Shown here piece after piece: positions 1 through 64,000 of a stretch of DNA of 64,000 nt. The translations under genes and the position numbers were made by a program. Each line of letters starts with the position of its first letter. Position 1 is the stretch's first letter. Location: contig NZ_JASBQE010000054.1 in the NCBI RefSeq assembly GCF_029960785.1, positions 1 through 64,000 on the forward strand, given 5' to 3'. The notes under the pieces were generated by a model. That model saw only the letters and a program-made list of their open reading frames with translations. It searched no databases and had not been told where the DNA came from. This DNA is from Polyangium sp. 15x6 (GTDB taxonomy: Bacteria > Myxococcota_A > Polyangia > Polyangiales > Polyangiaceae).

Positions 1-122
1 GCCGTTGGAAGAACTGCGCGGAGCGCAGTTCTTCCACCCCGAGTCCAGCGCTTGCGCTGGTTCGGGTCGAGGGGCGAACAGCCCCCGCGGGGTCCGGGGC
101 AGCGCCCCGGCGCGGCGGCCCG
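1..122 (+). repeat. Dispersed composite palindromic repeat, X-type unit
   Basis: The window opens inside or at the edge of a dispersed repeat. A perfect 13-bp stem with a 3-nt loop (7-19 / GGA / 23-35) is followed by a second hairpin (45-51 / TT / 54-60), then a GGGGC...GCCCC hairpin at about 69-84 and a GGGGC-AGC-GCCCC hairpin at about 91-107. The same order of hairpins recurs at 12.5, 24.6, 44.4 and 52.8 kb. No coding content is credible. The left side is cut by the window edge, so whether it is half of an inverted pair is unknown. Confidence 0.9.
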
Positions 123-136
123 AGAGGGGGAGGAGG

Positions 137-427
137 CTACAGACGTGTGCAGCGGGTGCTCGTGCAGGCGTATCCGTCGAGGCAATCACGACCGTCCCTG
201 CAGGAGCGCTCGCAGACGCCGTCGACACAGGCATTGCCCACGCCGCAGCTCGCGTCGCTCACGCACTCGACGCAGCGGTTCTCGAGGCAGTACTGGAACG
301 CGGCGTTTTTGCCCTCGCAGTCGCCCTGGTTCGAGCACGGCACCGATTTCGGCGCGGGTGTACAAGCTGCCCCTACGAGGAGCAATCCGAGGGAAACCAC
401 GAACACGCGTGTGAAGGAAGGTTTCAC
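137..427 (-). CDS. Small cysteine-rich lipoprotein
   Basis: 96 residues starting at GTG 427, chosen because GGAGG lies 8 nt upstream; an upstream ATG at 469 would add 14 residues before the signal peptide. The N-terminus is a basic stretch, a hydrophobic core and a lipobox (GAAC, Cys at about residue 22), so the mature protein should be lipid-anchored. The remainder holds about 12 cysteines in short CxxxxxC and CVDGVC-type spacings, resembling the disulphide-rich modules common in myxobacterial surface lipoproteins. It lies downstream of kdpE on the same strand with a 139-bp gap. Function unknown. A protein of the same style is encoded at 23,364-23,708. Confidence 0.75.
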   Translation of the reverse strand: MKPSFTRVFVVSLGLLLVGAACTPAPKSVPCSNQGDCEGKNAAFQYCLENRCVECVSDASCGVGNACVDGVCERSCRDGRDCLDGYACTSTRCTRL

Positions 428-566
428 GTGGAGGACCTCCAAACGCTCGTTCGCAAAAGCAGAGAGCATGCCACGGGGGGGAGCGCGGGGATCCCGCCCG
501 CGCGCGTAGCGTCCCAGGTGGGAATTTTTCCCTGGGTGCGGGGAAATTTTCCGGTCCCCGACCGCG

Positions 567-1286
567 TCACGCCCCCGCGTCGTCCCCTCCTCGATCGCGC
601 AGCCGATACCCGACCCCTGGCTCCGTCACGAGCAATTTCGGCCGCGCGGGGTTCGCTTCGATCTTCTTGCGCAGCTCGGCCATGTGCACCCGGACGTAAT
701 GGGGCTGGTTCGCGTACGCTGGCCCCCAGACCTCCTTCAAGATGTGCTGGTGCGTCAGCACCTTGCCGGCGTTCTGCGCGAGCAGCACGAGGAGCTTGTA
801 TTCGATCGGCGTGAGGTGCACTTCCTGGCCACCCTTTTTCACCTCGCGCCGCACGAGATCGATCACGACATCCCCGATCTCGATCGTCTGCGCCCCGCTC
901 TCCGTCCCGCCCGCGCGCGCGTGCCGCAGCGCGACCCGCATCCGCGCGAGCAGCTCGTTCACGCCGAAGGGTTTTGTCAGGTAATCGTCCGCTCCCGCGT
1001 CGAGCGCGGCCACCTTGTCGTCCTCGCGCCCGCGCGCCGAGATCACGATCACGGGCATCCGGCCCCATTCGCGGATCCGGCGCGTCAGGTCGATTCCGTC
1101 GCCGTCCGGCAGGCCGAGATCGAGCAGCAAGAGCTCGGGATTGTGCGTGGTCGCGAGCATCAGCGCCTCCGTGGAGGTGCCCGCTTCGAGGAGCCGATAG
1201 CCGTGCGACGTGAGCGTCGCGCGCATGAACCTTCGCATCTGTGGTTCGTCCTCGACGATGAGGACCAGCGGGCGGACGTCGGTCAT
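567..1286 (-). CDS. kdpE: KdpE, OmpR-family response regulator of the K+ ATPase operon
   Basis: 239 residues. The receiver domain (about 1-120) shows the acidic pair EDE near residue 12, the phospho-acceptor Asp in LLLLDLGLPDG (about residue 54) and the conserved Lys in YLTKPFG (about 105). The C-terminal winged helix carries the OmpR/PhoB signature LTPIEYKLL and the GVGYRL turn at the end. It should receive phosphate from KdpD and activate kdp transcription at low K+ or high osmolarity. Its ATG overlaps the kdpD stop as ATGA, so the two are translationally coupled. It is the last gene of the operon. Confidence 0.95.
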   Translation of the reverse strand: MTDVRPLVLIVEDEPQMRRFMRATLTSHGYRLLEAGTSTEALMLATTHNPELLLLDLGLPDGDGIDLTRRIREWGRMPVIVISARGREDDKVAALDAGADDYLTKPFGVNELLARMRVALRHARAGGTESGAQTIEIGDVVIDLVRREVKKGGQEVHLTPIEYKLLVLLAQNAGKVLTHQHILKEVWGPAYANQPHYVRVHMAELRKKIEANPARPKLLVTEPGVGYRLRDRGGDDAGA

Positions 1287-3988
1287 GGCCGGGCCTCCAG
1301 CGCGTGCGCGGCGACCGTGGGGGCCACGCCGGGGATCGGGACGCGGATGCGAAAACGCGCGCCGCCCGAGGCGCGATTCTCGGCGGTGATCGTGCCGCCG
1401 TGCGCCTCGACGATCGCCTTGCAGATCGCGAGCCCGAGCCCCGCGCCGCCCGCGCCCGTGTTCCCTCCGCGGAAAAACTTCTCGAAGACCTGCGACTCGC
1501 TCCCCGGCGGGAGCCCGGGGCCCGCGTCGGCCACCTCGACGATCACCACGCCGTGCTCGCCGCGGGCGAGCACCTCGATCGGGGAGCCGGGGCTCGTGTA
1601 CCGCGCTGCATTCTCGAAGAGGTTGATGAACACCTGCTCGAAGAGTACGGGATCCACGGACAGGAGCGGTAATCCTTCGGCGAACGCGACGTTCACGGGC
1701 CGGTCCCCGAGCTTTCGTTCGAGCCGCGTCAACGCGGAGCCCACGAGCTCTTCGAGCGGCACCCATTCGCGCTTCAGCGCCACCGGGCCGGCTTCGAGGC
1801 GGGTCATGTCGAGCAGGTTCGCGACCAGCCTCTCGAGCCGCTCGGCCTCCTCGCAAATGGACTCGAGCAGCTCGGCGCGGGTGTGCGCGCCGAGCCCCCT
1901 GTCGTCGCGCAGCGCCGTGGCCGCGCCCGTGATCGCCGAGAGCGGCGTGCGGAGATCGTGCGAGACCGCCGAGAGCAGCGAGCTGCGCATTTCCTCCGTC
2001 TTCGCGCGCAGGGCGGCGGCGTTCGCCTCGCTCGTGAGCCGCACGCGCTCGAAGGCGAACGCTGCCTGCCTGCGAAACGTGTCGAGGAACGCGCGCTGCT
2101 CGGCCCCGAGCGGAGCCGCTCCTTTCGGCGCGAGCACGAGCACGCCGAGCGGCGCTCCGCGGACGGAGAGCGGAGCACAGACGACCTTCGAGCCCGGGAG
2201 CGTATCCGTGCCGAGCCCCGAAGGACGGGCGTGTTCGAAGGCCCAGCGGGCGACCGCGAGATCGGCGGAATCGAGGTTCGCCGTGGCCGGCGCGACCGCG
2301 ACCGCCCCGAGCGCGCCGTCGTCCGTCGATTGCAGCACGTGCGCGGCCGCCTCGAAGACCTGCTCGGCGTGGCGCGCGACGGCCGAGGCGACGGCCCCGG
2401 AATCGTCCGCCGCCGCGAGATCCCGGCTGAGATCGTAGAGCGCGGCCGTCCGCGCCTCGCGATGCCGCGCGTCTTGCTCCTGGCGCCGGATGCGCGCCGT
2501 CAGCTCGCTGAGGAGCAAGCTCACGCTGAACATCATGGCGAACGTCAGGAGATACCGCGCGTCGGCCACGTCGAACGTGTGCAGCGGCGGGACGAAGAAG
2601 TAATCGTAACCGGCCACCGCCAGGGCCGCCGCGAGGATGGAGGGGCCGCGCCCGAGGCGCACCGCCGCGAGCATCACGGCCAGCACGTAGAGCACTTCGA
2701 GATCGGGCACCGCGTAGATCGCGCGCACGGCCTCCGCGAGCACGGTGGTGGCCGCGACGAGCACAACGGCCCACGCGTACGCCACGGGCTGCGTCGGCTC
2801 CTTCGGCAATTCCGGCGGGGCCGGCGCCGTCTCCGCGCTCTCGCTCCCGCTGATGACGTGCACGTCCACGTCCCCGCTTCCCCGCACGACCTCGTCGAGC
2901 AGCGAGCCGCGCAGCCGGTCGCGGAGGCGCGAATGGGTCGGCTTTCCGATGATGATGCGCGTGACGTTGTGCTTGCGCGCGTAACGCAGGAGCGCCTCCG
3001 AGATGCTCGCGCCGGAGAGCCTCGTCACCGCGGCCCCGAGCGTCTCCGCGAGGCGCAGATGGGATTCGAGCCGCGCTCGATCCGCCTCGCTCGGCGCCTT
3101 CGCCGCGGGCGACGCGACGTACGCGGCGACCCACGGCGCGCGCAGGCCCGCGGCCATGCGGCTCGCCGCGCGCAAGAGCCGCCCCGAGCTCGGCGCGGGG
3201 CTGATGCACACGAGGATGCGCTCGCCGGCCGGCCACGGCGTGATCACGCCGTGCTGCTCGCGATACTCCCGCATGTCCACGTCGACGCGCTCGGCCGTGC
3301 GCCGGAGCGCGAGCTCGCGCAGCGCGAGCAGGTTGCCGCGCTGGAAGAAATGCGCCGCCGCGCGCTTCGCCTGCTCCGGCAGATACACCTTTCCTTCGCG
3401 CAGGCGCGCGAGCAGCTCCTCGGGCGCGATGTCCACGAGCTCGATCTCGTCGGCGCGATCGAGGATCGAATCGGGGATCGTCTCGCGGACCTGGATGCCC
3501 GTGATCTGCGCGACGACGTCGTTCAGGCTCTCCACGTGCTGCACGTTGACGGTCGTGAACACGTCGATGCCCGCGTCGAGCAGCTCGATCGCGTCTTGCC
3601 AGCGCTTCGCGTGCCGTGATCCGGGGACGTTCGTGTGGGCGAGCTCGTCGAGCAGGAGGAGCCCGGGCCGGCGCGCGAGCGCGGCGTCGAGATCGAGCTC
3701 CTCGAGGGTGCGCCCGCGATAGTCGACCTCGCGCCGCGGCAAGACGTCGAGCCCCTCGAGCAGGGCTTTCGTCTCCGCGCGCCCGTGCGTCTCGACGATC
3801 CCGGCGACGACGTCGACCTTCTGCTCGAGCGCCCGCTCGCGCGCGACCTGCAGCATGCGGAACGTCTTCCCGACGCCGGGGGCGAACCCGAAGAAGATAC
3901 GCAGCCGCGCGCGTTTTTCGCGTCCCTCTTCTTCGTTCGCCCGGCGGACGAGCGCGTCGGGATCGGGTCGGCTATCGGGATCGGTCAT
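1283..3988 (-). CDS. kdpD: KdpD, osmosensitive K+ channel sensor histidine kinase
   Basis: 901 residues, close to the family norm of about 890. Order: N-terminal KdpD domain with Walker [10 protein letters not shown] (about 34-42) and the [10 protein letters not shown] segment; a universal-stress-protein-like domain (about 250-375); four closely spaced membrane helices (about 400-500) with the DYFFVPP motif; a GAF-like region; the HisKA phosphorylation site SHDLRTPL; and an HATPase domain with the N box (NLFENAARY), GPGLPP and GLGLAI motifs. It senses K+ limitation and phosphorylates KdpE. The start overlaps the kdpC stop by 4 nt. Confidence 0.96.
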
Positions 3989-4566
3989 GGACGAGCTTCC
4001 GCGTGATCGAGAGCGAGGTTCAGGCGTAACACGTTCACGCGCGGCTCGCCGAGGACGCCGAGGGCGCGGTCTTCCACGTGCGCGTCGACGAGGGCACGGA
4101 CGCGCGCCTCGTCGAGCCCACGGGCGCGCGCGACGCGGGCGGCCTGGAAATGGGCGGCGTTTGGCGAGATGTGCGGGTCGAGGCCGCTGCCCGAGGCCGT
4201 GACGAGGTCGACGGGGATCGGCGCGGTGTTCCCCGGATCCGCCTCGCGGAGCGCCGTGATTCGCGCCGCGACGGCGTCTCGCAGCGCCGGGTTCGTCGGA
4301 CCGAGGTTCGAACCGCTCGACGCCGCTGCATTGTAGGGGTGGCTCGGCGTCGCCGACGGGCGCCCCCAGAAATACCGCGCATCATCGAACGGCTGCCCGA
4401 TCAGCTCGGAGCCGACCACGCGTTCTCCCTCGCGGATCAGGCTGCCATTCGCCTGCGCCGGAAACGCCGCGCGAGCGACCGCGGTGACGAGCAGCGGATA
4501 CAGCACACCCGTGAGCAGCGTGAACAGGGCGAGCAGCGTGATCGCGGGGCGGAGGAGCGATTTCAT
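3985..4566 (-). CDS. kdpC: KdpC, small subunit of the K+-transporting ATPase
   Basis: 193 residues, typical size. There is one N-terminal membrane helix (about 7-32) followed by a periplasmic-type domain with the family motifs [24 protein letters not shown] and LDPHISP. KdpC stabilises the KdpFABC complex and assists ATP binding by KdpB. It sits 12 nt after kdpB and overlaps kdpD by 4 nt. Confidence 0.96.
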
Positions 4567-4578
4567 CTTCGATTCCTT

Positions 4579-6654
4579 TCAACCGACGCCGAGGGCCGCG
4601 AGCACGAGGTCGATGAGCTTGATGCACGGGAACGGCAGCACCACGCCGCCGAGGCCGTACACCAGCAAATTCCGCCGGAGGAGCGCGGGCGCGGGCGCCG
4701 GCCGGTAACGAATGCCGCGGAGCGCGATGGGCACGAGCGCGATGATGACGAGCGCATTGAAGATCACGGCCGACAGGATGGCCGTGGCCGGCGAATGCAG
4801 CCGCATCACGTTCAGCGCGCCGAGCGCGGGGTACGTCGCGGCGAACGCGGCCGGGATGATGGCGAAATACTTCGAGACGTCGTTCGCGATGCTGAACGTC
4901 GTCAGCGCGCCGCGCGTCATGAGCATCTGCTTTCCGATCTCCACGATGGCGAGCAGCTTCGTCGGATTGGAGTCGAGATCCACCATGTTCCCGGCCTCCT
5001 TCGCGGCTTGTGTGCCCGTGTTCATGGCCACGGCCACGTCCGCCTGCGCGAGCGCCGGGGCGTCGTTCGTCCCGTCGCCCGTCATCGCGACGAGGTGCCC
5101 GTCCCGCTGATACGAGCGGATCATGGAGAGCTTTTGCTCGGGCGTCGCCTCGGCGAGGAAATCGTCCACGCCCGCCTCGGCCGCGATCGCCGCGGCGGTG
5201 AGGGGGTTGTCCCCGGTGATCATCACCGTGCGAATGCCGATGCGGCGCAGCTGTGCGAATCGCTCCTGGATCCCGCCCTTCACGATGTCCTTGAGCTGCA
5301 CCACGCCGAGCACCCGCGCTCCCTCGGAGACGACGAGCGGCGTCGATCCCTGCTTCGCGACCTCGTCCACGATCTGCCGCACCTCGGCCGGGACCCGCCC
5401 GCCCTGCGCCTCGACGAAATGCGTGATGGCATCGGTCGCGCCTTTCCGGATGCGGAGTCCATCGAGATCGACCCCGCTCATCCGCGTCTGCGCCGTGAAG
5501 GGCACGAACGTCGCGCCGAGCGCGTGCACGTCCCGACCGCGCAGCGAAAAGCGCTCCTTCGCCAGCACCACGATGCTGCGACCCTCCGGCGTCTCGTCCG
5601 CGAGCGACGAGAGCTGCGCCGCGTCCGCGAGCTCGCCCTCCTGGATGCCGGGCGCGGGCAAAAACGCCGTCGCCTGACGATTGCCGAGCGTGATCGTGCC
5701 CGTCTTGTCGAGCAGGAGCACGGTCACGTCTCCGGCCGCCTCGACCGCGCGCCCCGACGTCGCGATCACGTTCGCCTGGACCATTCGATCCATCCCCGCG
5801 ATGCCGATCGCGGAGAGCAGACCGCCGATCGTCGTGGGAATGAGGCAGACGAGCAACGCGCAGAGCACGGTGAGGCTCACGGGCGCGCCTTGCCCGGAGC
5901 TCTGCACGGCGTATTTCGAGAACGGCAGAAGCGTCACGGTCGCGAGCAGAAAAACGATGGTCAAGGCCGCGAGCAGGATGTCGAGCGCGATCTCGTTCGG
6001 CGTCTTCTTCCGCTTGGCCCCCTCGACCATCGCGATCATGCGGTCGAGGAAGGTCTCGCCTGCGTTCTCGGTGATGCGCACGATGAGCCAGTCCGAGAGC
6101 ACGCGTGTCCCGCCGGTGACGGCGCTGCGGTCCCCGCCGCTCTCGCGAATGACCGGCGCGCTCTCGCCCGTGATGGCGCTCTCGTCGACCGACGCGACAC
6201 CCTCGAGCACCTCGCCGTCGCTCGGAATGGTATTTCCCGCTTCGACGAGCACGATGTCACCGCGGCGGAGCGTCGAGGAGTCCACTTCGGCGCGCGGCGC
6301 GTCGAGCCGAGGTGTATCCAGGCGCTTGGCGCTCACGTTCCTGCGCGTTTTTCGGAGCGCATCGGCCTGCGCCTTGCCGCGCCCTTCGGCCATCGCCTCG
6401 GCGAAATTCGCGAAGAGGACGGTGAACCAGAGCCAGAGCGAAACGGCGAGGATGAACCCCGCGGGCGCTTCGCCGTGTCCGGTGATCGCCGCGTGAAGGA
6501 ACAGCACCGTGGTGAAGGCGCTGCCGACCTCCACGACGAACATGACCGGGTTCTTGATCATGCGCCGTGGATCGAGCTTTCGGAAGGCATCCACGGCCGC
6601 GCGGCCGACGATGGCGCGCTCGAAGAGCGGACGAGCCTGGGTTCGGGTCGTCAT
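4579..6654 (-). CDS. kdpB: KdpB, P-type ATPase subunit of the K+ transporter
   Basis: 691 residues from ATG 6654. A farther ATG at 6678 would overlap kdpA, whereas 6654 has GGAG a few bases upstream. P-type ATPase hallmarks are all present: TGES (actuator), the DKTGT phosphorylation site, [11 protein letters not shown] (hinge), and the Kdp-specific segment on [11 protein letters not shown]-type helices. It hydrolyses ATP to drive K+ through KdpA. The gene is intact, with no missing catalytic residue. Confidence 0.97.
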
Positions 6655-6667
6655 GATGGGGCTCCAA

Positions 6668-8413
6668 TCACCTTGCAAACAGGGAGAGATGCTCGACGAT
6701 CGGGCCGAGCGCGAGCGCCGGGACGAACGTCAGCGCACCGACGAGCAGAATGGTCCCGACGAGCAAAAGCACGAAGAGCGGCGTGTGCGTGGGCAGCGTC
6801 CCCGCGCTCGCGGGGACGAGCTTTTTGCGCGCGAGAGACCCCGCGATGGCGAGCACGGGGACGATGATCCAGTAACGACCGATCAGCATGCAGAGGCCGA
6901 TCGCCGTCGCGTAAAACGTCCCGCTCACGGTCAGCCCGCCGAACGCGGAGCCGTTGTTGTTCGCGCCGGACGCGAATGCATACAGCATCTCGCTGAACCC
7001 ATGGGCGCCGGGGTTTCCGAGGGCCGACGTCCCCGCGGGCGTGGCGCTCGCGAGGCCCGTGCCGACGAGCACCGCCGCCGCCGGGAGCAGGATGACGAGC
7101 GAGGCCATTTTCATCTCGAACGCCTCGATCTTCTTGCCGAGGTACTCCGGCGTGCGCCCGACCATCAGCCCCGCGATGAACACGGCGATGACCGCGTACA
7201 TGAGCATCCCGTAGAGCCCCGAGCCCGCGCCGCCGAACACGATCTCGCCGAGCTGCATGAGCCACATCGGCACGAGGCCGCCGAGCGGCGTGAAGCTGTC
7301 GTGCATGGCATTGACGGATCCATTCGAGGCCGCGGTCGTCGCGGTCGCCCAGAGCGCGCTGTCGACGATTCCAAACCTCGCTTCCTTGCCCTCCATGTTC
7401 CCGCCCGGCTGGAGCAAGCTCGCGCCTTGATCGACGCCGAGGCTCGAAAGGACGGGATTTCCGTGCTGCTCAGCGGCCGTGGCGACGACGAGCAGGGGCA
7501 CGAAGATCAGGAGCATCGCGGCGAAGACGGCGTGGCCCTGCCGTTTGTCCTTCACCATCGCGCCGAACGTGAAGCAGAGCGCGGCGGGGACGAGCAGGAG
7601 CGAGAGCATCTCCACGAGGTTCGTGACGGCGTTCGGGTTCTCGAACGGGTGCGCCGAGTTCGCATTGAAAAAACCGCCGCCGTTCGTCCCGAGCTGCTTG
7701 ATGGCGACCTGCGAAGCGGCGGGCCCGAGCGCGAGGATTTGCCGGGTGACGGCGGCCCCGTCGCTCGACGAGGTCGGATCGAGCAAGTCCGCGACGTGGC
7801 TCCCGGCGAACGTCTGCACGACGCCCTGCGAGACGAGCACGAGCGCGACGATGACGGAGAGCGGCAAGAGCACGTAGAGCGTGCTCCGCGTGAGATCGAC
7901 CCAGAAGTTCCCGATGCCGTCGGCCGTGCGCCGCGTAAAACCTCGCACCAATGCGACGAGCACCGCCATGCCCGTGGCCGCGGAGACGAAGTTCTGCACG
8001 GTGAGCCCGAGCATCTGCGTCAGGTGCGACAGCGTCGTTTCCCCTGCGTACGCTTGCCAGTTCGTGTTGCTCGCGAAGCTCACGGCCGTGTTCCAGGAGA
8101 CCTCCGGGGACACCGCGCCGAACCCGGCCGGGTTCAGGGGAAGGACGGCTTGCAATCGCTGGAGCCCGTATACGACGACGAGGCCGACGAGATTGAACAG
8201 GAGGACGGCCGCGGCATACCGAGGAAAAGGCATGTCCTCGCCTTCGCGGATCCCCGCGGCGCGATAGAAGAGCCGCTCGACCGGCCCGAAGACACGCGCG
8301 GCGAGCTTGGCTTCCCCCGTGTAGACCCTCGCCATGTAGGAGCCGAGCGGGACGGCGAGCGCGACGAGCACGAGCAGATAGAGGCCGCATCGAAAAAGGG
8401 CGTTTTCGATCAC
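6668..8413 (-). CDS. kdpA: KdpA, K+-binding and translocating subunit
   Basis: 581 residues with about ten membrane helices. Superfamily-of-K+-transporter selectivity-filter-like segments are visible, including GTNGGGFF with the following [12 protein letters not shown] and the N-terminal segment around [13 protein letters not shown]. The start is GTG at 8413, overlapping the kdpF stop as GTGA. It forms the K+ path of the high-affinity KdpFABC complex in the inner membrane. Confidence 0.97.
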
Positions 8414-8502
8414 GACAGCTTCTCCGGATAGAGCAGCGCGAACAGGAGGTATGCGAAGAGAAGGGCGGCGAGGACGCCGCCGAGGTTCGTCAAGGTCGCC
8501 AT
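8410..8502 (-). CDS. kdpF: KdpF, 30-residue membrane subunit
   Basis: 30 residues, one hydrophobic helix (GVLAALLFAYLLFALLY) ending in the family signature YPEKL. KdpF stabilises the Kdp complex. The stop overlaps the kdpA GTG start. Too short to be found by most ORF callers, but position and the C-terminal motif make the call firm. Confidence 0.93.
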   Translation of the reverse strand: MATLTNLGGVLAALLFAYLLFALLYPEKLS

Positions 8503-8506
8503 GGCG

Positions 8507-8587
8507 TCAGACTTTCTCGCAGAGCCGCACGAAGCCCCACGACATCAGGAAAAACGCGGCCGTGATGGCCAGGAAAACGGCGTCCAT
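8507..8587 (-). CDS. 26-residue membrane peptide upstream of kdpF
   Basis: ATG 8587 to TGA 8507 encodes a 26-residue single-helix peptide (AFFLMSWGFVRLCEK at its end) with only 4 nt before the kdpF start. The hydrophobic helix followed by Arg-Leu-Cys-Glu-Lys fits a small bitopic membrane protein. From general knowledge, small unnamed ORFs do occur just upstream of kdpF in other Kdp operons; I infer an accessory subunit but cannot show it. Confidence 0.6.
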   Translation of the reverse strand: MDAVFLAITAAFFLMSWGFVRLCEKV

Positions 8588-8590
8588 GCA

Positions 8591-8839
8591 TCAACTCCTC
8601 TCGCGTCGTCCGCCGTGGCGGAGGCGCGTGACGTACGAGCCCACGAGGCCCCGGAGGGCCAGGATCGAAATCAACACGCCGAGCGTGCCCACGGAGCCAA
8701 AGGGCGCCGGCTGGCCGGCCTCGTACACGATGAGCAGGAGCCCGAGGCCGAGCCATGTCCAGAGCAGGCTCCTCTGTTCCGCGCTCTCGTCGGGATCGGA
8801 ATCGATTCCAGATGATTCGTCGTTTCGGTACGGATTCAT
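8591..8839 (-). CDS. 82-residue two-helix membrane protein of the kdp operon
   Basis: 82 residues. An acidic, hydrophilic N-terminus (about 1-22) is followed by two hydrophobic segments (about 25-41 and 49-72) and a basic tail RLRHGGRRERS. It begins 2 nt after the porin stop and ends 3 nt before the 26-residue peptide, so it is clearly part of the kdp transcript. Not a family I recognise; a K+-ATPase accessory or assembly role is inference from position only. Confidence 0.7.
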   Translation of the reverse strand: MNPYRNDESSGIDSDPDESAEQRSLLWTWLGLGLLLIVYEAGQPAPFGSVGTLGVLISILALRGLVGSYVTRLRHGGRRERS

Positions 8840-8841
8840 CG

Positions 8842-10008
8842 TCAAAACCACGTCGTCGCGCCGAGCGTGACGGTGTCCTGGGCATTGCGGTTCGGGACGA
8901 ACGGCGCGTCCACGCCGTTGCCCGTGACCTCGCCGCCGAAATACATGTCCCCCGCCGCGTGATCGTGGCGATATTCGAGCCGGAAGGAGGCTCGCTCGTG
9001 CGGCCGGAAGTCCGCCGTCGCCGTGCCGGACGCGACCCAGGAGACCGGCCAGAAGAGGGCCGCGGCTGCGCCCTCCTCGCGGCGGGGCACGCGCTCGTGG
9101 AACGCGTCGCCCCGCGCCGCGAGATAGAGCTTGTCCGAGACGCGGACCCGCGCGTAGAGCGCGCCCGCGATCCAGGCGCTCGTCCCGAAATGATTGGGCT
9201 CCGTCCCGCCATTGAGGTGGGCGATGAGCGAGAGCCGGTCCGTCGGGTGGACGGTCGCGTGCGCGTCCACGAGGTGCCGCCACGCGCGGCCCTCGGGGGC
9301 GCCGCGGGGCCGCTCCACGCCCGTGAAATAGAGCAGCGACAGCGCGAGTTTGTCCGGCCGCGTGTACGTCACCTGCGCCGCCAGCGATTTCTCGTCGTTG
9401 TTGTCGACGACGCTGTTCCAGCCGTTGTAACAGGCGAGCGTCAAGGCCCAGGCGTCGCTCAGCGGATACGTGACGCGCGCGCCCGTGTGGTAAAACGGAA
9501 GCCCGAAAAACAGATTCGAGCGAGAAAAGTTCCAGCTGTCCCGAACGGCCATCGCCTCGGGGCCGATCGGCGAGAGGAAGAGGCCGGCCTGGACGAGGAG
9601 CCCGCGCCCGATGTCGAACCGATACCCGGCATAGGCTTGCTGGACGTACTTCCAGAGCTCCGCGCTCGTGGCGTTCGTGCCGCTCGCGCCCGCGAGCGCC
9701 GGCTCGGCGAGATAATACGTGCTCGGCGTGTGGCCGACCTGGAGCGCCACGAGCCCCACGAGCCGATCCACGTCCCAGGACGCGGAGAGCGCGACGTTCG
9801 AGAGCGTGAACGTGTTGTGGCGATTGTCGAACCCCCTGAAATGGGTGATACCATTCGAGGGCGCTCCGAAGTTCCACTGGTAGAAGCCTTCCGCATATCC
9901 GCCGAGCTGGAACGTGGCGGGGGGCTGTGCCTCGTCCGCGTGAGCCCCATGGACGGAGCCGAGGAGCAGATGCGTGGCGGCCAGGAGAGCGCAACCATGA
10001 CGGGTCAT
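8842..10008 (-). CDS. Outer-membrane beta-barrel protein (porin) heading the kdp operon
   Basis: 388 residues from ATG 10008, chosen because MTRHG begins a good signal peptide (cleavage after GAHA) and because the longer ATG at 10,083 would run through the candidate promoter repeat. The mature protein is a run of amphipathic beta strands (FQLGGYAEGFYQWNFG at the start, Phe at the C-terminus), typical of barrels assembled by BamA. It resembles BBP2-type porins. As first gene of the kdp operon it is probably induced at low K+, perhaps to let K+ through the outer membrane. Confidence 0.85.
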   Translation of the reverse strand: MTRHGCALLAATHLLLGSVHGAHADEAQPPATFQLGGYAEGFYQWNFGAPSNGITHFRGFDNRHNTFTLSNVALSASWDVDRLVGLVALQVGHTPSTYYLAEPALAGASGTNATSAELWKYVQQAYAGYRFDIGRGLLVQAGLFLSPIGPEAMAVRDSWNFSRSNLFFGLPFYHTGARVTYPLSDAWALTLACYNGWNSVVDNNDEKSLAAQVTYTRPDKLALSLLYFTGVERPRGAPEGRAWRHLVDAHATVHPTDRLSLIAHLNGGTEPNHFGTSAWIAGALYARVRVSDKLYLAARGDAFHERVPRREEGAAAALFWPVSWVASGTATADFRPHERASFRLEYRHDHAAGDMYFGGEVTGNGVDAPFVPNRNAQDTVTLGATTWF

Positions 10009-10029
10009 GCCGGCGAGCTGCATGCCCTG

Positions 10030-10096
10030 TGTATAGGGCGTTCCGCGTAACGGAGACGTCAAGGTCCGCCGCCCGGGTATCAAGAAAGTATCAAGA
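10030..10096 (-). promoter_or_regulatory. Candidate kdp promoter with tandem KdpE-type half sites
   Basis: Two identical 9-mers GTATCAAGA at 10,077-10,085 and 10,088-10,096 repeat with an 11-bp period, one helical turn, as expected for OmpR/KdpE dimers binding head to tail. Reading toward the porin, they lie upstream of a TTGACG (10,062-10,057) and a TATACA (10,035-10,030), although the 21-bp spacer is longer than ideal. The repeat is seen directly; the assignment to KdpE is inference from location. Confidence 0.55.
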
Positions 10097-10147
10097 TTGC
10101 GCGCGCGACGTTGGGGCCGTTCCGGATGGGGTTACGCTTCGCGCCCC

Positions 10148-12076
10148 ATGACGGTCACTCCTTCTCAGGCGCCATCTACCAGCGCGCATGCGCCCTCGGC
10201 GGCGCATGCGGCGCCCGCCGCCCGCTTACCGCTTCTCCTCGGCGCGCTCGGCGTCGTCTTCGGCGACATCGGCACGAGCCCGCTTTACGCCATCAAGGAA
10301 TGCTTCAGCCCCGCGAGCGCGCACCGGGTCGACCCGACACCCGCGAACGTCCTCGGCATTCTCTCGCTCGTCTTCTGGTCTTTGATGATGGTCGTCACGG
10401 TCAAGTACCTGACGTTCATCCTGAAAGCGGACAACCAGGGCTCCGGCGGCATCCTCGCGCTGCTCGCGCTCGTCCCTGCCCGCAAGGACGGGCGCTCCGC
10501 CGCGGGCGCGCTCGTGCTCCTCGTGCTCTTCGGCGCGGCGCTTCTTTATGGCGACGGCGTCATCACCCCTGCCATTTCGGTGCTCTCCGCGATGGAGGGC
10601 CTCGAAGTCGCCACGACGTCCCTGAAGCCCGCGGTCGTCCCCTTGACCGTCGTGGTCCTCTTGACGCTCTTTTTCGTGCAGAAGCGCGGCACGGCGGGCA
10701 TCGGCAACGTGTTCGGCCCGATCACGCTGATCTGGTTCGTCACGATCGCGGCGCTCGGCGTCCGCTGGATCTGGCAGGAGCCCTCGGTGCTCGCGGCGAT
10801 CGACCCGCGCCACGCGGTCGGGTTTTTCCTGGAGCACAAGAGCCACGGCTTCTTGCTGCTCGGCGCCGTCGTCCTCTGCATCACCGGCGGGGAGGCGCTG
10901 TATGCGGACATGGGGCATTTCGGGCGCCGCCCGATTCGCACGGTCTGGTTCGCGGTCGTCTGGCCGGCGCTGCTCCTCAACTACTTCGGCCAGGGCGCTT
11001 GTCTCCTCCGGAACCCGTCCGCGGCGTCGAACCCGTTTTATGCGCTCGTCCCCTCCTGGGCCCTCTATCCGATCGTCGCCATCGCGACCGCGGCCACCAT
11101 CGTCGCCTCGCAGGCGCTCATCTCCGGGGCCTTCTCGCTCACGCAGCAGGCCGTGCAGCTCGGCTATTTCCCGCGCGTGACCATCGTCCACACGTCGAAG
11201 GAGACCGAGGGCCAGATCTTCATCCCCGAGATCAACCGCGCGCTGTGCGTCGCCTGCGTCTTCCTCGTGCTCTGGTTCCAGAACTCGACCTCGCTCGCCG
11301 CGGCGTACGGCATTGCCGTGACGGGGACGATGGGCATCACGACGGTGGTCTATTTCGTCGTCGTGACGCAGCGCTGGAACTGGCCGCTCTGGAAGGCGCT
11401 CCCGCCCGTCCTGCTCTTCCTGTGCATCGACCTCGCGTTCTTCGGCGCGAACGCCGCGAAGTTCTTCCACGGCGGCTGGTTCCCGATCGTGATGGGCGCC
11501 GGGATCTACGCGGTGATGACGACGTGGAAGACAGGGCGGCGGATCCTCGGCGAGGCCTTCAAGGCGAACGTCCTTCCGCTCGAATCGTTCCTGCGCGACG
11601 TGGAGGAGGCGAAGCCGCACCGCGTGCGGGGGACGGCCGTGTTCATGGCCTCGAACCCGCAGGGCACGCCGCCCGTGCTGCGGCACCATCTCAAGCACAA
11701 CAAGGTGCTCCACGAGCAGGTCGTGCTGCTCTCCGTGGTGAACGAGCGCGTCCCCGAGATCGCGCCCGAGGAGCGGGTGTCGGTGGTCGACATGGGCCAC
11801 GGGTTTTTCCGGGTGACGGCGCGCTACGGCTTCATGCAGACGCCGAACGTGCCGACCGTGCTCGCCCAGTGCAAGGACCACGGTCTCGTCGTGGAGCTGC
11901 GGGAGACGAGTTATTATCTCGGCCGCGAGACGCTCTTGCCGACGGGGCGATCGAGAATGATGAAGTGGCGGAAGGATCTCTTCGCGTTCATCTCGCGCAA
12001 TGCCCGGCCAGCGACGGCCTACTTCGGGCTGCCCCCGGGCAGGGTCGTCGAGCTGGGGATGCAGATCGATCTGTGA
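10148..12076 (+). CDS. kup: Kup-family low-affinity K+ transporter
   Basis: 642 residues from ATG 10,148. The Kup signature GVVFGDIGTSPLYA lies at about residues 35-48, followed by about 12 membrane helices and a soluble C-terminal domain of about 170 residues (from LRHHLKHNKVLHEQVVLL onward). It performs K+/H+ symport in the inner membrane. It is transcribed divergently from kdp across a 139-bp spacer, so a constitutive and an inducible K+ uptake system share one promoter region. Confidence 0.96.
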   Translation: MTVTPSQAPSTSAHAPSAAHAAPAARLPLLLGALGVVFGDIGTSPLYAIKECFSPASAHRVDPTPANVLGILSLVFWSLMMVVTVKYLTFILKADNQGSGGILALLALVPARKDGRSAAGALVLLVLFGAALLYGDGVITPAISVLSAMEGLEVATTSLKPAVVPLTVVVLLTLFFVQKRGTAGIGNVFGPITLIWFVTIAALGVRWIWQEPSVLAAIDPRHAVGFFLEHKSHGFLLLGAVVLCITGGEALYADMGHFGRRPIRTVWFAVVWPALLLNYFGQGACLLRNPSAASNPFYALVPSWALYPIVAIATAATIVASQALISGAFSLTQQAVQLGYFPRVTIVHTSKETEGQIFIPEINRALCVACVFLVLWFQNSTSLAAAYGIAVTGTMGITTVVYFVVVTQRWNWPLWKALPPVLLFLCIDLAFFGANAAKFFHGGWFPIVMGAGIYAVMTTWKTGRRILGEAFKANVLPLESFLRDVEEAKPHRVRGTAVFMASNPQGTPPVLRHHLKHNKVLHEQVVLLSVVNERVPEIAPEERVSVVDMGHGFFRVTARYGFMQTPNVPTVLAQCKDHGLVVELRETSYYLGRETLLPTGRSRMMKWRKDLFAFISRNARPATAYFGLPPGRVVELGMQIDL

Positions 12077-12100
12077 CGGCTGAGCATTGCACCGGCCGGT

Positions 12101-12129
12101 GGAAGGACTGCGCTCCGCGCAGTGTTTCC
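12101..12129 (+). terminator. Imperfect hairpin just after kup
   Basis: A 13-bp stem with two mismatches and a TCC loop (12,101-12,113 / 12,117-12,129) begins 24 bp after the kup stop. Its inner arm ACTGCGC/GCGCAGT is that of the dispersed repeat family, so it appears to be a degenerate, isolated copy that may serve as a terminator. There is no T tract. Confidence 0.5.
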
Positions 12130-12150
12130 AGCAGGCCGGTACCGCCCTCC

Positions 12151-12464
12151 ACACCGGTCACCCGCCCTGCCCGCCCTCCCCGCGCGCCTGTCCTGCGTGT
12201 CACCCGCTCCCGCGGACCAGGATCGCCATGTTCCACACGTGTCACCTCGCCGAGCCACACCCGCTCGGGACCGTTGGCGCGTGTCACCCGCCCTTTCCGA
12301 GCACCGGGGCGGTCTGCCACGTGTGTCCACGCAGCGACGAGCACGGATCCGCCCGCTGCCACACGTGTCACCTGCCCGACCCGAACAGCCATCACGACCG
12401 CCACGCGTGGCAGGCACCGTGCGAGCACAGGACCACCACCTGACACGTGTGGAACCCCCGAAAC
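12151..12464. repeat. 42-bp-phased degenerate tandem array with ACACGTGTCACC core
   Basis: Seven full units plus part of an eighth start at 12,151, 12,193, 12,235, 12,277, 12,319, 12,361, 12,403 and 12,445, each exactly 42 bp apart. The first 12 positions approximate ACACGTGTCACC, whose first 8 bases are palindromic; a weaker CGAGCAC recurs at offset 19-21 in units 4, 5, 7 and 8. The remaining ~25 bases differ freely. 42 bp is four helical turns and also 14 codons, so either a phased protein-binding array or decayed coding repeat is possible. No credible start codon or signal accompanies any frame. Confidence 0.8.
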
Positions 12465-12492
12465 GAGCACGAAATCGGCAATGGAAACGAGG

Positions 12493-12790
12493 AGGCGCTT
12501 CGCCGGGGCTCTGCCCCGGACCCCGCGGGGGCTGTTCGCCCCTCGACCCGAACCAGGGCAAGCCCTGGACTCGGGGTGGAAGAACTGCGCTCCGCGCAGT
12601 TCTTCCAACGGGCCCGTTGGACCGCGTTGCCAGTCAAAGGGCAGCGCGGCTGTCTCGAGTCGGCCTGGTCGATGAACTGCGCATCGCGCAGTTCATCGAC
12701 CCTGGGTCCAGCGCTTGCGCTGGTCCGGGTCCAGGGGCGGATAGCCCCATCGTTGACCAGAGGGGCCTGGGGCGACGCCCCAGCGAAACG
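12493..12790. repeat. Composite palindromic repeat, inverted X and Y units
   Basis: X unit in minus orientation (hairpin 12,578-12,606) and Y unit in plus orientation (hairpin 12,670-12,698) face each other across a 63-bp spacer. The X stem is GGAAGAACTGCGC with loop TCC; the Y stem is CGATGAACTGCGC with loop ATC. Outside each lie the CCAGG/CCAGCGC hairpin, the GGGGC...GCCCC hairpin and the terminal G/C hairpin. The spacer shares GTTGGACCGCGTTGCC and GGCAGCGCGGCTGTC-type words with the copies at 24.7 and 52.7 kb. Confidence 0.92.
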
Positions 12791-13039
12791 GCTCCATCAA
12801 GGGCCCCATCCGCCTCCGGGGCAAGACCCACGAGATCCCGCCCCCTCTGACCACGGATCGCCCCCGTTGGCGCGCTTCGCACGTACCCGTCAAGAAGTGG
12901 TACGCTCGAAGCAACCAAGAGCAGGAAGAGGTCTCACGTGTTCACGCACCAGCGAAAGCCGCAACGAGTCACGACGCATCCTCCTGGTTCGAAGGCTGCG
13001 TCGCAGCGTCTGGTGCAGTCGCCGCCCGTGAATTTGATC

Positions 13040-13474
13040 ATGCGCACGTGGCGGCAACGGCAATGGGGGCACTACCTGGGGGTGCTGATGAGCCTCTTTG
13101 GTGTGGGATGCGGGGGCAGCACACAGGACGCGCGGGTACTCGAGTGGGTGCATGCGCAGAGCGTCGCGACCGAATCCACGCAAGGGATTTCCCTCCCGGG
13201 TGATCTTGCCGGGGCGAGCGCGGATGCCCAGGTGCACGTGGCGCGGCTCGCCGATGGGCGCACTTGCATCCTCCTCAAGAAGTCAATCGGATGGAAAAGC
13301 AACTTCGAGGGAGTGCTCCTATGTGACGCCCCCCTGCTCCCTGCCGAGGTCGTAACGGCGCCGCCCGCTCCACGCGCCTACGTGAGCCTACCCGGGCACG
13401 CGGTGTTCGAGGAGCTTTATGTGCGAACCCAGCGCGACAACCGCACCTTCGACGTGTACTTCGATCTGAACTGA
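13040..13474 (+). CDS. Hypothetical lipoprotein
   Basis: 144 residues from ATG 13,040, chosen because it begins a basic N-terminus and hydrophobic helix ending in a lipobox (FGVGC, Cys at about residue 24); the in-frame upstream ATG at 12,938 would bury the signal. The mature part contains no recognised domain; it has a predicted beta-rich stretch with two Cys (TCILL and LLCDAP) and the end FDVYFDLN. It follows the repeat cluster with no clear partner, and the next gene starts 45 bp later on the same strand. Function unknown. Confidence 0.65.
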   Translation: MRTWRQRQWGHYLGVLMSLFGVGCGGSTQDARVLEWVHAQSVATESTQGISLPGDLAGASADAQVHVARLADGRTCILLKKSIGWKSNFEGVLLCDAPLLPAEVVTAPPAPRAYVSLPGHAVFEELYVRTQRDNRTFDVYFDLN

Positions 13475-13518
13475 CCCTACCGCTGCCGCGCCCGCGCCCC
13501 GAAATTCCGGTTTGCCCT

Positions 13519-13863
13519 ATGCGCCGCCCGTTCGTCCTCGCCTCTCTTTACGTCGCCGCGCTCGTATCCACCTCGCCATCATGGGCGGCGGAAGAGGCGG
13601 GGGCCGCGCAGACGAGCGCTCCCGCTGCGCTTCATACGCCGCCTCCAGAGGCGCCCGTCGATACCCCCGTCCCGCTTCATGTCGAGCTCCCCGAGGGAGA
13701 AGAGGCGCAGGCCGCTGTCGTCTTGTACAAACCCTTTGGAAACAGGCGCGACTCTCGGATCGACATGAGGAGGATGGGGCGGGGCTTCGGCGCGTTGATA
13801 CCATGTGAAGAAGTCACGACCACCGGGCCCATTTCCTATCGCTGTTCGCGCCGAGGTGCTTGA
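13519..13863 (+). pseudogene. Truncated secreted protein gene
   Basis: 114 codons with a signal peptide (cleavage near SWAAEE), a Pro/Ala-rich linker and a beta-rich segment containing YKPFG...R...M.RMGRGFGALIPCEEV and TTGPISY. That pattern (KPFG, then IPC, then G.I.Y) is one I associate with longer myxobacterial secreted proteins that continue well beyond it, so the ORF looks cut off after ISY near 13,840. Its last 50 bases overlap the 3' end of the oppositely oriented protease gene, which is also incomplete, suggesting both were severed at one deletion junction. Confidence 0.5.
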
Positions 13864-15024
13864 GCAGCGTCGTGTCCGCGCCCATCGCCTGCGTGAACGA
13901 GTCGCGACGAGCCTCGCTCGGGAAATCGATCACGAGCTCGCCGAGAGCGTACACGAGCGCGGGCTCATTGCCGTTTTTTTGCTCCGCGCTCCCGGCCTTG
14001 CAGCCACACTCGGAAGGCTGCACCCGAGCGCCCCCGAGCGCGGTGCCGGCCGCCCGCGCGGCGCCGCCGGTGATGTCGCCTTCATTCGGATTTTCTTGCT
14101 GGAAATCGTGCATCGGTTGTTCTCCTGCGTGATCCATCAACGACATTCGCGCCCGGGAGACGTCGATGACGCCCGCCAGGTATTTTTCACAATGCGCCTC
14201 TCCGCCGAGGCTGCGCGGAATACACGGCCGAGCGCTCCGTAACAGGGCCGCGCGAACGGCCTGCGCGTCCACGCGTCCTCCGTGCTTCCATTGCAGGCTC
14301 ATGAAGAGCGCCGCGATCCCGGCGGCGAGGGGGGAGGCGTAACTCGTGCCGGTCCGCGCGACCGTCCCTCCTCCGGGCGCGGCGCCGACGATGTGTTCAC
14401 CGGGGACGAGGATCCCCTGTGATCGATAGGCGCTCCCCCAATGGCTCGCCTCCATGGGGGGCCCGCCCTCGCGCAGTGCGCCTACGGCGAGCACGTCGGG
14501 CAACGCGGCTGGCACATGCTGGCAAGCGCAGCCATCATTGCCCGCGGCCGCGATCACGAGGACGTTGTTCTCGACGCAATCGCGAATCGCCTTGGCGAGC
14601 AGAGGATCGGCCTCACCGGCCCCCCAGGAGGCGAGCTCCCCCCCGCTGATGTTGATGATGTTGGCGCCGTGGGCGAGCGCCTGGCCGATGAGCGGGCCAG
14701 ATCGATTTGCGAGCACGGAGCGCTGCCTCCATTCGCTTCCGACCCGAAAACGGGGACGACGAGCCCTCGGCACTTCGGAGCGATGCCTCGCAACGGGCCG
14801 TCGTGCTGGCCGAAGATCAGGCTTGCGACGTGCGTGCCATGGTTCGACGCTTCGACGTCTTTGGCGCTCGAGGATCGACCCGGGACGGTGAGGAGAGCGC
14901 CATCGAAACAAGGATGGCGGGTATCGACGTCTCCATCGAGGACGGCGACACACACGCGGGGATCGCCGAGGCTTTGCTCCCAAAGCGCTTCGACGTCGGA
15001 CCAGAATCGACGGAGGAAGGTCAT
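13814..15024 (-). pseudogene. PatA/PatG-like S8 subtilisin, frameshifted and 3'-truncated
   Basis: Reading from ATG 15,024, the first frame gives LWEQSLGDPRVCVAVLDG (catalytic Asp), RHPCF, and NHGTHVASL (catalytic His), as in cyanobactin-type maturation proteases. Near 14,690, after SQIDLAR, homology jumps to another frame: IGQALAHGANIINISGG, oxyanion-hole AAAGNDG and catalytic GTSYASPLAAG. One missing base explains the jump. Downstream, VYALGELVIDFPSEARRDSF matches the start of a PatG-type C-terminal domain that then stops early near 13,830. It lies 314 bp downstream of the big kinase gene on the same strand. As read it cannot give a full-length enzyme. Confidence 0.75.
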
Positions 15025-15221
15025 CGGCCGGCGTACATCTCACGCAGGGGGCGTCTCGCACGCGGTGCACGATGTGTACCAGCCACATGAGATCGCTCCT
15101 GCGCGCGCGAGCGCCGGAGAGCCGGGAGCGGTTCGAATTGTACCGACGGCTCCAGGCATTAGGTGATGCCAGGAGGAGGAGTCGTGCGAGCCTCGTGCGT
15201 GTCCGTGTACGCTGACCTGTA

Positions 15222-15255
15222 CCTGTAACAGGACCTGTACAGGACCTGTTACAGG
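15222..15255. promoter_or_regulatory. 34-bp near-perfect palindrome built from CCTGT/ACAGG blocks
   Basis: Three inverted blocks follow each other: CCTGTAACAGG, CCTGTACAGG and CCTGTTACAGG, and the whole is itself a palindrome centred on CTGTACAG, with a further CCTGTA immediately upstream. It sits between the kinase gene (ends 15,338) and the protease gene (starts 15,024), both on the minus strand. It could be an operator for multimeric regulator binding upstream of the protease, or a hairpin terminator for the kinase. No T tract follows. Confidence 0.6.
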
Positions 15256-15337
15256 CGTCGTCAGGCGGGGGCTCGGGGTGATGCAATGCCCGGGGGGCTC
15301 TCCGCGCTCGTCCCGCCGCTCGCAGACGGCTTCCGCG

Positions 15338-20077
<4,740 letters not shown>

Positions 20078-20269
20078 ATGGCACCGGCTCGATGAACACG
20101 ACCACGGATGGCATCGGTCGAAATAGCTGCAACGGTGTCGCACGCGCAAGGCGTTCTTCGCGCCCGTTCTCTTCTCCCGAGGCCGAAATTTCGGCCCTCA
20201 GCGTCAGCGTTCCCATCCTCGAACTCGTCATCGCGTATCTTCTTCCGCTCTCATCGCCCGAGATGGGCA

Positions 20270-20395
20270 GGGGCGCTCGCCGGTCTTGCCTCGGCCTGCT
20301 CGATGAACTGCGCATCGCGCAGTTCATCGACGCTGAGTCCAGCGCTTGCGCTGGTCCGGGTCCAGGGGCGGATAGCCCCGGTGGGGCGGTGGACG
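20270..20395 (+). repeat. Dispersed palindromic repeat, single Y unit
   Basis: Perfect hairpin 20,301-20,329 (CGATGAACTGCGC, loop ATC), then CCAGCGC-TT-GCGCTGG and GGGGC-GGATA-GCCCC hairpins. About 30 bp of the usual inner spacer (TTGCCTCGGCCTG) precede it, but the partner X unit is absent. The unit ends directly against the remnant gene at 20,383. Confidence 0.88.
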
Positions 20396-20685
20396 CCGCA
20401 GGCAATGTCGTGCTCGGGGCCGGGAGACGTCTTCGTCGTGAAGCTCGACCCCGACGGTGACCACCTCTGGAGCAAGCACTTCGGCGGCAACCAGTATCAG
20501 AGGGGCAACGACGTCGCGATCGATGGGGAAAGGAACATCCTGCTCACAGGGCAGATGAACGGCGTGGTCGATTTCGGGGGCGGCCCGCTCACCGCCATGG
20601 CCAACGGGGACCTCTTCGTGGTCAAGCTGGATTCTCATGGCAATCACCTGTGGAGCAAGCGAAGCGGTGATGGATCGAGGTTCCG
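20383..20685 (+). pseudogene. Remnant of an SBBP-type beta-propeller protein gene
   Basis: Two frames together read VDAAGNVVLG, then (after a frame change near 20,420) GDVFVVKLDPDGDHLWSK, GNDVAIDGERNILLTG, VDFGGGPLT and DLFVVKLDSHGNHLWSK. This is the alternating 'VKLD..G...W' and 'vD..GN....G' pattern of SBBP beta-propeller repeats common in myxobacterial secreted proteins. There is no start, signal peptide or end, and homology dissolves near 20,685 into Arg/Gly-rich sequence. The remaining bases to 20,916 show nothing recognisable. Confidence 0.6.
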
Positions 20686-20916
20686 AGGGCGGAATGGGCG
20701 ATCCACGGCGGGGTGGATCGGGCGGAGGAGAGGGCCGCGGGCGGGTCACGGCGGCGTGAGGCGGAGGCGGGAGGCGAGGGAAGGCGGTTCGCGGGGACGG
20801 GGAAGGGGAGGAGGCGAGGGGGAAAGCGAGATCGAGACGGCGTGGGATGGCGGTGGGCGAGGCCGGACGCTGTGGGAAACGAGGCCGCTTGCCGCCTCCG
20901 CTTCCGCTTCTGCTGT

Positions 20917-23274
20917 TCAGCGCGGGCGGCGCCGGGCCCTTCGGCCGAGGCCCAGGCCCAGGAGTGAAAACGCGAGCAGCAAGGCCGGGCTCGCGCTGGC
21001 CGCGCCGATACGGCAGCCGCAGCCGGCCGGATCCGACGAGGCGCCGCCCGACGAGCCGCTCCCGCCGTTGCCGGAAGGTCCACACCCGTCATTGGCGGGA
21101 TCGAACGTGCCGCTCTTGCAATCGTCGCATTCATCCATGTCGGAGTCGCCGCATTGCGCGGGGTCGTTCGGCGAAGGATCGGTCTCGTCGGGCACGCCGT
21201 CGGCGTCGGTGTCGAGGAGCACGCGGATCGCGACGTTCATCGTGCTCGAAAGGGTCGACACGCCGACCCTGTAGCGGATGTCCAGATTGAGCACGTGTTC
21301 GCCGAACTGGGTGAACTTCAGGGTCGCATCGCGTGAGCCCGACGCCGCGGGATCATTCGGCTGCGAGATCGTGCCGCTGACGGCGCCGAGCTCCCAGCTC
21401 CCGCCCTCGGCCGAGACGGTGCCCATCTTGGCGTCGACGACCTCGAGGCCGCTCGCGGCATTGAGCGCGCGGAGGACCGCGTCGAGCGCCGGCCCGCTCC
21501 CCTCGTTTTTGTAATCGACCACGTAGCCGCGCTCGATGGGCAGGCTCTTCGCCGCCACGACGAGCTCGCCGGTGAGCGATAGGCCCATGCGCGGTTGCCC
21601 GCTTTCGCTCGTGCAATCCGCCTCGAAGAGGGCATTCAAGAAGAGGCGCTGCCCCGCCTTCCCGGTATAGGAATGGCCGCCCAGGTAGCTCACCTTGCCG
21701 CCGCACGACTCTTCCGGGTTGAAGTTCTTCGGCTCCGGGTTGAAGCTCTTCTGTGGCGCCTTGTCGCCCGTGAACTTGGGAGGCGGCGGCGGTGGATCGA
21801 CGTCACACGTCCCGTCCATGTACCCGGACATCCAGACGTCCTCCTTGCCGGGCCCGTCCGTGGCCGTGATGAACGTCACGTCGCGATCGTTCTTGTACGT
21901 GGTCCCGAGATACGTGCTCAGGTTATAGGCCGGCTCGCTTCCGCCCTCTGGCGAGAAGAAGCCGTCGAATTGCATGTACGGCACATCGGGGCGCAGCACC
22001 TTGAAGGGGCTCGGCGAGGCCGCGATGAGGAAGCCGGCGCCTCTCTCCTTGACGTCGTTCGGCAGGCAGCAGTCCTTGCCGGGGCCGCAGCCATCGACCA
22101 CGCACTGGAAGTCGCCCTCGTCGGGGCCGGGGTTGCAGGGGCAGGGGGGCGGATTTCCGGTCGTCGTGAGGAAATGGCCCATGCGTCCGGGATCGTCGAG
22201 ATAGGGCCACGCCGGGTTGGGCACCGCATTCTCGTACGCGTTGACCGCCTGGCACTCGGCGAAGAAATGGGTCGGGTACTGGAGGAACGAGCGGACCTCG
22301 GCGACGACCTCATGGCCGTGGTAGGTAATGGGCTCGCCGGCGCATTCCTCCGGCGTCGCCGGGCAGTTCCCGCCGCCGCATTCCACGAGCTCCCGGTCGG
22401 CCACGTTCCAGTGCATGCTCATGATCTGGCAGTAGGCCGGCAGGCCCTCGGGCGTGAAGAGGGCGCCATTCTTGTGGTTCTGGTTCGGCGCATCGCAGGT
22501 GCCCATGTTCCCCATGATGCTGGGCACGGTGAGCAAGTCCGGGTTCGCCGTGCCGGGGCCGCAGGTGCCCGCGCCGCACTTGGCCGCCGGGAACTCCGCC
22601 CCATTCGATTGCTTGATCCCGGCGGCCCGCAGATACGCCGTCGCGATGTCCTCGTTGCCGTCGGCGAAGACGGCGATGGTCGGCGCGGCGAGCAGCTCCT
22701 TCTTGGAATCGGCGGTGAAGGGCGCGGTCGCCTCGTGGACCGTCACGACCTGGAACGTGGCGCGGTCCGCCCATGGGTTCTGGGCCCACAGGCTTTGATC
22801 GTTCCAGGCGTTGACGATCTCGAGCGCCTTGTCGCGGTAGGGCGCGTCGACGACGAACGGCCCGCCGCGGTAGCCGTGGTTCTTGATCATGGCGCCTTTC
22901 ACGGGATTGCCCCAGACCACCTGGGCGCCCGCGAAGAAGTCGGGGCTCGCCGTGGGGTACGGGCATTTCACCCCCGAGCCCTCCTCCGCGCAGTCCCATG
23001 CGCACAGGTCGCCGGCGGTGTTGCAAGCGGCGCCGTGCCAGACCTTGTCGGGCTCGATCACCCAATGAACGGGCACGCCCTCGCGGAGGAGGTGAAAGAG
23101 CAGCCCGTAGGACTGGTACATCCCCTCGGCTTGGTAGGCCTGATCCATGGGGATGATCAGGCTCCCGGCGGGGAAGGTCCGCTCCTCCGCGCGAGCTTCG
23201 CGCGCGGCGACGGTGGTGAACGCCAGCGCGGGGAAGAGTGCAATCCCCGAGAACAAGAGTTTGCTGAGCTTCAT
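20917..23274 (-). CDS. Large secreted MYXO-CTERM surface protein
   Basis: 785 residues from ATG 23,274 (MKLSKLL begins a clean signal peptide, cleavage near AREARAEE). The N-terminal half contains IIPMDQAYQ and a Rossmann-like FVVDAPYRD segment; the middle is Cys-rich (CPCNPGPDEGDFQC, PGKDCCLP); then a Pro-rich linker, beta-rich domains, a thrombospondin-type-3 Ca2+-binding-like block (DTDADGVPDETDPSPND), a Gly/Ser linker, and a MYXO-CTERM signal (GCGC, hydrophobic helix, GRRARRRPR). From family knowledge such tails are processed and sorted at the envelope. Exact role unknown. Confidence 0.85.
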   Translation of the reverse strand: MKLSKLLFSGIALFPALAFTTVAAREARAEERTFPAGSLIIPMDQAYQAEGMYQSYGLLFHLLREGVPVHWVIEPDKVWHGAACNTAGDLCAWDCAEEGSGVKCPYPTASPDFFAGAQVVWGNPVKGAMIKNHGYRGGPFVVDAPYRDKALEIVNAWNDQSLWAQNPWADRATFQVVTVHEATAPFTADSKKELLAAPTIAVFADGNEDIATAYLRAAGIKQSNGAEFPAAKCGAGTCGPGTANPDLLTVPSIMGNMGTCDAPNQNHKNGALFTPEGLPAYCQIMSMHWNVADRELVECGGGNCPATPEECAGEPITYHGHEVVAEVRSFLQYPTHFFAECQAVNAYENAVPNPAWPYLDDPGRMGHFLTTTGNPPPCPCNPGPDEGDFQCVVDGCGPGKDCCLPNDVKERGAGFLIAASPSPFKVLRPDVPYMQFDGFFSPEGGSEPAYNLSTYLGTTYKNDRDVTFITATDGPGKEDVWMSGYMDGTCDVDPPPPPPKFTGDKAPQKSFNPEPKNFNPEESCGGKVSYLGGHSYTGKAGQRLFLNALFEADCTSESGQPRMGLSLTGELVVAAKSLPIERGYVVDYKNEGSGPALDAVLRALNAASGLEVVDAKMGTVSAEGGSWELGAVSGTISQPNDPAASGSRDATLKFTQFGEHVLNLDIRYRVGVSTLSSTMNVAIRVLLDTDADGVPDETDPSPNDPAQCGDSDMDECDDCKSGTFDPANDGCGPSGNGGSGSSGGASSDPAGCGCRIGAASASPALLLAFSLLGLGLGRRARRRPR

Positions 23275-23363
23275 GCGTGCCTCCTCCAGCATGGGCCTGT
23301 GCGTTCGATGCGGCGCGGCGCGCCCCTCTGGGCACGAACGACCTCGTCCCGCAAAGGCAATTC

Positions 23364-23708
23364 TCACTTGTACCGGCACGTCTTGTGCCCGCTTTTATCT
23401 TCGCAGATGAAGTCCGTGGGACAATCGCGGTCGTCCGCACATTCATTGAAGCAGCGTTTTCCGTCTCGGTCGATGCAAAAGAAACCGCTCGGGCAATCCT
23501 GATCACTCTCGCACGTTGGGCTGCACCATCCCTCGGGAGAGCACTTTCCCCCTGTGCAGCATGAGTTCTGCAGTCCGCCACAATCATTGTCGTTGTTGCA
23601 CGTCGCACCGAACGGAACGCCGTTGAAGTCGGTGATCGGGCGCTCGCCATCGTTGCCGCAGCCGAAAACGAGGGCTGCGAGCATGACAAACCATGCTGTA
23701 CGCGTCAT
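23364..23708 (-). CDS. Cysteine-rich lipoprotein with disulphide repeats
   Basis: 114 residues from ATG 23,708. Signal with lipobox (ALVFGC, Cys about residue 17), then about 16 cysteines in CxxDxDC-type modules: CNNDNDC, CESDQDCPSGFFC and CADDRDCPTDFIC. These resemble EB/Dickkopf-like disulphide modules found in many myxobacterial surface proteins. It ends 89 bp upstream of the MYXO-CTERM protein start on the same strand, so the two may be co-transcribed. It is similar in style to the protein at 137-427. Confidence 0.8.
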   Translation of the reverse strand: MTRTAWFVMLAALVFGCGNDGERPITDFNGVPFGATCNNDNDCGGLQNSCCTGGKCSPEGWCSPTCESDQDCPSGFFCIDRDGKRCFNECADDRDCPTDFICEDKSGHKTCRYK

Positions 23709-24048
23709 CTTCAAGCGCTCCTGTTTCAGGCGTAACGTCAAGCTATCAGAAGCCGCAGTCGGGATCGAGATGGTTAATTGATTTACCGGGGGCCATTGGC
23801 CTACATGCAGCGACACGCAGCCTGGTAAGAAAAGCGACCGCGCGTGTCCATGGCCCGAAGGTTGCGTGAGGTGGGCGCCGCCAACATCAGGGAGAGCGCT
23901 CACCCGGCGATGAAATGGTTCTTGCTGGGCGGGAAGCGAGTCTCCGCCGACATCGTGTTGCCCTTCAGGACCGTTGCCCTCGGCGCTGATTTCGCTCCCA
24001 GTGCCAGGCCCGGCCTAAAGGGCGCTGAAATTCGCACCCTTCATTCCC
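23709..24048. other. Intergenic, nothing recognised
   Basis: 340 bp between two minus-strand lipoprotein genes, the likely promoter area of the downstream one. An open frame on the plus strand (23,844-24,113) would give 89 residues without a signal, motif or ribosome site and is not credited. Confidence 0.5.
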
Positions 24049-24390
24049 TCAGCCCGCTGCTGCGGGCGCGCCTCGAATCGATGACACCGGCGACTGAAAC
24101 GTCGAGTCGCTGATCTCGGTGAGCGGCACGTCGTTCCCGAGCGGATCGCGAACCCAGAGGCGCTGGTCGCGCTCGAACACGTACCACCGGTGGGTCGTGT
24201 CGGTACCGTACGCGCCGATCAGTCCTAGCCAGCGCGTGGGCGGCGCGTCCGGCGCGTGTGGGAAGTGGACGAGCAGGTTGTTGCGTCGCGCGTCCAAGGC
24301 GCGCGGGCCCGGCGCGCGGCCCTGATCCGAGGCGCAGCCGAGCATGGCCACGGCCAGCAGCAGCAAGGAGATACCATGGTTGATGTTCAT
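24049..24390 (-). CDS. Small hypothetical lipoprotein
   Basis: 113 residues from ATG 24,390 (MNINHGI begins the signal; lipobox AMLGC at about residue 19). The mature part includes RWLGLIGAYG, HRWYVFERDQRLWVRDPLG and ends in a low-complexity tail. No known domain. The upstream ATG at 24,516 in the same frame lies in sequence close to the repeat and is rejected as the start. Confidence 0.6.
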   Translation of the reverse strand: MNINHGISLLLLAVAMLGCASDQGRAPGPRALDARRNNLLVHFPHAPDAPPTRWLGLIGAYGTDTTHRWYVFERDQRLWVRDPLGNDVPLTEISDSTFQSPVSSIRGAPAAAG

Positions 24391-24539
24391 AGGCTTGCGC
24401 CGGAAGCGTCCGCGCGGATGCACGTACATCTCGGGCTTCGAGCTCCCGATTTCGATATAAGACCATCCAATACGCACGGCTAGCCCCGCCCTCGACCCGA
24501 ACCAGGGCCTGAGCATTGGTCTTTTCTTTGGGCCGCCGC

Positions 24540-24845
24540 GCCGGGGCTCTGCCCCGGGCCCCGCGGGGGCTGTTCGCCCCTCGACCCGAACCAGCGCAAG
24601 CGCTGGACCCGGGATGGAAGAACTGCGCTCCGCGCAGTTCTTCCAACGGGCCGGTTGGACCGCATTGCCGGTCGAAAGATCTGCGCGGCTGTCTTGATGG
24701 GCAGGGTCGTAGCTGGTCTTGCCTCGGCCTGTTCGATGAACTGCGCATCGCGCAGTTCATCGACGCACGGTCCAGCGCTTGCGCAGGCCCCGGGTCCAGG
24801 GGCGGATAGCCCCGGTGGGGCCTGGGGCAACGCCCCAGCGTAGCG
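24540..24845. repeat. Composite palindromic repeat, inverted X and Y units
   Basis: X unit on the minus side (hairpin 24,616-24,644, loop TCC) and Y unit on the plus side (hairpin 24,734-24,762, loop ATC), separated by 89 bp that carry GTTGGACCGCATTGCC and TTGCCTCGGCCTG. Outer hairpins are all present on both sides. The element fills most of a divergent 586-bp intergenic region; the remaining 130 bp before 24,977 look like an ordinary promoter region with GGGAGGAGAG near 24,951. Confidence 0.93.
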
Positions 24846-24976
24846 GCGTCAACATGAGACCAAGGGGGGACCCGGGGTCGGAGTGGTGCAAAAGCCTCGG
24901 CCCAGGGCGAGCGGCAACCGACATCCGGTTTGTGCTCCGCTTTCAAAGAAGGGAGGAGAGATGGTAAGTCGATGGA

Positions 24977-25945
24977 ATGAAAGCCTGCCTCATCTACAAC
25001 GCCGCCGCCGGCAGCGCCGCCGATGACGTCTTCGACCGCGTGCACGCGATCCTCGCGCCCCGCTTCGAACTGAACGTCATGCGGACGGGCCCCGACCAGG
25101 ACCCGTCCGCGTGCGCGCAGGAGGCGCTCGACGCGGGCGCGGAGATGCTGATCGCAGCGGGGGGCGACGGGACGGTCTCGTCCGTGGCAGGGGTGCTCGC
25201 ACAGAGCGAGGTGCCGCTCGGGATTTTGCCGTGTGGTACGTCGAATTCGCTGGCCGCAGCCCTCGGCATCCCGGGGGACCCGATCGCCGCGTGCGACACG
25301 CTGCTCGCAGACCACCGCCGGGTCATCGATACCGCCCTCGTCGGCAATCGCTGCATGGTGCTACACGCCTCCGTCGGCCTCCACGCCGAGACGGTGGCCG
25401 ATACGGCGAGGGAGGACAAACATCGCTGGGGCGTGCTCGCCTATGTCGCGACGGCGGTGCGCAAGCTCAGCACGCTCGCGCCGTTCGAGGTGGAGCTCGA
25501 AACCGACGAGCAAATCGTCCGGTGCCGCGCCGTGGCCGTCACCGTGGCAAACATGGCGCCGCTTCGCACAGTGCTCGCGCAGGGCCCTTCAGCGCTCGTC
25601 GGCGACGACGGGATGCTCGACGTGACGGTCGTCGCGGCCACCACGCTCAACGCAGCCGTGGCCACAGGCATTCACCTTTTTCTCACAGCCGCGCGCGGCG
25701 AGCCCGCGACGCGCGACGAGGTCGGCTATTTCCCCTGTCGCCGCCTGCGCATCCTCGCCGACCCAGCGCAGCACGTGCTCATCGACGGCGAGGCGGCAGG
25801 CACAACCCCCGTCGCAATCGAATGCAGGCCAGCAAGTCTCGTGGTCCTCGCGCCGCCTTTCGTCGAGCCCGAAAAGATCGGCCCCGAAATCAAGCTCCCG
25901 ACGAGCCCGGAGGCGCAGGTCGAAATCGAAACGTCGGAGGCGTGA
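24977..25945 (+). CDS. Diacylglycerol/sphingosine kinase-like lipid kinase (YegS/BmrU type)
   Basis: 322 residues. The catalytic-domain signature GGDGTV lies at about 62-67, with LGILPCGTSNSLA following (about 80-92) as in the DAGK family, and a C-terminal beta-sandwich containing LIDGEAAGTTP. It should transfer phosphate from ATP to a lipid hydroxyl at the membrane face. The start NPAAG-like segment is NAAAGSA. The last 25 residues (EIKLPTSPEAQ...) are an extra hydrophilic tail. Single gene, flanked by palindromic repeats on both sides. Confidence 0.9.
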   Translation: MKACLIYNAAAGSAADDVFDRVHAILAPRFELNVMRTGPDQDPSACAQEALDAGAEMLIAAGGDGTVSSVAGVLAQSEVPLGILPCGTSNSLAAALGIPGDPIAACDTLLADHRRVIDTALVGNRCMVLHASVGLHAETVADTAREDKHRWGVLAYVATAVRKLSTLAPFEVELETDEQIVRCRAVAVTVANMAPLRTVLAQGPSALVGDDGMLDVTVVAATTLNAAVATGIHLFLTAARGEPATRDEVGYFPCRRLRILADPAQHVLIDGEAAGTTPVAIECRPASLVVLAPPFVEPEKIGPEIKLPTSPEAQVEIETSEA

Positions 25946-25955
25946 GTTCCTCGGG

Positions 25956-26095
25956 GGAGGCGCTTCGCTGGGGCGTTGCCCCAGGCCCCACCAGGGGCTA
26001 TCCGCCCCTGGACCCGGGGCCTGCGCAAGCGCTGGACCTTTGGTCGATGAACTGCGCGATGCGCAGTTCATCGAACAGGCCGAGGTAAGACCAGG
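25956..26095 (-). repeat. Dispersed palindromic repeat, single Y unit
   Basis: Hairpin 26,045-26,073 (CGATGAACTGCGC, loop GAT) with the three outer hairpins to its left (minus orientation) and a short piece of inner spacer (AACAGGCCGAGGTAAGACC) to its right. It starts 11 bp after the lipid-kinase stop in a convergent intergenic region and marks the left edge of the accessory block. Confidence 0.88.
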
Positions 26096-26194
26096 AGCGA
26101 TACTGCCAAGGAAGAGAGCCGCGACAAGTTCGGGGGCGTCGCGTGGCGGCTGGATCGCATGGACGCCGCACGCGTCCTCGTGAGCCGGCAACGG

Positions 26195-26704
26195 TTACTG
26201 CGGCGGCACGCGCGCCCAGAACGCATTGAACGCCAGGCTGTCGAAGAACGCAGACGCCGACGTCACGCGTCCGTCACGCATGTCGAGAAACCACGCGTAG
26301 GTGTTGACATACGGCTGGCCGTCGCGCGCGATGCCCTTGGCGTCGAAAAAGACGATGACGGTGGCGCCATCGGTGTAGATGCGGCGAATCTCCGGCTTCA
26401 GCGGCTCGCGCATGCGCGCGTTGAAAGGCCGGATGACTTCACGCAGGAACTCCTCGCGGCTCTTGTACGTCCTCGCGACGACCGAATTGCCTACGATCGT
26501 CCACGTCGCATCGTCGGTCAGGAGATCGAAGGGGCTGCCGGCGCCGTCTTTCCAGGCCTTGAAGCTGGCCTCGACGATCGCCTTGTTGCGTGATTCCGTG
26601 GTGCTCGTGGTATTCGTTTCGGCCATCGCGACATCTCCCGCCAGCATGGGCGCGGTCATGGTGAGGACCATGGGGACCAACATCAGGTTGCGCACGAGTC
26701 TCAC
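26195..26704 (-). CDS. Secreted NTF2/SnoaL-like protein
   Basis: 169 residues if started at GTG 26,704, which gives a complete signal peptide (basic RLVR, hydrophobic core, cleavage near AMAE); ATG 26,683 is the alternative. The mature part has NTF2-fold features: KAIVEASFKAWKDG helix, LLTDDATWTIVG, a central RIYTDGATVIVFFDAKG strand and the closing WFLDMRDGRV strand. Such proteins are small-molecule-binding or lyase-like. It ends an apparent three-gene unit with the SDR and GlcG/HbpS-like genes. Confidence 0.75.
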   Translation of the reverse strand: MRLVRNLMLVPMVLTMTAPMLAGDVAMAETNTTSTTESRNKAIVEASFKAWKDGAGSPFDLLTDDATWTIVGNSVVARTYKSREEFLREVIRPFNARMREPLKPEIRRIYTDGATVIVFFDAKGIARDGQPYVNTYAWFLDMRDGRVTSASAFFDSLAFNAFWARVPPQ

Positions 26705-26730
26705 TTCGATACCCGTCAAAGTGAGGTCCG

Positions 26731-27534
26731 TCAGATCTCGTTGTTCCAGGCGTCGAGCTGATGCTGCTTGAGCATGTCCTCGACGAACTGCGGCACGACA
26801 TTGCGGAACTTGCCCGTGTCGGAAGGCACGATCTCGATCATCCGCGCGATCATCTCGGCGGGATCGAGGCGGCCCTGCGGCGTGCCGAGCAGACTGTCGA
26901 ACGTCGCGCGCATCTCGGCCTTCTTCGTGAAATTGCGCGCGTCGTCCAGCCACCGGAACGGCGTGTCCGCCATCGTCTCGTTGTAGCCGGTGAGGTAGGC
27001 GCCGGGGTTGATCGTCTGGACCTTGATGCCGAACGGCCTGAGCTCCTGCTGCATCGCCTCGGCGATCGCCTCGAGCGCGTGTTTCGTCGACACGTAGATG
27101 CCATAGCCGGGCGGCGTGAAGAGCCCGCCCATCGAAGACGTGAACACGATCTTCCCCGGTTTCTTCCGCGCGATCCAATTCCGGATGAAGCCCTGCGTGA
27201 GGACGAGCGGCGCATGCACGTTCACCTCGAAGTTGCGCCGCACGAGATCGACGGGAATCTCGCTGACCGGTCCCGCTTCGCCCATGCCGGCGTTGTTGAA
27301 CAGCACGTCGATGTCCCAGGTGTGCGCATACGCCACGTCGTAGAGATCGAGCAGATCGAGCTTCTCGACGCGGAGATTCTTCAAGCCGAGCTCGTCGACC
27401 TTGCGTCGCAGCGCCGCCACCTGCGGCGAGATCTGCGCGGTCGCGATCACCTGATGACCGTTCTTCGCCATGCCGATGGCGGCGCCTTCGCCAAACCCGG
27501 AACCGGCGCCCGTGATCAAAATGGTTTTGGACAT
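26731..27534 (-). CDS. Short-chain dehydrogenase/reductase
   Basis: 267 residues. Rossmann NAD(P)-binding motif TGAGSGFG (about 8-15), NNAG (about 90), catalytic Ser in TSSMGG (about 139-144) and the YxxxK pair in YVSTKHA (about 152-158): a complete classical SDR. It likely reduces or oxidises a carbonyl/alcohol with NADP(H). It lies 26 bp upstream of the NTF2-like gene and 61 bp after the GlcG-like gene, so co-transcription is likely. Confidence 0.9.
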   Translation of the reverse strand: MSKTILITGAGSGFGEGAAIGMAKNGHQVIATAQISPQVAALRRKVDELGLKNLRVEKLDLLDLYDVAYAHTWDIDVLFNNAGMGEAGPVSEIPVDLVRRNFEVNVHAPLVLTQGFIRNWIARKKPGKIVFTSSMGGLFTPPGYGIYVSTKHALEAIAEAMQQELRPFGIKVQTINPGAYLTGYNETMADTPFRWLDDARNFTKKAEMRATFDSLLGTPQGRLDPAEMIARMIEIVPSDTGKFRNVVPQFVEDMLKQHQLDAWNNEI

Positions 27535-27595
27535 GCTTTTTTCCTTCCTTCGCCTGTAGCTCTCGTCTTCGTGTCGATTCGTCGAAAGATGATGC

Positions 27596-28012
27596 CTACG
27601 CGCGCTCCGGCTCGAAGTGGAACGCGGCCGCCGCGGCCTTTGCGATCTCGAGGTCCTGAGCCACCGCGCCGCCAGACACGCCGACGGCGCCGACCAGCTC
27701 GCCGCCGGCTTCGAGCGGGACGCCTCCGCCAAAAGGCGCCAGACCGCCATTGGTGAGCTCCAGGCCCGGCGCCGGAGCGCCTGGTTTGCAGTATTCCCAC
27801 ACCGCTTCACTAGGGGCCCTGAACAACGCGGACGTCCGCGCCTTCTTCAACGCGATATCGATGGACGCGAGCGGCGCGCCGTCCATGCGGGCGAACGCCT
27901 TCAGGTGCACGCCCGCGTCGAGGACCGCCACGACCACGGGGACGCCTATTTCCCACGCCTTCGTTTCCGCGGCGGCAATCACCGCGCGCGCTCGATCTGC
28001 TGTCAATGACAT
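27596..28012 (-). CDS. GlcG/HbpS-family heme-binding-type protein
   Basis: 138 residues from ATG 28,012. GlcG/HbpS (DUF336) pattern: AETKAWEIGVPVVVAVLDAG, LKAFARMDGA, SIDIALKKARTSALF, GGVPL, and VGAVGVSGG. Members bind heme or cobalamin-like ligands or have unassigned roles. It lies 92 bp downstream of a broken histidine-kinase gene, and heads the small SDR/NTF2 unit. Confidence 0.88.
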   Translation of the reverse strand: MSLTADRARAVIAAAETKAWEIGVPVVVAVLDAGVHLKAFARMDGAPLASIDIALKKARTSALFRAPSEAVWEYCKPGAPAPGLELTNGGLAPFGGGVPLEAGGELVGAVGVSGGAVAQDLEIAKAAAAAFHFEPERA

Positions 28013-28104
28013 CGTGTGTTCTCCCTCGTGCCGACACCCGCGAGGATAAGGCGCCGCCGGATCGCTGGGCACCTCAATCGCTGCAGGCGCGGACCTGTGT
28101 TTTT

Positions 28105-31100
28105 CTACAGGTGGGAGGGAGGAGACAGGTGGGTGGGAGGAGCTGCGCGCCGGAACACGCTGCGGCCAGGCACGGCGAGCGTGATGCGCGTTCCCGCGGA
28201 AGAACTGTCGATGGTGAGCGCGCCGCCGATGTTCGCCGCACGCTCGCGCATGCCCGGCAGCCCGAACCGTCCGCGCTTGCCGGATCCCGCGACCGCCGGA
28301 TCGATGCCGGTGCCGTCGTCCGTGATGCGCAGGGTGAAATCGTGCCCGTACGAAAGCTCGACCTCGAGCCGCGTCGCCCCTGAATGCGTGTAGGCGTTGC
28401 GCATCGCCTCGTAACCGATGCGATAAATCTCGTCGCGAACGATCGGATGCAATTCGCGCGGTTCCCCATGGACCACGACCGACACGGTCATCGCCGGCGG
28501 CTTCGCCGGATCGTCGTCGGCCGTCCTGAATGACTCGGCGAGATCATTGCCTTCCACCGTCGAGGTGCGCAGCGAGTTGAGCGCCGCCCGCCCTTCGACG
28601 ACGGCGCGGCCGAGCCACGCCGACAATCGCTCGATCGCGCGGCGCAATCGCTCCGCGTCGGCCGTGTCCTCCAGCGCATCGTCCGCGACCATCTTGCTGC
28701 CCTGCACGGTCTGCAGCAGCGTGTCGTGCAGCTCGCGCGCGAGGCGGGTGCGTTCGGCGAGCCGCTCGTCGAATCGGGCACTGAGCGCCGCCGACACCTG
28801 GCGCACACGCATCCGATAGAGGGCGACGACCGATAGTACGAGCCCCATCGCCACGAGCGCCTGGAACCATATCGTCTGATACCACGCAGGCGCCACGATG
28901 AATGCGAGCGTTGCGCCGGTCTCGTTCCACACGCCGTCGTTGTTGCAAGCCAGGACGCGGAACGCGTAGCGCCCCGGCGAGAGGTCGGTGTAGAAGGCCG
29001 TGCGCCGCGTGCTCGCGTCGTGCCAATCCGTCTCCCAGCCTTCGAGCCGATAACGGAAGCGGACGCGCTCCGGGATGGTCAAACTGAGCGCCGTATAGTC
29101 GATGCGCAGCGTTCGCGTGAGCGGCGGCAACGACACGTCGCCGCGCGGCGCATAGGCTCTGTCGTCCGCGTTCACGGCGCGGATGACCACGGGCGGCGGC
29201 ATCGTGTTCCGGACGATTCGACGCGGATCCACGTGGGCAAGGCCGGCGGTCGTGACAACCCACACGCCCCCCGTGGCCATCAGCTGCCGCAGTCGAGGCG
29301 CGGCGGTCGACGCGCAGCGCCTCCGGCAAATCGCTCACCAGGTCGAACAGCTCGTAGCGCACGCGGTGCGTGGGATCGGCAAGGAGCCGGTGGACCTCGG
29401 CGTCTGGAATGTGCACGATGCCGCTCGCGGCGCCCAACCAGAGGCCATCCCGCGTGGTGACGATATCGGCGATCGCGCCGAGGTCGGTCTCGGGAGACGT
29501 CCGCGCCGCGTGGAAGCGGTCGGCGCGCAGGAACGCAAGTCCGTTCTCGCCTCCCACCCACACGTCGCGATCGTGGCTCGCAATCGAGAGGATCGGCCCG
29601 ACGTCCAGGGCCATCGGCCTTCTTGAACACGCGCGCCTTCCCTTGATCGACCATCGCCAGTTCGTCGCGATAGGCCAGCCACACGCGATCGGCAGCGTCC
29701 GCGTGGACTTTGGAAGCGGTCCAGTCGAGGCGATCCGGTTCGGGCAGGACCGGGACGAACGTCCATTGGTCATCCTTTCGATAGAACTGGCCAATGCCGT
29801 TGACCGATGCCCACAGCCGGCCGGCGCGATCTTTGGCGGCCGCCATGACGCTGAAGGTGTATCCGCGTTTGACGACCTCGTCGGGCGGCGGCACGGGCAC
29901 GAAGCGTCCGTCGAGCCAATGCAGGAACGTCCCGTCCTTGTAGATCCAAATGGACCCGTCATGGTCGGATAGTCCACCGAGCAGGGATGGAGGGGCGTTG
30001 CGAATGGCAGTGCCGTCGCTGGCCCGCGTGATCGAAGGAGCAAGCCAGGAGACGACCCAGACTTCGCCGTTGCTGTCGGTGACGAGCGCGGCGCCGTCCT
30101 CGATCCGTGGCTCGGCCTTCCATGAGAGGTTGCGCCGGCGGAATCGATCGAGGCCGGCCTCGGTCGCCACTCACACGTTCTGTTCGCGATCCACGAGCAC
30201 GTCGTAGGCGACTCGTGCGGACAATCCCTGTTCGATCGTGAACCGCTCGGGCGCGGATGGAACTGGGTTCGAGGCGAGCTCCGCCGCCGGACCGTCGACA
30301 CGAAGCCGCGTGAGGCCATGCCCCGCGAACCACAGTCCGCCGTCGTGATCCCGGGCCATCGCGCTGGTGATGACATCCCCGAACACGTCCGACTCCGCCG
30401 AGCCGTCGGTCCCACGCCGTACGCGATGCACCGTCTTCCCCCCGTCGGTGACGAATACCGTGTCGCCGATTTGGGCGAGCGCGCGGGCCTCGAGATTCAC
30501 ACCCGGGTCGTGGAACTTCCGTGTTCCCTTGGGCAGGAACAGGAGCTTGTTTGGGCTCGCGCCCCCTACCCACAGCGTCCCATCCCTCTGCACGAGCAGC
30601 TTCCACGCAGATAGGCAGGGATAATTCCAGTCCTTCCGCACCGAATGCCAACGGCCGGATTCGAGCCGCGCGAGGCCGCCCGTCGCGGCGACCCACATCG
30701 TGCCGTCTTGATCCTGCGCGAAGTCTCGAATGTTTCCGACGGGCAGGCCATGCTCGACGGAGTAATTGGTGAGCCGCCCGTCCGCGGCGATGAAGCTGGC
30801 ACCTCCGCGCGTGTAGCCGACCCAGAGCCCACCGTCGCGCGTGGCGAGCAGCGCATTCACCGAGGCGGCCGGAAGCGCACCGGCTTCGGGCTGGTAGCGC
30901 TCGAACGCGACGCCGTCGAAGCGATACAGGCCGTTGCTCGTGCCGATCCACAAATAGCCGTCCGCGGTCTGGGCGAGGCTGTCCGGTTTGCCGGTGAGGC
31001 CATCCTTCCCGGTCCACGCCGTGTGGTGCATCTCGTCGAGGCGCTGATAGAGGTCGAGCGCTGGCGCCGGCTGCGACGCCGACGCGGGAGACCCGAACAA

Positions 31101-31163
31101 CACGAGCCACGAGACGATCGCCCCCGCTCGCAGCACGCGGTCACGACAGCGGAAGGAGCCCAC
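28105..31163 (-). pseudogene. Decayed two-component sensor with beta-propeller, Y_Y_Y and HisKA_3 domains
   Basis: The intact ancestor would run from GTG 31,163 to 28,105 (about 1,020 residues): signal peptide, two-component-regulator propeller blades (DGYLWIGTSNGLYRFDG), a Y_Y_Y domain (FRYRLEGWETDW), one membrane helix, HisKA_3 (RLARELHDTLLQ) and HATPase (DDGTGID, GLPGMRERA). Three lesions are visible: VDREQNV-stop where blades normally have a Trp (TGA at 30,173-30,171), a one-base gain near 29,612, and an extra base in a C6 run at 29,267-29,272. Each restores homology when corrected. The regulator gene upstream also has a frameshift. Confidence 0.8.
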
Positions 31164-31165
31164 GA

Positions 31166-31806
31166 TTACACGGGAAGCAAACCGCGACGGATCGCAATCG
31201 CGACGGCGTGGGTTCGATCGTTGGCGCCGAGTTTTTCCACGAGGTTTTTGATGTGGAAGTTCACGGTCGTTTCCGAGATCGACAGCCGATCGGCGATCTG
31301 TTTGTTGCGGTAGCCCTCGCGAATCAGGGCGAGCACTTCGAGCTCGCGCGGCGTGGGATCGTCCTGGCCCAGGTGCTCGGCCAGGCGCACCGCGACGTCG
31401 GGCGGCACGTGTCTCGCTCCACCGTGGACCGCGCGCACCGCGGCCAGCAGCTCGTGTCGCGGCGCGCTTTTCAGGAGGTATCCGGCCGCCCCGGATCGCA
31501 GGGCGCGGCGAATGTCTCCGTCGCTGTCGGAGGTGCTCAGCACGAGGATGCGGGCGCGCGGGAATTCGCCGCGGATGGCGACGAGCGCATCGATGCCGTC
31601 TCGCCGGGGAGGCGGACGTCCATCAGCGTGACGTCGGGCCGGTGCCGCCGGAACGCGTCGAGCGCTTCTTCGGCGGTCGAGGCTTGCGCGACGAGCCGCA
31701 TGTCGCGCTGCGATCCGATGATCGTGCTCAGGCCTTCACGAAATACCGGGTGATCCTCGACGCTGAGAATCGAGATGCACTTCGGATCACCATGCGGTCC
31801 GTCCAT
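31166..31806 (-). pseudogene. NarL/LuxR-family response regulator with a frameshift
   Basis: ATG 31,806 gives a receiver start (SILSVEDHPVFREGL; phospho-site LMDVRLPGET) that leaves frame after GET near 31,598. The continuation GIDALVAIRGEF, LVLSTSD, GYLLKSA and the LuxR-type HTH (PTPRELEVLALI.EGYRNKQIA..L.ISETTVNFH) is in another frame. One missing G explains it. The stop lies 2 bp before the kinase GTG start, so the two genes formed a tight regulator-sensor operon before decay. Confidence 0.8.
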
Positions 31807-32098
31807 CCTGCTCCAACTTCGCTGTACCCGGGGGGAGGGGCGCAATTATGGATCATCGATCCGCCGGCTGATAAGGCAAATAACCTGCCCATTTCACCCT
31901 CGCGCAGGAGCCTTCGCCCCGCCACCCGCCGCCGCGGCCGTATCCCCGGCTACGGCATGACGCCATCATACGTCGGCCTCGCGCGGAAAGTCGAGAGCGC
32001 CATCGAATTCTCTTGCACTGCGAGTACACGTATGCATTGGCGCCGGTAAAGGACAACACGGATGCTGGCGCCCACCCTCCAAGGCGGAGACCAGCCGA

Positions 32099-35000
32099 TC
32101 ACTCGGTCGGTTGAATGGCCGGCGCAGCCTCCGGGCGGCGGCCAGCGGCTTCGGGCGAGAGCCGCTTCACCACGCTTCTCACGACGACGTAGAACGCGGG
32201 GACGAGCACGAGTGCAAGCACCGTCGCGCTGATCATCCCGCCGAGGACGCCGGTACCGAGTGCGCGCTGCGTTTCCGCGCTGGCGCCACTTGCGATCGCG
32301 AGGGGGACGACGCCGAGTGTGAATGCAAGTGACGTCATGAGGATCGGACGCAAGCGCAATCGTGCTGCCTCGATGGCCGCGCTCGCCGTCCCGCGCCCTT
32401 CCTCTTCGAGCTGCTTGGCGAACTCCACGATGAGGATGGCGTTCTTCGCGGAAAGCCCGATGAGCGTGATCAGGCCGACCTTGAAGAAGACATCGTTCGG
32501 CATGCCGCGCAGCTTCACCGCCAAGAGCGCGCCCAGCAAACCGAGGGGAACCACGAGCATGACGGACACGGGGATCGACCAGCTCTCGTAAAGCGCGGCG
32601 AGCACGAGGAACACCACGAGCAGGGAGAGCGCGAGGAGCGCGGGCGCTTCGTTACCCGAGAGACGCTCCTGATACGAGAGCCCCGTCCATTCGACGCCGT
32701 AGCCCGGGGGGAGCTGCGAAACGAGACGCTCCATCTCGGCCATCGCTTCTCCGCTGCTGAAGCCGCTCGCTGCGGTGCCGGAGAGACGCATGGCGGGATA
32801 CCCATTGTAGCGAACGAGCTGGAGCGGGCTCCGCTCCCACCGAGGTGTGGCCACGGCGGAGAGCGGGACCATGCGACCTTCTTGGTTGCGCACCGGCAGC
32901 GCGAACACGTCGTCGAGCTGCATCCGCACCGCGGGCTCCGCTTGGAGGATCACCTGCTGCAGGCGCCCCGCGTTGGGAAAGTCATTGACGTACATCGAGC
33001 CGAGCGCCGCCGAGAGCGTCGCGTTGATCGACGCGAACGACACGCCGAACGCCTCTGCGCTCTGACGATCAATCTCCACGCGCACCGACGCACCATCGGG
33101 CAAACCCTCCGGATAGACCCCCTGCACCACGTGGCTCTTCGCGGCAGCGGCGAGGAGCTGATTTCGTGCTGCGAGCAGACGAGCTTGCCCCTGGTTGCGT
33201 CGATCGACGAGGCGCATCGCGAACCCGGAGCTCGTGCCGAGAGAATCGATGGAGGGTGGGAGGACGTTGAACATCATTCCGTCGCGGAGGCCCGCGAAAC
33301 GCTCATTCGCGGCTTGCACCTCTCCCTGGGCCGTTGCGCCTTGGCGCGCGTCCCAGTCTTTGAGGATCGTGAACATGAGCGCTGCGTTCGGGCCCGAGCC
33401 GGAGAAGCCAAAGCCTTGGATGGCCACCACCGCACGCACGCCAGGTCGCTCGCGCACATAGGCTTCGTACGAGCGGATCACCTGATCGGTACGTTCGGCC
33501 GTCGCATCCGAAGGCAGCGCGACGCTCGAGATCCAGTAGCCCTGATCCTCTTGGGGCAGGAACGAGCCAGGCAACGCGCGGAAGAGCCATGCCGCGCCGG
33601 CGGCGATGGCGACGAGCGAGACGAGCGCGGTCCAGCTCCGCTTCACCACACGCCCGACGCCCCGGCCGTACCGTTCGGTGAGCCACGCGAAGCCGCGATT
33701 GAAAGGCCCGAACACGCCGCGGTTTGCATCGTGGTGCGCGGACACCGGCTTCAAGACGGTCGCGCAGAGGGCGGGCGTCAGCGAGAGCGCGAGGAACGCC
33801 GAGAGCAGGATCGACACCGCCATCGAGAGGCTGAACTGTCGGTAGATCGTCCCGACCGAGCCCGACGCGAACGCCATCGGAATGAACACGGCCGACAGCA
33901 CCAGCGTGATTCCGATGACCGCGCCGGTGATCTCCTTCATCGCCTTCTTCGTCGCCTCCTTTGGCGAGAGGCGCTCGGTCGCCATGATGCGCTCGACGTT
34001 CTCGACCACGACGATCGCATCGTCGACGATGATGCCGATCGCGAGCACCATCCCGAACATCGTCAGGACGTTGATCGAATACCCCGTCGCATACATGACG
34101 GCGAACGTGCCGAGCAGAGCGATCGGCGCGACGATGGCGGGCACCAGCGTGTAGCGGAGGTTCTGCAGGAAGACGAACATCACCACGAACACGAGCGCCA
34201 TGGCCTCGAAGAAGGTCTTGAAGACCTTCTCGATCGAAATGCGAACGAAAGGCGCCGTGTCGTACGGAATGCCGACCTCGATCCCGTCCGGAAAACCCTC
34301 GGCGAGCTCGGCGACGCGCGCGCGAATGAGCGCGGCCGTCTCCACCGCGTTCGCCCCGGGCGAGAGCATCACGCCCGCGCCGGCCGAGGGGGAGCCGTCC
34401 GTTCGCGTCGAGGTGCGGTAGCTCTGCGCGCCGAGCTCGATGCGGGCCACGTCCGATAAAAGGACGCGTGAACCGTCCGGTCGTGCGCGCAGCACGATGG
34501 CGCCGAACTCCTCGGGCGTCTCGAGCTCGCCCCGCACGACGAGGGGAATCGTCACGCGTTGTCCCGGGACCGTCGGCGCGTCGCCCACCCGGCCCGGCGA
34601 AACCTGCGCGTTTTGCGCGCGGATCGCATTCGCCACGTCCTCGACCGACACCTCGAGCGCCGTGAGCTGCGCGGGGTCGAGCCACACGCGCAAGGCGCGC
34701 GGGGCGGCGAAGACCTGCACGCTGCCCACGCCGCGGACGCGCTTCAGCTCTTCGACGAGGCCCCGCGAGAGGAAGTCGCCGAGCGTCTGTTCGTCGTAGC
34801 GGCCATCGGGCGAGCGCAGATCGACGATGCAGAGAAAGTTCGAGGTCGAGGACTCGACGGCGAGGCCGATCTGCCGGACCATCTGCGGCAGTCGAGGCTC
34901 CACGGTGCGCAGACGATTCTGGACCGCGACCTGGGCCAGCTCGGGATCGGTCCCCGGCTCGAACGTGACCGTGATCTGCGCGACGCCCGAGGTGTCCGAG

Positions 35001-35242
35001 GACGACTCGAAATAGAGCAGATGCGGCACGCCCGAGATTTCGCGCTCGATGGGCGCGAGGACGCTCTCGCTCATCGTGGAGGGCGTCGCGCCGGGGTACA
35101 CGGCCGTCACGTTCACGCTCGGGGGCGCGACGGTCGGGTAGCGCTCGACCGGCAGGCGCCCGAGCGCGAGCACGCCGAGCAAAACGATGAAGAGGGAGAC
35201 GACCCACGCGAAGACCGGGCGCTCGATGAAGAAACGCGGCAT
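32099..35242 (-). CDS. RND multidrug efflux permease (HAE1 type)
   Basis: 1,047 residues, the AcrB/MexB length. Twelve membrane helices with two large periplasmic loops. The proton-relay acidic pair is in GIIVDDAIVVVENVER (about residues 403-418), the second half has GLSAKNAILIVEFA, and the N-terminus is MPRFFIERPVFAWV. It expels hydrophobic compounds by proton motive force. It is 35 bp after the adaptor gene, so one operon. No outer-membrane factor or regulator is adjacent. Confidence 0.95.
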   Translation of the reverse strand: MPRFFIERPVFAWVVSLFIVLLGVLALGRLPVERYPTVAPPSVNVTAVYPGATPSTMSESVLAPIEREISGVPHLLYFESSSDTSGVAQITVTFEPGTDPELAQVAVQNRLRTVEPRLPQMVRQIGLAVESSTSNFLCIVDLRSPDGRYDEQTLGDFLSRGLVEELKRVRGVGSVQVFAAPRALRVWLDPAQLTALEVSVEDVANAIRAQNAQVSPGRVGDAPTVPGQRVTIPLVVRGELETPEEFGAIVLRARPDGSRVLLSDVARIELGAQSYRTSTRTDGSPSAGAGVMLSPGANAVETAALIRARVAELAEGFPDGIEVGIPYDTAPFVRISIEKVFKTFFEAMALVFVVMFVFLQNLRYTLVPAIVAPIALLGTFAVMYATGYSINVLTMFGMVLAIGIIVDDAIVVVENVERIMATERLSPKEATKKAMKEITGAVIGITLVLSAVFIPMAFASGSVGTIYRQFSLSMAVSILLSAFLALSLTPALCATVLKPVSAHHDANRGVFGPFNRGFAWLTERYGRGVGRVVKRSWTALVSLVAIAAGAAWLFRALPGSFLPQEDQGYWISSVALPSDATAERTDQVIRSYEAYVRERPGVRAVVAIQGFGFSGSGPNAALMFTILKDWDARQGATAQGEVQAANERFAGLRDGMMFNVLPPSIDSLGTSSGFAMRLVDRRNQGQARLLAARNQLLAAAAKSHVVQGVYPEGLPDGASVRVEIDRQSAEAFGVSFASINATLSAALGSMYVNDFPNAGRLQQVILQAEPAVRMQLDDVFALPVRNQEGRMVPLSAVATPRWERSPLQLVRYNGYPAMRLSGTAASGFSSGEAMAEMERLVSQLPPGYGVEWTGLSYQERLSGNEAPALLALSLLVVFLVLAALYESWSIPVSVMLVVPLGLLGALLAVKLRGMPNDVFFKVGLITLIGLSAKNAILIVEFAKQLEEEGRGTASAAIEAARLRLRPILMTSLAFTLGVVPLAIASGASAETQRALGTGVLGGMISATVLALVLVPAFYVVVRSVVKRLSPEAAGRRPEAAPAIQPTE

Positions 35243-35277
35243 GATCTCGTTATTCGCTTGCGGGCATGCGCGCCGCG

Positions 35278-36474
35278 TCAGGGGTTGGGTGGCGAGGAGC
35301 TCGGCGCGGCCGTCGCCGCCGGAGCTTCGGAGGGCGCGCTCGGCCGGTTCGGCGGCGGCTTCCAGGTCGAGGGACGCACCGACATGCCGGGCGTGAGCTG
35401 CTCTTGTCCCTCGACGATGACGCGGTCGCCCGGCGCGAGCCCGGCGCGGACGATCTGCTGTCCCTCGACGATGCGACCCGTCGTCACGGAACGCGCCACG
35501 ACGCGGTCGCCGGGGTCGACCACGAGCACGCTCTCCCCGAGCGCGGGATCGTGGAGCACGGCCTGCTGCGGCACCGTGATCGCCTGAGGCTCCCGGCCGA
35601 CGGGGATGCGCGCGCGGACGAACATCCCCGGCAGAAGGTGGAGATCTTTGTTCTCGACGAGCACGCGCAACGTCAGCTCGCTCGTCGACGGGTCGACGTT
35701 CACATCGGTCGAGAGCAGTCGCCCTTGCTCTGCGTAGGGTTCGCCGCGCATCGAGAGCAACGTGACCGGGAGGCCCTGGCTCGTTTCGAGCTCGCCCCGC
35801 GCGAGGCGCTTGCGCAGCTCCTCGTAGCGCATCACCGGCTGACGGATGTCCACGTACACTTGGTCGAGCTGCTGGATCGTGACCATCGGGATCGGATCGG
35901 CGGTCCCCACGAGCGCCCCCTCGGTGACGCGCGAGAGACCGATACGTCCGCTGATGGGGGCCGTGACGGTGGCGTAACGCAGGCTGACCCTGCTCCGCGC
36001 GAGCGAGGCCTCCGCGATGGCGAGGTCGGCCCGCGCGATGTCGACCGTGCTGCGCGCGTTATCGGCCGCCTGGCCCGCGATGGCGCCGCCTGTTTCGAGG
36101 CGCTGCGCGCGCTCGGCCTCCCGCGTCGCGATCGCGAGGGCAGCGCGTTGCCGTTCCGTCGTCGCGGCGGCGCTCGCGACCTCGGCCCGGAAGACCGTGG
36201 GGTCGATGCGATAGAGAGCCTGCCCCGCCTTGACGGTGTCGCCCTCGTTGAAGAGCCGCTCGCGCACGATGCCGGACACGAGCGGCCGGACGTCGGCGAC
36301 CCGCACCGGCACGACGCGGCCTGGAAGGACGTCCTCGAGCACCACGGCGTGCGGCGTCACGGATACGACCGAGACTTCGGGGGGCGGCTGCGGAGGCGGC
36401 GGCGTGCTCGTCTCGGCGGACGCGCAGGCCGTGAGGAGCGCCGCGCACAAAAAGGGGAGACGAAGGTGTCGCAT
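35278..36474 (-). CDS. RND efflux periplasmic adaptor lipoprotein (MexA/AcrA type)
   Basis: 398 residues with lipobox (LLTAC, Cys about 17) and a Pro-rich linker. Family features follow: a VRPLVSGIV...F.EGDTVKAGQ.LYRID lipoyl half, an alpha-helical hairpin, SLRYATVTAPISGRIG, and VDQVYVDI/TVPQQAVL barrel segments. It bridges the RND pump to an outer-membrane channel encoded elsewhere. An Ala/Pro-rich tail of about 30 residues is added at the C-terminus. Confidence 0.94.
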   Translation of the reverse strand: MRHLRLPFLCAALLTACASAETSTPPPPQPPPEVSVVSVTPHAVVLEDVLPGRVVPVRVADVRPLVSGIVRERLFNEGDTVKAGQALYRIDPTVFRAEVASAAATTERQRAALAIATREAERAQRLETGGAIAGQAADNARSTVDIARADLAIAEASLARSRVSLRYATVTAPISGRIGLSRVTEGALVGTADPIPMVTIQQLDQVYVDIRQPVMRYEELRKRLARGELETSQGLPVTLLSMRGEPYAEQGRLLSTDVNVDPSTSELTLRVLVENKDLHLLPGMFVRARIPVGREPQAITVPQQAVLHDPALGESVLVVDPGDRVVARSVTTGRIVEGQQIVRAGLAPGDRVIVEGQEQLTPGMSVRPSTWKPPPNRPSAPSEAPAATAAPSSSPPNP

Positions 36475-37298
36475 GTCGTTGCTCTATCGGTCTTTCGCGG
36501 AGTTTGTCCGAAATGGCCGCCCGACGGACGCGCTGAACGAACGCGCGTGGGCTCCTGCCTGCTCCGATCGCGGAACATCTCCGTGGGGTTCGCGCGCAGA
36601 GGCGGCAATGGTCCGAGGCCCGTGAGCGCCCCGACGTCTCCCGCGCACGGGGTCACGTCAGTACGGGAATTCGCCCTTTTTCACGCCAAAGCGCAACGGG
36701 GGCGCAGCGATGCCGTTCCTTGTCATACCGCCGTGGTGAAGGGAGGGGAACCTCGGAGCCAGAACGAGAGACATGTACGGCTCCTCCATCGTGGCGCCCC
36801 ACATGACCTTCCTTGGCTTACGGATCCATCTCGTTCAAAACGGAGCGAGGGGTACCACGGAACAATATGAGGCGCAAGGGTTCACGGCGAAAAACAAGCT
36901 ATGGGGTAGAACTTCGCGAGCTCGGATTCGAACCCAAAGAGCTGTTTACAACATTTACCTTGACCATGCACCTGACACATGGACCACGCGCCGGTCAGGA
37001 CGAAAGCGGTTCGCCTGCCGGTCATGTTGTACACTCGCCCAAGCCGAGAGGAGGCTCCCGTTGGAGTGGACCAACGATGAAGCACGATTCCCACGGCAAC
37101 GGCCCCGCGCAGCGAGGAGGAGTCCATAGGTAAGGAGCGAGAGAGAGAAGCCGAAATGCTCCGAGGGGTTCGGCTTTGGTGCTGGACCGTTTGTCGAGGA
37201 GCTGCACGATGCGCAGTTCCTCGCGACACCAGGAGCGACCCTACCCACCACGGCAGCGACGCTGACCTCTCCACTGGTAATGTTGGCGCGCTCGTGTG
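36475..37298. other. 824-bp intergenic region, no gene found
   Basis: It separates the RND operon (transcribed leftward from 36,474) from the end of the PucR-type gene (37,299), so its left part should hold the efflux promoter. The only structured element is a degenerate repeat at about 37,180-37,225. Open frames across it lack signals, ribosome sites or motifs. Confidence 0.6.
37180..37225 (-). repeat. Degenerate solitary copy of the dispersed hairpin
   Basis: 37,195-37,207 and 37,211-37,223 form a 13-bp stem with loop GAT; relative to the consensus the arm GAGGAGCTGCAC pairs with GCGCAGTTCCTC by two wobble (G-T / A-C) positions. It is preceded by GCTGGACCGTTTGTCGA, the same flank as the copy at 52,678, but the remaining hairpins are lost. 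Confidence 0.7.
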
Positions 37299-38570
37299 TC
37301 AGGTCGACTGCGCGTCCCGCCCGCTCGATCGCCAGTAAAGCACCTCGAGTGCGACGGCAACGTGCACGCGGTTATGCTCTAGAGGTCGCGGGAGGAGTTC
37401 TTCGGCACGCGCCAGCCGGCGGAGCAGGGTATTGCGGTGGGTGCGGAGGCGCGCCGCTGTGCGGGAGGCGTTGCACCCTTCTTCGAGGAACGTCAGCAGG
37501 GAGCGCCTTAGCTCCGGGCTGGCAGTTTCGAAGTCACCCAGGGTGTACTTGACGAACTGGTCCGCGCCTTCTGGGTCGTGGGTGACCAACGCGACGAGTC
37601 GGACCCTATCGAAGCTGACGATGCGCTGATCGGAACGCAGGCGGGCGACCATGCGCTGGGTGGTGAGGGCGTCGAGGTGGCTCCGACGAAAGCCCTCGAT
37701 TCCGCGACTTCTGGATCCGAGCGCGATGCGGACGCCTGGCAGCGCTCGTGTCGCAGCGCGCAGTCGCTCGAGGTCTGGTTCGGCCGTTTCTGACACCCAG
37801 ACCCACAGCGTCGCCGCGCTGGCCACGACGACCAGGGGCCGCTCCGCGCTGGCGGCGCGGGCCAGGGCGTCGGCCGCGTTTTCGAGGGAGCCGAGGTCGG
37901 ACTCTGTCTCGTCGCTCCAGACGATGGCCGCTCGGTGCGTCTGGTCGAGCTGGTAGCCGAGCCGCTGGGAGGCATTCTGGGGGCTGATGGGCGCGCCGTT
38001 CAGGAGGAGCGCCACGACCTCGCGGCGCTCGGCGTGGGTGCCGCGGGTCAGCTCGTCACGCTCCGCATCCATCTGGGCGGAGATGCTCGCGATCGTCGCG
38101 TCGATGAACGAGGAGATGGAGCGGGCCGAGATATCGAGCAGCTCGCGCAGCTCGTCCGGATCGGAGGTCAGCTCGAAGGCCACCGACATCCACCGGAGCC
38201 AGGCCGCGTTTTGCCCGGTGCGGTAGGCGTGCAGCGAGGACTCGGTCACCCCGCGACGCACGAGGTCGCGGGCGGTGCGGAGCGATTCGGCGTGGAGGTT
38301 GGGCGCGACCGGAGCTCCCGGGTCACGCAGGTTCGCCGCCGCCCAGTGGAGGAGGTTCGCGCGGTTCGTTCTGCGCATGGCCGCCGCGAGCACCGGGTCA
38401 TCGGCGACGACCTTCATGTTCCTGATCGACAGCGTCGCCCTGTCGACCTCCTCGAGCCACTCCGGTGGCGCGTTCAGGGCCATCTCGGCGCCGCGCCGGA
38501 TCAACTCGCGCACACGCTTCGATGGGCGCGGCCACGGCCACGCGACTGGCTCGTCATCCGGAGGGTGCAT
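37299..38570 (-). CDS. PucR/CdaR-type transcriptional regulator
   Basis: 423 residues. The C-terminus has the PucR-type helix-turn-helix: [36 protein letters not shown]. The middle is a GGDEF-like/CdaR regulatory segment ([22 protein letters not shown]) and the N-terminus is helical. Proteins of this class usually activate the neighbouring catabolic or oxidoreductase gene in response to a metabolite. It diverges from the flavin monooxygenase gene across 135 bp, so that gene is its most likely target. Confidence 0.85.
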
Positions 38571-38650
38571 CCTGCACCAAGCCTAGTGAAGTTTGGTGCG
38601 GTATGCACCTTGCAGCACAAGGGCTTTTTCTCCATGTTCGTGTCGTTGCA

Positions 38651-38681
38651 CCGCCCTGGGCATCGACCCAGGCGGCTTTTT
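38651..38681 (+). terminator. Terminator-like hairpin in the leader of the monooxygenase gene
   Basis: CCTGGG (38,655-38,660), loop CATCGA, CCCAGG (38,667-38,672), extended by CCGCC/GGCGG with one bulge, then CTTTTT at 38,676-38,681. This is the form of an intrinsic terminator but it lies only 25 bp upstream of the gene's start codon, so attenuation or a recombination scar are both possible. Confidence 0.6.
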
Positions 38682-38705
38682 CCCGGCCGAGCCATGGAGC
38701 ACACG

Positions 38706-40223
38706 ATGTCCACGAAGCGCGTCACAGCCGTCCCCGAACACGTCGAGGTGTTGATCGTCGGCGCTGGCATCTCGGGCATCGGCGCGGCCTATTACCTGCA
38801 GAGGGAGCACCCGTCGAAGTCGTACGCGATCCTCGAGGCCCGCGGCGCTCTCGGCGGCACGTGGGATCTATTCCGCTATCCCGGCATCCGCTCCGACTCG
38901 GACCTGCACACGTTCGGCTATGCCTTCAAGCCCTGGGAGAGCGACAAAGCGATCGCCGGTGCGGACGCCATCCTCGCTTACCTGCGCGAGACCGCAGCCG
39001 AGAATGGGATCGATCGCAAGGTCCGATTCCACCACAAGGTGCTCGCCGCAGCCTGGTCCAGCGACGACGCACGGTGGGTGGTCGACATCGAGCGCTCCGA
39101 CACCGGCGAGCGCCTGACGATCACGTGCCGGTGGCTCTTCTGCGCCGGCGGCTACTACCGCTACGACGAGGGATACACGCCTCGGTTCGAGGGCACCGAG
39201 CGATTCGGGGGACGAATCGTCCATCCGCAGCACTGGCCCGAGGACCTCGACTACGCCGGCAAGCGCGTCGTCGTCATCGGAAGCGGCGCGACCGCCGTCA
39301 CCCTGGTGCCGGCCATGGCCGAGACGGCCGCGCACGTGACGATGCTGCAACGCACGCCCACCTATATCCTGCCCCAGCCCTCCGAGGATGCCATTGCAAA
39401 CCTTCTGCGGAGGATCCTCCCTCGAGACCAGGCCTATCGGTTCACGCGGCGGAAGAACATTGCGATGCAGCGCGCGATCTGGCGATTCTGTCAGAGTTAC
39501 CCGCGTACGGCTCGGCGCCTGATCCGGTACATCAACGCAAAGCAGCTTCCGAAGGGGTATCCGGTCGACGAGCACTTCAACCCTCCTTACGACCCGTGGG
39601 ACCAGCGGCTGTGCGCGGTCCCGGACGCGGACCTCTTCAAGGCCATTCGCGGCGGCCGCGCGTCGGTGGTCACCGACGCGATCGAGACCTTCACCGAGCG
39701 GGGCATCGAGCTGAAGTCGGGCCGGGAGCTCGAAGCCGACATCATCGTGACCGCCACCGGGTTGAAGCTCCAGGTGTGCGGCGGCATTGCGCTGACCGTG
39801 GACGGCGCGCCGGTGCACCTCTCGGACAAGGTGGCTTTCAAGGGCATGATGCTCGACGGCGTCCCGAACTTCGCATTCGCCATCGGCTACACCAACTCCT
39901 CCTGGACGCTCAAAATCGGCCTGCTGTGCGAGCACTTCTGCCGCCTGCTCCGGTACATGGACGAACACGGCCACACCATCTGCCGTCCCGAGCCCCGCGA
40001 TCCGACGATGCCGACCCGGCCGTTGCTCGACTTCGCCGCCGGCTACGTGCAGCGGTCGATCCACGAATTGCCACGCCAGGGCGACCGAGCCCCGTGGCTG
40101 ATGTCGATGGACTACCACTCCGACACCAAGCTGTTGCGGGAGGACTCGGTGGAGGACCAGAACCTGCGGTTTTTCTCCCATGTCCGCCCCGCCATCGCGT
40201 CCGAGCCGAAGCTGACGGTATGA
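38706..40223 (+). CDS. Class B flavin monooxygenase (Baeyer-Villiger type)
   Basis: 505 residues from ATG 38,706, preferred over 38,694 because GGAG lies 6 nt upstream. FAD-binding GAGISGIG at about 20-27, the NADPH-binding GSGATAV, and between them the BVMO fingerprint FxGxxxHxxxW read as [11 protein letters not shown]. It should insert oxygen into ketones or oxidise heteroatoms using NADPH and O2. A truncated SDR gene follows 28 bp downstream, the usual alcohol-to-ketone partner of such enzymes, and a PucR-type regulator diverges upstream. Confidence 0.92.
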
Positions 40224-40251
40224 GCATCCTGCAATCCATGGGAGAAACGAG

Positions 40252-40563
40252 ATGAGCACCCTCCGCGGCAAGGTCGCCGTCGTGACCGGCGCAGGCTCCG
40301 GCATTGGCCACGCGCTCGCCATCGAGCTCGCGAAGCGCGGCGCACGCCTCGCGCTGTCCGACGTGAACGAAGCCGGGCTCGCCGAGACGGTCGAGAAGGT
40401 CACCTCGCTGCACGCCGAGGTCCACGCGGCTCTTCTCGACGTCAGCAACCGCGACGCGTTCGGCGCGTACGCCAGGGAGCTCGCGCGCGCGCGCCTCCGC
40501 CCCCGCCTCGTGCACGCGCTCCCGCTTCCGCTCCCGTCCCCCCTCGACTACCTTCCCGCCTGA
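40252..40563 (+). pseudogene. SDR gene truncated after about 78 codons
   Basis: Residues 1-78 are a normal SDR N-terminus: TGAGSGIG nucleotide-binding loop, ALSDVNEAGL and LLDVSNRDAF. After AYARELA (about 40,487) the sequence becomes a Leu/Pro/Arg run with no SDR features, and the catalytic YxxxK half is missing. The stop overlaps the next start as TGATG. It appears to mark the right junction of the accessory block, where the 3' part was deleted or replaced by the promoter region of the TPR gene. Confidence 0.8.
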
Positions 40564-41981
40564 TGCAGCCGCTCTCCTCCGACGCCCTCCGCGAGGCCCT
40601 CTTCGACGCTGTCGACGAAGGCGACCTCGACCGCCTCTCCTCCCTCTGCGAGGCGCACGAGCAAGCCATCTGCGACGCCTTCCCCGGCTGGCGCACCGTC
40701 CCCGAGCCGTATCGCGAAGGCCCCCGGCTGCGTTGGTACATCCAGGGCATGACCTCCGTCGCCCAGCACATGGCCGCCATGCGAGGCCGCCCCGAACTCT
40801 TCGCCGCCCTCACCACCGTCCCCGAGGACACCCAGGCCCTCCTCCGGCGCCTCGAACAGGCCCTGGCCGACATCGACGCCCTCACCGCCGAGGGCCGTTA
40901 TGCCGAGGCCGAAGCCAAGGCCCGCGCCGCCCTCGCCGAGGCCTCTGGCCACAAGAGCGGCCATCAGGCCATGCTCACGGGCCGCCTCGGCGAGTGCCTC
41001 TTCCACACCGGCCGCGTCGCCGAGGCCCGCGCCCCCTTCGAGCAGACCCTCGCCCTCTGTGAAGAGTCGGGCGACGACCAGGGCGCCCTCGCTGCCCTCT
41101 TCTCCCTCTTCGAGGTCCGCCGCTACCTCGGCGACATAGCCGAGGCTGCCGCCACCGCCGAGCGAATCGCCTCCGTCCTCGACCGACTCGCCGACGCCGA
41201 CGAGGCTCGCGCCTTCCGCCGCCGCGCCGAGCGCGTCCGGGCCGGCGAGCCGCGGTGCCGCGTCGTCGCCCTCGTCGACGGCAAGCCCGCCGAGATCGAC
41301 GAGCTCGGCGGCCTCCAGGGCTCCGTCCAGTTCATCTACGAGCGCAACCGCCCCGAGCTCCGTGCCGCGTCCATCGCCACCGAGGAAGGCGAGCGCCTCG
41401 GCGCCGCCGGTGAGTTCGTCCGCGCCCTCGAAGCCTTCCGCCGCGCCGCCGTCGCCGATCGACACGACCCCTCACCGGTCTACCAGGCCGGCGTCACGTG
41501 CCTCTTCATGGGCCGCGCGACCGAGGCCGCGGAGCTCTTCCGCAAAACCGAAGAACTCGCCCCCGGCTGGTTCCGCTGCCGCGCCTACCGCTACCTCGCC
41601 GAGCGGGTTTCCGCCGGCACCCTCGACCCGGGCCTCTTCGCCGTGGTCACCGAGTTCGATCGCCCCGACCTCGACCCCACCGAAAAAATCCGCCGCGCCC
41701 GCGAGGCCCTCGCGAAGACCGACCTCGGTTTGCTCCACGTCGCCCTCGGCGACGCCCTCGCGGCGCAGCGCAAATCCCTCGAAGCGCGCGCTGCCTATCG
41801 CCGCGGCCTCGACATCGCCGAGGAGCCCGACGTCCGCACCCAGCTCCTCGTCAAGCTCGGCAACCTCGTCGACGATCCGGCCGAGCGCATTCGCCTCTAC
41901 CGCGACGCCATCGACCTCGACGGAAACCTCCTCTTCGCCGCCGTCGCCCGCCTCTCGCTCGCCTCGCTTCCTTCGGCCTGA
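40563..41981 (+). CDS. TPR-rich soluble protein
   Basis: 472 residues, no signal peptide. An N-terminal helical region is followed by tandem tetratricopeptide-like helices (ALAEASGHKSGHQAMLTGRLGECLFHTGRVAEARAPFEQ style, then GEFVRALEAFRRAAVAD and ATEAAELFRKTEELAP). No catalytic domain. It may be a scaffold or repeat regulator. Its own promoter is probably lost or borrowed, since the start overlaps the truncated SDR. Codons are strongly C-ending, more so than in the preceding block. Confidence 0.8.
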   Translation: MQPLSSDALREALFDAVDEGDLDRLSSLCEAHEQAICDAFPGWRTVPEPYREGPRLRWYIQGMTSVAQHMAAMRGRPELFAALTTVPEDTQALLRRLEQALADIDALTAEGRYAEAEAKARAALAEASGHKSGHQAMLTGRLGECLFHTGRVAEARAPFEQTLALCEESGDDQGALAALFSLFEVRRYLGDIAEAAATAERIASVLDRLADADEARAFRRRAERVRAGEPRCRVVALVDGKPAEIDELGGLQGSVQFIYERNRPELRAASIATEEGERLGAAGEFVRALEAFRRAAVADRHDPSPVYQAGVTCLFMGRATEAAELFRKTEELAPGWFRCRAYRYLAERVSAGTLDPGLFAVVTEFDRPDLDPTEKIRRAREALAKTDLGLLHVALGDALAAQRKSLEARAAYRRGLDIAEEPDVRTQLLVKLGNLVDDPAERIRLYRDAIDLDGNLLFAAVARLSLASLPSA

Positions 41982-42165
41982 CCCCTGAAAGATCCCGCCC
42001 CCGAACGGCGTTTGTCGTTCAACGCTCGGGGCCGCCCTTCGCCCCGAACCCCACGCTCGCCGCCGTCGAATTTCTCGCAAAACTTTTTTCGCCGGCCGCT
42101 GTCACAGAAGAACCACCCGCCCCGATACCCGGGTTGAACCGCTCGTTCTGCCAGAGGAGGTTACG

Positions 42166-42825
42166 ATGCTCACCATCAAGGGTCTCGCCGTTCGTTTTGC
42201 CCTCGGTCTCGCTGCCCTCGCCGCCATTCCGGCCGTCTCGAACGACGCGGCGGCTTGCGGCGACGTCTTCATCCCCGAGATCGACCACCGCATCCAGGGC
42301 CTCGCGAGCGCCGAGAAGACCATGCGTGACGGCAAGATCGTGGCCTCGGCCCAGTCGATCGTGCGCATGTTCCCCGAGATCCGCAGCATCAACCCGGGCA
42401 AGGACGGCATGCTCCAGCGCGCGCAGCGCACCCTCGCCGTCGCCCTCGTCCGCGCCGACGGCGGCATCGACCTCGACCCGACCTGGCGCGGCAAGACGCC
42501 CGAGCAGCGCGCCAAGAACGTCGCCTGGGCCGTCGCGGCGCTCGAGCGGCTCCGCGAGCAGCGCAAGAACGATCCTTCCGTCGACACGGATCTCGGCGAG
42601 GCGCTCGCCAAGGTCGACGGACGCAAGGACGAGGCGCGCAGCTTGCTCCAGGGCCTCGCCGACCGCGACCTCATGGCCACGCCGCAGGGCTACGCCGCCC
42701 TTGGCCGCCTCCAGCACGAGGCGGGCAACCAGACCGCCCGCGACGCCGCCGTCCAGCGCTGCAACACGATGGCCAAGGACAGCGCGATCTGCCAGGTCCC
42801 CACGAGCCAGGGAGGCCAGAGCTAG
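42166..42825 (+). CDS. Secreted helical repeat protein
   Basis: 219 residues with a signal peptide (cleavage near NDAAACG) and a strong AGGAGG 6 nt before ATG 42,166. The mature region is helical with TPR-like spacing (AQRTLAVALVRADGG, LGEALAKVDGRKDEARSLLQGL, TARDAAVQRCNTM). It is followed 21 bp later by the four-heme cytochrome lipoprotein gene, so the two are likely co-expressed in the periplasm. Function unknown. Confidence 0.8.
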   Translation: MLTIKGLAVRFALGLAALAAIPAVSNDAAACGDVFIPEIDHRIQGLASAEKTMRDGKIVASAQSIVRMFPEIRSINPGKDGMLQRAQRTLAVALVRADGGIDLDPTWRGKTPEQRAKNVAWAVAALERLREQRKNDPSVDTDLGEALAKVDGRKDEARSLLQGLADRDLMATPQGYAALGRLQHEAGNQTARDAAVQRCNTMAKDSAICQVPTSQGGQS

Positions 42826-42846
42826 CCGCTCGAAAGGATTTCATCC

Positions 42847-44109
42847 GTGCCCCGCGCGCTCGTCCTTGTCGTCGGTCTGGTCCTCCTCCTCCTTGGCTGT
42901 CGCAAGGACGAGCGCGCGGAGGCACCTCCGCCCGCTCCCTCCGCGAGCACGACCACGCTCGCGCAAGCCCAAGCCCCCGAACCGCCGCCCGGCGATCCCG
43001 CAAAGGGAAAAACCCTCGTCGCCAAGTTCGAGTGCAACCGCTGCCACGAGGGCACCGGCCTCGAACAACCCAAGCTCGATCAGGATTGCGTCCGCTGCCA
43101 CCAGGAGATTCACGCCGGCACGTACCAGGCCTCGGCGAGCACGCTCTCGAAGTGGCAAAAGACCATCGTCCATTTCCGCGAGACCCCGTCGCTCGCGAAC
43201 CTCGGCGGCCGATTGCGTCGCGGCTTCATCGAGAAGTTCCTGCTCGAGCCGCACGACGTCCGCCCGCACCTCGATACGACGATGCCGCGCCTCGAGATCA
43301 CCCTGGAGGAGGCGCGTGACGTCGCCGCGTGGCTCACGTCCACGGCGACGCCGGCCCCGGCAGTCGCGCTCGAAGGCGCGAGCATCGAGAAGGGAAGCGC
43401 GCTCTTCGAGGCGAAGGGCTGTCGCCAGTGCCACGAATACACCGGCGCCCCGCGCGCCGCGCTCCCGGCCGGCGTGGCCGACCTCGAAGGGAAAGGCGAG
43501 CGCATGGCCCGCGCGCTCGCGCCGGATCTGCGGTACGTCCGCGATCGCATGGCCCCCGGCGAGCTCGTCCGCTGGCTCGCCGACCCGAAGGCGCAAAAGC
43601 CCGACACGCTCATGCCGAAGACGCCGCTCTCGCCCGACGAGGAGCGCGACCTCGCGGCCTTCCTCCTGCGCGCCGATCTCGCCCCGAAGATCGCCAAGAT
43701 CATTCCGCCGCGCTTGCCCGTGCTCGACCGCAAGGTGACGTACGAGGAGGTCAGCCGCCGCGTCTTCCGCAACACCTGCTGGCATTGCCACGCCGAACCC
43801 GATTACGCGATCGGCGACGGCGGACCGGGAAACACGGGCGGCTTCGGCTATCGGCCCCGCGGCCTGAACCTCGCCGAATACGAGGGCATCCAGGCCGGCT
43901 ACGTCGACGACAAGGGCGAGCGCCGCAGCATCTTCTCGCCGATGCCCGACGGCACGCCGCGCCTCGTGTATGCCATGCTCGCCCGGTATCGCGAGGAGGC
44001 AGGACAAACCGACCCGGTCGTCCGCGGAATGCCACTCGCGCTGCCGCCCGTCACGCCCGAGGACATCCAGCTCGTCGAGACCTGGATCGCGCAGGGCAGG
44101 CCGCAATGA
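42847..44109 (+). CDS. Four-heme c-type cytochrome lipoprotein
   Basis: 420 residues from GTG 42,847, with lipobox LLLLGC (about 13-18). Four CxxCH heme-attachment sites: CNRCH, CVRCH, CRQCH and CWHCH. Met axial-ligand candidates occur in MPRLEIT, LMPKTP and FSPMPDGTP. Two sites fall in an N-terminal cytochrome unit and two in separate later domains. It should carry electrons in the periplasm or on the outer membrane. Confidence 0.9.
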   Translation: MPRALVLVVGLVLLLLGCRKDERAEAPPPAPSASTTTLAQAQAPEPPPGDPAKGKTLVAKFECNRCHEGTGLEQPKLDQDCVRCHQEIHAGTYQASASTLSKWQKTIVHFRETPSLANLGGRLRRGFIEKFLLEPHDVRPHLDTTMPRLEITLEEARDVAAWLTSTATPAPAVALEGASIEKGSALFEAKGCRQCHEYTGAPRAALPAGVADLEGKGERMARALAPDLRYVRDRMAPGELVRWLADPKAQKPDTLMPKTPLSPDEERDLAAFLLRADLAPKIAKIIPPRLPVLDRKVTYEEVSRRVFRNTCWHCHAEPDYAIGDGGPGNTGGFGYRPRGLNLAEYEGIQAGYVDDKGERRSIFSPMPDGTPRLVYAMLARYREEAGQTDPVVRGMPLALPPVTPEDIQLVETWIAQGRPQ

Positions 44110-44136
44110 TCCCTCGATTGCGAGACGTGGGGGCGC

Positions 44137-44460
44137 TGCGCTGGGGCGTTGCCCCAGGCCCCACCAGGGGCTGTCCGCCCCTGGACCCGGACCAGCGCAA
44201 GCGCTGGACCCGGGGTCGATGAACTGCGCTCCGCGCAGTTCATCGAACGAGCCGGGGGTTCAAGACCGGCGACGGCCCTGCCAACCAAGGCAGCAGCGCT
44301 GACGTCTCGACGGGCGGGGCGGTCCTACCGGCCCGTGGGAAAACCTGCGCGGAGCGCAGGTTTTCCCCCTGAGGTCCAGGGCTTGCCCTGGTCCGGGTCG
44401 AGGGGCGGATAGCCCCCGCGGGGTCCGGGGCAGCGCCCCGGCGCGGCGGCCCCCGTTGAC
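44137..44460. repeat. Composite palindromic repeat, inverted Y and X units
   Basis: Y unit in minus orientation (hairpin 44,217-44,245, loop TCC) and X-type unit in plus orientation (hairpin 44,338-44,366, stem GGAAAACCTGCGC, loop GGA) flank a 92-bp spacer. The X stem differs from GGAAGAACTGCGC at several positions on both arms, so pairing is preserved. All outer hairpins are present. The element occupies nearly all of the 468-bp gap between two cytochrome genes. Confidence 0.93.
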
Positions 44461-44577
44461 GGACCCCGGGGGGCCAGCGGCATCACGTGCCGCGTGCGCA
44501 CGGGCGGACGGGCGCCCCGCTTGCATGGGCGGATGCGGACGGCGCGTCTGGCGCGGATCCGGGGGAGGCGTTCATCC

Positions 44578-45153
44578 ATGCATCGGCGAACGTTCATCAT
44601 GCTCGGCTTTTCGGGGCTGCTCGTCTCGTGCGTCGAGGTGACGGGAACCGGAGAGCCGGGAGAGGCGCCCGCGCCGCTCGATGCACGGGCCGAGATCGGG
44701 CTGAACATCGCCCCCGTGCCGCTCAAGCTGGAGAACGCGGACTGGGCCGTCGTCGGGCTCGGGAGTTATTACGTGAACGCCGCGTCCGCGTGCGTCGATT
44801 GCCATAGTTGTCCGACGTATTCGCCCGGCGAATCCCCGTTCACCGGCGGTCGCGGCCGCCTCGACGCCGCGCATTACCTCGCGGGTGGCGTGTCCTTCGG
44901 GCCTCTGGGCCAGAACATAACGGCGCCGAGCCTCGCGCCGGACACGAATGGTTTGCCCGGCGGGCTCACGCGCGAGCAATTCACCTCGGCCATGCGCACG
45001 GGGAAGGATCCGGACGACCCGAACCGGACCCTCCAGATCATGCCCTGGCCCCTTTACAGGGTCATGGCCGACGAGGATCTCGTCGCCATGTACGAATACC
45101 TGCGCGCCATCCCGACCGCGCAGCCGGGCACGTGCACCGGCCCGGGGCAATGA
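44578..45153 (+). CDS. Mono-heme cytochrome c lipoprotein
   Basis: 191 residues from ATG 44,578, with lipobox (GLLVSC, Cys about 15). One CxxCH (CVDCH, followed by SC). Later segments LDAAHYLAGG, NITAPSLAPDTNGLPGG and the Met in IMPWPLYRVMADEDLVAMYEYLR fit the cytochrome c fold, with the latter Met the likely sixth ligand. It resembles the soluble cytochromes paired with membrane or quinoprotein dehydrogenases. Confidence 0.88.
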   Translation: MHRRTFIMLGFSGLLVSCVEVTGTGEPGEAPAPLDARAEIGLNIAPVPLKLENADWAVVGLGSYYVNAASACVDCHSCPTYSPGESPFTGGRGRLDAAHYLAGGVSFGPLGQNITAPSLAPDTNGLPGGLTREQFTSAMRTGKDPDDPNRTLQIMPWPLYRVMADEDLVAMYEYLRAIPTAQPGTCTGPGQ

Positions 45154-45156
45154 GCT

Positions 45157-45921
45157 TCAGCCCGGCCTCGGCTCCCCGAGGTGCCGCGGGAATTCCTTCA
45201 CCGTGAAGAGGTGCCGCGCTGCCGCGAGTGGATCCGCCGGCAACCGGCAAAAGTACCGCATCGAGGTCCGGAGCGAGCCGAACGTGCGCTCGAGATCCTC
45301 CCAGCGAGCGTTTCCTTCCACGTTCGCGCGCAGGGGAGGGGGCGCGGCCGGGTCCTCGCGAAAGACACGTACGTAATCGAGCAGCCGCGCGTGATAATCG
45401 GGCTCCTCCACGATCGCCGCGATGGCCTCACCACGCGGGTGCGTTCCGGCGATCATCGATTCGACCTGCCCTTCGAGCTCGGCGAGGCCGTCGTCCCACA
45501 TCGTGAGCAGCTCCAGATCGTACCGCGGGTTCGCGTGCACGACCTGCATGAGGTGGCCGATCACGTTGTCCCGGGTGCTGAAAAAGCCGACCGGATCCGC
45601 GAGCGAGGCCGGCTCCTCGAGGAAACGCAGGATCTGGTGGAACGTGTAGTCGATGCCGACGCGCTGGTAATACTCGGACGAGGCGGGCGAGATCCAGAAC
45701 CGCAGCATGTCGATCGCGCCCACGATGAGCTGGATCCGCGTCGGCGCTGCTTCGATGACGCCCGCCTCGAGGAGCCGCGAGAGGCGCGCGTCGAGGTCGC
45801 GGCCCTTGCCGTACGCCGCGAGGTTCCCGCCGAAACGGGCGATCTTCCCGGCCATCGCCGCGGGGCTCCCCGCCGCGCGGGCGAGGAGCTGGATCGGGGA
45901 ATCCGTGCGCCGCGGCGTCAT
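45157..45921 (-). CDS. Unknown protein paired with a PhyH-type dioxygenase
   Basis: 254 residues, no signal peptide, mostly helical. Conserved-looking stretches include MLRFWISPASSEYYQRVGIDYTF, GFFSTRDNVIGHLMQVVHANPRYDLELL and EEPDYHARLLDYVRVFRED, with several His, Asp and Glu that could bind metal or substrate. I do not recognise the family. It starts 7 bp after the dioxygenase stop, so the two are probably translated together and act in one step. Confidence 0.75.
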   Translation of the reverse strand: MTPRRTDSPIQLLARAAGSPAAMAGKIARFGGNLAAYGKGRDLDARLSRLLEAGVIEAAPTRIQLIVGAIDMLRFWISPASSEYYQRVGIDYTFHQILRFLEEPASLADPVGFFSTRDNVIGHLMQVVHANPRYDLELLTMWDDGLAELEGQVESMIAGTHPRGEAIAAIVEEPDYHARLLDYVRVFREDPAAPPPLRANVEGNARWEDLERTFGSLRTSMRYFCRLPADPLAAARHLFTVKEFPRHLGEPRPG

Positions 45922-45928
45922 GCGCGCC

Positions 45929-46813
45929 TCAGAACCGCGCGAATCGCCGCAACCGGAAGTAGACCGGCGTCGGGCTGTTCTCGTCCTTCAATTTCTCCGG
46001 CCCCTCCATCAGGGGCACGTACATCACGCGCCGCTGGCTCGCGTCGCCCGTCGCGCTCGCCTCCGCGACCCGATGCCAGATGCGGCCGTCGTGGATCGTC
46101 AGATCCCCCGCCTCGGCCACGAGCGCATATTCGGCCGGATCCGCGTCCGTATCCATGAAATGCGCCTTCCGCGTCAGCATCGGCCAGAGCCCCTGCTGGT
46201 GCGAGAACGGAATCAGCCGCACCCCGCCCTTCTCGATGGGCGAGTCGTCCAGGTAAAACCCGACGTTCAGGTAGCGCCGCGGCATCTCGAAATAGAAGAG
46301 ATCGCGCAGGCTGTCCGTGTGCCAGCCGAGCCGCTTGTAGCTCGATCCCTCCTCGCGGCGGTAATGGTTGATGACGAGCCCGTCCCGCTCCCGTTCGCCG
46401 ATGCGATACCCGGGGCCCGCGATCTCCAGGATCGCCTTGAAGCGCGGATCCTGCAGGAACGCGTGCAGCCGCTCGCCGAAGAGCGACGAAAAGCACATGC
46501 GCTGCACGAAGGCGCGGCCGTCCTTGCGCTTGCCGACGATGAGCGGCACGCCGTTGATGACCGTCCGCCCCTCGGCCACGAGGCGCGCGTCGATGGCCTC
46601 GACCTCTTCCACGAGCTTCGCCACCTCGGCGCGCGGCAGGAAGCCCTTGAAGCGGATGAACCCGAACGTGTCGAGGAACTCGACCTGCTCGGGCGTCAGC
46701 CGCTCGCCGAGCTCGAAGCGCGGCATGTCGATGCAGCGGTTCATCGGCGGCATCGCGGCCGCGCTCGTCGGTTTCACCGGGGCGTCGGGAGCTTCGATGG
46801 TCGTCGTGGTCAT
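45929..46813 (-). CDS. Phytanoyl-CoA dioxygenase (PhyH)-family 2-oxoglutarate oxygenase
   Basis: 294 residues. The Fe(II)-binding HxD is in GWHTDS (about 169-174) and the distal His in IHDGRIWHRV (about 244-253), with FKGFLPRAEV as the family N-terminal entry. It likely hydroxylates a small molecule using O2 and 2-oxoglutarate. The first 25 residues are low complexity. Followed by an unknown partner protein 7 bp downstream. Substrate unknown; no natural-product cluster is visible nearby. Confidence 0.88.
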   Translation of the reverse strand: MTTTTIEAPDAPVKPTSAAAMPPMNRCIDMPRFELGERLTPEQVEFLDTFGFIRFKGFLPRAEVAKLVEEVEAIDARLVAEGRTVINGVPLIVGKRKDGRAFVQRMCFSSLFGERLHAFLQDPRFKAILEIAGPGYRIGERERDGLVINHYRREEGSSYKRLGWHTDSLRDLFYFEMPRRYLNVGFYLDDSPIEKGGVRLIPFSHQQGLWPMLTRKAHFMDTDADPAEYALVAEAGDLTIHDGRIWHRVAEASATGDASQRRVMYVPLMEGPEKLKDENSPTPVYFRLRRFARF

Positions 46814-46893
46814 GGTCTCGGCTCTCTACCAAATTTCCCGGCCGGCGCTCTGCGCGGGCCGTGCCACGAATCGGACACGGTACGATCCGCCCT

Positions 46894-47958
46894 TCAGGGG
46901 GCGGGCGGCGGCTCCGGGATGTCCGGGGGCGCCTCGTCCGCGGAGACGAGCCGGCCGAAGAGGTTTCCTTCGCCCTTGCCGCTCGCCGTCGTGCCGATGA
47001 GCACCGTGTCCGCCGCCAGCGTGCCCGTGCCGCGGAGCACGCCGTTCGCGTCCGGGGCGAACTCGGCCGTGAGCGTGACGTTGCGCAGGGTGACCGGCGG
47101 GACCTGCACCACGACGTCCGTGGGCGCGGTGGCGAACACGACCTTGCCCCCGGGCTGGTCCACGGCGCAGCCGTCGATCGTGAACGAATATCCGGTCGGC
47201 GGCGTGCCATACGGCACGTAATCCGAGTGCTCGTCCGGCGTGCCCGCGCGCTCGGAGGGCGCGACGCACTGGGGCTCGGGCAGGAGTCGGCAGACCTCGC
47301 TGCTCTTGCACGACATCGGACAAACCTGGGTCTTGTCGCGATCGGCGTTCGTGGCTTGCCCGCGCACGCGCCCCGTCGCGGGGTCGACGTGGAACGAGGC
47401 CCAGAGCTGGACCTGCGTCTGCAGCGGCTTCTCGATGTCCGCGAGCAGGAAGTACTTTCCGGTCGGGAAGATCGTCGAGGGTTTGTCGCACTCGAGCTTG
47501 AACGAATAGCCGAAGAGCAGGCGCTTGCGGACCGTCGTGAGGTTGCCCGCGACGTCGCTGAGGCCGTCCTCGATCACGAGCGCGAGCTTGGGTCCGACGG
47601 GCAAGGGCGCGCTCGGCTTGATCACGAGCGTCGCGTTCGCGTCCACGAGCTCGGCCGTGCCGCCCGTGGTGAGGGCCGTCGAGAACGAGAAGAACTCCTC
47701 GGGCGTGCTCTCGGGATCGGTGTCCTCGTCGAGGAGGTTGCCCTCCACGTCGGTCTCGAGGCGAACGATGGAGACGTGGAGCGTCGCGGGATCGACGGGC
47801 TCGGAGAACGCGAGGACGATCGGCGCCGTCGCGTCTTCGAGCACGCCGTCTTCGGCGCCCACGATGCGCGGCTGCGGGGGACCATCGTAGAGCTCGCAGC
47901 CGGCGCCGAGCGGGGCCACGAGCGAGAGCAAGAGGAGCGAGAGAGGAAGACGTCGCAT
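46894..47958 (-). CDS. Ig-like domain lipoprotein
   Basis: 354 residues with lipobox (LGAGC, Cys about 21). A SbsA-type Ig-like domain follows: VLEDATAPIVLAFSEPVDPATLHVSIV. Later there is a Cys cluster (VCPMSCKSSEVCRLLPEPQC) and a beta-rich end with a Pro-rich tail. It starts 18 bp after the beta-barrel gene stop and probably is an outer-membrane-associated partner of that barrel. Confidence 0.8.
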   Translation of the reverse strand: MRRLPLSLLLLSLVAPLGAGCELYDGPPQPRIVGAEDGVLEDATAPIVLAFSEPVDPATLHVSIVRLETDVEGNLLDEDTDPESTPEEFFSFSTALTTGGTAELVDANATLVIKPSAPLPVGPKLALVIEDGLSDVAGNLTTVRKRLLFGYSFKLECDKPSTIFPTGKYFLLADIEKPLQTQVQLWASFHVDPATGRVRGQATNADRDKTQVCPMSCKSSEVCRLLPEPQCVAPSERAGTPDEHSDYVPYGTPPTGYSFTIDGCAVDQPGGKVVFATAPTDVVVQVPPVTLRNVTLTAEFAPDANGVLRGTGTLAADTVLIGTTASGKGEGNLFGRLVSADEAPPDIPEPPPAP

Positions 47959-47976
47959 GTCCGTGCTCCGCGCGAT

Positions 47977-49644
47977 CTAGAAGAAAAACGTGGTGCGACC
48001 CTGGAGGAGGACGCTGCGCACCGCGTAGCCGTCCTCGTTCCGGAGGGCGTCGCCGGGGAAGAGCACCGCGGCCTCGAAGTCGAAGAGGAAGTGATCGAGG
48101 TAGCGGTAGGAGATGCGCCCGTCGAGCTCGGTGCCGTAGTAACGGCCGGGCTTGCCGCCGGCGAAGTTGACGAGGTCGTCCTCGATCGTGAGGCCGTCGC
48201 GGGCGAGGAGCGAGTTCACCGGATCGACGACGGGCTCGGCCGCGAACGCGAAGAGCGCGCCGCCGCGCAGCGTGAGGCCGCGGATCGGGCGGATGTCGAA
48301 CTGCGGGAAGATCGCGATCGCGTTCGTGAAGGCGCCGCGGTTGTACACCGAGTCCGAGGGAAAACTCGGGGCGCCGAGGCGATTCAAGAGCTCGGTGCCC
48401 GCGGCCGCGACGCGCGCGGTCTGGAAGGCGAGGACGTGCTCGAAGAGCAAGAGGCCCACGTTCGCGTCCTCGGCGAAGACGAACTGCGTGAGCGGCGTGC
48501 GGTTGTTCGGATCGGCGTCACCCGAGGCGTAATCGAACTCGAGGTACGCGGTGTAGAGGGGCTTGTCGTAGCGGACGACCGCGCGCGCGCCGCCCTGGAG
48601 GATGCGCTGATCGACGACGGGATCGTTCGAGATGTAGCTGTTCGCCAGGGCGATCTCGCGGGTCGAGCCGACGTTCATCGCGCCCTCGGCGGTGAGGTGG
48701 AAGTCGCCGATGCGCCCCATCGCCTTCAGGCCGAAGCTGTTGATGCTGGAGCTGTTCGCGTCGTCCCAGCGATGCACGTAGTAGCCGCCGACGAAGACGT
48801 CGCGGGCGGGGCCGAGGTTCGGCGCGAGGTAACGGACGGCGACGTCGACCTGCTGCACATCGTCGGCGAAGAGCTGCACGCTGTCGGTGACCCAGCGATC
48901 GTAGGCGAGCGCGAGGATGACCCCGCGGTTCTCCGAGGTGTCGCGCTCCTCCTTGGGCTTGAAGGCCTCGAGGGGCTTGGTCGCGAAGAGGACACGATCG
49001 ACGAGGTTGCCTTGCCGGCTGAAGCCGAAGCGGTTCGTCCTGCCGTCGCCGTCCGCGGCCTGGATGCCCATGCCGTTGTTCGCGGACTGGCGGCCCACGC
49101 GGAGCAGCCCGATCGGGAGCACGACGTCGCCGTAGGCCTTGCGGAAGCGGATCTGCTCCTGCGAGCAGAGCGTGTAGCCGTAATCGTCGGCGTTCAAAGG
49201 GTCGGACCCGCGCAGGCCGACGCAGGGCGTGGTGACGTTGGGGCTCCGGGCGTTGATGTTCGTCCCGAAGTTCGGCTTGGGGCCGTCGGCGAGCGTGCCG
49301 TTGTCGCCCCAGAGCACGCCGTCGAGCATGTCGGCCGAGGCGTAGAGGCGCACCTTGTCGAGGTAGTCGACGCCGACGTCGAGGCGCAGGCGGTGCTCGA
49401 TCCAGCTCACGCGCCGGTTCGACTCGCTGTTCAGCGCGATCGGGTTCACGTAGAGCAGGTTCGCGCGATACTCGGCGCCGGCGCGGAAGCCGAACTTGTC
49501 GAGCGCGTATCGCGTCCCCTGGCCCTTCGGGTCCGGATCCGTCCACGCCTCGGTGGTTTGCGCGTGCGCGTCGCCCGAGAAGAGCGCGAGCGAGAGGGCG
49601 AGGGCCGAAGGGAGCGAGGCGAAGAGGGCGGCGGGCGTTCGCAT
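47977..49644 (-). CDS. Outer-membrane beta-barrel protein
   Basis: 555 residues from ATG 49,644, with signal peptide ending near GDAHAQT. Alternating beta strands, large loops and a C-terminal TTFFF give an outer-membrane barrel. KAYGDVVLPIGLLRVGRQSANNGMGIQAADG and DGVLWGDNGTLADG resemble a deltaproteobacterial barrel family (possibly TIGR04551; not verified). It lies 63 bp downstream of the sensor-kinase gene and 18 bp upstream of the Ig-like lipoprotein, suggesting one operon. Confidence 0.8.
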   Translation of the reverse strand: MRTPAALFASLPSALALSLALFSGDAHAQTTEAWTDPDPKGQGTRYALDKFGFRAGAEYRANLLYVNPIALNSESNRRVSWIEHRLRLDVGVDYLDKVRLYASADMLDGVLWGDNGTLADGPKPNFGTNINARSPNVTTPCVGLRGSDPLNADDYGYTLCSQEQIRFRKAYGDVVLPIGLLRVGRQSANNGMGIQAADGDGRTNRFGFSRQGNLVDRVLFATKPLEAFKPKEERDTSENRGVILALAYDRWVTDSVQLFADDVQQVDVAVRYLAPNLGPARDVFVGGYYVHRWDDANSSSINSFGLKAMGRIGDFHLTAEGAMNVGSTREIALANSYISNDPVVDQRILQGGARAVVRYDKPLYTAYLEFDYASGDADPNNRTPLTQFVFAEDANVGLLLFEHVLAFQTARVAAAGTELLNRLGAPSFPSDSVYNRGAFTNAIAIFPQFDIRPIRGLTLRGGALFAFAAEPVVDPVNSLLARDGLTIEDDLVNFAGGKPGRYYGTELDGRISYRYLDHFLFDFEAAVLFPGDALRNEDGYAVRSVLLQGRTTFFF

Positions 49645-49707
49645 GGTGCGGGGAGATCCGCACGGTATCCGCACTCGGCCCACAGGCGCAACGCCTTGCC
49701 GCATCCG

Positions 49708-52431
49708 TCAAGGACAGCGCATCGCGCCTTCGAGCTTGCCGGTCTTCGCGCGGTAGACGAGGCCCGACTCGGCCGCGACGCGGCGCTTCGGATCGAGGCA
49801 ATACACGGCGAAATCAACGGTCGCGTCGCCGGTCTCCGGATCGAAGTCGAGCGAGGTCTGCGCGCCCGTCAGGTCGATATTTTTACCGCCGCGTAGGACC
49901 TTGAGCGCCGTGTAGATCCCGCCCTGGCCGACCTCGACCGGCTCGCCCGGGGGCACGAGGCGGCGCACGGCGCGCGCGAGCCCCCGGCCCGTGATGGGCT
50001 CGTCGCCCAGCGCGAGCGCGGCGTACGCGACGGCGTAAAACGCGTCGTACGGCGCGCTCGTCGAGTCGTACGGCGTGACCTTGTCGGGGAAGATTTCGTT
50101 GTGGTGCACGACGAACTTCGCGAGCGCGGGGTTCATCGCGGCGTCGACGCTGAGCAGCCTCCGCGAGGCGTCCGGGCGCTCGGCGACGAGCTTCAAGAAG
50201 TCGTCCGAGGCGAGCGAACCCGACATGACGTAATGCGGCCGGAAGCGGAGGTTCTTCGGCCAGCGTCGCTCGAGCTCGACGAAGAACTGCGCGCCCGCGC
50301 CGGCCTCGAAGACGACGTGCGGCGCGAACGCGCCGATCGACTCGATCAAGGGCGCGACCGCGTCGCCCGTCTGCGATCCGGAGAGCTCGTCCTTCACCAC
50401 GAACTGGCGCAGATCGTCGCCGTTCTCATGGGCGCTCTTGCCGTTCCAGCGCAAGGCCGAGACGAGTTTGTCCGCGTGGCTCACGCCGGAGGCGTTGTCG
50501 ACGCGGACGATGGCGACGCGTAAGGCCTCGTCCGGGCGAAGGATCCCGGGGCGCTTGCGGATCTCCGGCTCGAGCACGTTCTCGAGGAACGCGGCCTTCG
50601 CGGGCGTGGACATGGTCGCGCTCGTGGTCACGCGCAAGACGAGGCGCGCTTCGTCCGGCGCGTGCGAGATCTCCGTGAGCATCGAGGCCGTGTTCGAGGC
50701 GAGCGCGAGCACGCCCTTCGGCAGGAAGTGGGAGCTCGCGAGGTCGAGGACCTCCTTGCTGCGCGCGAAGCCGAGGACCGCGGGCACGCCGATGTCGTCG
50801 ACGAGGTGCGAGGCCGCGCGCTCGGCCGCCTCGGTGTCGTCGCAGAGGACGATGCCGATCGGGCGAGGTTTTCCCGCGCCGCTCGCGGGCGGCAGGCCGC
50901 CGGTGAGGCTCGCGAAATCGCGCCGGGCGAGGTCCACGGCGCGCGCGGCTTGCCGGCCGTACGGCGTGCCCTTCTTCTCGTCGTGCGGGTACATCGCGCC
51001 GATCCAGATCGTGGCGTCGTTCCCGACGTCGCGGTCGTCGGCGAGGACGCGGCACTGATCGGTCTCGAGCGTGACGCAGGCGCCGCGGTCCTTGCGGCAG
51101 ATCGCGTGCTTGTCGCCGCCCGGGATCGCGCAGTCGGCGTTCGTCACGCACGCGGGGCGCGGCGCGGGGTTCGGAGGGCTCGGCGGCACGTCGGTCAGCA
51201 CGAGGTGTTTCGCGCGGGCCACGAAGAGCACGAGGAGCGTGGCGATCATGCCGAGGCCCGCCGACATCATGAGCACGGCGCGCGCCCGGGAAGGGTGCTG
51301 CTCGGTGGGCCGCGAGGAGAGAGGCTCGCTCACCGTGTTCTGCGGCGCGCCGTCGACGGGCGCGGCCGCCGGCGCGAGCGAGGGCGGGCGCGGCGAGCCT
51401 TCGTTCGGCGGGGGTACGTCGAGCACGGTCTCCACGAGCTCGGCCCGCGGCCGCGACGTGACGACGCGTCCCGAGGCGGGCTGGAGCGAGATGCGCTTCG
51501 ACGACGACGGCGCGAACGCGAGGGAGCTGCCGCTGTTGCGAGGTCCGACGACGGAGAGCGGCTCGCCGTACTCCGCCATGTGGGCCATGCCGATCGCGTC
51601 GCGCATCTCGCGCGCGTCCTCGAACCTGTCGTGCCGCGAGTACGCGAGGGCTTCGTCGATGACGCGTGCGATCTCGCGCGGGACCTCGGGCGCGACGTCG
51701 ATGAGGCGCGGCGCGGGCTTGGTCGCGGTGCTCGTGAGCAGCTCCGTCGCGCGGCTCGCGTCGTGCACGAGCCTGCCCGTGATGAGCGTGAACATCGTCG
51801 CGCCCGCGGCCCAGAGGTCGGTGCGCGCGTCGATGGCGCCTCGATCCCCGAGGGCCTGCTCGGGCGGCATGTACGCGGGGGTGCCGGCGACGCCGCCGCC
51901 GGGGCCCCCTTCCTCGTCGGCGACGCGCGCGATGCCGAAGTCGAGGATCTTGAGGATGCCGTCGGACGTGATGAACACGTTTTCCGGCTTGATGTCGCGA
52001 TGCACGATGCCCTTGTCGTGCGCGGCCGCGAGCGCGTCGCAGAGCGCGTGGCCGATGACGAGGACCTCGCGGCAAGCGAGCTTCCCGCCTGCGCGCCTCC
52101 GCCGCTGGTCGAGGGTCTCGCCTTCGAGCAGCTCCATCACGAGGAACGGGCATCCGTCGTCGGAGACGTCGTCGTCGAGGACGCGCACGGCGCCGGGGTG
52201 CTCGATCCGGTTCGCGACGTAGCCTTCGCGGACGAAGCGGTCGCGCTGGGTGACGCTGGCGGAGAGTTCGGGGTGGAGGATCTTGACGGCGACCCGGTGA
52301 CCGTTGCGGTGAACGGCGAGGTAGACCGTGGCCATGCCGCCCACGCCGAGCACGCGCTCGATGCGGTACTTCTCCCGGAGCGTTTTGCCGACACGACGTG
52401 CGGCGTGCTCGCGGGCAGAGGGCGGGGGCAT
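49708..52431 (-). CDS. Transmembrane Ser/Thr kinase with periplasmic-binding-protein-like sensor
   Basis: 907 residues. Kinase domain (about 20-290): GVGGMATV, VAVKIL, HRDIKPEN, DFGIARV and MPPEQA, all catalytic residues kept. A linker and one membrane helix (SAGLGMIATLLVLFVARA, about 390-410) lead to an outer domain beginning with a Cys-rich CVTNADC...CVTLETDQC segment, then a Leu/Ile/Val-type periplasmic-binding fold: ATIWIGAMYPHD, IGIVLCDDTEAAER, GVLALASNTASM, VVFEAGAGAQFF and YDAFYAVAYAALAL. It should bind an unknown ligand outside the membrane and control the cytoplasmic kinase. Confidence 0.93.
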   Translation of the reverse strand: MPPPSAREHAARRVGKTLREKYRIERVLGVGGMATVYLAVHRNGHRVAVKILHPELSASVTQRDRFVREGYVANRIEHPGAVRVLDDDVSDDGCPFLVMELLEGETLDQRRRRAGGKLACREVLVIGHALCDALAAAHDKGIVHRDIKPENVFITSDGILKILDFGIARVADEEGGPGGGVAGTPAYMPPEQALGDRGAIDARTDLWAAGATMFTLITGRLVHDASRATELLTSTATKPAPRLIDVAPEVPREIARVIDEALAYSRHDRFEDAREMRDAIGMAHMAEYGEPLSVVGPRNSGSSLAFAPSSSKRISLQPASGRVVTSRPRAELVETVLDVPPPNEGSPRPPSLAPAAAPVDGAPQNTVSEPLSSRPTEQHPSRARAVLMMSAGLGMIATLLVLFVARAKHLVLTDVPPSPPNPAPRPACVTNADCAIPGGDKHAICRKDRGACVTLETDQCRVLADDRDVGNDATIWIGAMYPHDEKKGTPYGRQAARAVDLARRDFASLTGGLPPASGAGKPRPIGIVLCDDTEAAERAASHLVDDIGVPAVLGFARSKEVLDLASSHFLPKGVLALASNTASMLTEISHAPDEARLVLRVTTSATMSTPAKAAFLENVLEPEIRKRPGILRPDEALRVAIVRVDNASGVSHADKLVSALRWNGKSAHENGDDLRQFVVKDELSGSQTGDAVAPLIESIGAFAPHVVFEAGAGAQFFVELERRWPKNLRFRPHYVMSGSLASDDFLKLVAERPDASRRLLSVDAAMNPALAKFVVHHNEIFPDKVTPYDSTSAPYDAFYAVAYAALALGDEPITGRGLARAVRRLVPPGEPVEVGQGGIYTALKVLRGGKNIDLTGAQTSLDFDPETGDATVDFAVYCLDPKRRVAAESGLVYRAKTGKLEGAMRCP

Positions 52432-52606
52432 GGCGGAAAGGAGGATACCCGATCAGGGAATTTCCGGAACGGGGGGTTCGCCGCGATGCGCTACGTCGAG
52501 TCGGTCGCGGTCGGATCCACGGGGGAGGGAGGACCTTGGTCCTCAAAAGTGTACGAACGTGAACAGCGGAATGTTACCGCCTGGCGGCAGCGGTTTTCAT
52601 CTGGGA

Positions 52607-52905
52607 GCCGTTTCGCTGGGGCGTTGCCCCAGGCCCCACCGGGGCTATCCGCCCCTGGACCCGGACCAGCGCAAGCGCTGGACCGTTTGTCGATGAACTG
52701 CGCGATGCGCAGTTCATCGAACAGGCCGAGGCAAGACAAGACAGCCGCGCTGCCCTTTCGATGGGCGACGCGGTCCAACCGGCCCGTTGGAAGAACTGCG
52801 CATCGCGCAGTTCTTCCACCCCGAGTCCAGCGCTTGCGCTGGTCCGGGTCCAGGGGTGGACAACCCCTGGTCGGGGTCCGGGGTGAAACCCCGGCGCTAC
52901 GCTGC
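52607..52905. repeat. Composite palindromic repeat, inverted Y and X units
   Basis: Y unit minus (hairpin 52,691-52,719, loop GAT) and X unit plus (hairpin 52,789-52,817, loop ATC) around a 69-bp spacer whose reverse complement matches the spacers at 12.6 and 24.7 kb (GGACCGCGTCGCC, GGCAGCGCGGCTGTC, TTGCCTCGGCCTGTTCG). Its outer end comes within 2 bp of the stop codon of the nuclease gene. The rest of the 476-bp gap is the kinase promoter region with nothing else visible. Confidence 0.93.
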
Positions 52906-52907
52906 GG

Positions 52908-54254
52908 TCAAGCGAGCTCGAGGAGGGTATCCACGACCATCCATTTCGTGCCGGATTTGCCTCGCTGACATTTCGCGCTCGGGACCATGCGGCGCAGACA
53001 GGACACGATGCTCTGCGCGATGGGCTCGACCACGGCGCTCAGCATTTCCTGGGGCAATTCGATCCGGATCAAATGAACGCCGCCGCCGCGGTTCTGGTGC
53101 GCCACCTTCGTCCCGGCGATCTGGCGTTCGAGCTCGGGTAGACGTTGCAGCTCGTCGTAGACTCGATCCGTGACCGGCGTGTGTTCTCGCGGCTCGGGCG
53201 TCTCCGTGCTCGCGCGGAGGAGATCGCTGAGTGCCTCGCGGACCGTCATCTGGGCCTTCCCGAGGTACTTCATCACGAGCTCGATGAGCTCGCCCCTCGC
53301 GATCACGCGAATGTCGATGCCGAGCCTGCCTTCGAGTGCGGCGCATTTTTCCTCGAATGCTCCGCTCGTCACCTCGGCGGTCGTCACGATGACGCCGGCG
53401 TCGATCTTGTGCAGCTCCTTGGCTTGCTCGATCTGACGGAGCGCGCGCTCGTCGTCGTGGAGCCCGTCGTTTTGCTTGATCTGCACGGCGACCTTGTATT
53501 CGATCCCCAGCGGATCCCGCGTGTAGACGATGAGATCCGTGCCCCTCTCCCCGGCCCCGCCCCACTGCTCGACGCGCCCGCCCTCGTAGATGCACACGAA
53601 CAGGTGGTGCACGAGGTGCTCGAGCTCTGCGCCCTTGTATTTCGTCTGGATGTGCTTCCACGCCGCGTCGCGTACGGCCGTGAAGAACCCTTCGGCTTTT
53701 TGGGTCTCCGGCTCGGGCGTCCACGTATCCTTGCCGGACTCGATCGCGTGGACGAGCGCTTCCACGGCGGTGCCGAGCGCGTCGATCGACCACATCCTCG
53801 ACAGGTTTCGCATCGTCGCGCGGAGCTCTGCGTCGACGTGCGTGTTCTCCGCGTCGATGCTGCCGATCTTCCCGCCCGGCGTGCGGATCGGATCCACGGC
53901 GACGATATGACCGTAATCCGGGCCTTCTCGCCCCGGCGCGACGATCGGCGCGAAATCGTATCCGCCTTTCACGCGCGCGAGCACCCAGCGGCCTGGCTCG
54001 GGCAGGTTCGGCAGGATGAGCACGTTGCCCGGCTTCAGGCCGTCGGGCTCGGTGTCGAGCAGGCGCCTGTTTCGCCAGACGCTCGCCTCCTCCTCGGTGA
54101 GCTTTTTTCCCGCGCGCACTTGATCACGCAGCAGCCGCAAATCGTGCTCGCGTCGCCAGCCAAAACCCTGGCGCAGGCGGCCCTGTTCGAGCTCGCGGGT
54201 GAGGAATGCGCGCTGGGTGCGATCGGTGCGGATGACGAGGTAACGGCGTGGCAT
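52908..54254 (-). CDS. Mrr-like restriction-endonuclease-fold protein
   Basis: 448 residues from ATG 54,254. The central domain has HLFVCIYEGGRVEQWGGAGERGTDLIVY...YKVAVQIKQ, i.e. the D...QxK catalytic pattern of Mrr-type PD-(D/E)xK nucleases. The N-terminal ~110 residues (YLVIRTDRTQRAFLTREL, GRLRQGFGW, GRWVLARVKGGYDF) form a separate PUA-like or base-recognition-type domain. No methyltransferase is adjacent, so a modification-dependent (type IV) or stress nuclease is plausible. It is a single gene; defence role is inference. Confidence 0.8.
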   Translation of the reverse strand: MPRRYLVIRTDRTQRAFLTRELEQGRLRQGFGWRREHDLRLLRDQVRAGKKLTEEEASVWRNRRLLDTEPDGLKPGNVLILPNLPEPGRWVLARVKGGYDFAPIVAPGREGPDYGHIVAVDPIRTPGGKIGSIDAENTHVDAELRATMRNLSRMWSIDALGTAVEALVHAIESGKDTWTPEPETQKAEGFFTAVRDAAWKHIQTKYKGAELEHLVHHLFVCIYEGGRVEQWGGAGERGTDLIVYTRDPLGIEYKVAVQIKQNDGLHDDERALRQIEQAKELHKIDAGVIVTTAEVTSGAFEEKCAALEGRLGIDIRVIARGELIELVMKYLGKAQMTVREALSDLLRASTETPEPREHTPVTDRVYDELQRLPELERQIAGTKVAHQNRGGGVHLIRIELPQEMLSAVVEPIAQSIVSCLRRMVPSAKCQRGKSGTKWMVVDTLLELA

Positions 54255-54466
54255 GAAAGCTCCCCCCAGAGAGCGTTTGCATTCGGACGTTACCATGCCC
54301 GCCGGTACGGGTGGTGCGGATTGTCAGTCAGGACGGTCCGGGATCCGACGAACGAGCGCGCATTTTTGCCACTCCGACGCACGCGGGACTAACGCGTCGC
54401 GCAACACGGGAATGACGATATCGGAGTATTTCGTCCCGAGAATACGGACGCGCGTCTATTCGCGGT

Positions 54467-55231
54467 TCAAGGGCGCGGCGGGGCCCGGTCTTCCCGGAAC
54501 AGCCTCGCGACGAACTTCCCCGCGGGCAGCTCCTGCCAGGCGCGCATGTGGGCCACGGGCTCCCGGGGGAGATCGTCGATCGAGCAGAGGGGGGCGCCGT
54601 ACTGCGGAGGGGCGAGGACCACCGCCGCGAGGCTCGCGAACGTGATGTCCGCCATGGTGAGCGCGTCGCCGACCAGGTAACGGCGACCGTCCTCGAGCTT
54701 CTTGCCGACCTCGGCGAACGCCGCCTCGACTTTGCGGAGCGAGCGCTCGGCGCCCTCGGGCGTGATGCGCATGGCCCGGCGCATCGCGGGGCGGACGACC
54801 GGGAAGACGATCGGGAGCAGGCGTTTCTCCAGCGCAGGCGCAGGTTGCATGGCCGAGAGGCGGAGCACGAGGTCGCGGTCGCGCAGCATGTGGAAGTACA
54901 TGAAGCGCCGGGTGTGCGGCCCGAAGTTCTCGTCGAAGTGGTCCTCGAGCGCCTCGATCTCCCGGCGCTCGGCGTCGTTTTTCCCGTACAGATGCGCGCC
55001 GGGCGCGCGGCGATCGGCCCACCTGGCGATGTCCGTCGAGTCGTTGAGCGCGCCCTCGTCCGTGATGAGCGCGGGCGCGCTGCGACGACCGCCCGCGCGG
55101 CGCACGGCGAGCATGTGGAACGCGGGAAGGTGGCCCGATTCGCGGTACGTGATGCCCGCGCGATCGAGCGTCCACCGAGCCTTCTCGCAGTAGTGGCTGA
55201 ACGTGATCGTGACGAGCAGAGGGGATGGCAT
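54467..55231 (-). CDS. Glutathione S-transferase-like protein
   Basis: 254 residues from ATG 55,231 (ATG 55,252 would add seven). N-terminal thioredoxin-like half: ITFSHYCEKARWTLDRAG with Cys-x-Lys in the active-site loop, and PALITDEGALNDSTDIARW; C-terminal helical half with YLVGDALTMADITFASL. It likely conjugates or reduces with glutathione or a related thiol. It diverges from the ferritin-like gene with only 27 bp between start codons. Confidence 0.88.
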   Translation of the reverse strand: MPSPLLVTITFSHYCEKARWTLDRAGITYRESGHLPAFHMLAVRRAGGRRSAPALITDEGALNDSTDIARWADRRAPGAHLYGKNDAERREIEALEDHFDENFGPHTRRFMYFHMLRDRDLVLRLSAMQPAPALEKRLLPIVFPVVRPAMRRAMRITPEGAERSLRKVEAAFAEVGKKLEDGRRYLVGDALTMADITFASLAAVVLAPPQYGAPLCSIDDLPREPVAHMRAWQELPAGKFVARLFREDRAPPRP

Positions 55232-55258
55232 CTGGTCCTCGTCATGTATCATGCAGCG

Positions 55259-56455
55259 ATGGACGTTTCGCTTATCTTTCGGAAGAAGCTCGCGCAGCGC
55301 GTCGCAGCCGCGCTCGGTGTCACGCTCGCCGCGCCCGTCGCGTTCGTCGGCTGCGGCGCGAAGGTGGTCGTCGACAGCGAGACCACAGGAACGGGCGGCG
55401 CGGGCGGCACGGGTTCGTCGTCGGACGTGAGTTCGTCGACGGGCCCCGAGACGTCGAGCTCGACGGGCCCCGCAGCATGCGAGGGCGGCACGGGGGAGGT
55501 CACATCGTTCCTCGCGTGCATCCCGTCGGACGTGAGCCCGTCGTGCCCGACGGCGGAGGGGGCGTACCCCTCCATCGCGCAGAGCCTCGATTTCTGCTCC
55601 TGCCTGCACTCGGTCGACGTCGGCCCGAAGCCCGATCCGAGCGGCAATGGCCTCTGTTGCTACGATGTCACGATCGAGCTCGTGTGTGCCGTCGGCAGGC
55701 CGCTCCTCGCCGAAGACGGTCCCGCCATCGCGCCCGTCGAGGCCGCGCGGCGTGGTTGGTCCGAGGAGCCCCTCGCGCCGAACGTCGAAGGCCTCTCGGC
55801 CGACGCACGCGAGGCCCTCGCAGAGCGCTGGATCCGAGACGGTCTGTTCGAGCACGCCTCGGTCGCCGCGTTCTCGCGTCTCGCCCTGGCGTTGCTCGCA
55901 CACGGTGCCGACGAATCACTCGTCCGAGCCGCGCACGAGGCAGCCCTCGACGAAGTGCGTCACGCGCGGCTGTCGCTTTCGCTCGCAGCAGCCTATCGAG
56001 GCGCTCCCCTCGCGCCGCGAGGGTTGCCCGAGGCGCTGTCGTTGCCGCTGGGCGAGGGCCTCGTGGAGCTCGCCGTGTCGACGGTGGTCGAGGGCGCAGT
56101 GGGCGAGACGCTCGCAGCGGTACTCGCATCCGAGCAAGCCGAGCGCGCATCGGACCCAGCCGTGCGTCAGGTGCTCACAGGCATCGCAGAGGACGAGTCG
56201 CGCCACGCAGAACTCGCGTTCCGGGTCCTCGCCTTCGCGATCGCCGCAGGCGGAGCACCCGTACGTGACGCCGTCGCGCAAGCCTTCCACGACGCCGCAG
56301 CCCGTCTGCCTCCGCCGCCCCCAGAGCCGCCGCTCCCAGCCGACGTGGCCGCAGCGCACGGCCACGTCCCGCGAGGCGACGCCCGCGCCGCGTTCGTCCG
56401 CGCCATGGACGACGTCGTGTTGCCGCTCGGCCGCGCGCTCGTGGAAGCGGCCTGA
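55259..56455 (+). CDS. Ferritin-like diiron lipoprotein
   Basis: 398 residues. A lipobox (AFVGC, Cys about 32) is followed by a Ser/Thr/Gly stalk, a Cys-rich patch (FCSCL, GLCCYD) and a four-helix bundle with a full diiron set: LFEHASVAAFSR, DEVRHARLS (ExxH), VVEGAVGETLA and EDESRHAELAF (ExxH). An oxidase, peroxidase or iron-store role at the envelope is inferred. The C-terminus has a Pro-rich stretch and a last helix. Confidence 0.85.
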   Translation: MDVSLIFRKKLAQRVAAALGVTLAAPVAFVGCGAKVVVDSETTGTGGAGGTGSSSDVSSSTGPETSSSTGPAACEGGTGEVTSFLACIPSDVSPSCPTAEGAYPSIAQSLDFCSCLHSVDVGPKPDPSGNGLCCYDVTIELVCAVGRPLLAEDGPAIAPVEAARRGWSEEPLAPNVEGLSADAREALAERWIRDGLFEHASVAAFSRLALALLAHGADESLVRAAHEAALDEVRHARLSLSLAAAYRGAPLAPRGLPEALSLPLGEGLVELAVSTVVEGAVGETLAAVLASEQAERASDPAVRQVLTGIAEDESRHAELAFRVLAFAIAAGGAPVRDAVAQAFHDAAARLPPPPPEPPLPADVAAAHGHVPRGDARAAFVRAMDDVVLPLGRALVEAA

Positions 56456-56459
56456 GAGG

Positions 56460-56860
56460 GGAGAGCGGGGCGTTGCCCCGCACCCCAGCAGGGGGCTGTC
56501 CGCCCCCTGCACCCCGGACCAGGCACGGCCTGGACCGAAGGCCGAGAAACCGCGCGATGCGCGGTTTCTCGGACGGGCCCGGGGCAAGACCCGAAGCCGC
56601 GTTGCCAGCCAAGACCGCAGCGCTGCCCTACCCGCGAGCAGACACGTCAACGCTGCGGTTTCGACTGGCAAGCCCGTCGCCGGTCTTGACCTGGCCCGTT
56701 CGATGAACTGCGCATTGCGCAGTTCATCGACCCCGGGTCCAGCGCTTGCGCTGGTCCGGGTCCAGGGGTGGACAACCCCGGGGTTTGGGGCGTAGCTCGG
56801 CTTGCCGAGCGTAGCCCCATCGTTAATCAGACGGGGTCCGGGGTGAAACCCCGGCGATGC
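56460..56860. repeat. Long composite palindromic repeat, variant unit and Y unit
   Basis: A minus-side unit with a different stem (CGAGAAACCGCGC, hairpin 56,543-56,571, loop GAT) and a Y unit on the plus side (hairpin 56,701-56,729, loop ATT) are separated by 129 bp. The Y side carries an additional inserted hairpin (56,786-56,816, arms GGGGC...CTCGGC). The element runs from 5 bp after the ferritin-like gene into the last codons of the AraC-type gene, filling the convergent gap. Confidence 0.9.
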
Positions 56861-57687
56861 GCCGCCCGGAAGGCCGCGGGCGTCATGCCGCGCGCGCGGC
56901 GAAAGACGCGGATGAAATGAGTCGGGTCTGCATAACCGACTCGCTCGGCGACGATGTCGATTCGCTCGTCCGACGAGATGAGCAGCCGCTCGGCCTCGGC
57001 GACGCGACCTGCTGCGATCCACTCGCCCGCCGTCTTTCCCGTCGCGCGCCGGAGCGCCGTCGTCACGTGCGCGGGCGAGCGCCGCACGGCCGCGGCCACA
57101 TCCGCGAGCGAGATCGGCTGCATGCAATGCTTCTCGATGTAATCGAGCGCCTCTGCCACGAGCGGCGGGTTCGAGGACGTGGTCCCGGGCGAGGGAAACG
57201 GCTGCGCGCGTAACACCTCGGCCAGGATGAGCGCGACGAGGCTCTGCACGACGAGCTTGCCTGCGGGGCTCGGGGGGGCGCTCGTCTCTCGGCCGAGCTC
57301 GCGGAAGAGACCGACGAGGTGCTCGTGCCGGTCCGAAGGGACGGTCACGACGGCGGACCCGCCGCCGCGCACGCGCTCGAACGGCGCGAGGAGCGGCTTG
57401 AGCTCTTGCGAAGGCAGGCAAGGAACGCAGAGACCGAGCCCCCAGAGCTCCGCGCTCTCGGTGGTGAGCACGCGATGCGGCTCGCCCGCGGGGATCACGA
57501 GCACGTCCCCTGCGCCGAGCGTGTGGCGCCCGCGTTGCTCCACGATCGCCGAGCCACCGACGTAAAAGCAGAGGACGGCATGCTCGTGCGTGGCGGGCCG
57601 TGACGGGGCCTTCTCGGCGCAGGTGACGGCCCGATGGGCGACGAACGCGCCGCCGTGCCCCGTAACCTCCCAGCTCTTGCGGTTCAT
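56827..57687 (-). CDS. AraC-family transcriptional regulator
   Basis: 286 residues. N-terminal cupin-like AraC_binding domain (about 20-110; VLCFYVGGSAIVEQRG, GDVLVIPAGEPHRV) and C-terminal double HTH: YIEKHCMQPISLADVAAAVRRSPAHVTTALRRATG, then DIVAERVGYADPTHFIRVFRRARGMTPAAFR. The last nine or so residues (RRGFTPDPV) are encoded by the terminal hairpin of the palindromic repeat, so the C-terminus has probably been rewritten by it. It diverges from the HmuY-like gene across 60 bp. Confidence 0.92.
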   Translation of the reverse strand: MNRKSWEVTGHGGAFVAHRAVTCAEKAPSRPATHEHAVLCFYVGGSAIVEQRGRHTLGAGDVLVIPAGEPHRVLTTESAELWGLGLCVPCLPSQELKPLLAPFERVRGGGSAVVTVPSDRHEHLVGLFRELGRETSAPPSPAGKLVVQSLVALILAEVLRAQPFPSPGTTSSNPPLVAEALDYIEKHCMQPISLADVAAAVRRSPAHVTTALRRATGKTAGEWIAAGRVAEAERLLISSDERIDIVAERVGYADPTHFIRVFRRARGMTPAAFRAAHRRGFTPDPV

Positions 57688-57747
57688 GCGATGGCATCCT
57701 ACCAGAGCGCGCGCCGCACGGACGGATCTCGTGGTAGCATCGCTCCG

Positions 57748-58565
<818 letters not shown>

Positions 58566-58569
<4 letters not shown>

Positions 58570-60167
58570 GGGCGGCTCGCCTCCTCGCGATGGCCGCGCT
58601 CTTTACGCTCGCCGCGTGCGGGTCGGAGGGCGCGGCGCCCGGGGCGCTCGCGTGGGACGCGCCGACGCTCGCGCCGCTCGACCGGCCGGATACGCCGGGC
58701 AATGGGCTGCAGTTCAACTTCGAGCCGGGCGACGTCGTGGAGGCGTTCTCCTCGCCGGGGGGAAAGTTCCTCGTCCATTTCACGCTCGCGGGCCCGAATG
58801 CGGTGCCGACGGCGGACGCGGACGGCTCGGGCGTGCCTGATTTCGTGGAGCAGGTGGCGGCAGTTTACGACGATGTCCTCGGCCATTACGAGGCGATGGG
58901 GTTCCGGCCGCCGCGCAGCGACGAGGGGCTGCCGGACAACGGGGGGGACGGCCGGTTCGACGTCTACCTCGTCGATTTCGCGGGCATCGGCGACGGCGTC
59001 TACCAGACCGACACCTGCGGGCCGGACAACCCGAGCCAATGCACCGGCTACATGGTCCAGGAGAACGATTACAAGGGGTACGGCTACCCGTCCACGCTCG
59101 TGGCGAACCGTATCCTCGGCAGCCACGAGCTCTTCCACGCCATCCAGGCCGCCTACGATCACGACCAGGGGAGCATTTTCAACGAGGGGACGGCCGTCTG
59201 GGCCACGGAGACATTCGACGCCACGCTTCCCGACTTCGAAGCGTTCATCGACGGCTACCTCGACAACGTCGACCGCTCGCTCGACGTGCCCCTGCCCGGG
59301 CCCGTGGATCCGTTCAGCTACGGCACCGCGATCTTCTTCCAGTTCCTGGAAGAGCGCCATGGCGACGGCACCGTACGCACGCTCCTCGAAAAGACCGAGG
59401 ACGGGGTGGACGGCGTGGCCGATCCGGACTGGTTCGACGTGCTCGATCCGACGCTCGCCGCGGCGGCTGGCGTGTCCTTCCCCGAGGCGTTCGTCGAGTT
59501 CGCCACGTGGAACCTCTTCACGGCGCAGAGCGCCGACCCGACGCGCGGATATGCGAACGGCGCGAAGTATGCGCCCGTCGACATGGAGAGCGTCGCCGCG
59601 CCGTATACCGACGTGCTGCGGGTGTTTTACGCATCCTCACAATACTATCGGGTCGGGTCGGGCGGGCGGGCGCAAATGACGGCCGCGCTCGCCACGCCGG
59701 AGGACGCCGCGGATCAGGTCGATGATCTCGCGTTGCTCGTCACGACCCGGACAGGCACCACGGTCGGCCCCGTCGTTCGCGCGCTCGACGTGCGCGCGGG
59801 CGTCGATCCGATCGACACATCGAGCGCCGATGATCTCGTGGTCGTCGTGGTGAACGGCGCGCAATCGGGCAACTCCCGCAAGCCCACCCTTTGCATCGGA
59901 GCCCCTGACGAGGTCGAGGCCTGCAAAACCGCCGTCCAGAGCTCCGGAAGCGGAGGCGGCGGCGGAAGCGGAGGCGAAGGCGGCAGCGGAGGCGGAGGCG
60001 GCGGCGGAAGCGGCGGCGGCAGCGGAACCGACGACCCCGGCGGCTGCGGATGCGCGCTCTCGCCCGCCCCTGCGGGCCCCGGCCTCGCGGCGCTCGGGGC
60101 CCTCGTGCTCCTCGGTCACCGCCGCGGGCGCCGTCGCAAAGCCAGGCCCGCGAGCACCACCCCGTAA
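58566..60167 (+). CDS. MXAN_6640-type metalloprotease with MYXO-CTERM
   Basis: 533 residues from GTG 58,566. Lipobox LAAC (about 18) is followed by a Ca2+-binding-like DADGSGVPDFVE, zinc-binding HELFH (in ILGSHELFHAIQAAYD) and the downstream FNEGTAVWATE, the third-ligand region. Beta-rich domains follow, then a long Gly/Ser linker and the MYXO-CTERM (GGCGC, helix, HRRGRRRK). It is a predicted cell-surface or secreted metalloprotease, paired with the HmuY-like protein. Its last 52 bp overlap the opposing subtilisin gene. Confidence 0.88.
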
Positions 60168-61672
60168 AACGCCCCCGCCATCCACACGTCCCCGCCTGCC
60201 CGGCCCGCCCGGCACGCGCAGCCCGCGTCCTCCTCGACGGGCTGATCCGGCAGGTGCGGCAGCACCTCCACGTCTTCGAGCGCCACCGTCAGCGCGGCGA
60301 CCGGGTCCACGATGCCGTGACCGAACACCACGTCGTGCCCCGCCGCGTCCGGCGTCGCGTATGGCGCGGGCCTCGCCGTCTCGACGAGCAATTTCACGAT
60401 TTCGTCCGACGTCATCTCCGGCGCGGCGCTCGCGACGAGCGCGGCCACGCCCGCCGCCACCGGGCACGCGGAGGACGTCCCGCCGAAATTGAGCGTGTAA
60501 TCGGTCGGATCGAGCCCACCCGGCCCCACGATGTCGGTCGTGAGCGTGCCGATGGGCGCCACGAGGTCGAGCGAAGCGCCGAAGTTCGTGAAGAACGTCT
60601 TGTCGTCGAACTGGTTGATCGCCCCGATCGTCAAGACGCCCCGCACGGCATTCAGCTCGTCGTCGCCGAGCTCGCGGTTGTCGTTGCCGGCCGCGAAGAC
60701 CACGACCGCGCCCTTGCCGCCCCGGCCGTTGTCGAAGACGTTGTCGATCGCGTCGCGCAGCGTCTCCGGGACGGGCATGGCCTCGACGTATCCCCAGCTG
60801 TTCGAGACGACCGCGGCGCCCGTTTGCAGCGCGAAATCGAAGGCCTTGATCGGCGCGGAGAGCGGCGTGGCCTCGTCGGCCAGCATGCGGACGCAGCGCA
60901 GGCGGCATTCGGGGCAGGCGCCCGCGATCCCGACGCCGTTGTTCGTGGCCGCGCCGATGATCCCGGCGCACGCCGTGCCGTGCTCGGCGCCCGAGAACGC
61001 CGGGTCGTAACTCGCGTCGTCGTCGCCGTCGACCACGTCGACGCCCGGATCGAACTTGCCCTGGAGATCGGGGTGCGTGAAATCGCAGCCGCTGTCGATG
61101 ACGACGACCGTCGTGCTCGGATCGCCCTGCGTGAGGCCCCAGGCCTCGGACATGCGCATGCGGGCGTCGTCGAAATACCATTGTCCGGAGAAACGCGGAT
61201 CGTCGGGGGTAAACGGTTCGCCGCGGCGCTCCATGCGGACGTAGAGGTTCGGGACGGCGTCACGCACGCCCTCGGAGCGCGCCTCGGAGCTCGCGAGCGC
61301 GGCGGCGATGGCGAGGCCGTCCTCGCCGGCCGTGTCCTCCGCGAGCCAGAGGCCGATCGAAGGCATGAGCGGCTCGACGAGGCGATATCCGCGGCGGGCG
61401 AGGGCCTCTTCACCGCCCGGATCGAGGCAGACGACGGCAGAGTGATCGATCGAGGCGAGGAACGACCGCGACCCGTAGCGGAGGCGAACGGGCGTGAGGC
61501 TCCTGCCGCGCGGATCGAGGGCCGCCGCGCCGAGGCGCTCGGCCGTGACGGCGCGGTCTCCGTCGAGGAAGGTCGTCGCCGCGGGCGGAGGCGCGGCGTG
61601 GGCGAGCGGCGCGGCGAGGAGCGTCGCGAGGAGCGGGAGCATCGTGCAAGCGTGTGGGATTCGGGGCGACAT
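60116..61672 (-). CDS. Secreted subtilisin-family (S8) protease with MYXO-CTERM
   Basis: 518 residues from ATG 61,672, chosen because GGAGG lies about 7 nt upstream; ATG 61,642 is possible. Signal peptide, then an Ala-rich pro-region and the S8 domain: VVVIDSGCDFTHPDL (Asp), AEHGTACAGI (His), FAAGNDNREL (oxyanion Asn), GGTSSACPVAAG (Ser). The MYXO-CTERM reads GCACRAG, a helix and LRRRPRR. It is intact, unlike the one at 13.8-15.0 kb. Confidence 0.92.
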   Translation of the reverse strand: MSPRIPHACTMLPLLATLLAAPLAHAAPPPAATTFLDGDRAVTAERLGAAALDPRGRSLTPVRLRYGSRSFLASIDHSAVVCLDPGGEEALARRGYRLVEPLMPSIGLWLAEDTAGEDGLAIAAALASSEARSEGVRDAVPNLYVRMERRGEPFTPDDPRFSGQWYFDDARMRMSEAWGLTQGDPSTTVVVIDSGCDFTHPDLQGKFDPGVDVVDGDDDASYDPAFSGAEHGTACAGIIGAATNNGVGIAGACPECRLRCVRMLADEATPLSAPIKAFDFALQTGAAVVSNSWGYVEAMPVPETLRDAIDNVFDNGRGGKGAVVVFAAGNDNRELGDDELNAVRGVLTIGAINQFDDKTFFTNFGASLDLVAPIGTLTTDIVGPGGLDPTDYTLNFGGTSSACPVAAGVAALVASAAPEMTSDEIVKLLVETARPAPYATPDAAGHDVVFGHGIVDPVAALTVALEDVEVLPHLPDQPVEEDAGCACRAGRAGGDVWMAGAFYGVVLAGLALRRRPRR

Positions 61673-61758
61673 GCGGGGCCTCCGGGGGCGAGGGGTCCAG
61701 GGCGCAGTGTACGCCGAGCCTTGACGGGGCGCGCGGGCTGTTGTTTTTTGAGCCCCCG

Positions 61759-63027
61759 ATGCTCTCGATTCGCGCTTCGATTCCTCTCGCCGCCCTCGCC
61801 TCCCTCGTGGCTTGCCAGGACGGGGGCGTCACCCCGCAGCCGGCGCCTTCGGCCGCGCCCCTCGCCCCGACGCCCTCCGCGACGGCGTCCGTCGCCCCGA
61901 CTGGCTCGGCCCTCGGCGCGGACCTTCCGCGGCCGAAGCGGCCGAAGACCCGCGAGGCGCCGAGCCCCGAGAAGATGCGCGAGTACCGGAAGCAACTCGC
62001 GGAAGGCCGGCTCCTCGCGGGGAAGTCGCAATGGCCGGAGGCGATCAAGGCGTTCGAAAAAGCGCTCGAGGCGGTGCCGGGCGACGCGCCCGCGCTGACG
62101 GAGCTCGGCTGGGCGGCCTTCAAGGCCGGCGAGCTCGAACGGGCGAAGAAGTCGAACGAAGAGGCGCTCCGCCGCACGACGAGCCCGAAGCTCCAGGCGA
62201 TGGCGCATTACAACCTCGGCCGTATCGCCGAGGAGCGCAAGGAGACGAAGACCGCGCTCGACCATTATCGACAATCGGTCGCGCTCCGGCCGAACGAGAC
62301 GGTGGAGAAGCGGCTCGCGGAGCTCTCGAAAAAAGAGAAGGCGCCCGCGCCCCCAAAGGCCGAGCCCCTGCCCTGCCAGACCGCGGCGGTCAAGATCGCC
62401 GACGTCTGCGCCTGCCTGACGAAGCCCGAGCCGGGCGACCCGGAATCGCCGCGTTCCTGCGAGCCCGTGAAAGAACCAAAGCTCCCGCGGCCCGAGCTCA
62501 CGTTGCTGGAGGCGCAGACGGGCGTGTTTCAGACGGACTGGATCCTCGTCGCCAAGGGGGAAAAGGGCTTCTTGCCGGTCGGGAAGATCGGATCGACGTA
62601 CAACCCGGGCGCGTTCGGCATTTACGAGGAGCTGACGATTCCCACCGTGACCGAAAAGACGGCCGGCAAGACGACGGTGCTCTGGTTCGAGGCGCGGCGC
62701 GATCGGCACGACTCGGACATGGGGATCGACGAATACGAGGAGGAGACGGTCCGGACCGTGACGCTGTGCGTGCCGCCTCAGGGGAAAACCACGGAATGGA
62801 AATGCCCGCTCACGGTGCCCGTCGAGCGCACGTACATCCGCGACCGCATGCAGCTCGAAGGATTCACGCCCGACGCCGAGACGCGCAAGCTCATGACGAA
62901 GGGATTGCCGATCAAGGAAGGATGGGCGCTCGACGTGAAGCTCGGCGACGGCAAGGCCGAGGTGAGCGTGACCGGCGGGAAGCCGCCGGCCAGCGTGGCG
63001 GCGCTCGTGGGATCACACCCGCTGTGA
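61759..63027 (+). CDS. TPR lipoprotein
   Basis: 422 residues with lipobox (LVAC, Cys about 19), a Pro/Ala-rich linker and tetratricopeptide repeats (about 85-190; GKSQWPEAIKAFEKALEAVPGDAPALTELGWAAFKAGELERAKKS style). A conserved Cys-containing C-terminal domain (DVCACLTKPEPGDPES..C) follows, with many charged beta strands. No enzyme motif. Likely a periplasmic scaffold; function unknown. Confidence 0.8.
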   Translation: MLSIRASIPLAALASLVACQDGGVTPQPAPSAAPLAPTPSATASVAPTGSALGADLPRPKRPKTREAPSPEKMREYRKQLAEGRLLAGKSQWPEAIKAFEKALEAVPGDAPALTELGWAAFKAGELERAKKSNEEALRRTTSPKLQAMAHYNLGRIAEERKETKTALDHYRQSVALRPNETVEKRLAELSKKEKAPAPPKAEPLPCQTAAVKIADVCACLTKPEPGDPESPRSCEPVKEPKLPRPELTLLEAQTGVFQTDWILVAKGEKGFLPVGKIGSTYNPGAFGIYEELTIPTVTEKTAGKTTVLWFEARRDRHDSDMGIDEYEEETVRTVTLCVPPQGKTTEWKCPLTVPVERTYIRDRMQLEGFTPDAETRKLMTKGLPIKEGWALDVKLGDGKAEVSVTGGKPPASVAALVGSHPL

Positions 63028-63033
63028 CGGGGG

Positions 63034-63969
63034 TCATTTTCGTCGTCGCGGTCGCAATGCCACGACGGCCCCTCTGCCGTGCGTCGGCGCGTCGTCCGGC
63101 GGCAAGGCCACGACGAGCCGCTCGATGGCCGGCAGCGTCCGCGTGACGGCGCGCTCGGCGCCGAGCTCGTCGAAGGGGCCCGGGTAGACGAGCACGAGCA
63201 CGTAGATCGTCGCGAACGACCGCGCCAGGTAGCCGAGCCCCTCCTCCAGCACGGCCTCGTGCAGGTGCTCGCCCCGGTGCAGCTCCGCCATGGTGGGGTT
63301 TTTCCGGACGCGCGTGATGGCCGCGCGGGCGAGCTGGACGCGGCGGCCGATCGCCTCGCGATCCTCAGCCGAGAGCGGCGCGAGCTCGTCCACCGGGGGG
63401 ACCAGGCGAAAGCGGCGGGCGGACGGCTCCTCGGGCTCCTTGCGCTCGCCTGGCGGGGGAATCGTGAGGCTGCCTGGTCTGCGTACGAGCTCGACCCAGG
63501 AGATGCCGGCCGCGTGGGCGCGGGCGAAGGTCTCGGCGACGCGGGCCTCGGCCTCGGGGTCGTCCGTGCCCGTGGGCGCCTCGGAGGCGCCCCAGACGAC
63601 GGGCGAGGTGGCGTCGATGACCAGGGCCCCGAGCGCGCCCGCGCGGCCCGCGAGCGCGGAGAGCTCGACCCGCAGCGCTTCCGCGGGCTCGGGGCGCGGA
63701 CGTGGCACCTCCGCGGCGACCTCGCCGAAGAGGTCGGCGAACGACTCGATGAGGGTCGCGAGCCGCGCTTCTTTCTCCGCGCGGTCCACGATTGGCGTGG
63801 CGAACGTGACGACGAGCTGACGCCCGCGGCCGAGGTCCCAGCGCAGGGTCTTGGCATCCCCGTCCGTGCCGGGATCGGCGCCGTTCGCGTTCGGGACGAT
63901 CTGGACCGCGGCCGCGTCGAGCTCACGCTCGAGGATGGTCGCGAGGCGCTGTCGCGTGGCAGGGGTCAT
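63034..63969 (-). CDS. Hypothetical protein, possibly roadblock/LC7-like
   Basis: 311 residues, no signal peptide. The N-terminal third (about 1-50) is a separate charged segment; residues about 100-135 (LSALAGRAGALGALVIDATSPVVWGA) resemble the roadblock/LC7 strand-and-turn used by GTPase regulators, and the end ERLVVALPPDD repeats a similar pattern. I do not recognise the full-length family. The start is 31 bp from the window edge, and its stop is 6 bp from the convergent TPR lipoprotein gene. Confidence 0.65.
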   Translation of the reverse strand: MTPATRQRLATILERELDAAAVQIVPNANGADPGTDGDAKTLRWDLGRGRQLVVTFATPIVDRAEKEARLATLIESFADLFGEVAAEVPRPRPEPAEALRVELSALAGRAGALGALVIDATSPVVWGASEAPTGTDDPEAEARVAETFARAHAAGISWVELVRRPGSLTIPPPGERKEPEEPSARRFRLVPPVDELAPLSAEDREAIGRRVQLARAAITRVRKNPTMAELHRGEHLHEAVLEEGLGYLARSFATIYVLVLVYPGPFDELGAERAVTRTLPAIERLVVALPPDDAPTHGRGAVVALRPRRRK

Positions 63970-64000
63970 CCGCGACGCACTCTACCCGAGCGTGTGACGC

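Follow-up and report, generated by a model that had tools for sequence, protein, structure and literature searches.

What kind of element is the paired block of hairpins that recurs along this part of the Polyangium sp. 15x6 genome, how did it spread, and does the host make any use of it? The window, meaning the whole stretch of 64,000 nucleotides analysed here, had been described in a first-pass annotation as carrying nine loci built from four successive hairpins, five of them inverted pairs around a spacer with shared words, and the layout was likened to BIMEs or REP elements spread by RAYT transposases. Much of that description stands: the family is dispersed, its members are composite inverted pairs in the manner of BIMEs, it has spread by transposition, and the unit is larger than a REP. 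The spreading agent is another matter. Judging from its sequence, the element is very probably a gene-less MITE of an IS50-like insertion sequence (IS), and its possible role in the host is graded apart from that identification.

Architecture of the element

The element is about 320–370 bp long and consists of two four-hairpin arms, each of about 105 bp, placed in inverted orientation around a spacer of 61–127 bp. Each arm shows its four hairpins in the fixed order first described. From outer to inner, these are CNGGGGC/GCCCCNG, GGGGC/GCCCC, CCAGCGC/GCGCTGG, and then a 14-bp stem (e.g., TCGATGAACTGCGC in arm A and TGGAAGAACTGCGC in arm B).

A profile HMM combined with hairpin positions recovered all nine loci, along with a tenth, a weak remnant at 12084–12141 (Table 1). 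The five proposed inverted pairs, at 12.5, 24.5, 44.1, 52.6 and 56.5 kb, were all borne out, with 61, 87, 90, 67 and 127 bp, respectively, between their inner hairpins, close to the 63–129 bp given before. The remaining four are single arms or fragments (best E-values from 1.3e-44 to 6.4e-11). The claim that spacer words are shared in most pairs held only in part. The word GGACCGCGTTGCC occurs with at most one mismatch in three of the five pairs and GGCAGCGCGGCTGTC with at most two mismatches in three (exactly in two), while TTGCCTCGGCCTG occurs with at most one mismatch at four element loci, namely two pairs and two single arms. Once two mismatches are allowed, each of the three words is also matched outside the elements.

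Table 1. Element loci in the window and their features (E-values from the profile HMM)
Feature	Position	Strand	Details
One arm, truncated by contig start	1–123	+	E 5.5e-33
Weak remnant of one inner hairpin	12084–12141		E 7.5e-5 on -, 4.1e-4 on +; hairpin 12100–12130
Full core (two four-hairpin arms and spacer), terminal repeats lost	12490–12790	-	HMM match 12490–12809, E 6e-85
Inner hairpins of 12.5-kb copy	12577–12607, 12669–12699		Outer hairpins 12505–12517, 12769–12781
Spacer of 12.5-kb copy	12608–12668		61 bp
Single-arm fragment	20263–20388	-	E 4.9e-30
Nearly complete element	24509–24863	-	HMM positions 8–362, E 2.9e-102
Single arm and part of spacer	25955–26124	+	E 1.3e-44
Decayed fragment	37179–37287	+	E 6.4e-11
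Full core, terminal repeats lost	44131–44454	+	E 2.1e-75
Full core, inner part of left terminal repeat retained	52595–52901	+	E 1.1e-87
Full core	56466–56791	-	E 1.2e-46; by eye extends to ~56858 beyond an extra ~48-bp hairpin module

Two of the copies deserve comment. The 24.5-kb copy retains its left terminal repeat (24509–24526, two mismatches), the other repeat being without its outer seven model positions, and this copy is probably nested, as its left flank CCCTCGACCCGAACCAGGGC resembles, by eye, half an arm of another copy. The 56.5-kb copy carries inside one arm an extra module of about 48 bp (window 56791–56840; GGGGCGTAGCTCGG...CCGAGCGTAGCCCC ATCGTTAATCAGA) that is missing in the orthologous copy of another Polyangium genome (G002), and similar sequence occurs at one site each in two further genomes of the genus (G004 and G005).

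Independent GC-rich noise can be set aside, as the 12.5-kb copy folds with z = -13.35 (none of 100 shuffles was equally stable) and copies at 86–93% identity occur elsewhere in the genome. Of 60 arms, two were dropped when the pattern missed a hairpin; the other 58, from 30 loci, gave 52 distinct sequences in which pairing in the stems was analysed. Standard pairs fill 99.7% of the 1748 pair cells. Changes on both sides are seen at 7 of 34 pairs and involve 90 cells, where shuffles give 34.2; the 90 are to be read as fewer independent events because much of the covariation is a single difference between A and B arms. One of five covariation measures, further pair types, did not rise above shuffles (8 vs 8.4). 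Paired stems could also be maintained by gene conversion.

A catalogue of 281 inner-hairpin matches was reduced to 218 with four or fewer mismatches, the other 63 having five or more mismatched pairs and probably being chance. Of the 218, 188 pair without fault along all 14 bp and another 24 carry a single mismatch. There are 14 different perfect stems, and 39 of the 188 perfect hairpins belong to 12 kinds beyond the two common ones. Such perfection across rare kinds of stem would be in keeping with stems held perfect by template switching in DNA (quasipalindrome correction) and not by selection on RNA. Loop inversion, a possible trace of that process, is nearly absent: once loops are oriented by arm and read inward from the outer end, 57 of the 58 agree (GAT in 34, TCC in 20 and TTC in 3, against a single ATC), and inverted loops were therefore dropped as a sign of it. 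This near-uniformity lowers the likelihood of template switching, which also leaves the placement described below unexplained, and we consider it unlikely.

Copy number and distribution

The element is by no means a peculiarity of this region, and the outcome that the first-pass annotation had named as refuting, a restriction of the copies to this stretch, was not borne out. In the genome from which the window comes (G000; 13.4 Mb in 275 contigs), the inner hairpin GAACTGCGCNNNGCGCAGTTC, used as a marker, has 480 sites, while a reversed control has none. The five other genomes of the genus (G001 to G005) have 37, 431, 248, 183 and 177 sites. A search of the whole genome with the 24.5-kb copy returned the query and at least 39 others at 86–93% identity over nearly the full length, among the best 40 of 446 candidates that were scored. 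Outside the genus, a single marker site was seen in one of the 53 remaining genomes of a 59-genome family and order sample, and in a phylum sample of 282 genomes, G000 included, the marker occurred only in G000 and in one other genome (one site). The core is nearly confined to Polyangium.

Density within the genome is uneven, with 23 loci in contig C198 (354 kb) against 1 in C111 (359 kb). In G005, just one among the marker sites listed lies below 2.3 Mb. One part of the chromosome may exclude the element.

Terminal repeats and target duplications

The outer ends of the element had been missed by the first-pass annotation. They form a terminal inverted repeat (TIR) of 18–21 bp beginning CTGAGCATTGGTCTCATC, and some copies in an alignment of 30 extend outward into CTGAGCATTGGTCTCATCTGGGAG. 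The repeat has 45 sites at three or fewer mismatches in G000 and none for the reversed control. Exact matches were found in records of P. fumosum DSM 14668, Polyangium sp. y55x31 and 6x1, and two related MAGs; single exact matches in Corynebacterium and Prevotella records look like chance. Copies with both repeats measure 320–370 bp (six in G003 bear the core between both), and variants of about 1 kb exist, as discussed below for the locus L113.

Clear target-site duplications accompany the repeats. Among 23 TIR pairs, 15 are flanked by sequences that match at 8 or 9 of 9 bp; shuffled flanks average 0.75 such pairs and never exceed 5 in 2000 trials. The pairs comprise six in G000 and 17 from 20 further stretches, three of which lacked one end or flank and were dropped; also left out were a 784-bp pair in L053, repeated views of three loci, and copies without terminal repeats, whose duplications are not reliably readable. 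Matches were seen for 9 of 14 pairs with the element core, 3 of 4 IS copies and 3 of 5 pairs with other cores. Eight pairs fell below 8/9, and one of these, L107, has a 10/10 match at 10 bp yet was counted as a miss.

Three further elements, L102, L104 (G027) and L106 (G055), come from one same-family and one same-order genome. Their terminal repeat is the same or similar and their duplications are 9/9, but they do not match the element core. Several MITE families have seemingly been spawned by the transposase family.

A probable partner insertion sequence

In G005, four copies of a 1504-bp IS are bounded by the terminal repeat of the element (IS ends CTGAGCACTGGTCTCATC / CTGAGCATTGGTTCCATC, alongside the element ends given above), with duplications of 9/9, 9/9, 8/9 and 4/9. 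The IS encodes a protein of 475 aa with the domains PF14706 (Tnp_DNA_bind), PF01609 (DDE_Tnp_1) and PF02281 (Dimer_Tnp_Tn5), which aligns with the Tn5 transposase 1mus (E 2.1e-36) and scores 254.6 bits against the NCBIfam IS4 family model NF033590 (cut-off 160). Considering that terminal repeats and 9-bp duplications are common to the element and this Tn5/IS4-type IS, the element is best read as its MITE. A Tn5-like transposase would mobilise it in trans, and the arms and spacer behave, from their sequence, as one transposable unit.

Across the six genomes of the genus, the transposase is full length in G005 (four copies) and G002 (one copy, 84%), in pieces in G003, many at contig ends, and partial in G000 and G001; a protein search did not find it in G004, which has 183 marker sites. 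An intact partner IS was not found in the G000 assembly, where only partial relatives at 63% and 73% identity occur, and a PF01609 search of that genome gave seven matches, none of them on the window's contig, C225. Of 30 transposase matches across the genus, one, L113 in G005, is placed inside such an element: a 1033-bp structure in which element arms are joined to the 3′ part of the IS transposase gene and the terminal repeat, with no target duplication in its flanks. L112 and L113, both in G005, are about 1.0 kb long; arms stand at one end or at both, and the interior includes several hundred bp of other DNA.

The same evidence bears on the original suggestion that a RAYT (TnpA_REP) HUH transposase spread a family of the REP/BIME or REPIN type. 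High copy number, extragenic location, inverted pairs, hairpins and a preference for convergent gaps are all features reported for REPs (PMC1525189), and full-length Y1_Tnp (PF01797) matches, in 152-codon frames, do occur in G003 and G001. At E 0.001, however, Y1_Tnp is missing from three of the six genomes (G002, G004 and G005), which carry 431, 183 and 177 marker sites. The search for a genome-encoded RAYT that had been recommended gave a single match in G000, a partial one of 58 codons (model positions 63–121 of 121), and the 3174-bp locus around it contains no marker hairpin or terminal repeat. The ends are those of an IS4-type IS, and a single unit spans 320–370 bp; even one arm, at about 105 bp, exceeds the palindrome of 20–40 bp with a tagged end of GTAG or CGTC type by which REPs are recognized (PMC3733652). 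A RAYT origin is exceedingly unlikely and was rejected, and BIME-like inverted pairs of hairpins need not derive from RAYTs.

Insertion polymorphism between relatives

Empty sites in close relatives, which the first-pass annotation had proposed looking for, were found both at 44.1 kb in the window and on contig C198. The window is collinear with G004, G003 and G005 at about 0.13–12.08 kb and 40.5–56.5 kb, the second stretch being covered in part or whole by G002 and G001 as well. At the place of the 44.1-kb element, the orthologous sequence is empty in G004, G003, G005 and G001, with other sequence in G002. The 52.6-kb element is missing in G004 and G001, and other copies lie nearby in G002, G003 and G005. 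Conversely, the window is empty at 41.98 kb, and G002 carries a copy of its own at that place. When the 23 element loci of C198 were compared with G004 and G005, those at 279106 and 327808 were empty in both references and those at 93460, 120548 and 249329 were present in G004 and empty in G005; the others were shared, complex or unmappable. The empty site at 279106 reads as a short overlap of two convergent stop regions. Such orthologous polymorphism supports the mobility of the element.

The genomes also differ in other ways. An apparent insertion of about 380 bp in G002, G003 and G005 (window 45150–45170) looks like coding sequence that the window and G004 lack, and not like an element. At window 42826, G005 has an insert of about 125 bp with inverted ends CAGGCTGTTGA...TCAACAGCCTG, unrelated to the element by eye and possibly another MITE family. 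The 28 kb or so at window 12080–40500 have no long match in the collinear G004, G003 and G005, which have about 3–10 kb there, as for an island or a multi-gene replacement. Within it, a long minus-strand ORF at 15540–17400 contains head-to-tail repeats of 126 bp (42 codons), as in WD40-type proteins; a 70-nt reference recurs in 14 copies, the others being 60–84% identical to it.

Placement and target choice

The element lies preferentially behind genes. With gene calls from our own simple codon-model caller, which is not a published tool, 79 element loci divide into 32 in convergent gaps, 40 in tandem gaps and 7 in divergent ones; the 1470 gaps overall comprise 245, 982 and 243 of these kinds. 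The convergent excess (32/79 vs 245/1470) has p = 4e-7 by count, although the 79 loci are not all independent because orthologous copies and fragments are included. G000 alone has 14 convergent, 13 tandem and 5 divergent among 32 loci. At 61 of the 79 loci, a stop codon lies no more than 25 bp from an element edge, compared with 34.0 for random placement within the gap (maximum 43 in 2000 trials); G000 alone has 23 of 32, compared with 14.5 (maximum 21). Start codons lie within 25 bp at 3 of 79 loci against 9.1 expected, a shortfall inside the simulated range (minimum 2). This 3′-end placement, with so few loci near a start, speaks against a cis-regulatory structured RNA or a new RNA family, as does the absence of any match in the window to Rfam covariance models over the gathering score; the stable fold and covarying stems would suit such an RNA, but we hold it to be highly unlikely.

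Part of the placement can be traced to target choice. Of 17 targets supported by duplications, six are hairpins whose stems reach 7 bp or more. Among 1876 random intergenic positions the share is 3.7% (p = 0.001), and at post-stop positions it is 5.8% (p = 0.003). Two of these six, L099 and L101, represent one kind of site, and the duplication at L100, which counts among the 17 targets, is only 7/8. L099 and L101 are IS copies of G005 that sit inside the third hairpin (CCAGGCACGGCCTGG) of element copies, that is, inside the IS's own MITE, and at L114, also in G005, a terminal repeat adjoins the third hairpin of an element copy. The transposase would lean towards palindromes as targets, the third hairpin of older copies among them. 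The data support transposition by a Tn5-like enzyme that is somewhat biased to palindromic sites, and insertion preference contributes to the placement.

In fact, target choice and purging alone could account for elements beside stop codons. A plain selfish MITE without host function would combine palindromic 3′-end targets with purifying loss elsewhere and ectopic gene conversion. The hairpin targets and the insertions in or next to the third hairpin are what it would lead one to expect, and the convergent share in G000 is similar for copies with a terminal repeat (3/8) and without one (11/24, fragments included). Its difficulties lie in the fate of older copies, described next; weighing both, we give this explanation somewhat less than an even chance.

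Loss of ends and persistence of the hairpins

Copies that have lost their ends predominate. In a census of G000 covering C198, C111, C225 and 60 kb of C264, 8 of 24 near-full copies have at least one terminal repeat and one has both, so that 23 lack one or both; the single copy with both comes from a stretch chosen because of those repeats. The mobility of the remaining census copies is historical. Abortive cutting by the transposase followed by end joining is conceivable as a cause of end loss. Clearly, this is a case of a MITE fading as a transposon while its structure persists.

Stems that are still paired after the terminal repeats are lost sit poorly with a purely selfish MITE, and so does the comparison of six orthologous pairs of copies, in which arms are more similar than spacers throughout (arm/spacer identities of 92/77, 93/89, 86/80, 86/75, 90/79 and 97/81%). 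The flanks of these pairs are 79–97% identical, and arms exceed flanks in three of the six. In two of the six, 249329 and 347538, several hairpins have been replaced wholesale, as ectopic gene conversion of a selfish element would predict; these differences could reflect gene conversion or independent insertion, and the two pairs are therefore weak evidence for constraint.

Our scheme for the host's part is as follows. The element would insert behind a gene, its mobile ends would then be lost, and the paired stems would be retained while the spacer diverges faster. The hairpins may be kept as two-way 3′-end structures in RNA, stopping or shielding transcripts, and the transposon would thereby become a terminator-like part of the host gene. 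Rho-independent termination (hairpin and U-tract) is not supported: of six terminator-like sites in the 44–57 kb stretch, none lies inside an element. With no U-tract site in the elements scanned, any termination would be by a GC hairpin, or Rho-dependent, or would be replaced by protection of mRNA ends. To our knowledge, how transcripts end in very GC-rich bacteria without U-tract terminators is poorly understood.

Whether the hairpins are kept through selection as RNA structures that end or protect transcripts appears, on sequence grounds, about evenly balanced. The larger proposal goes further, in that Polyangium would draw gene ends from a Tn5-type MITE that lands behind stops and has its ends deleted, its eight-hairpin core being selected as a two-way transcript-end module, with hundreds of hairpins per genome and turnover between species; this we offer tentatively, as a rather doubtful possibility. 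The same gene pair with and without a hairpin block in sister species provides a natural experiment on transcript ends.

Comparison with known systems

The ends of Tn5 are 19 bp long. The partner IS resembles the IS50/Tn5 group of the IS4 family in its three domains (PF14706, PF01609 and PF02281), in terminal repeats that begin CTGA and in its 9-bp duplication. The element differs from the IS in having no transposase and, by eye, shares with it approximately the terminal 18 bp only. Among the open-licence PubMed Central literature, judged by title or the start of the abstract, no description of this family and nothing on inverted-repeat transposons of Polyangium was found.

A precedent for the target choice is ISRm22, an IS4-family element of Sinorhizobium meliloti that is reported to insert at the palindrome axis of REPs, which themselves favour convergent gaps (PMC1525189). 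The likeness lies in insertion of an IS4-family element at a palindrome axis; ISRm22 targets REPs, whereas some of the palindromes hit in Polyangium belong to non-autonomous relatives of the IS itself. A large survey reports that IS4 is under-represented in divergent gaps (PMC9208149).

The BIMEs and REPINs with their RAYTs are alike in their inverted pairs of hairpin units, extragenic location and hundreds of copies, but depend on another class of transposase (PMC2817692 and PMC3116915); the present element has a 9-bp duplication and a much larger unit. Closer in kind are the bacterial MITEs QMITE2, BOX, RUP and SPRITE, which a review (PMC10969869) describes as short and intergenic, with terminal repeats, target duplications and stable RNA folds, and sometimes nested. 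MITEs are typically AT-rich and SPRITE is terminator-like according to that review. Compared with those four as presented there, the Polyangium element differs in its eight GC-rich hairpins in two arms, in the loss of one or both ends from most copies examined and in its placement at stop codons. MITEs, the targeting of palindromes by the IS4 family and terminator-like MITEs are thus already known; what is new is the eight-hairpin, two-arm architecture, the frequent loss of ends with stems kept, and a placement that hugs the stop codon.
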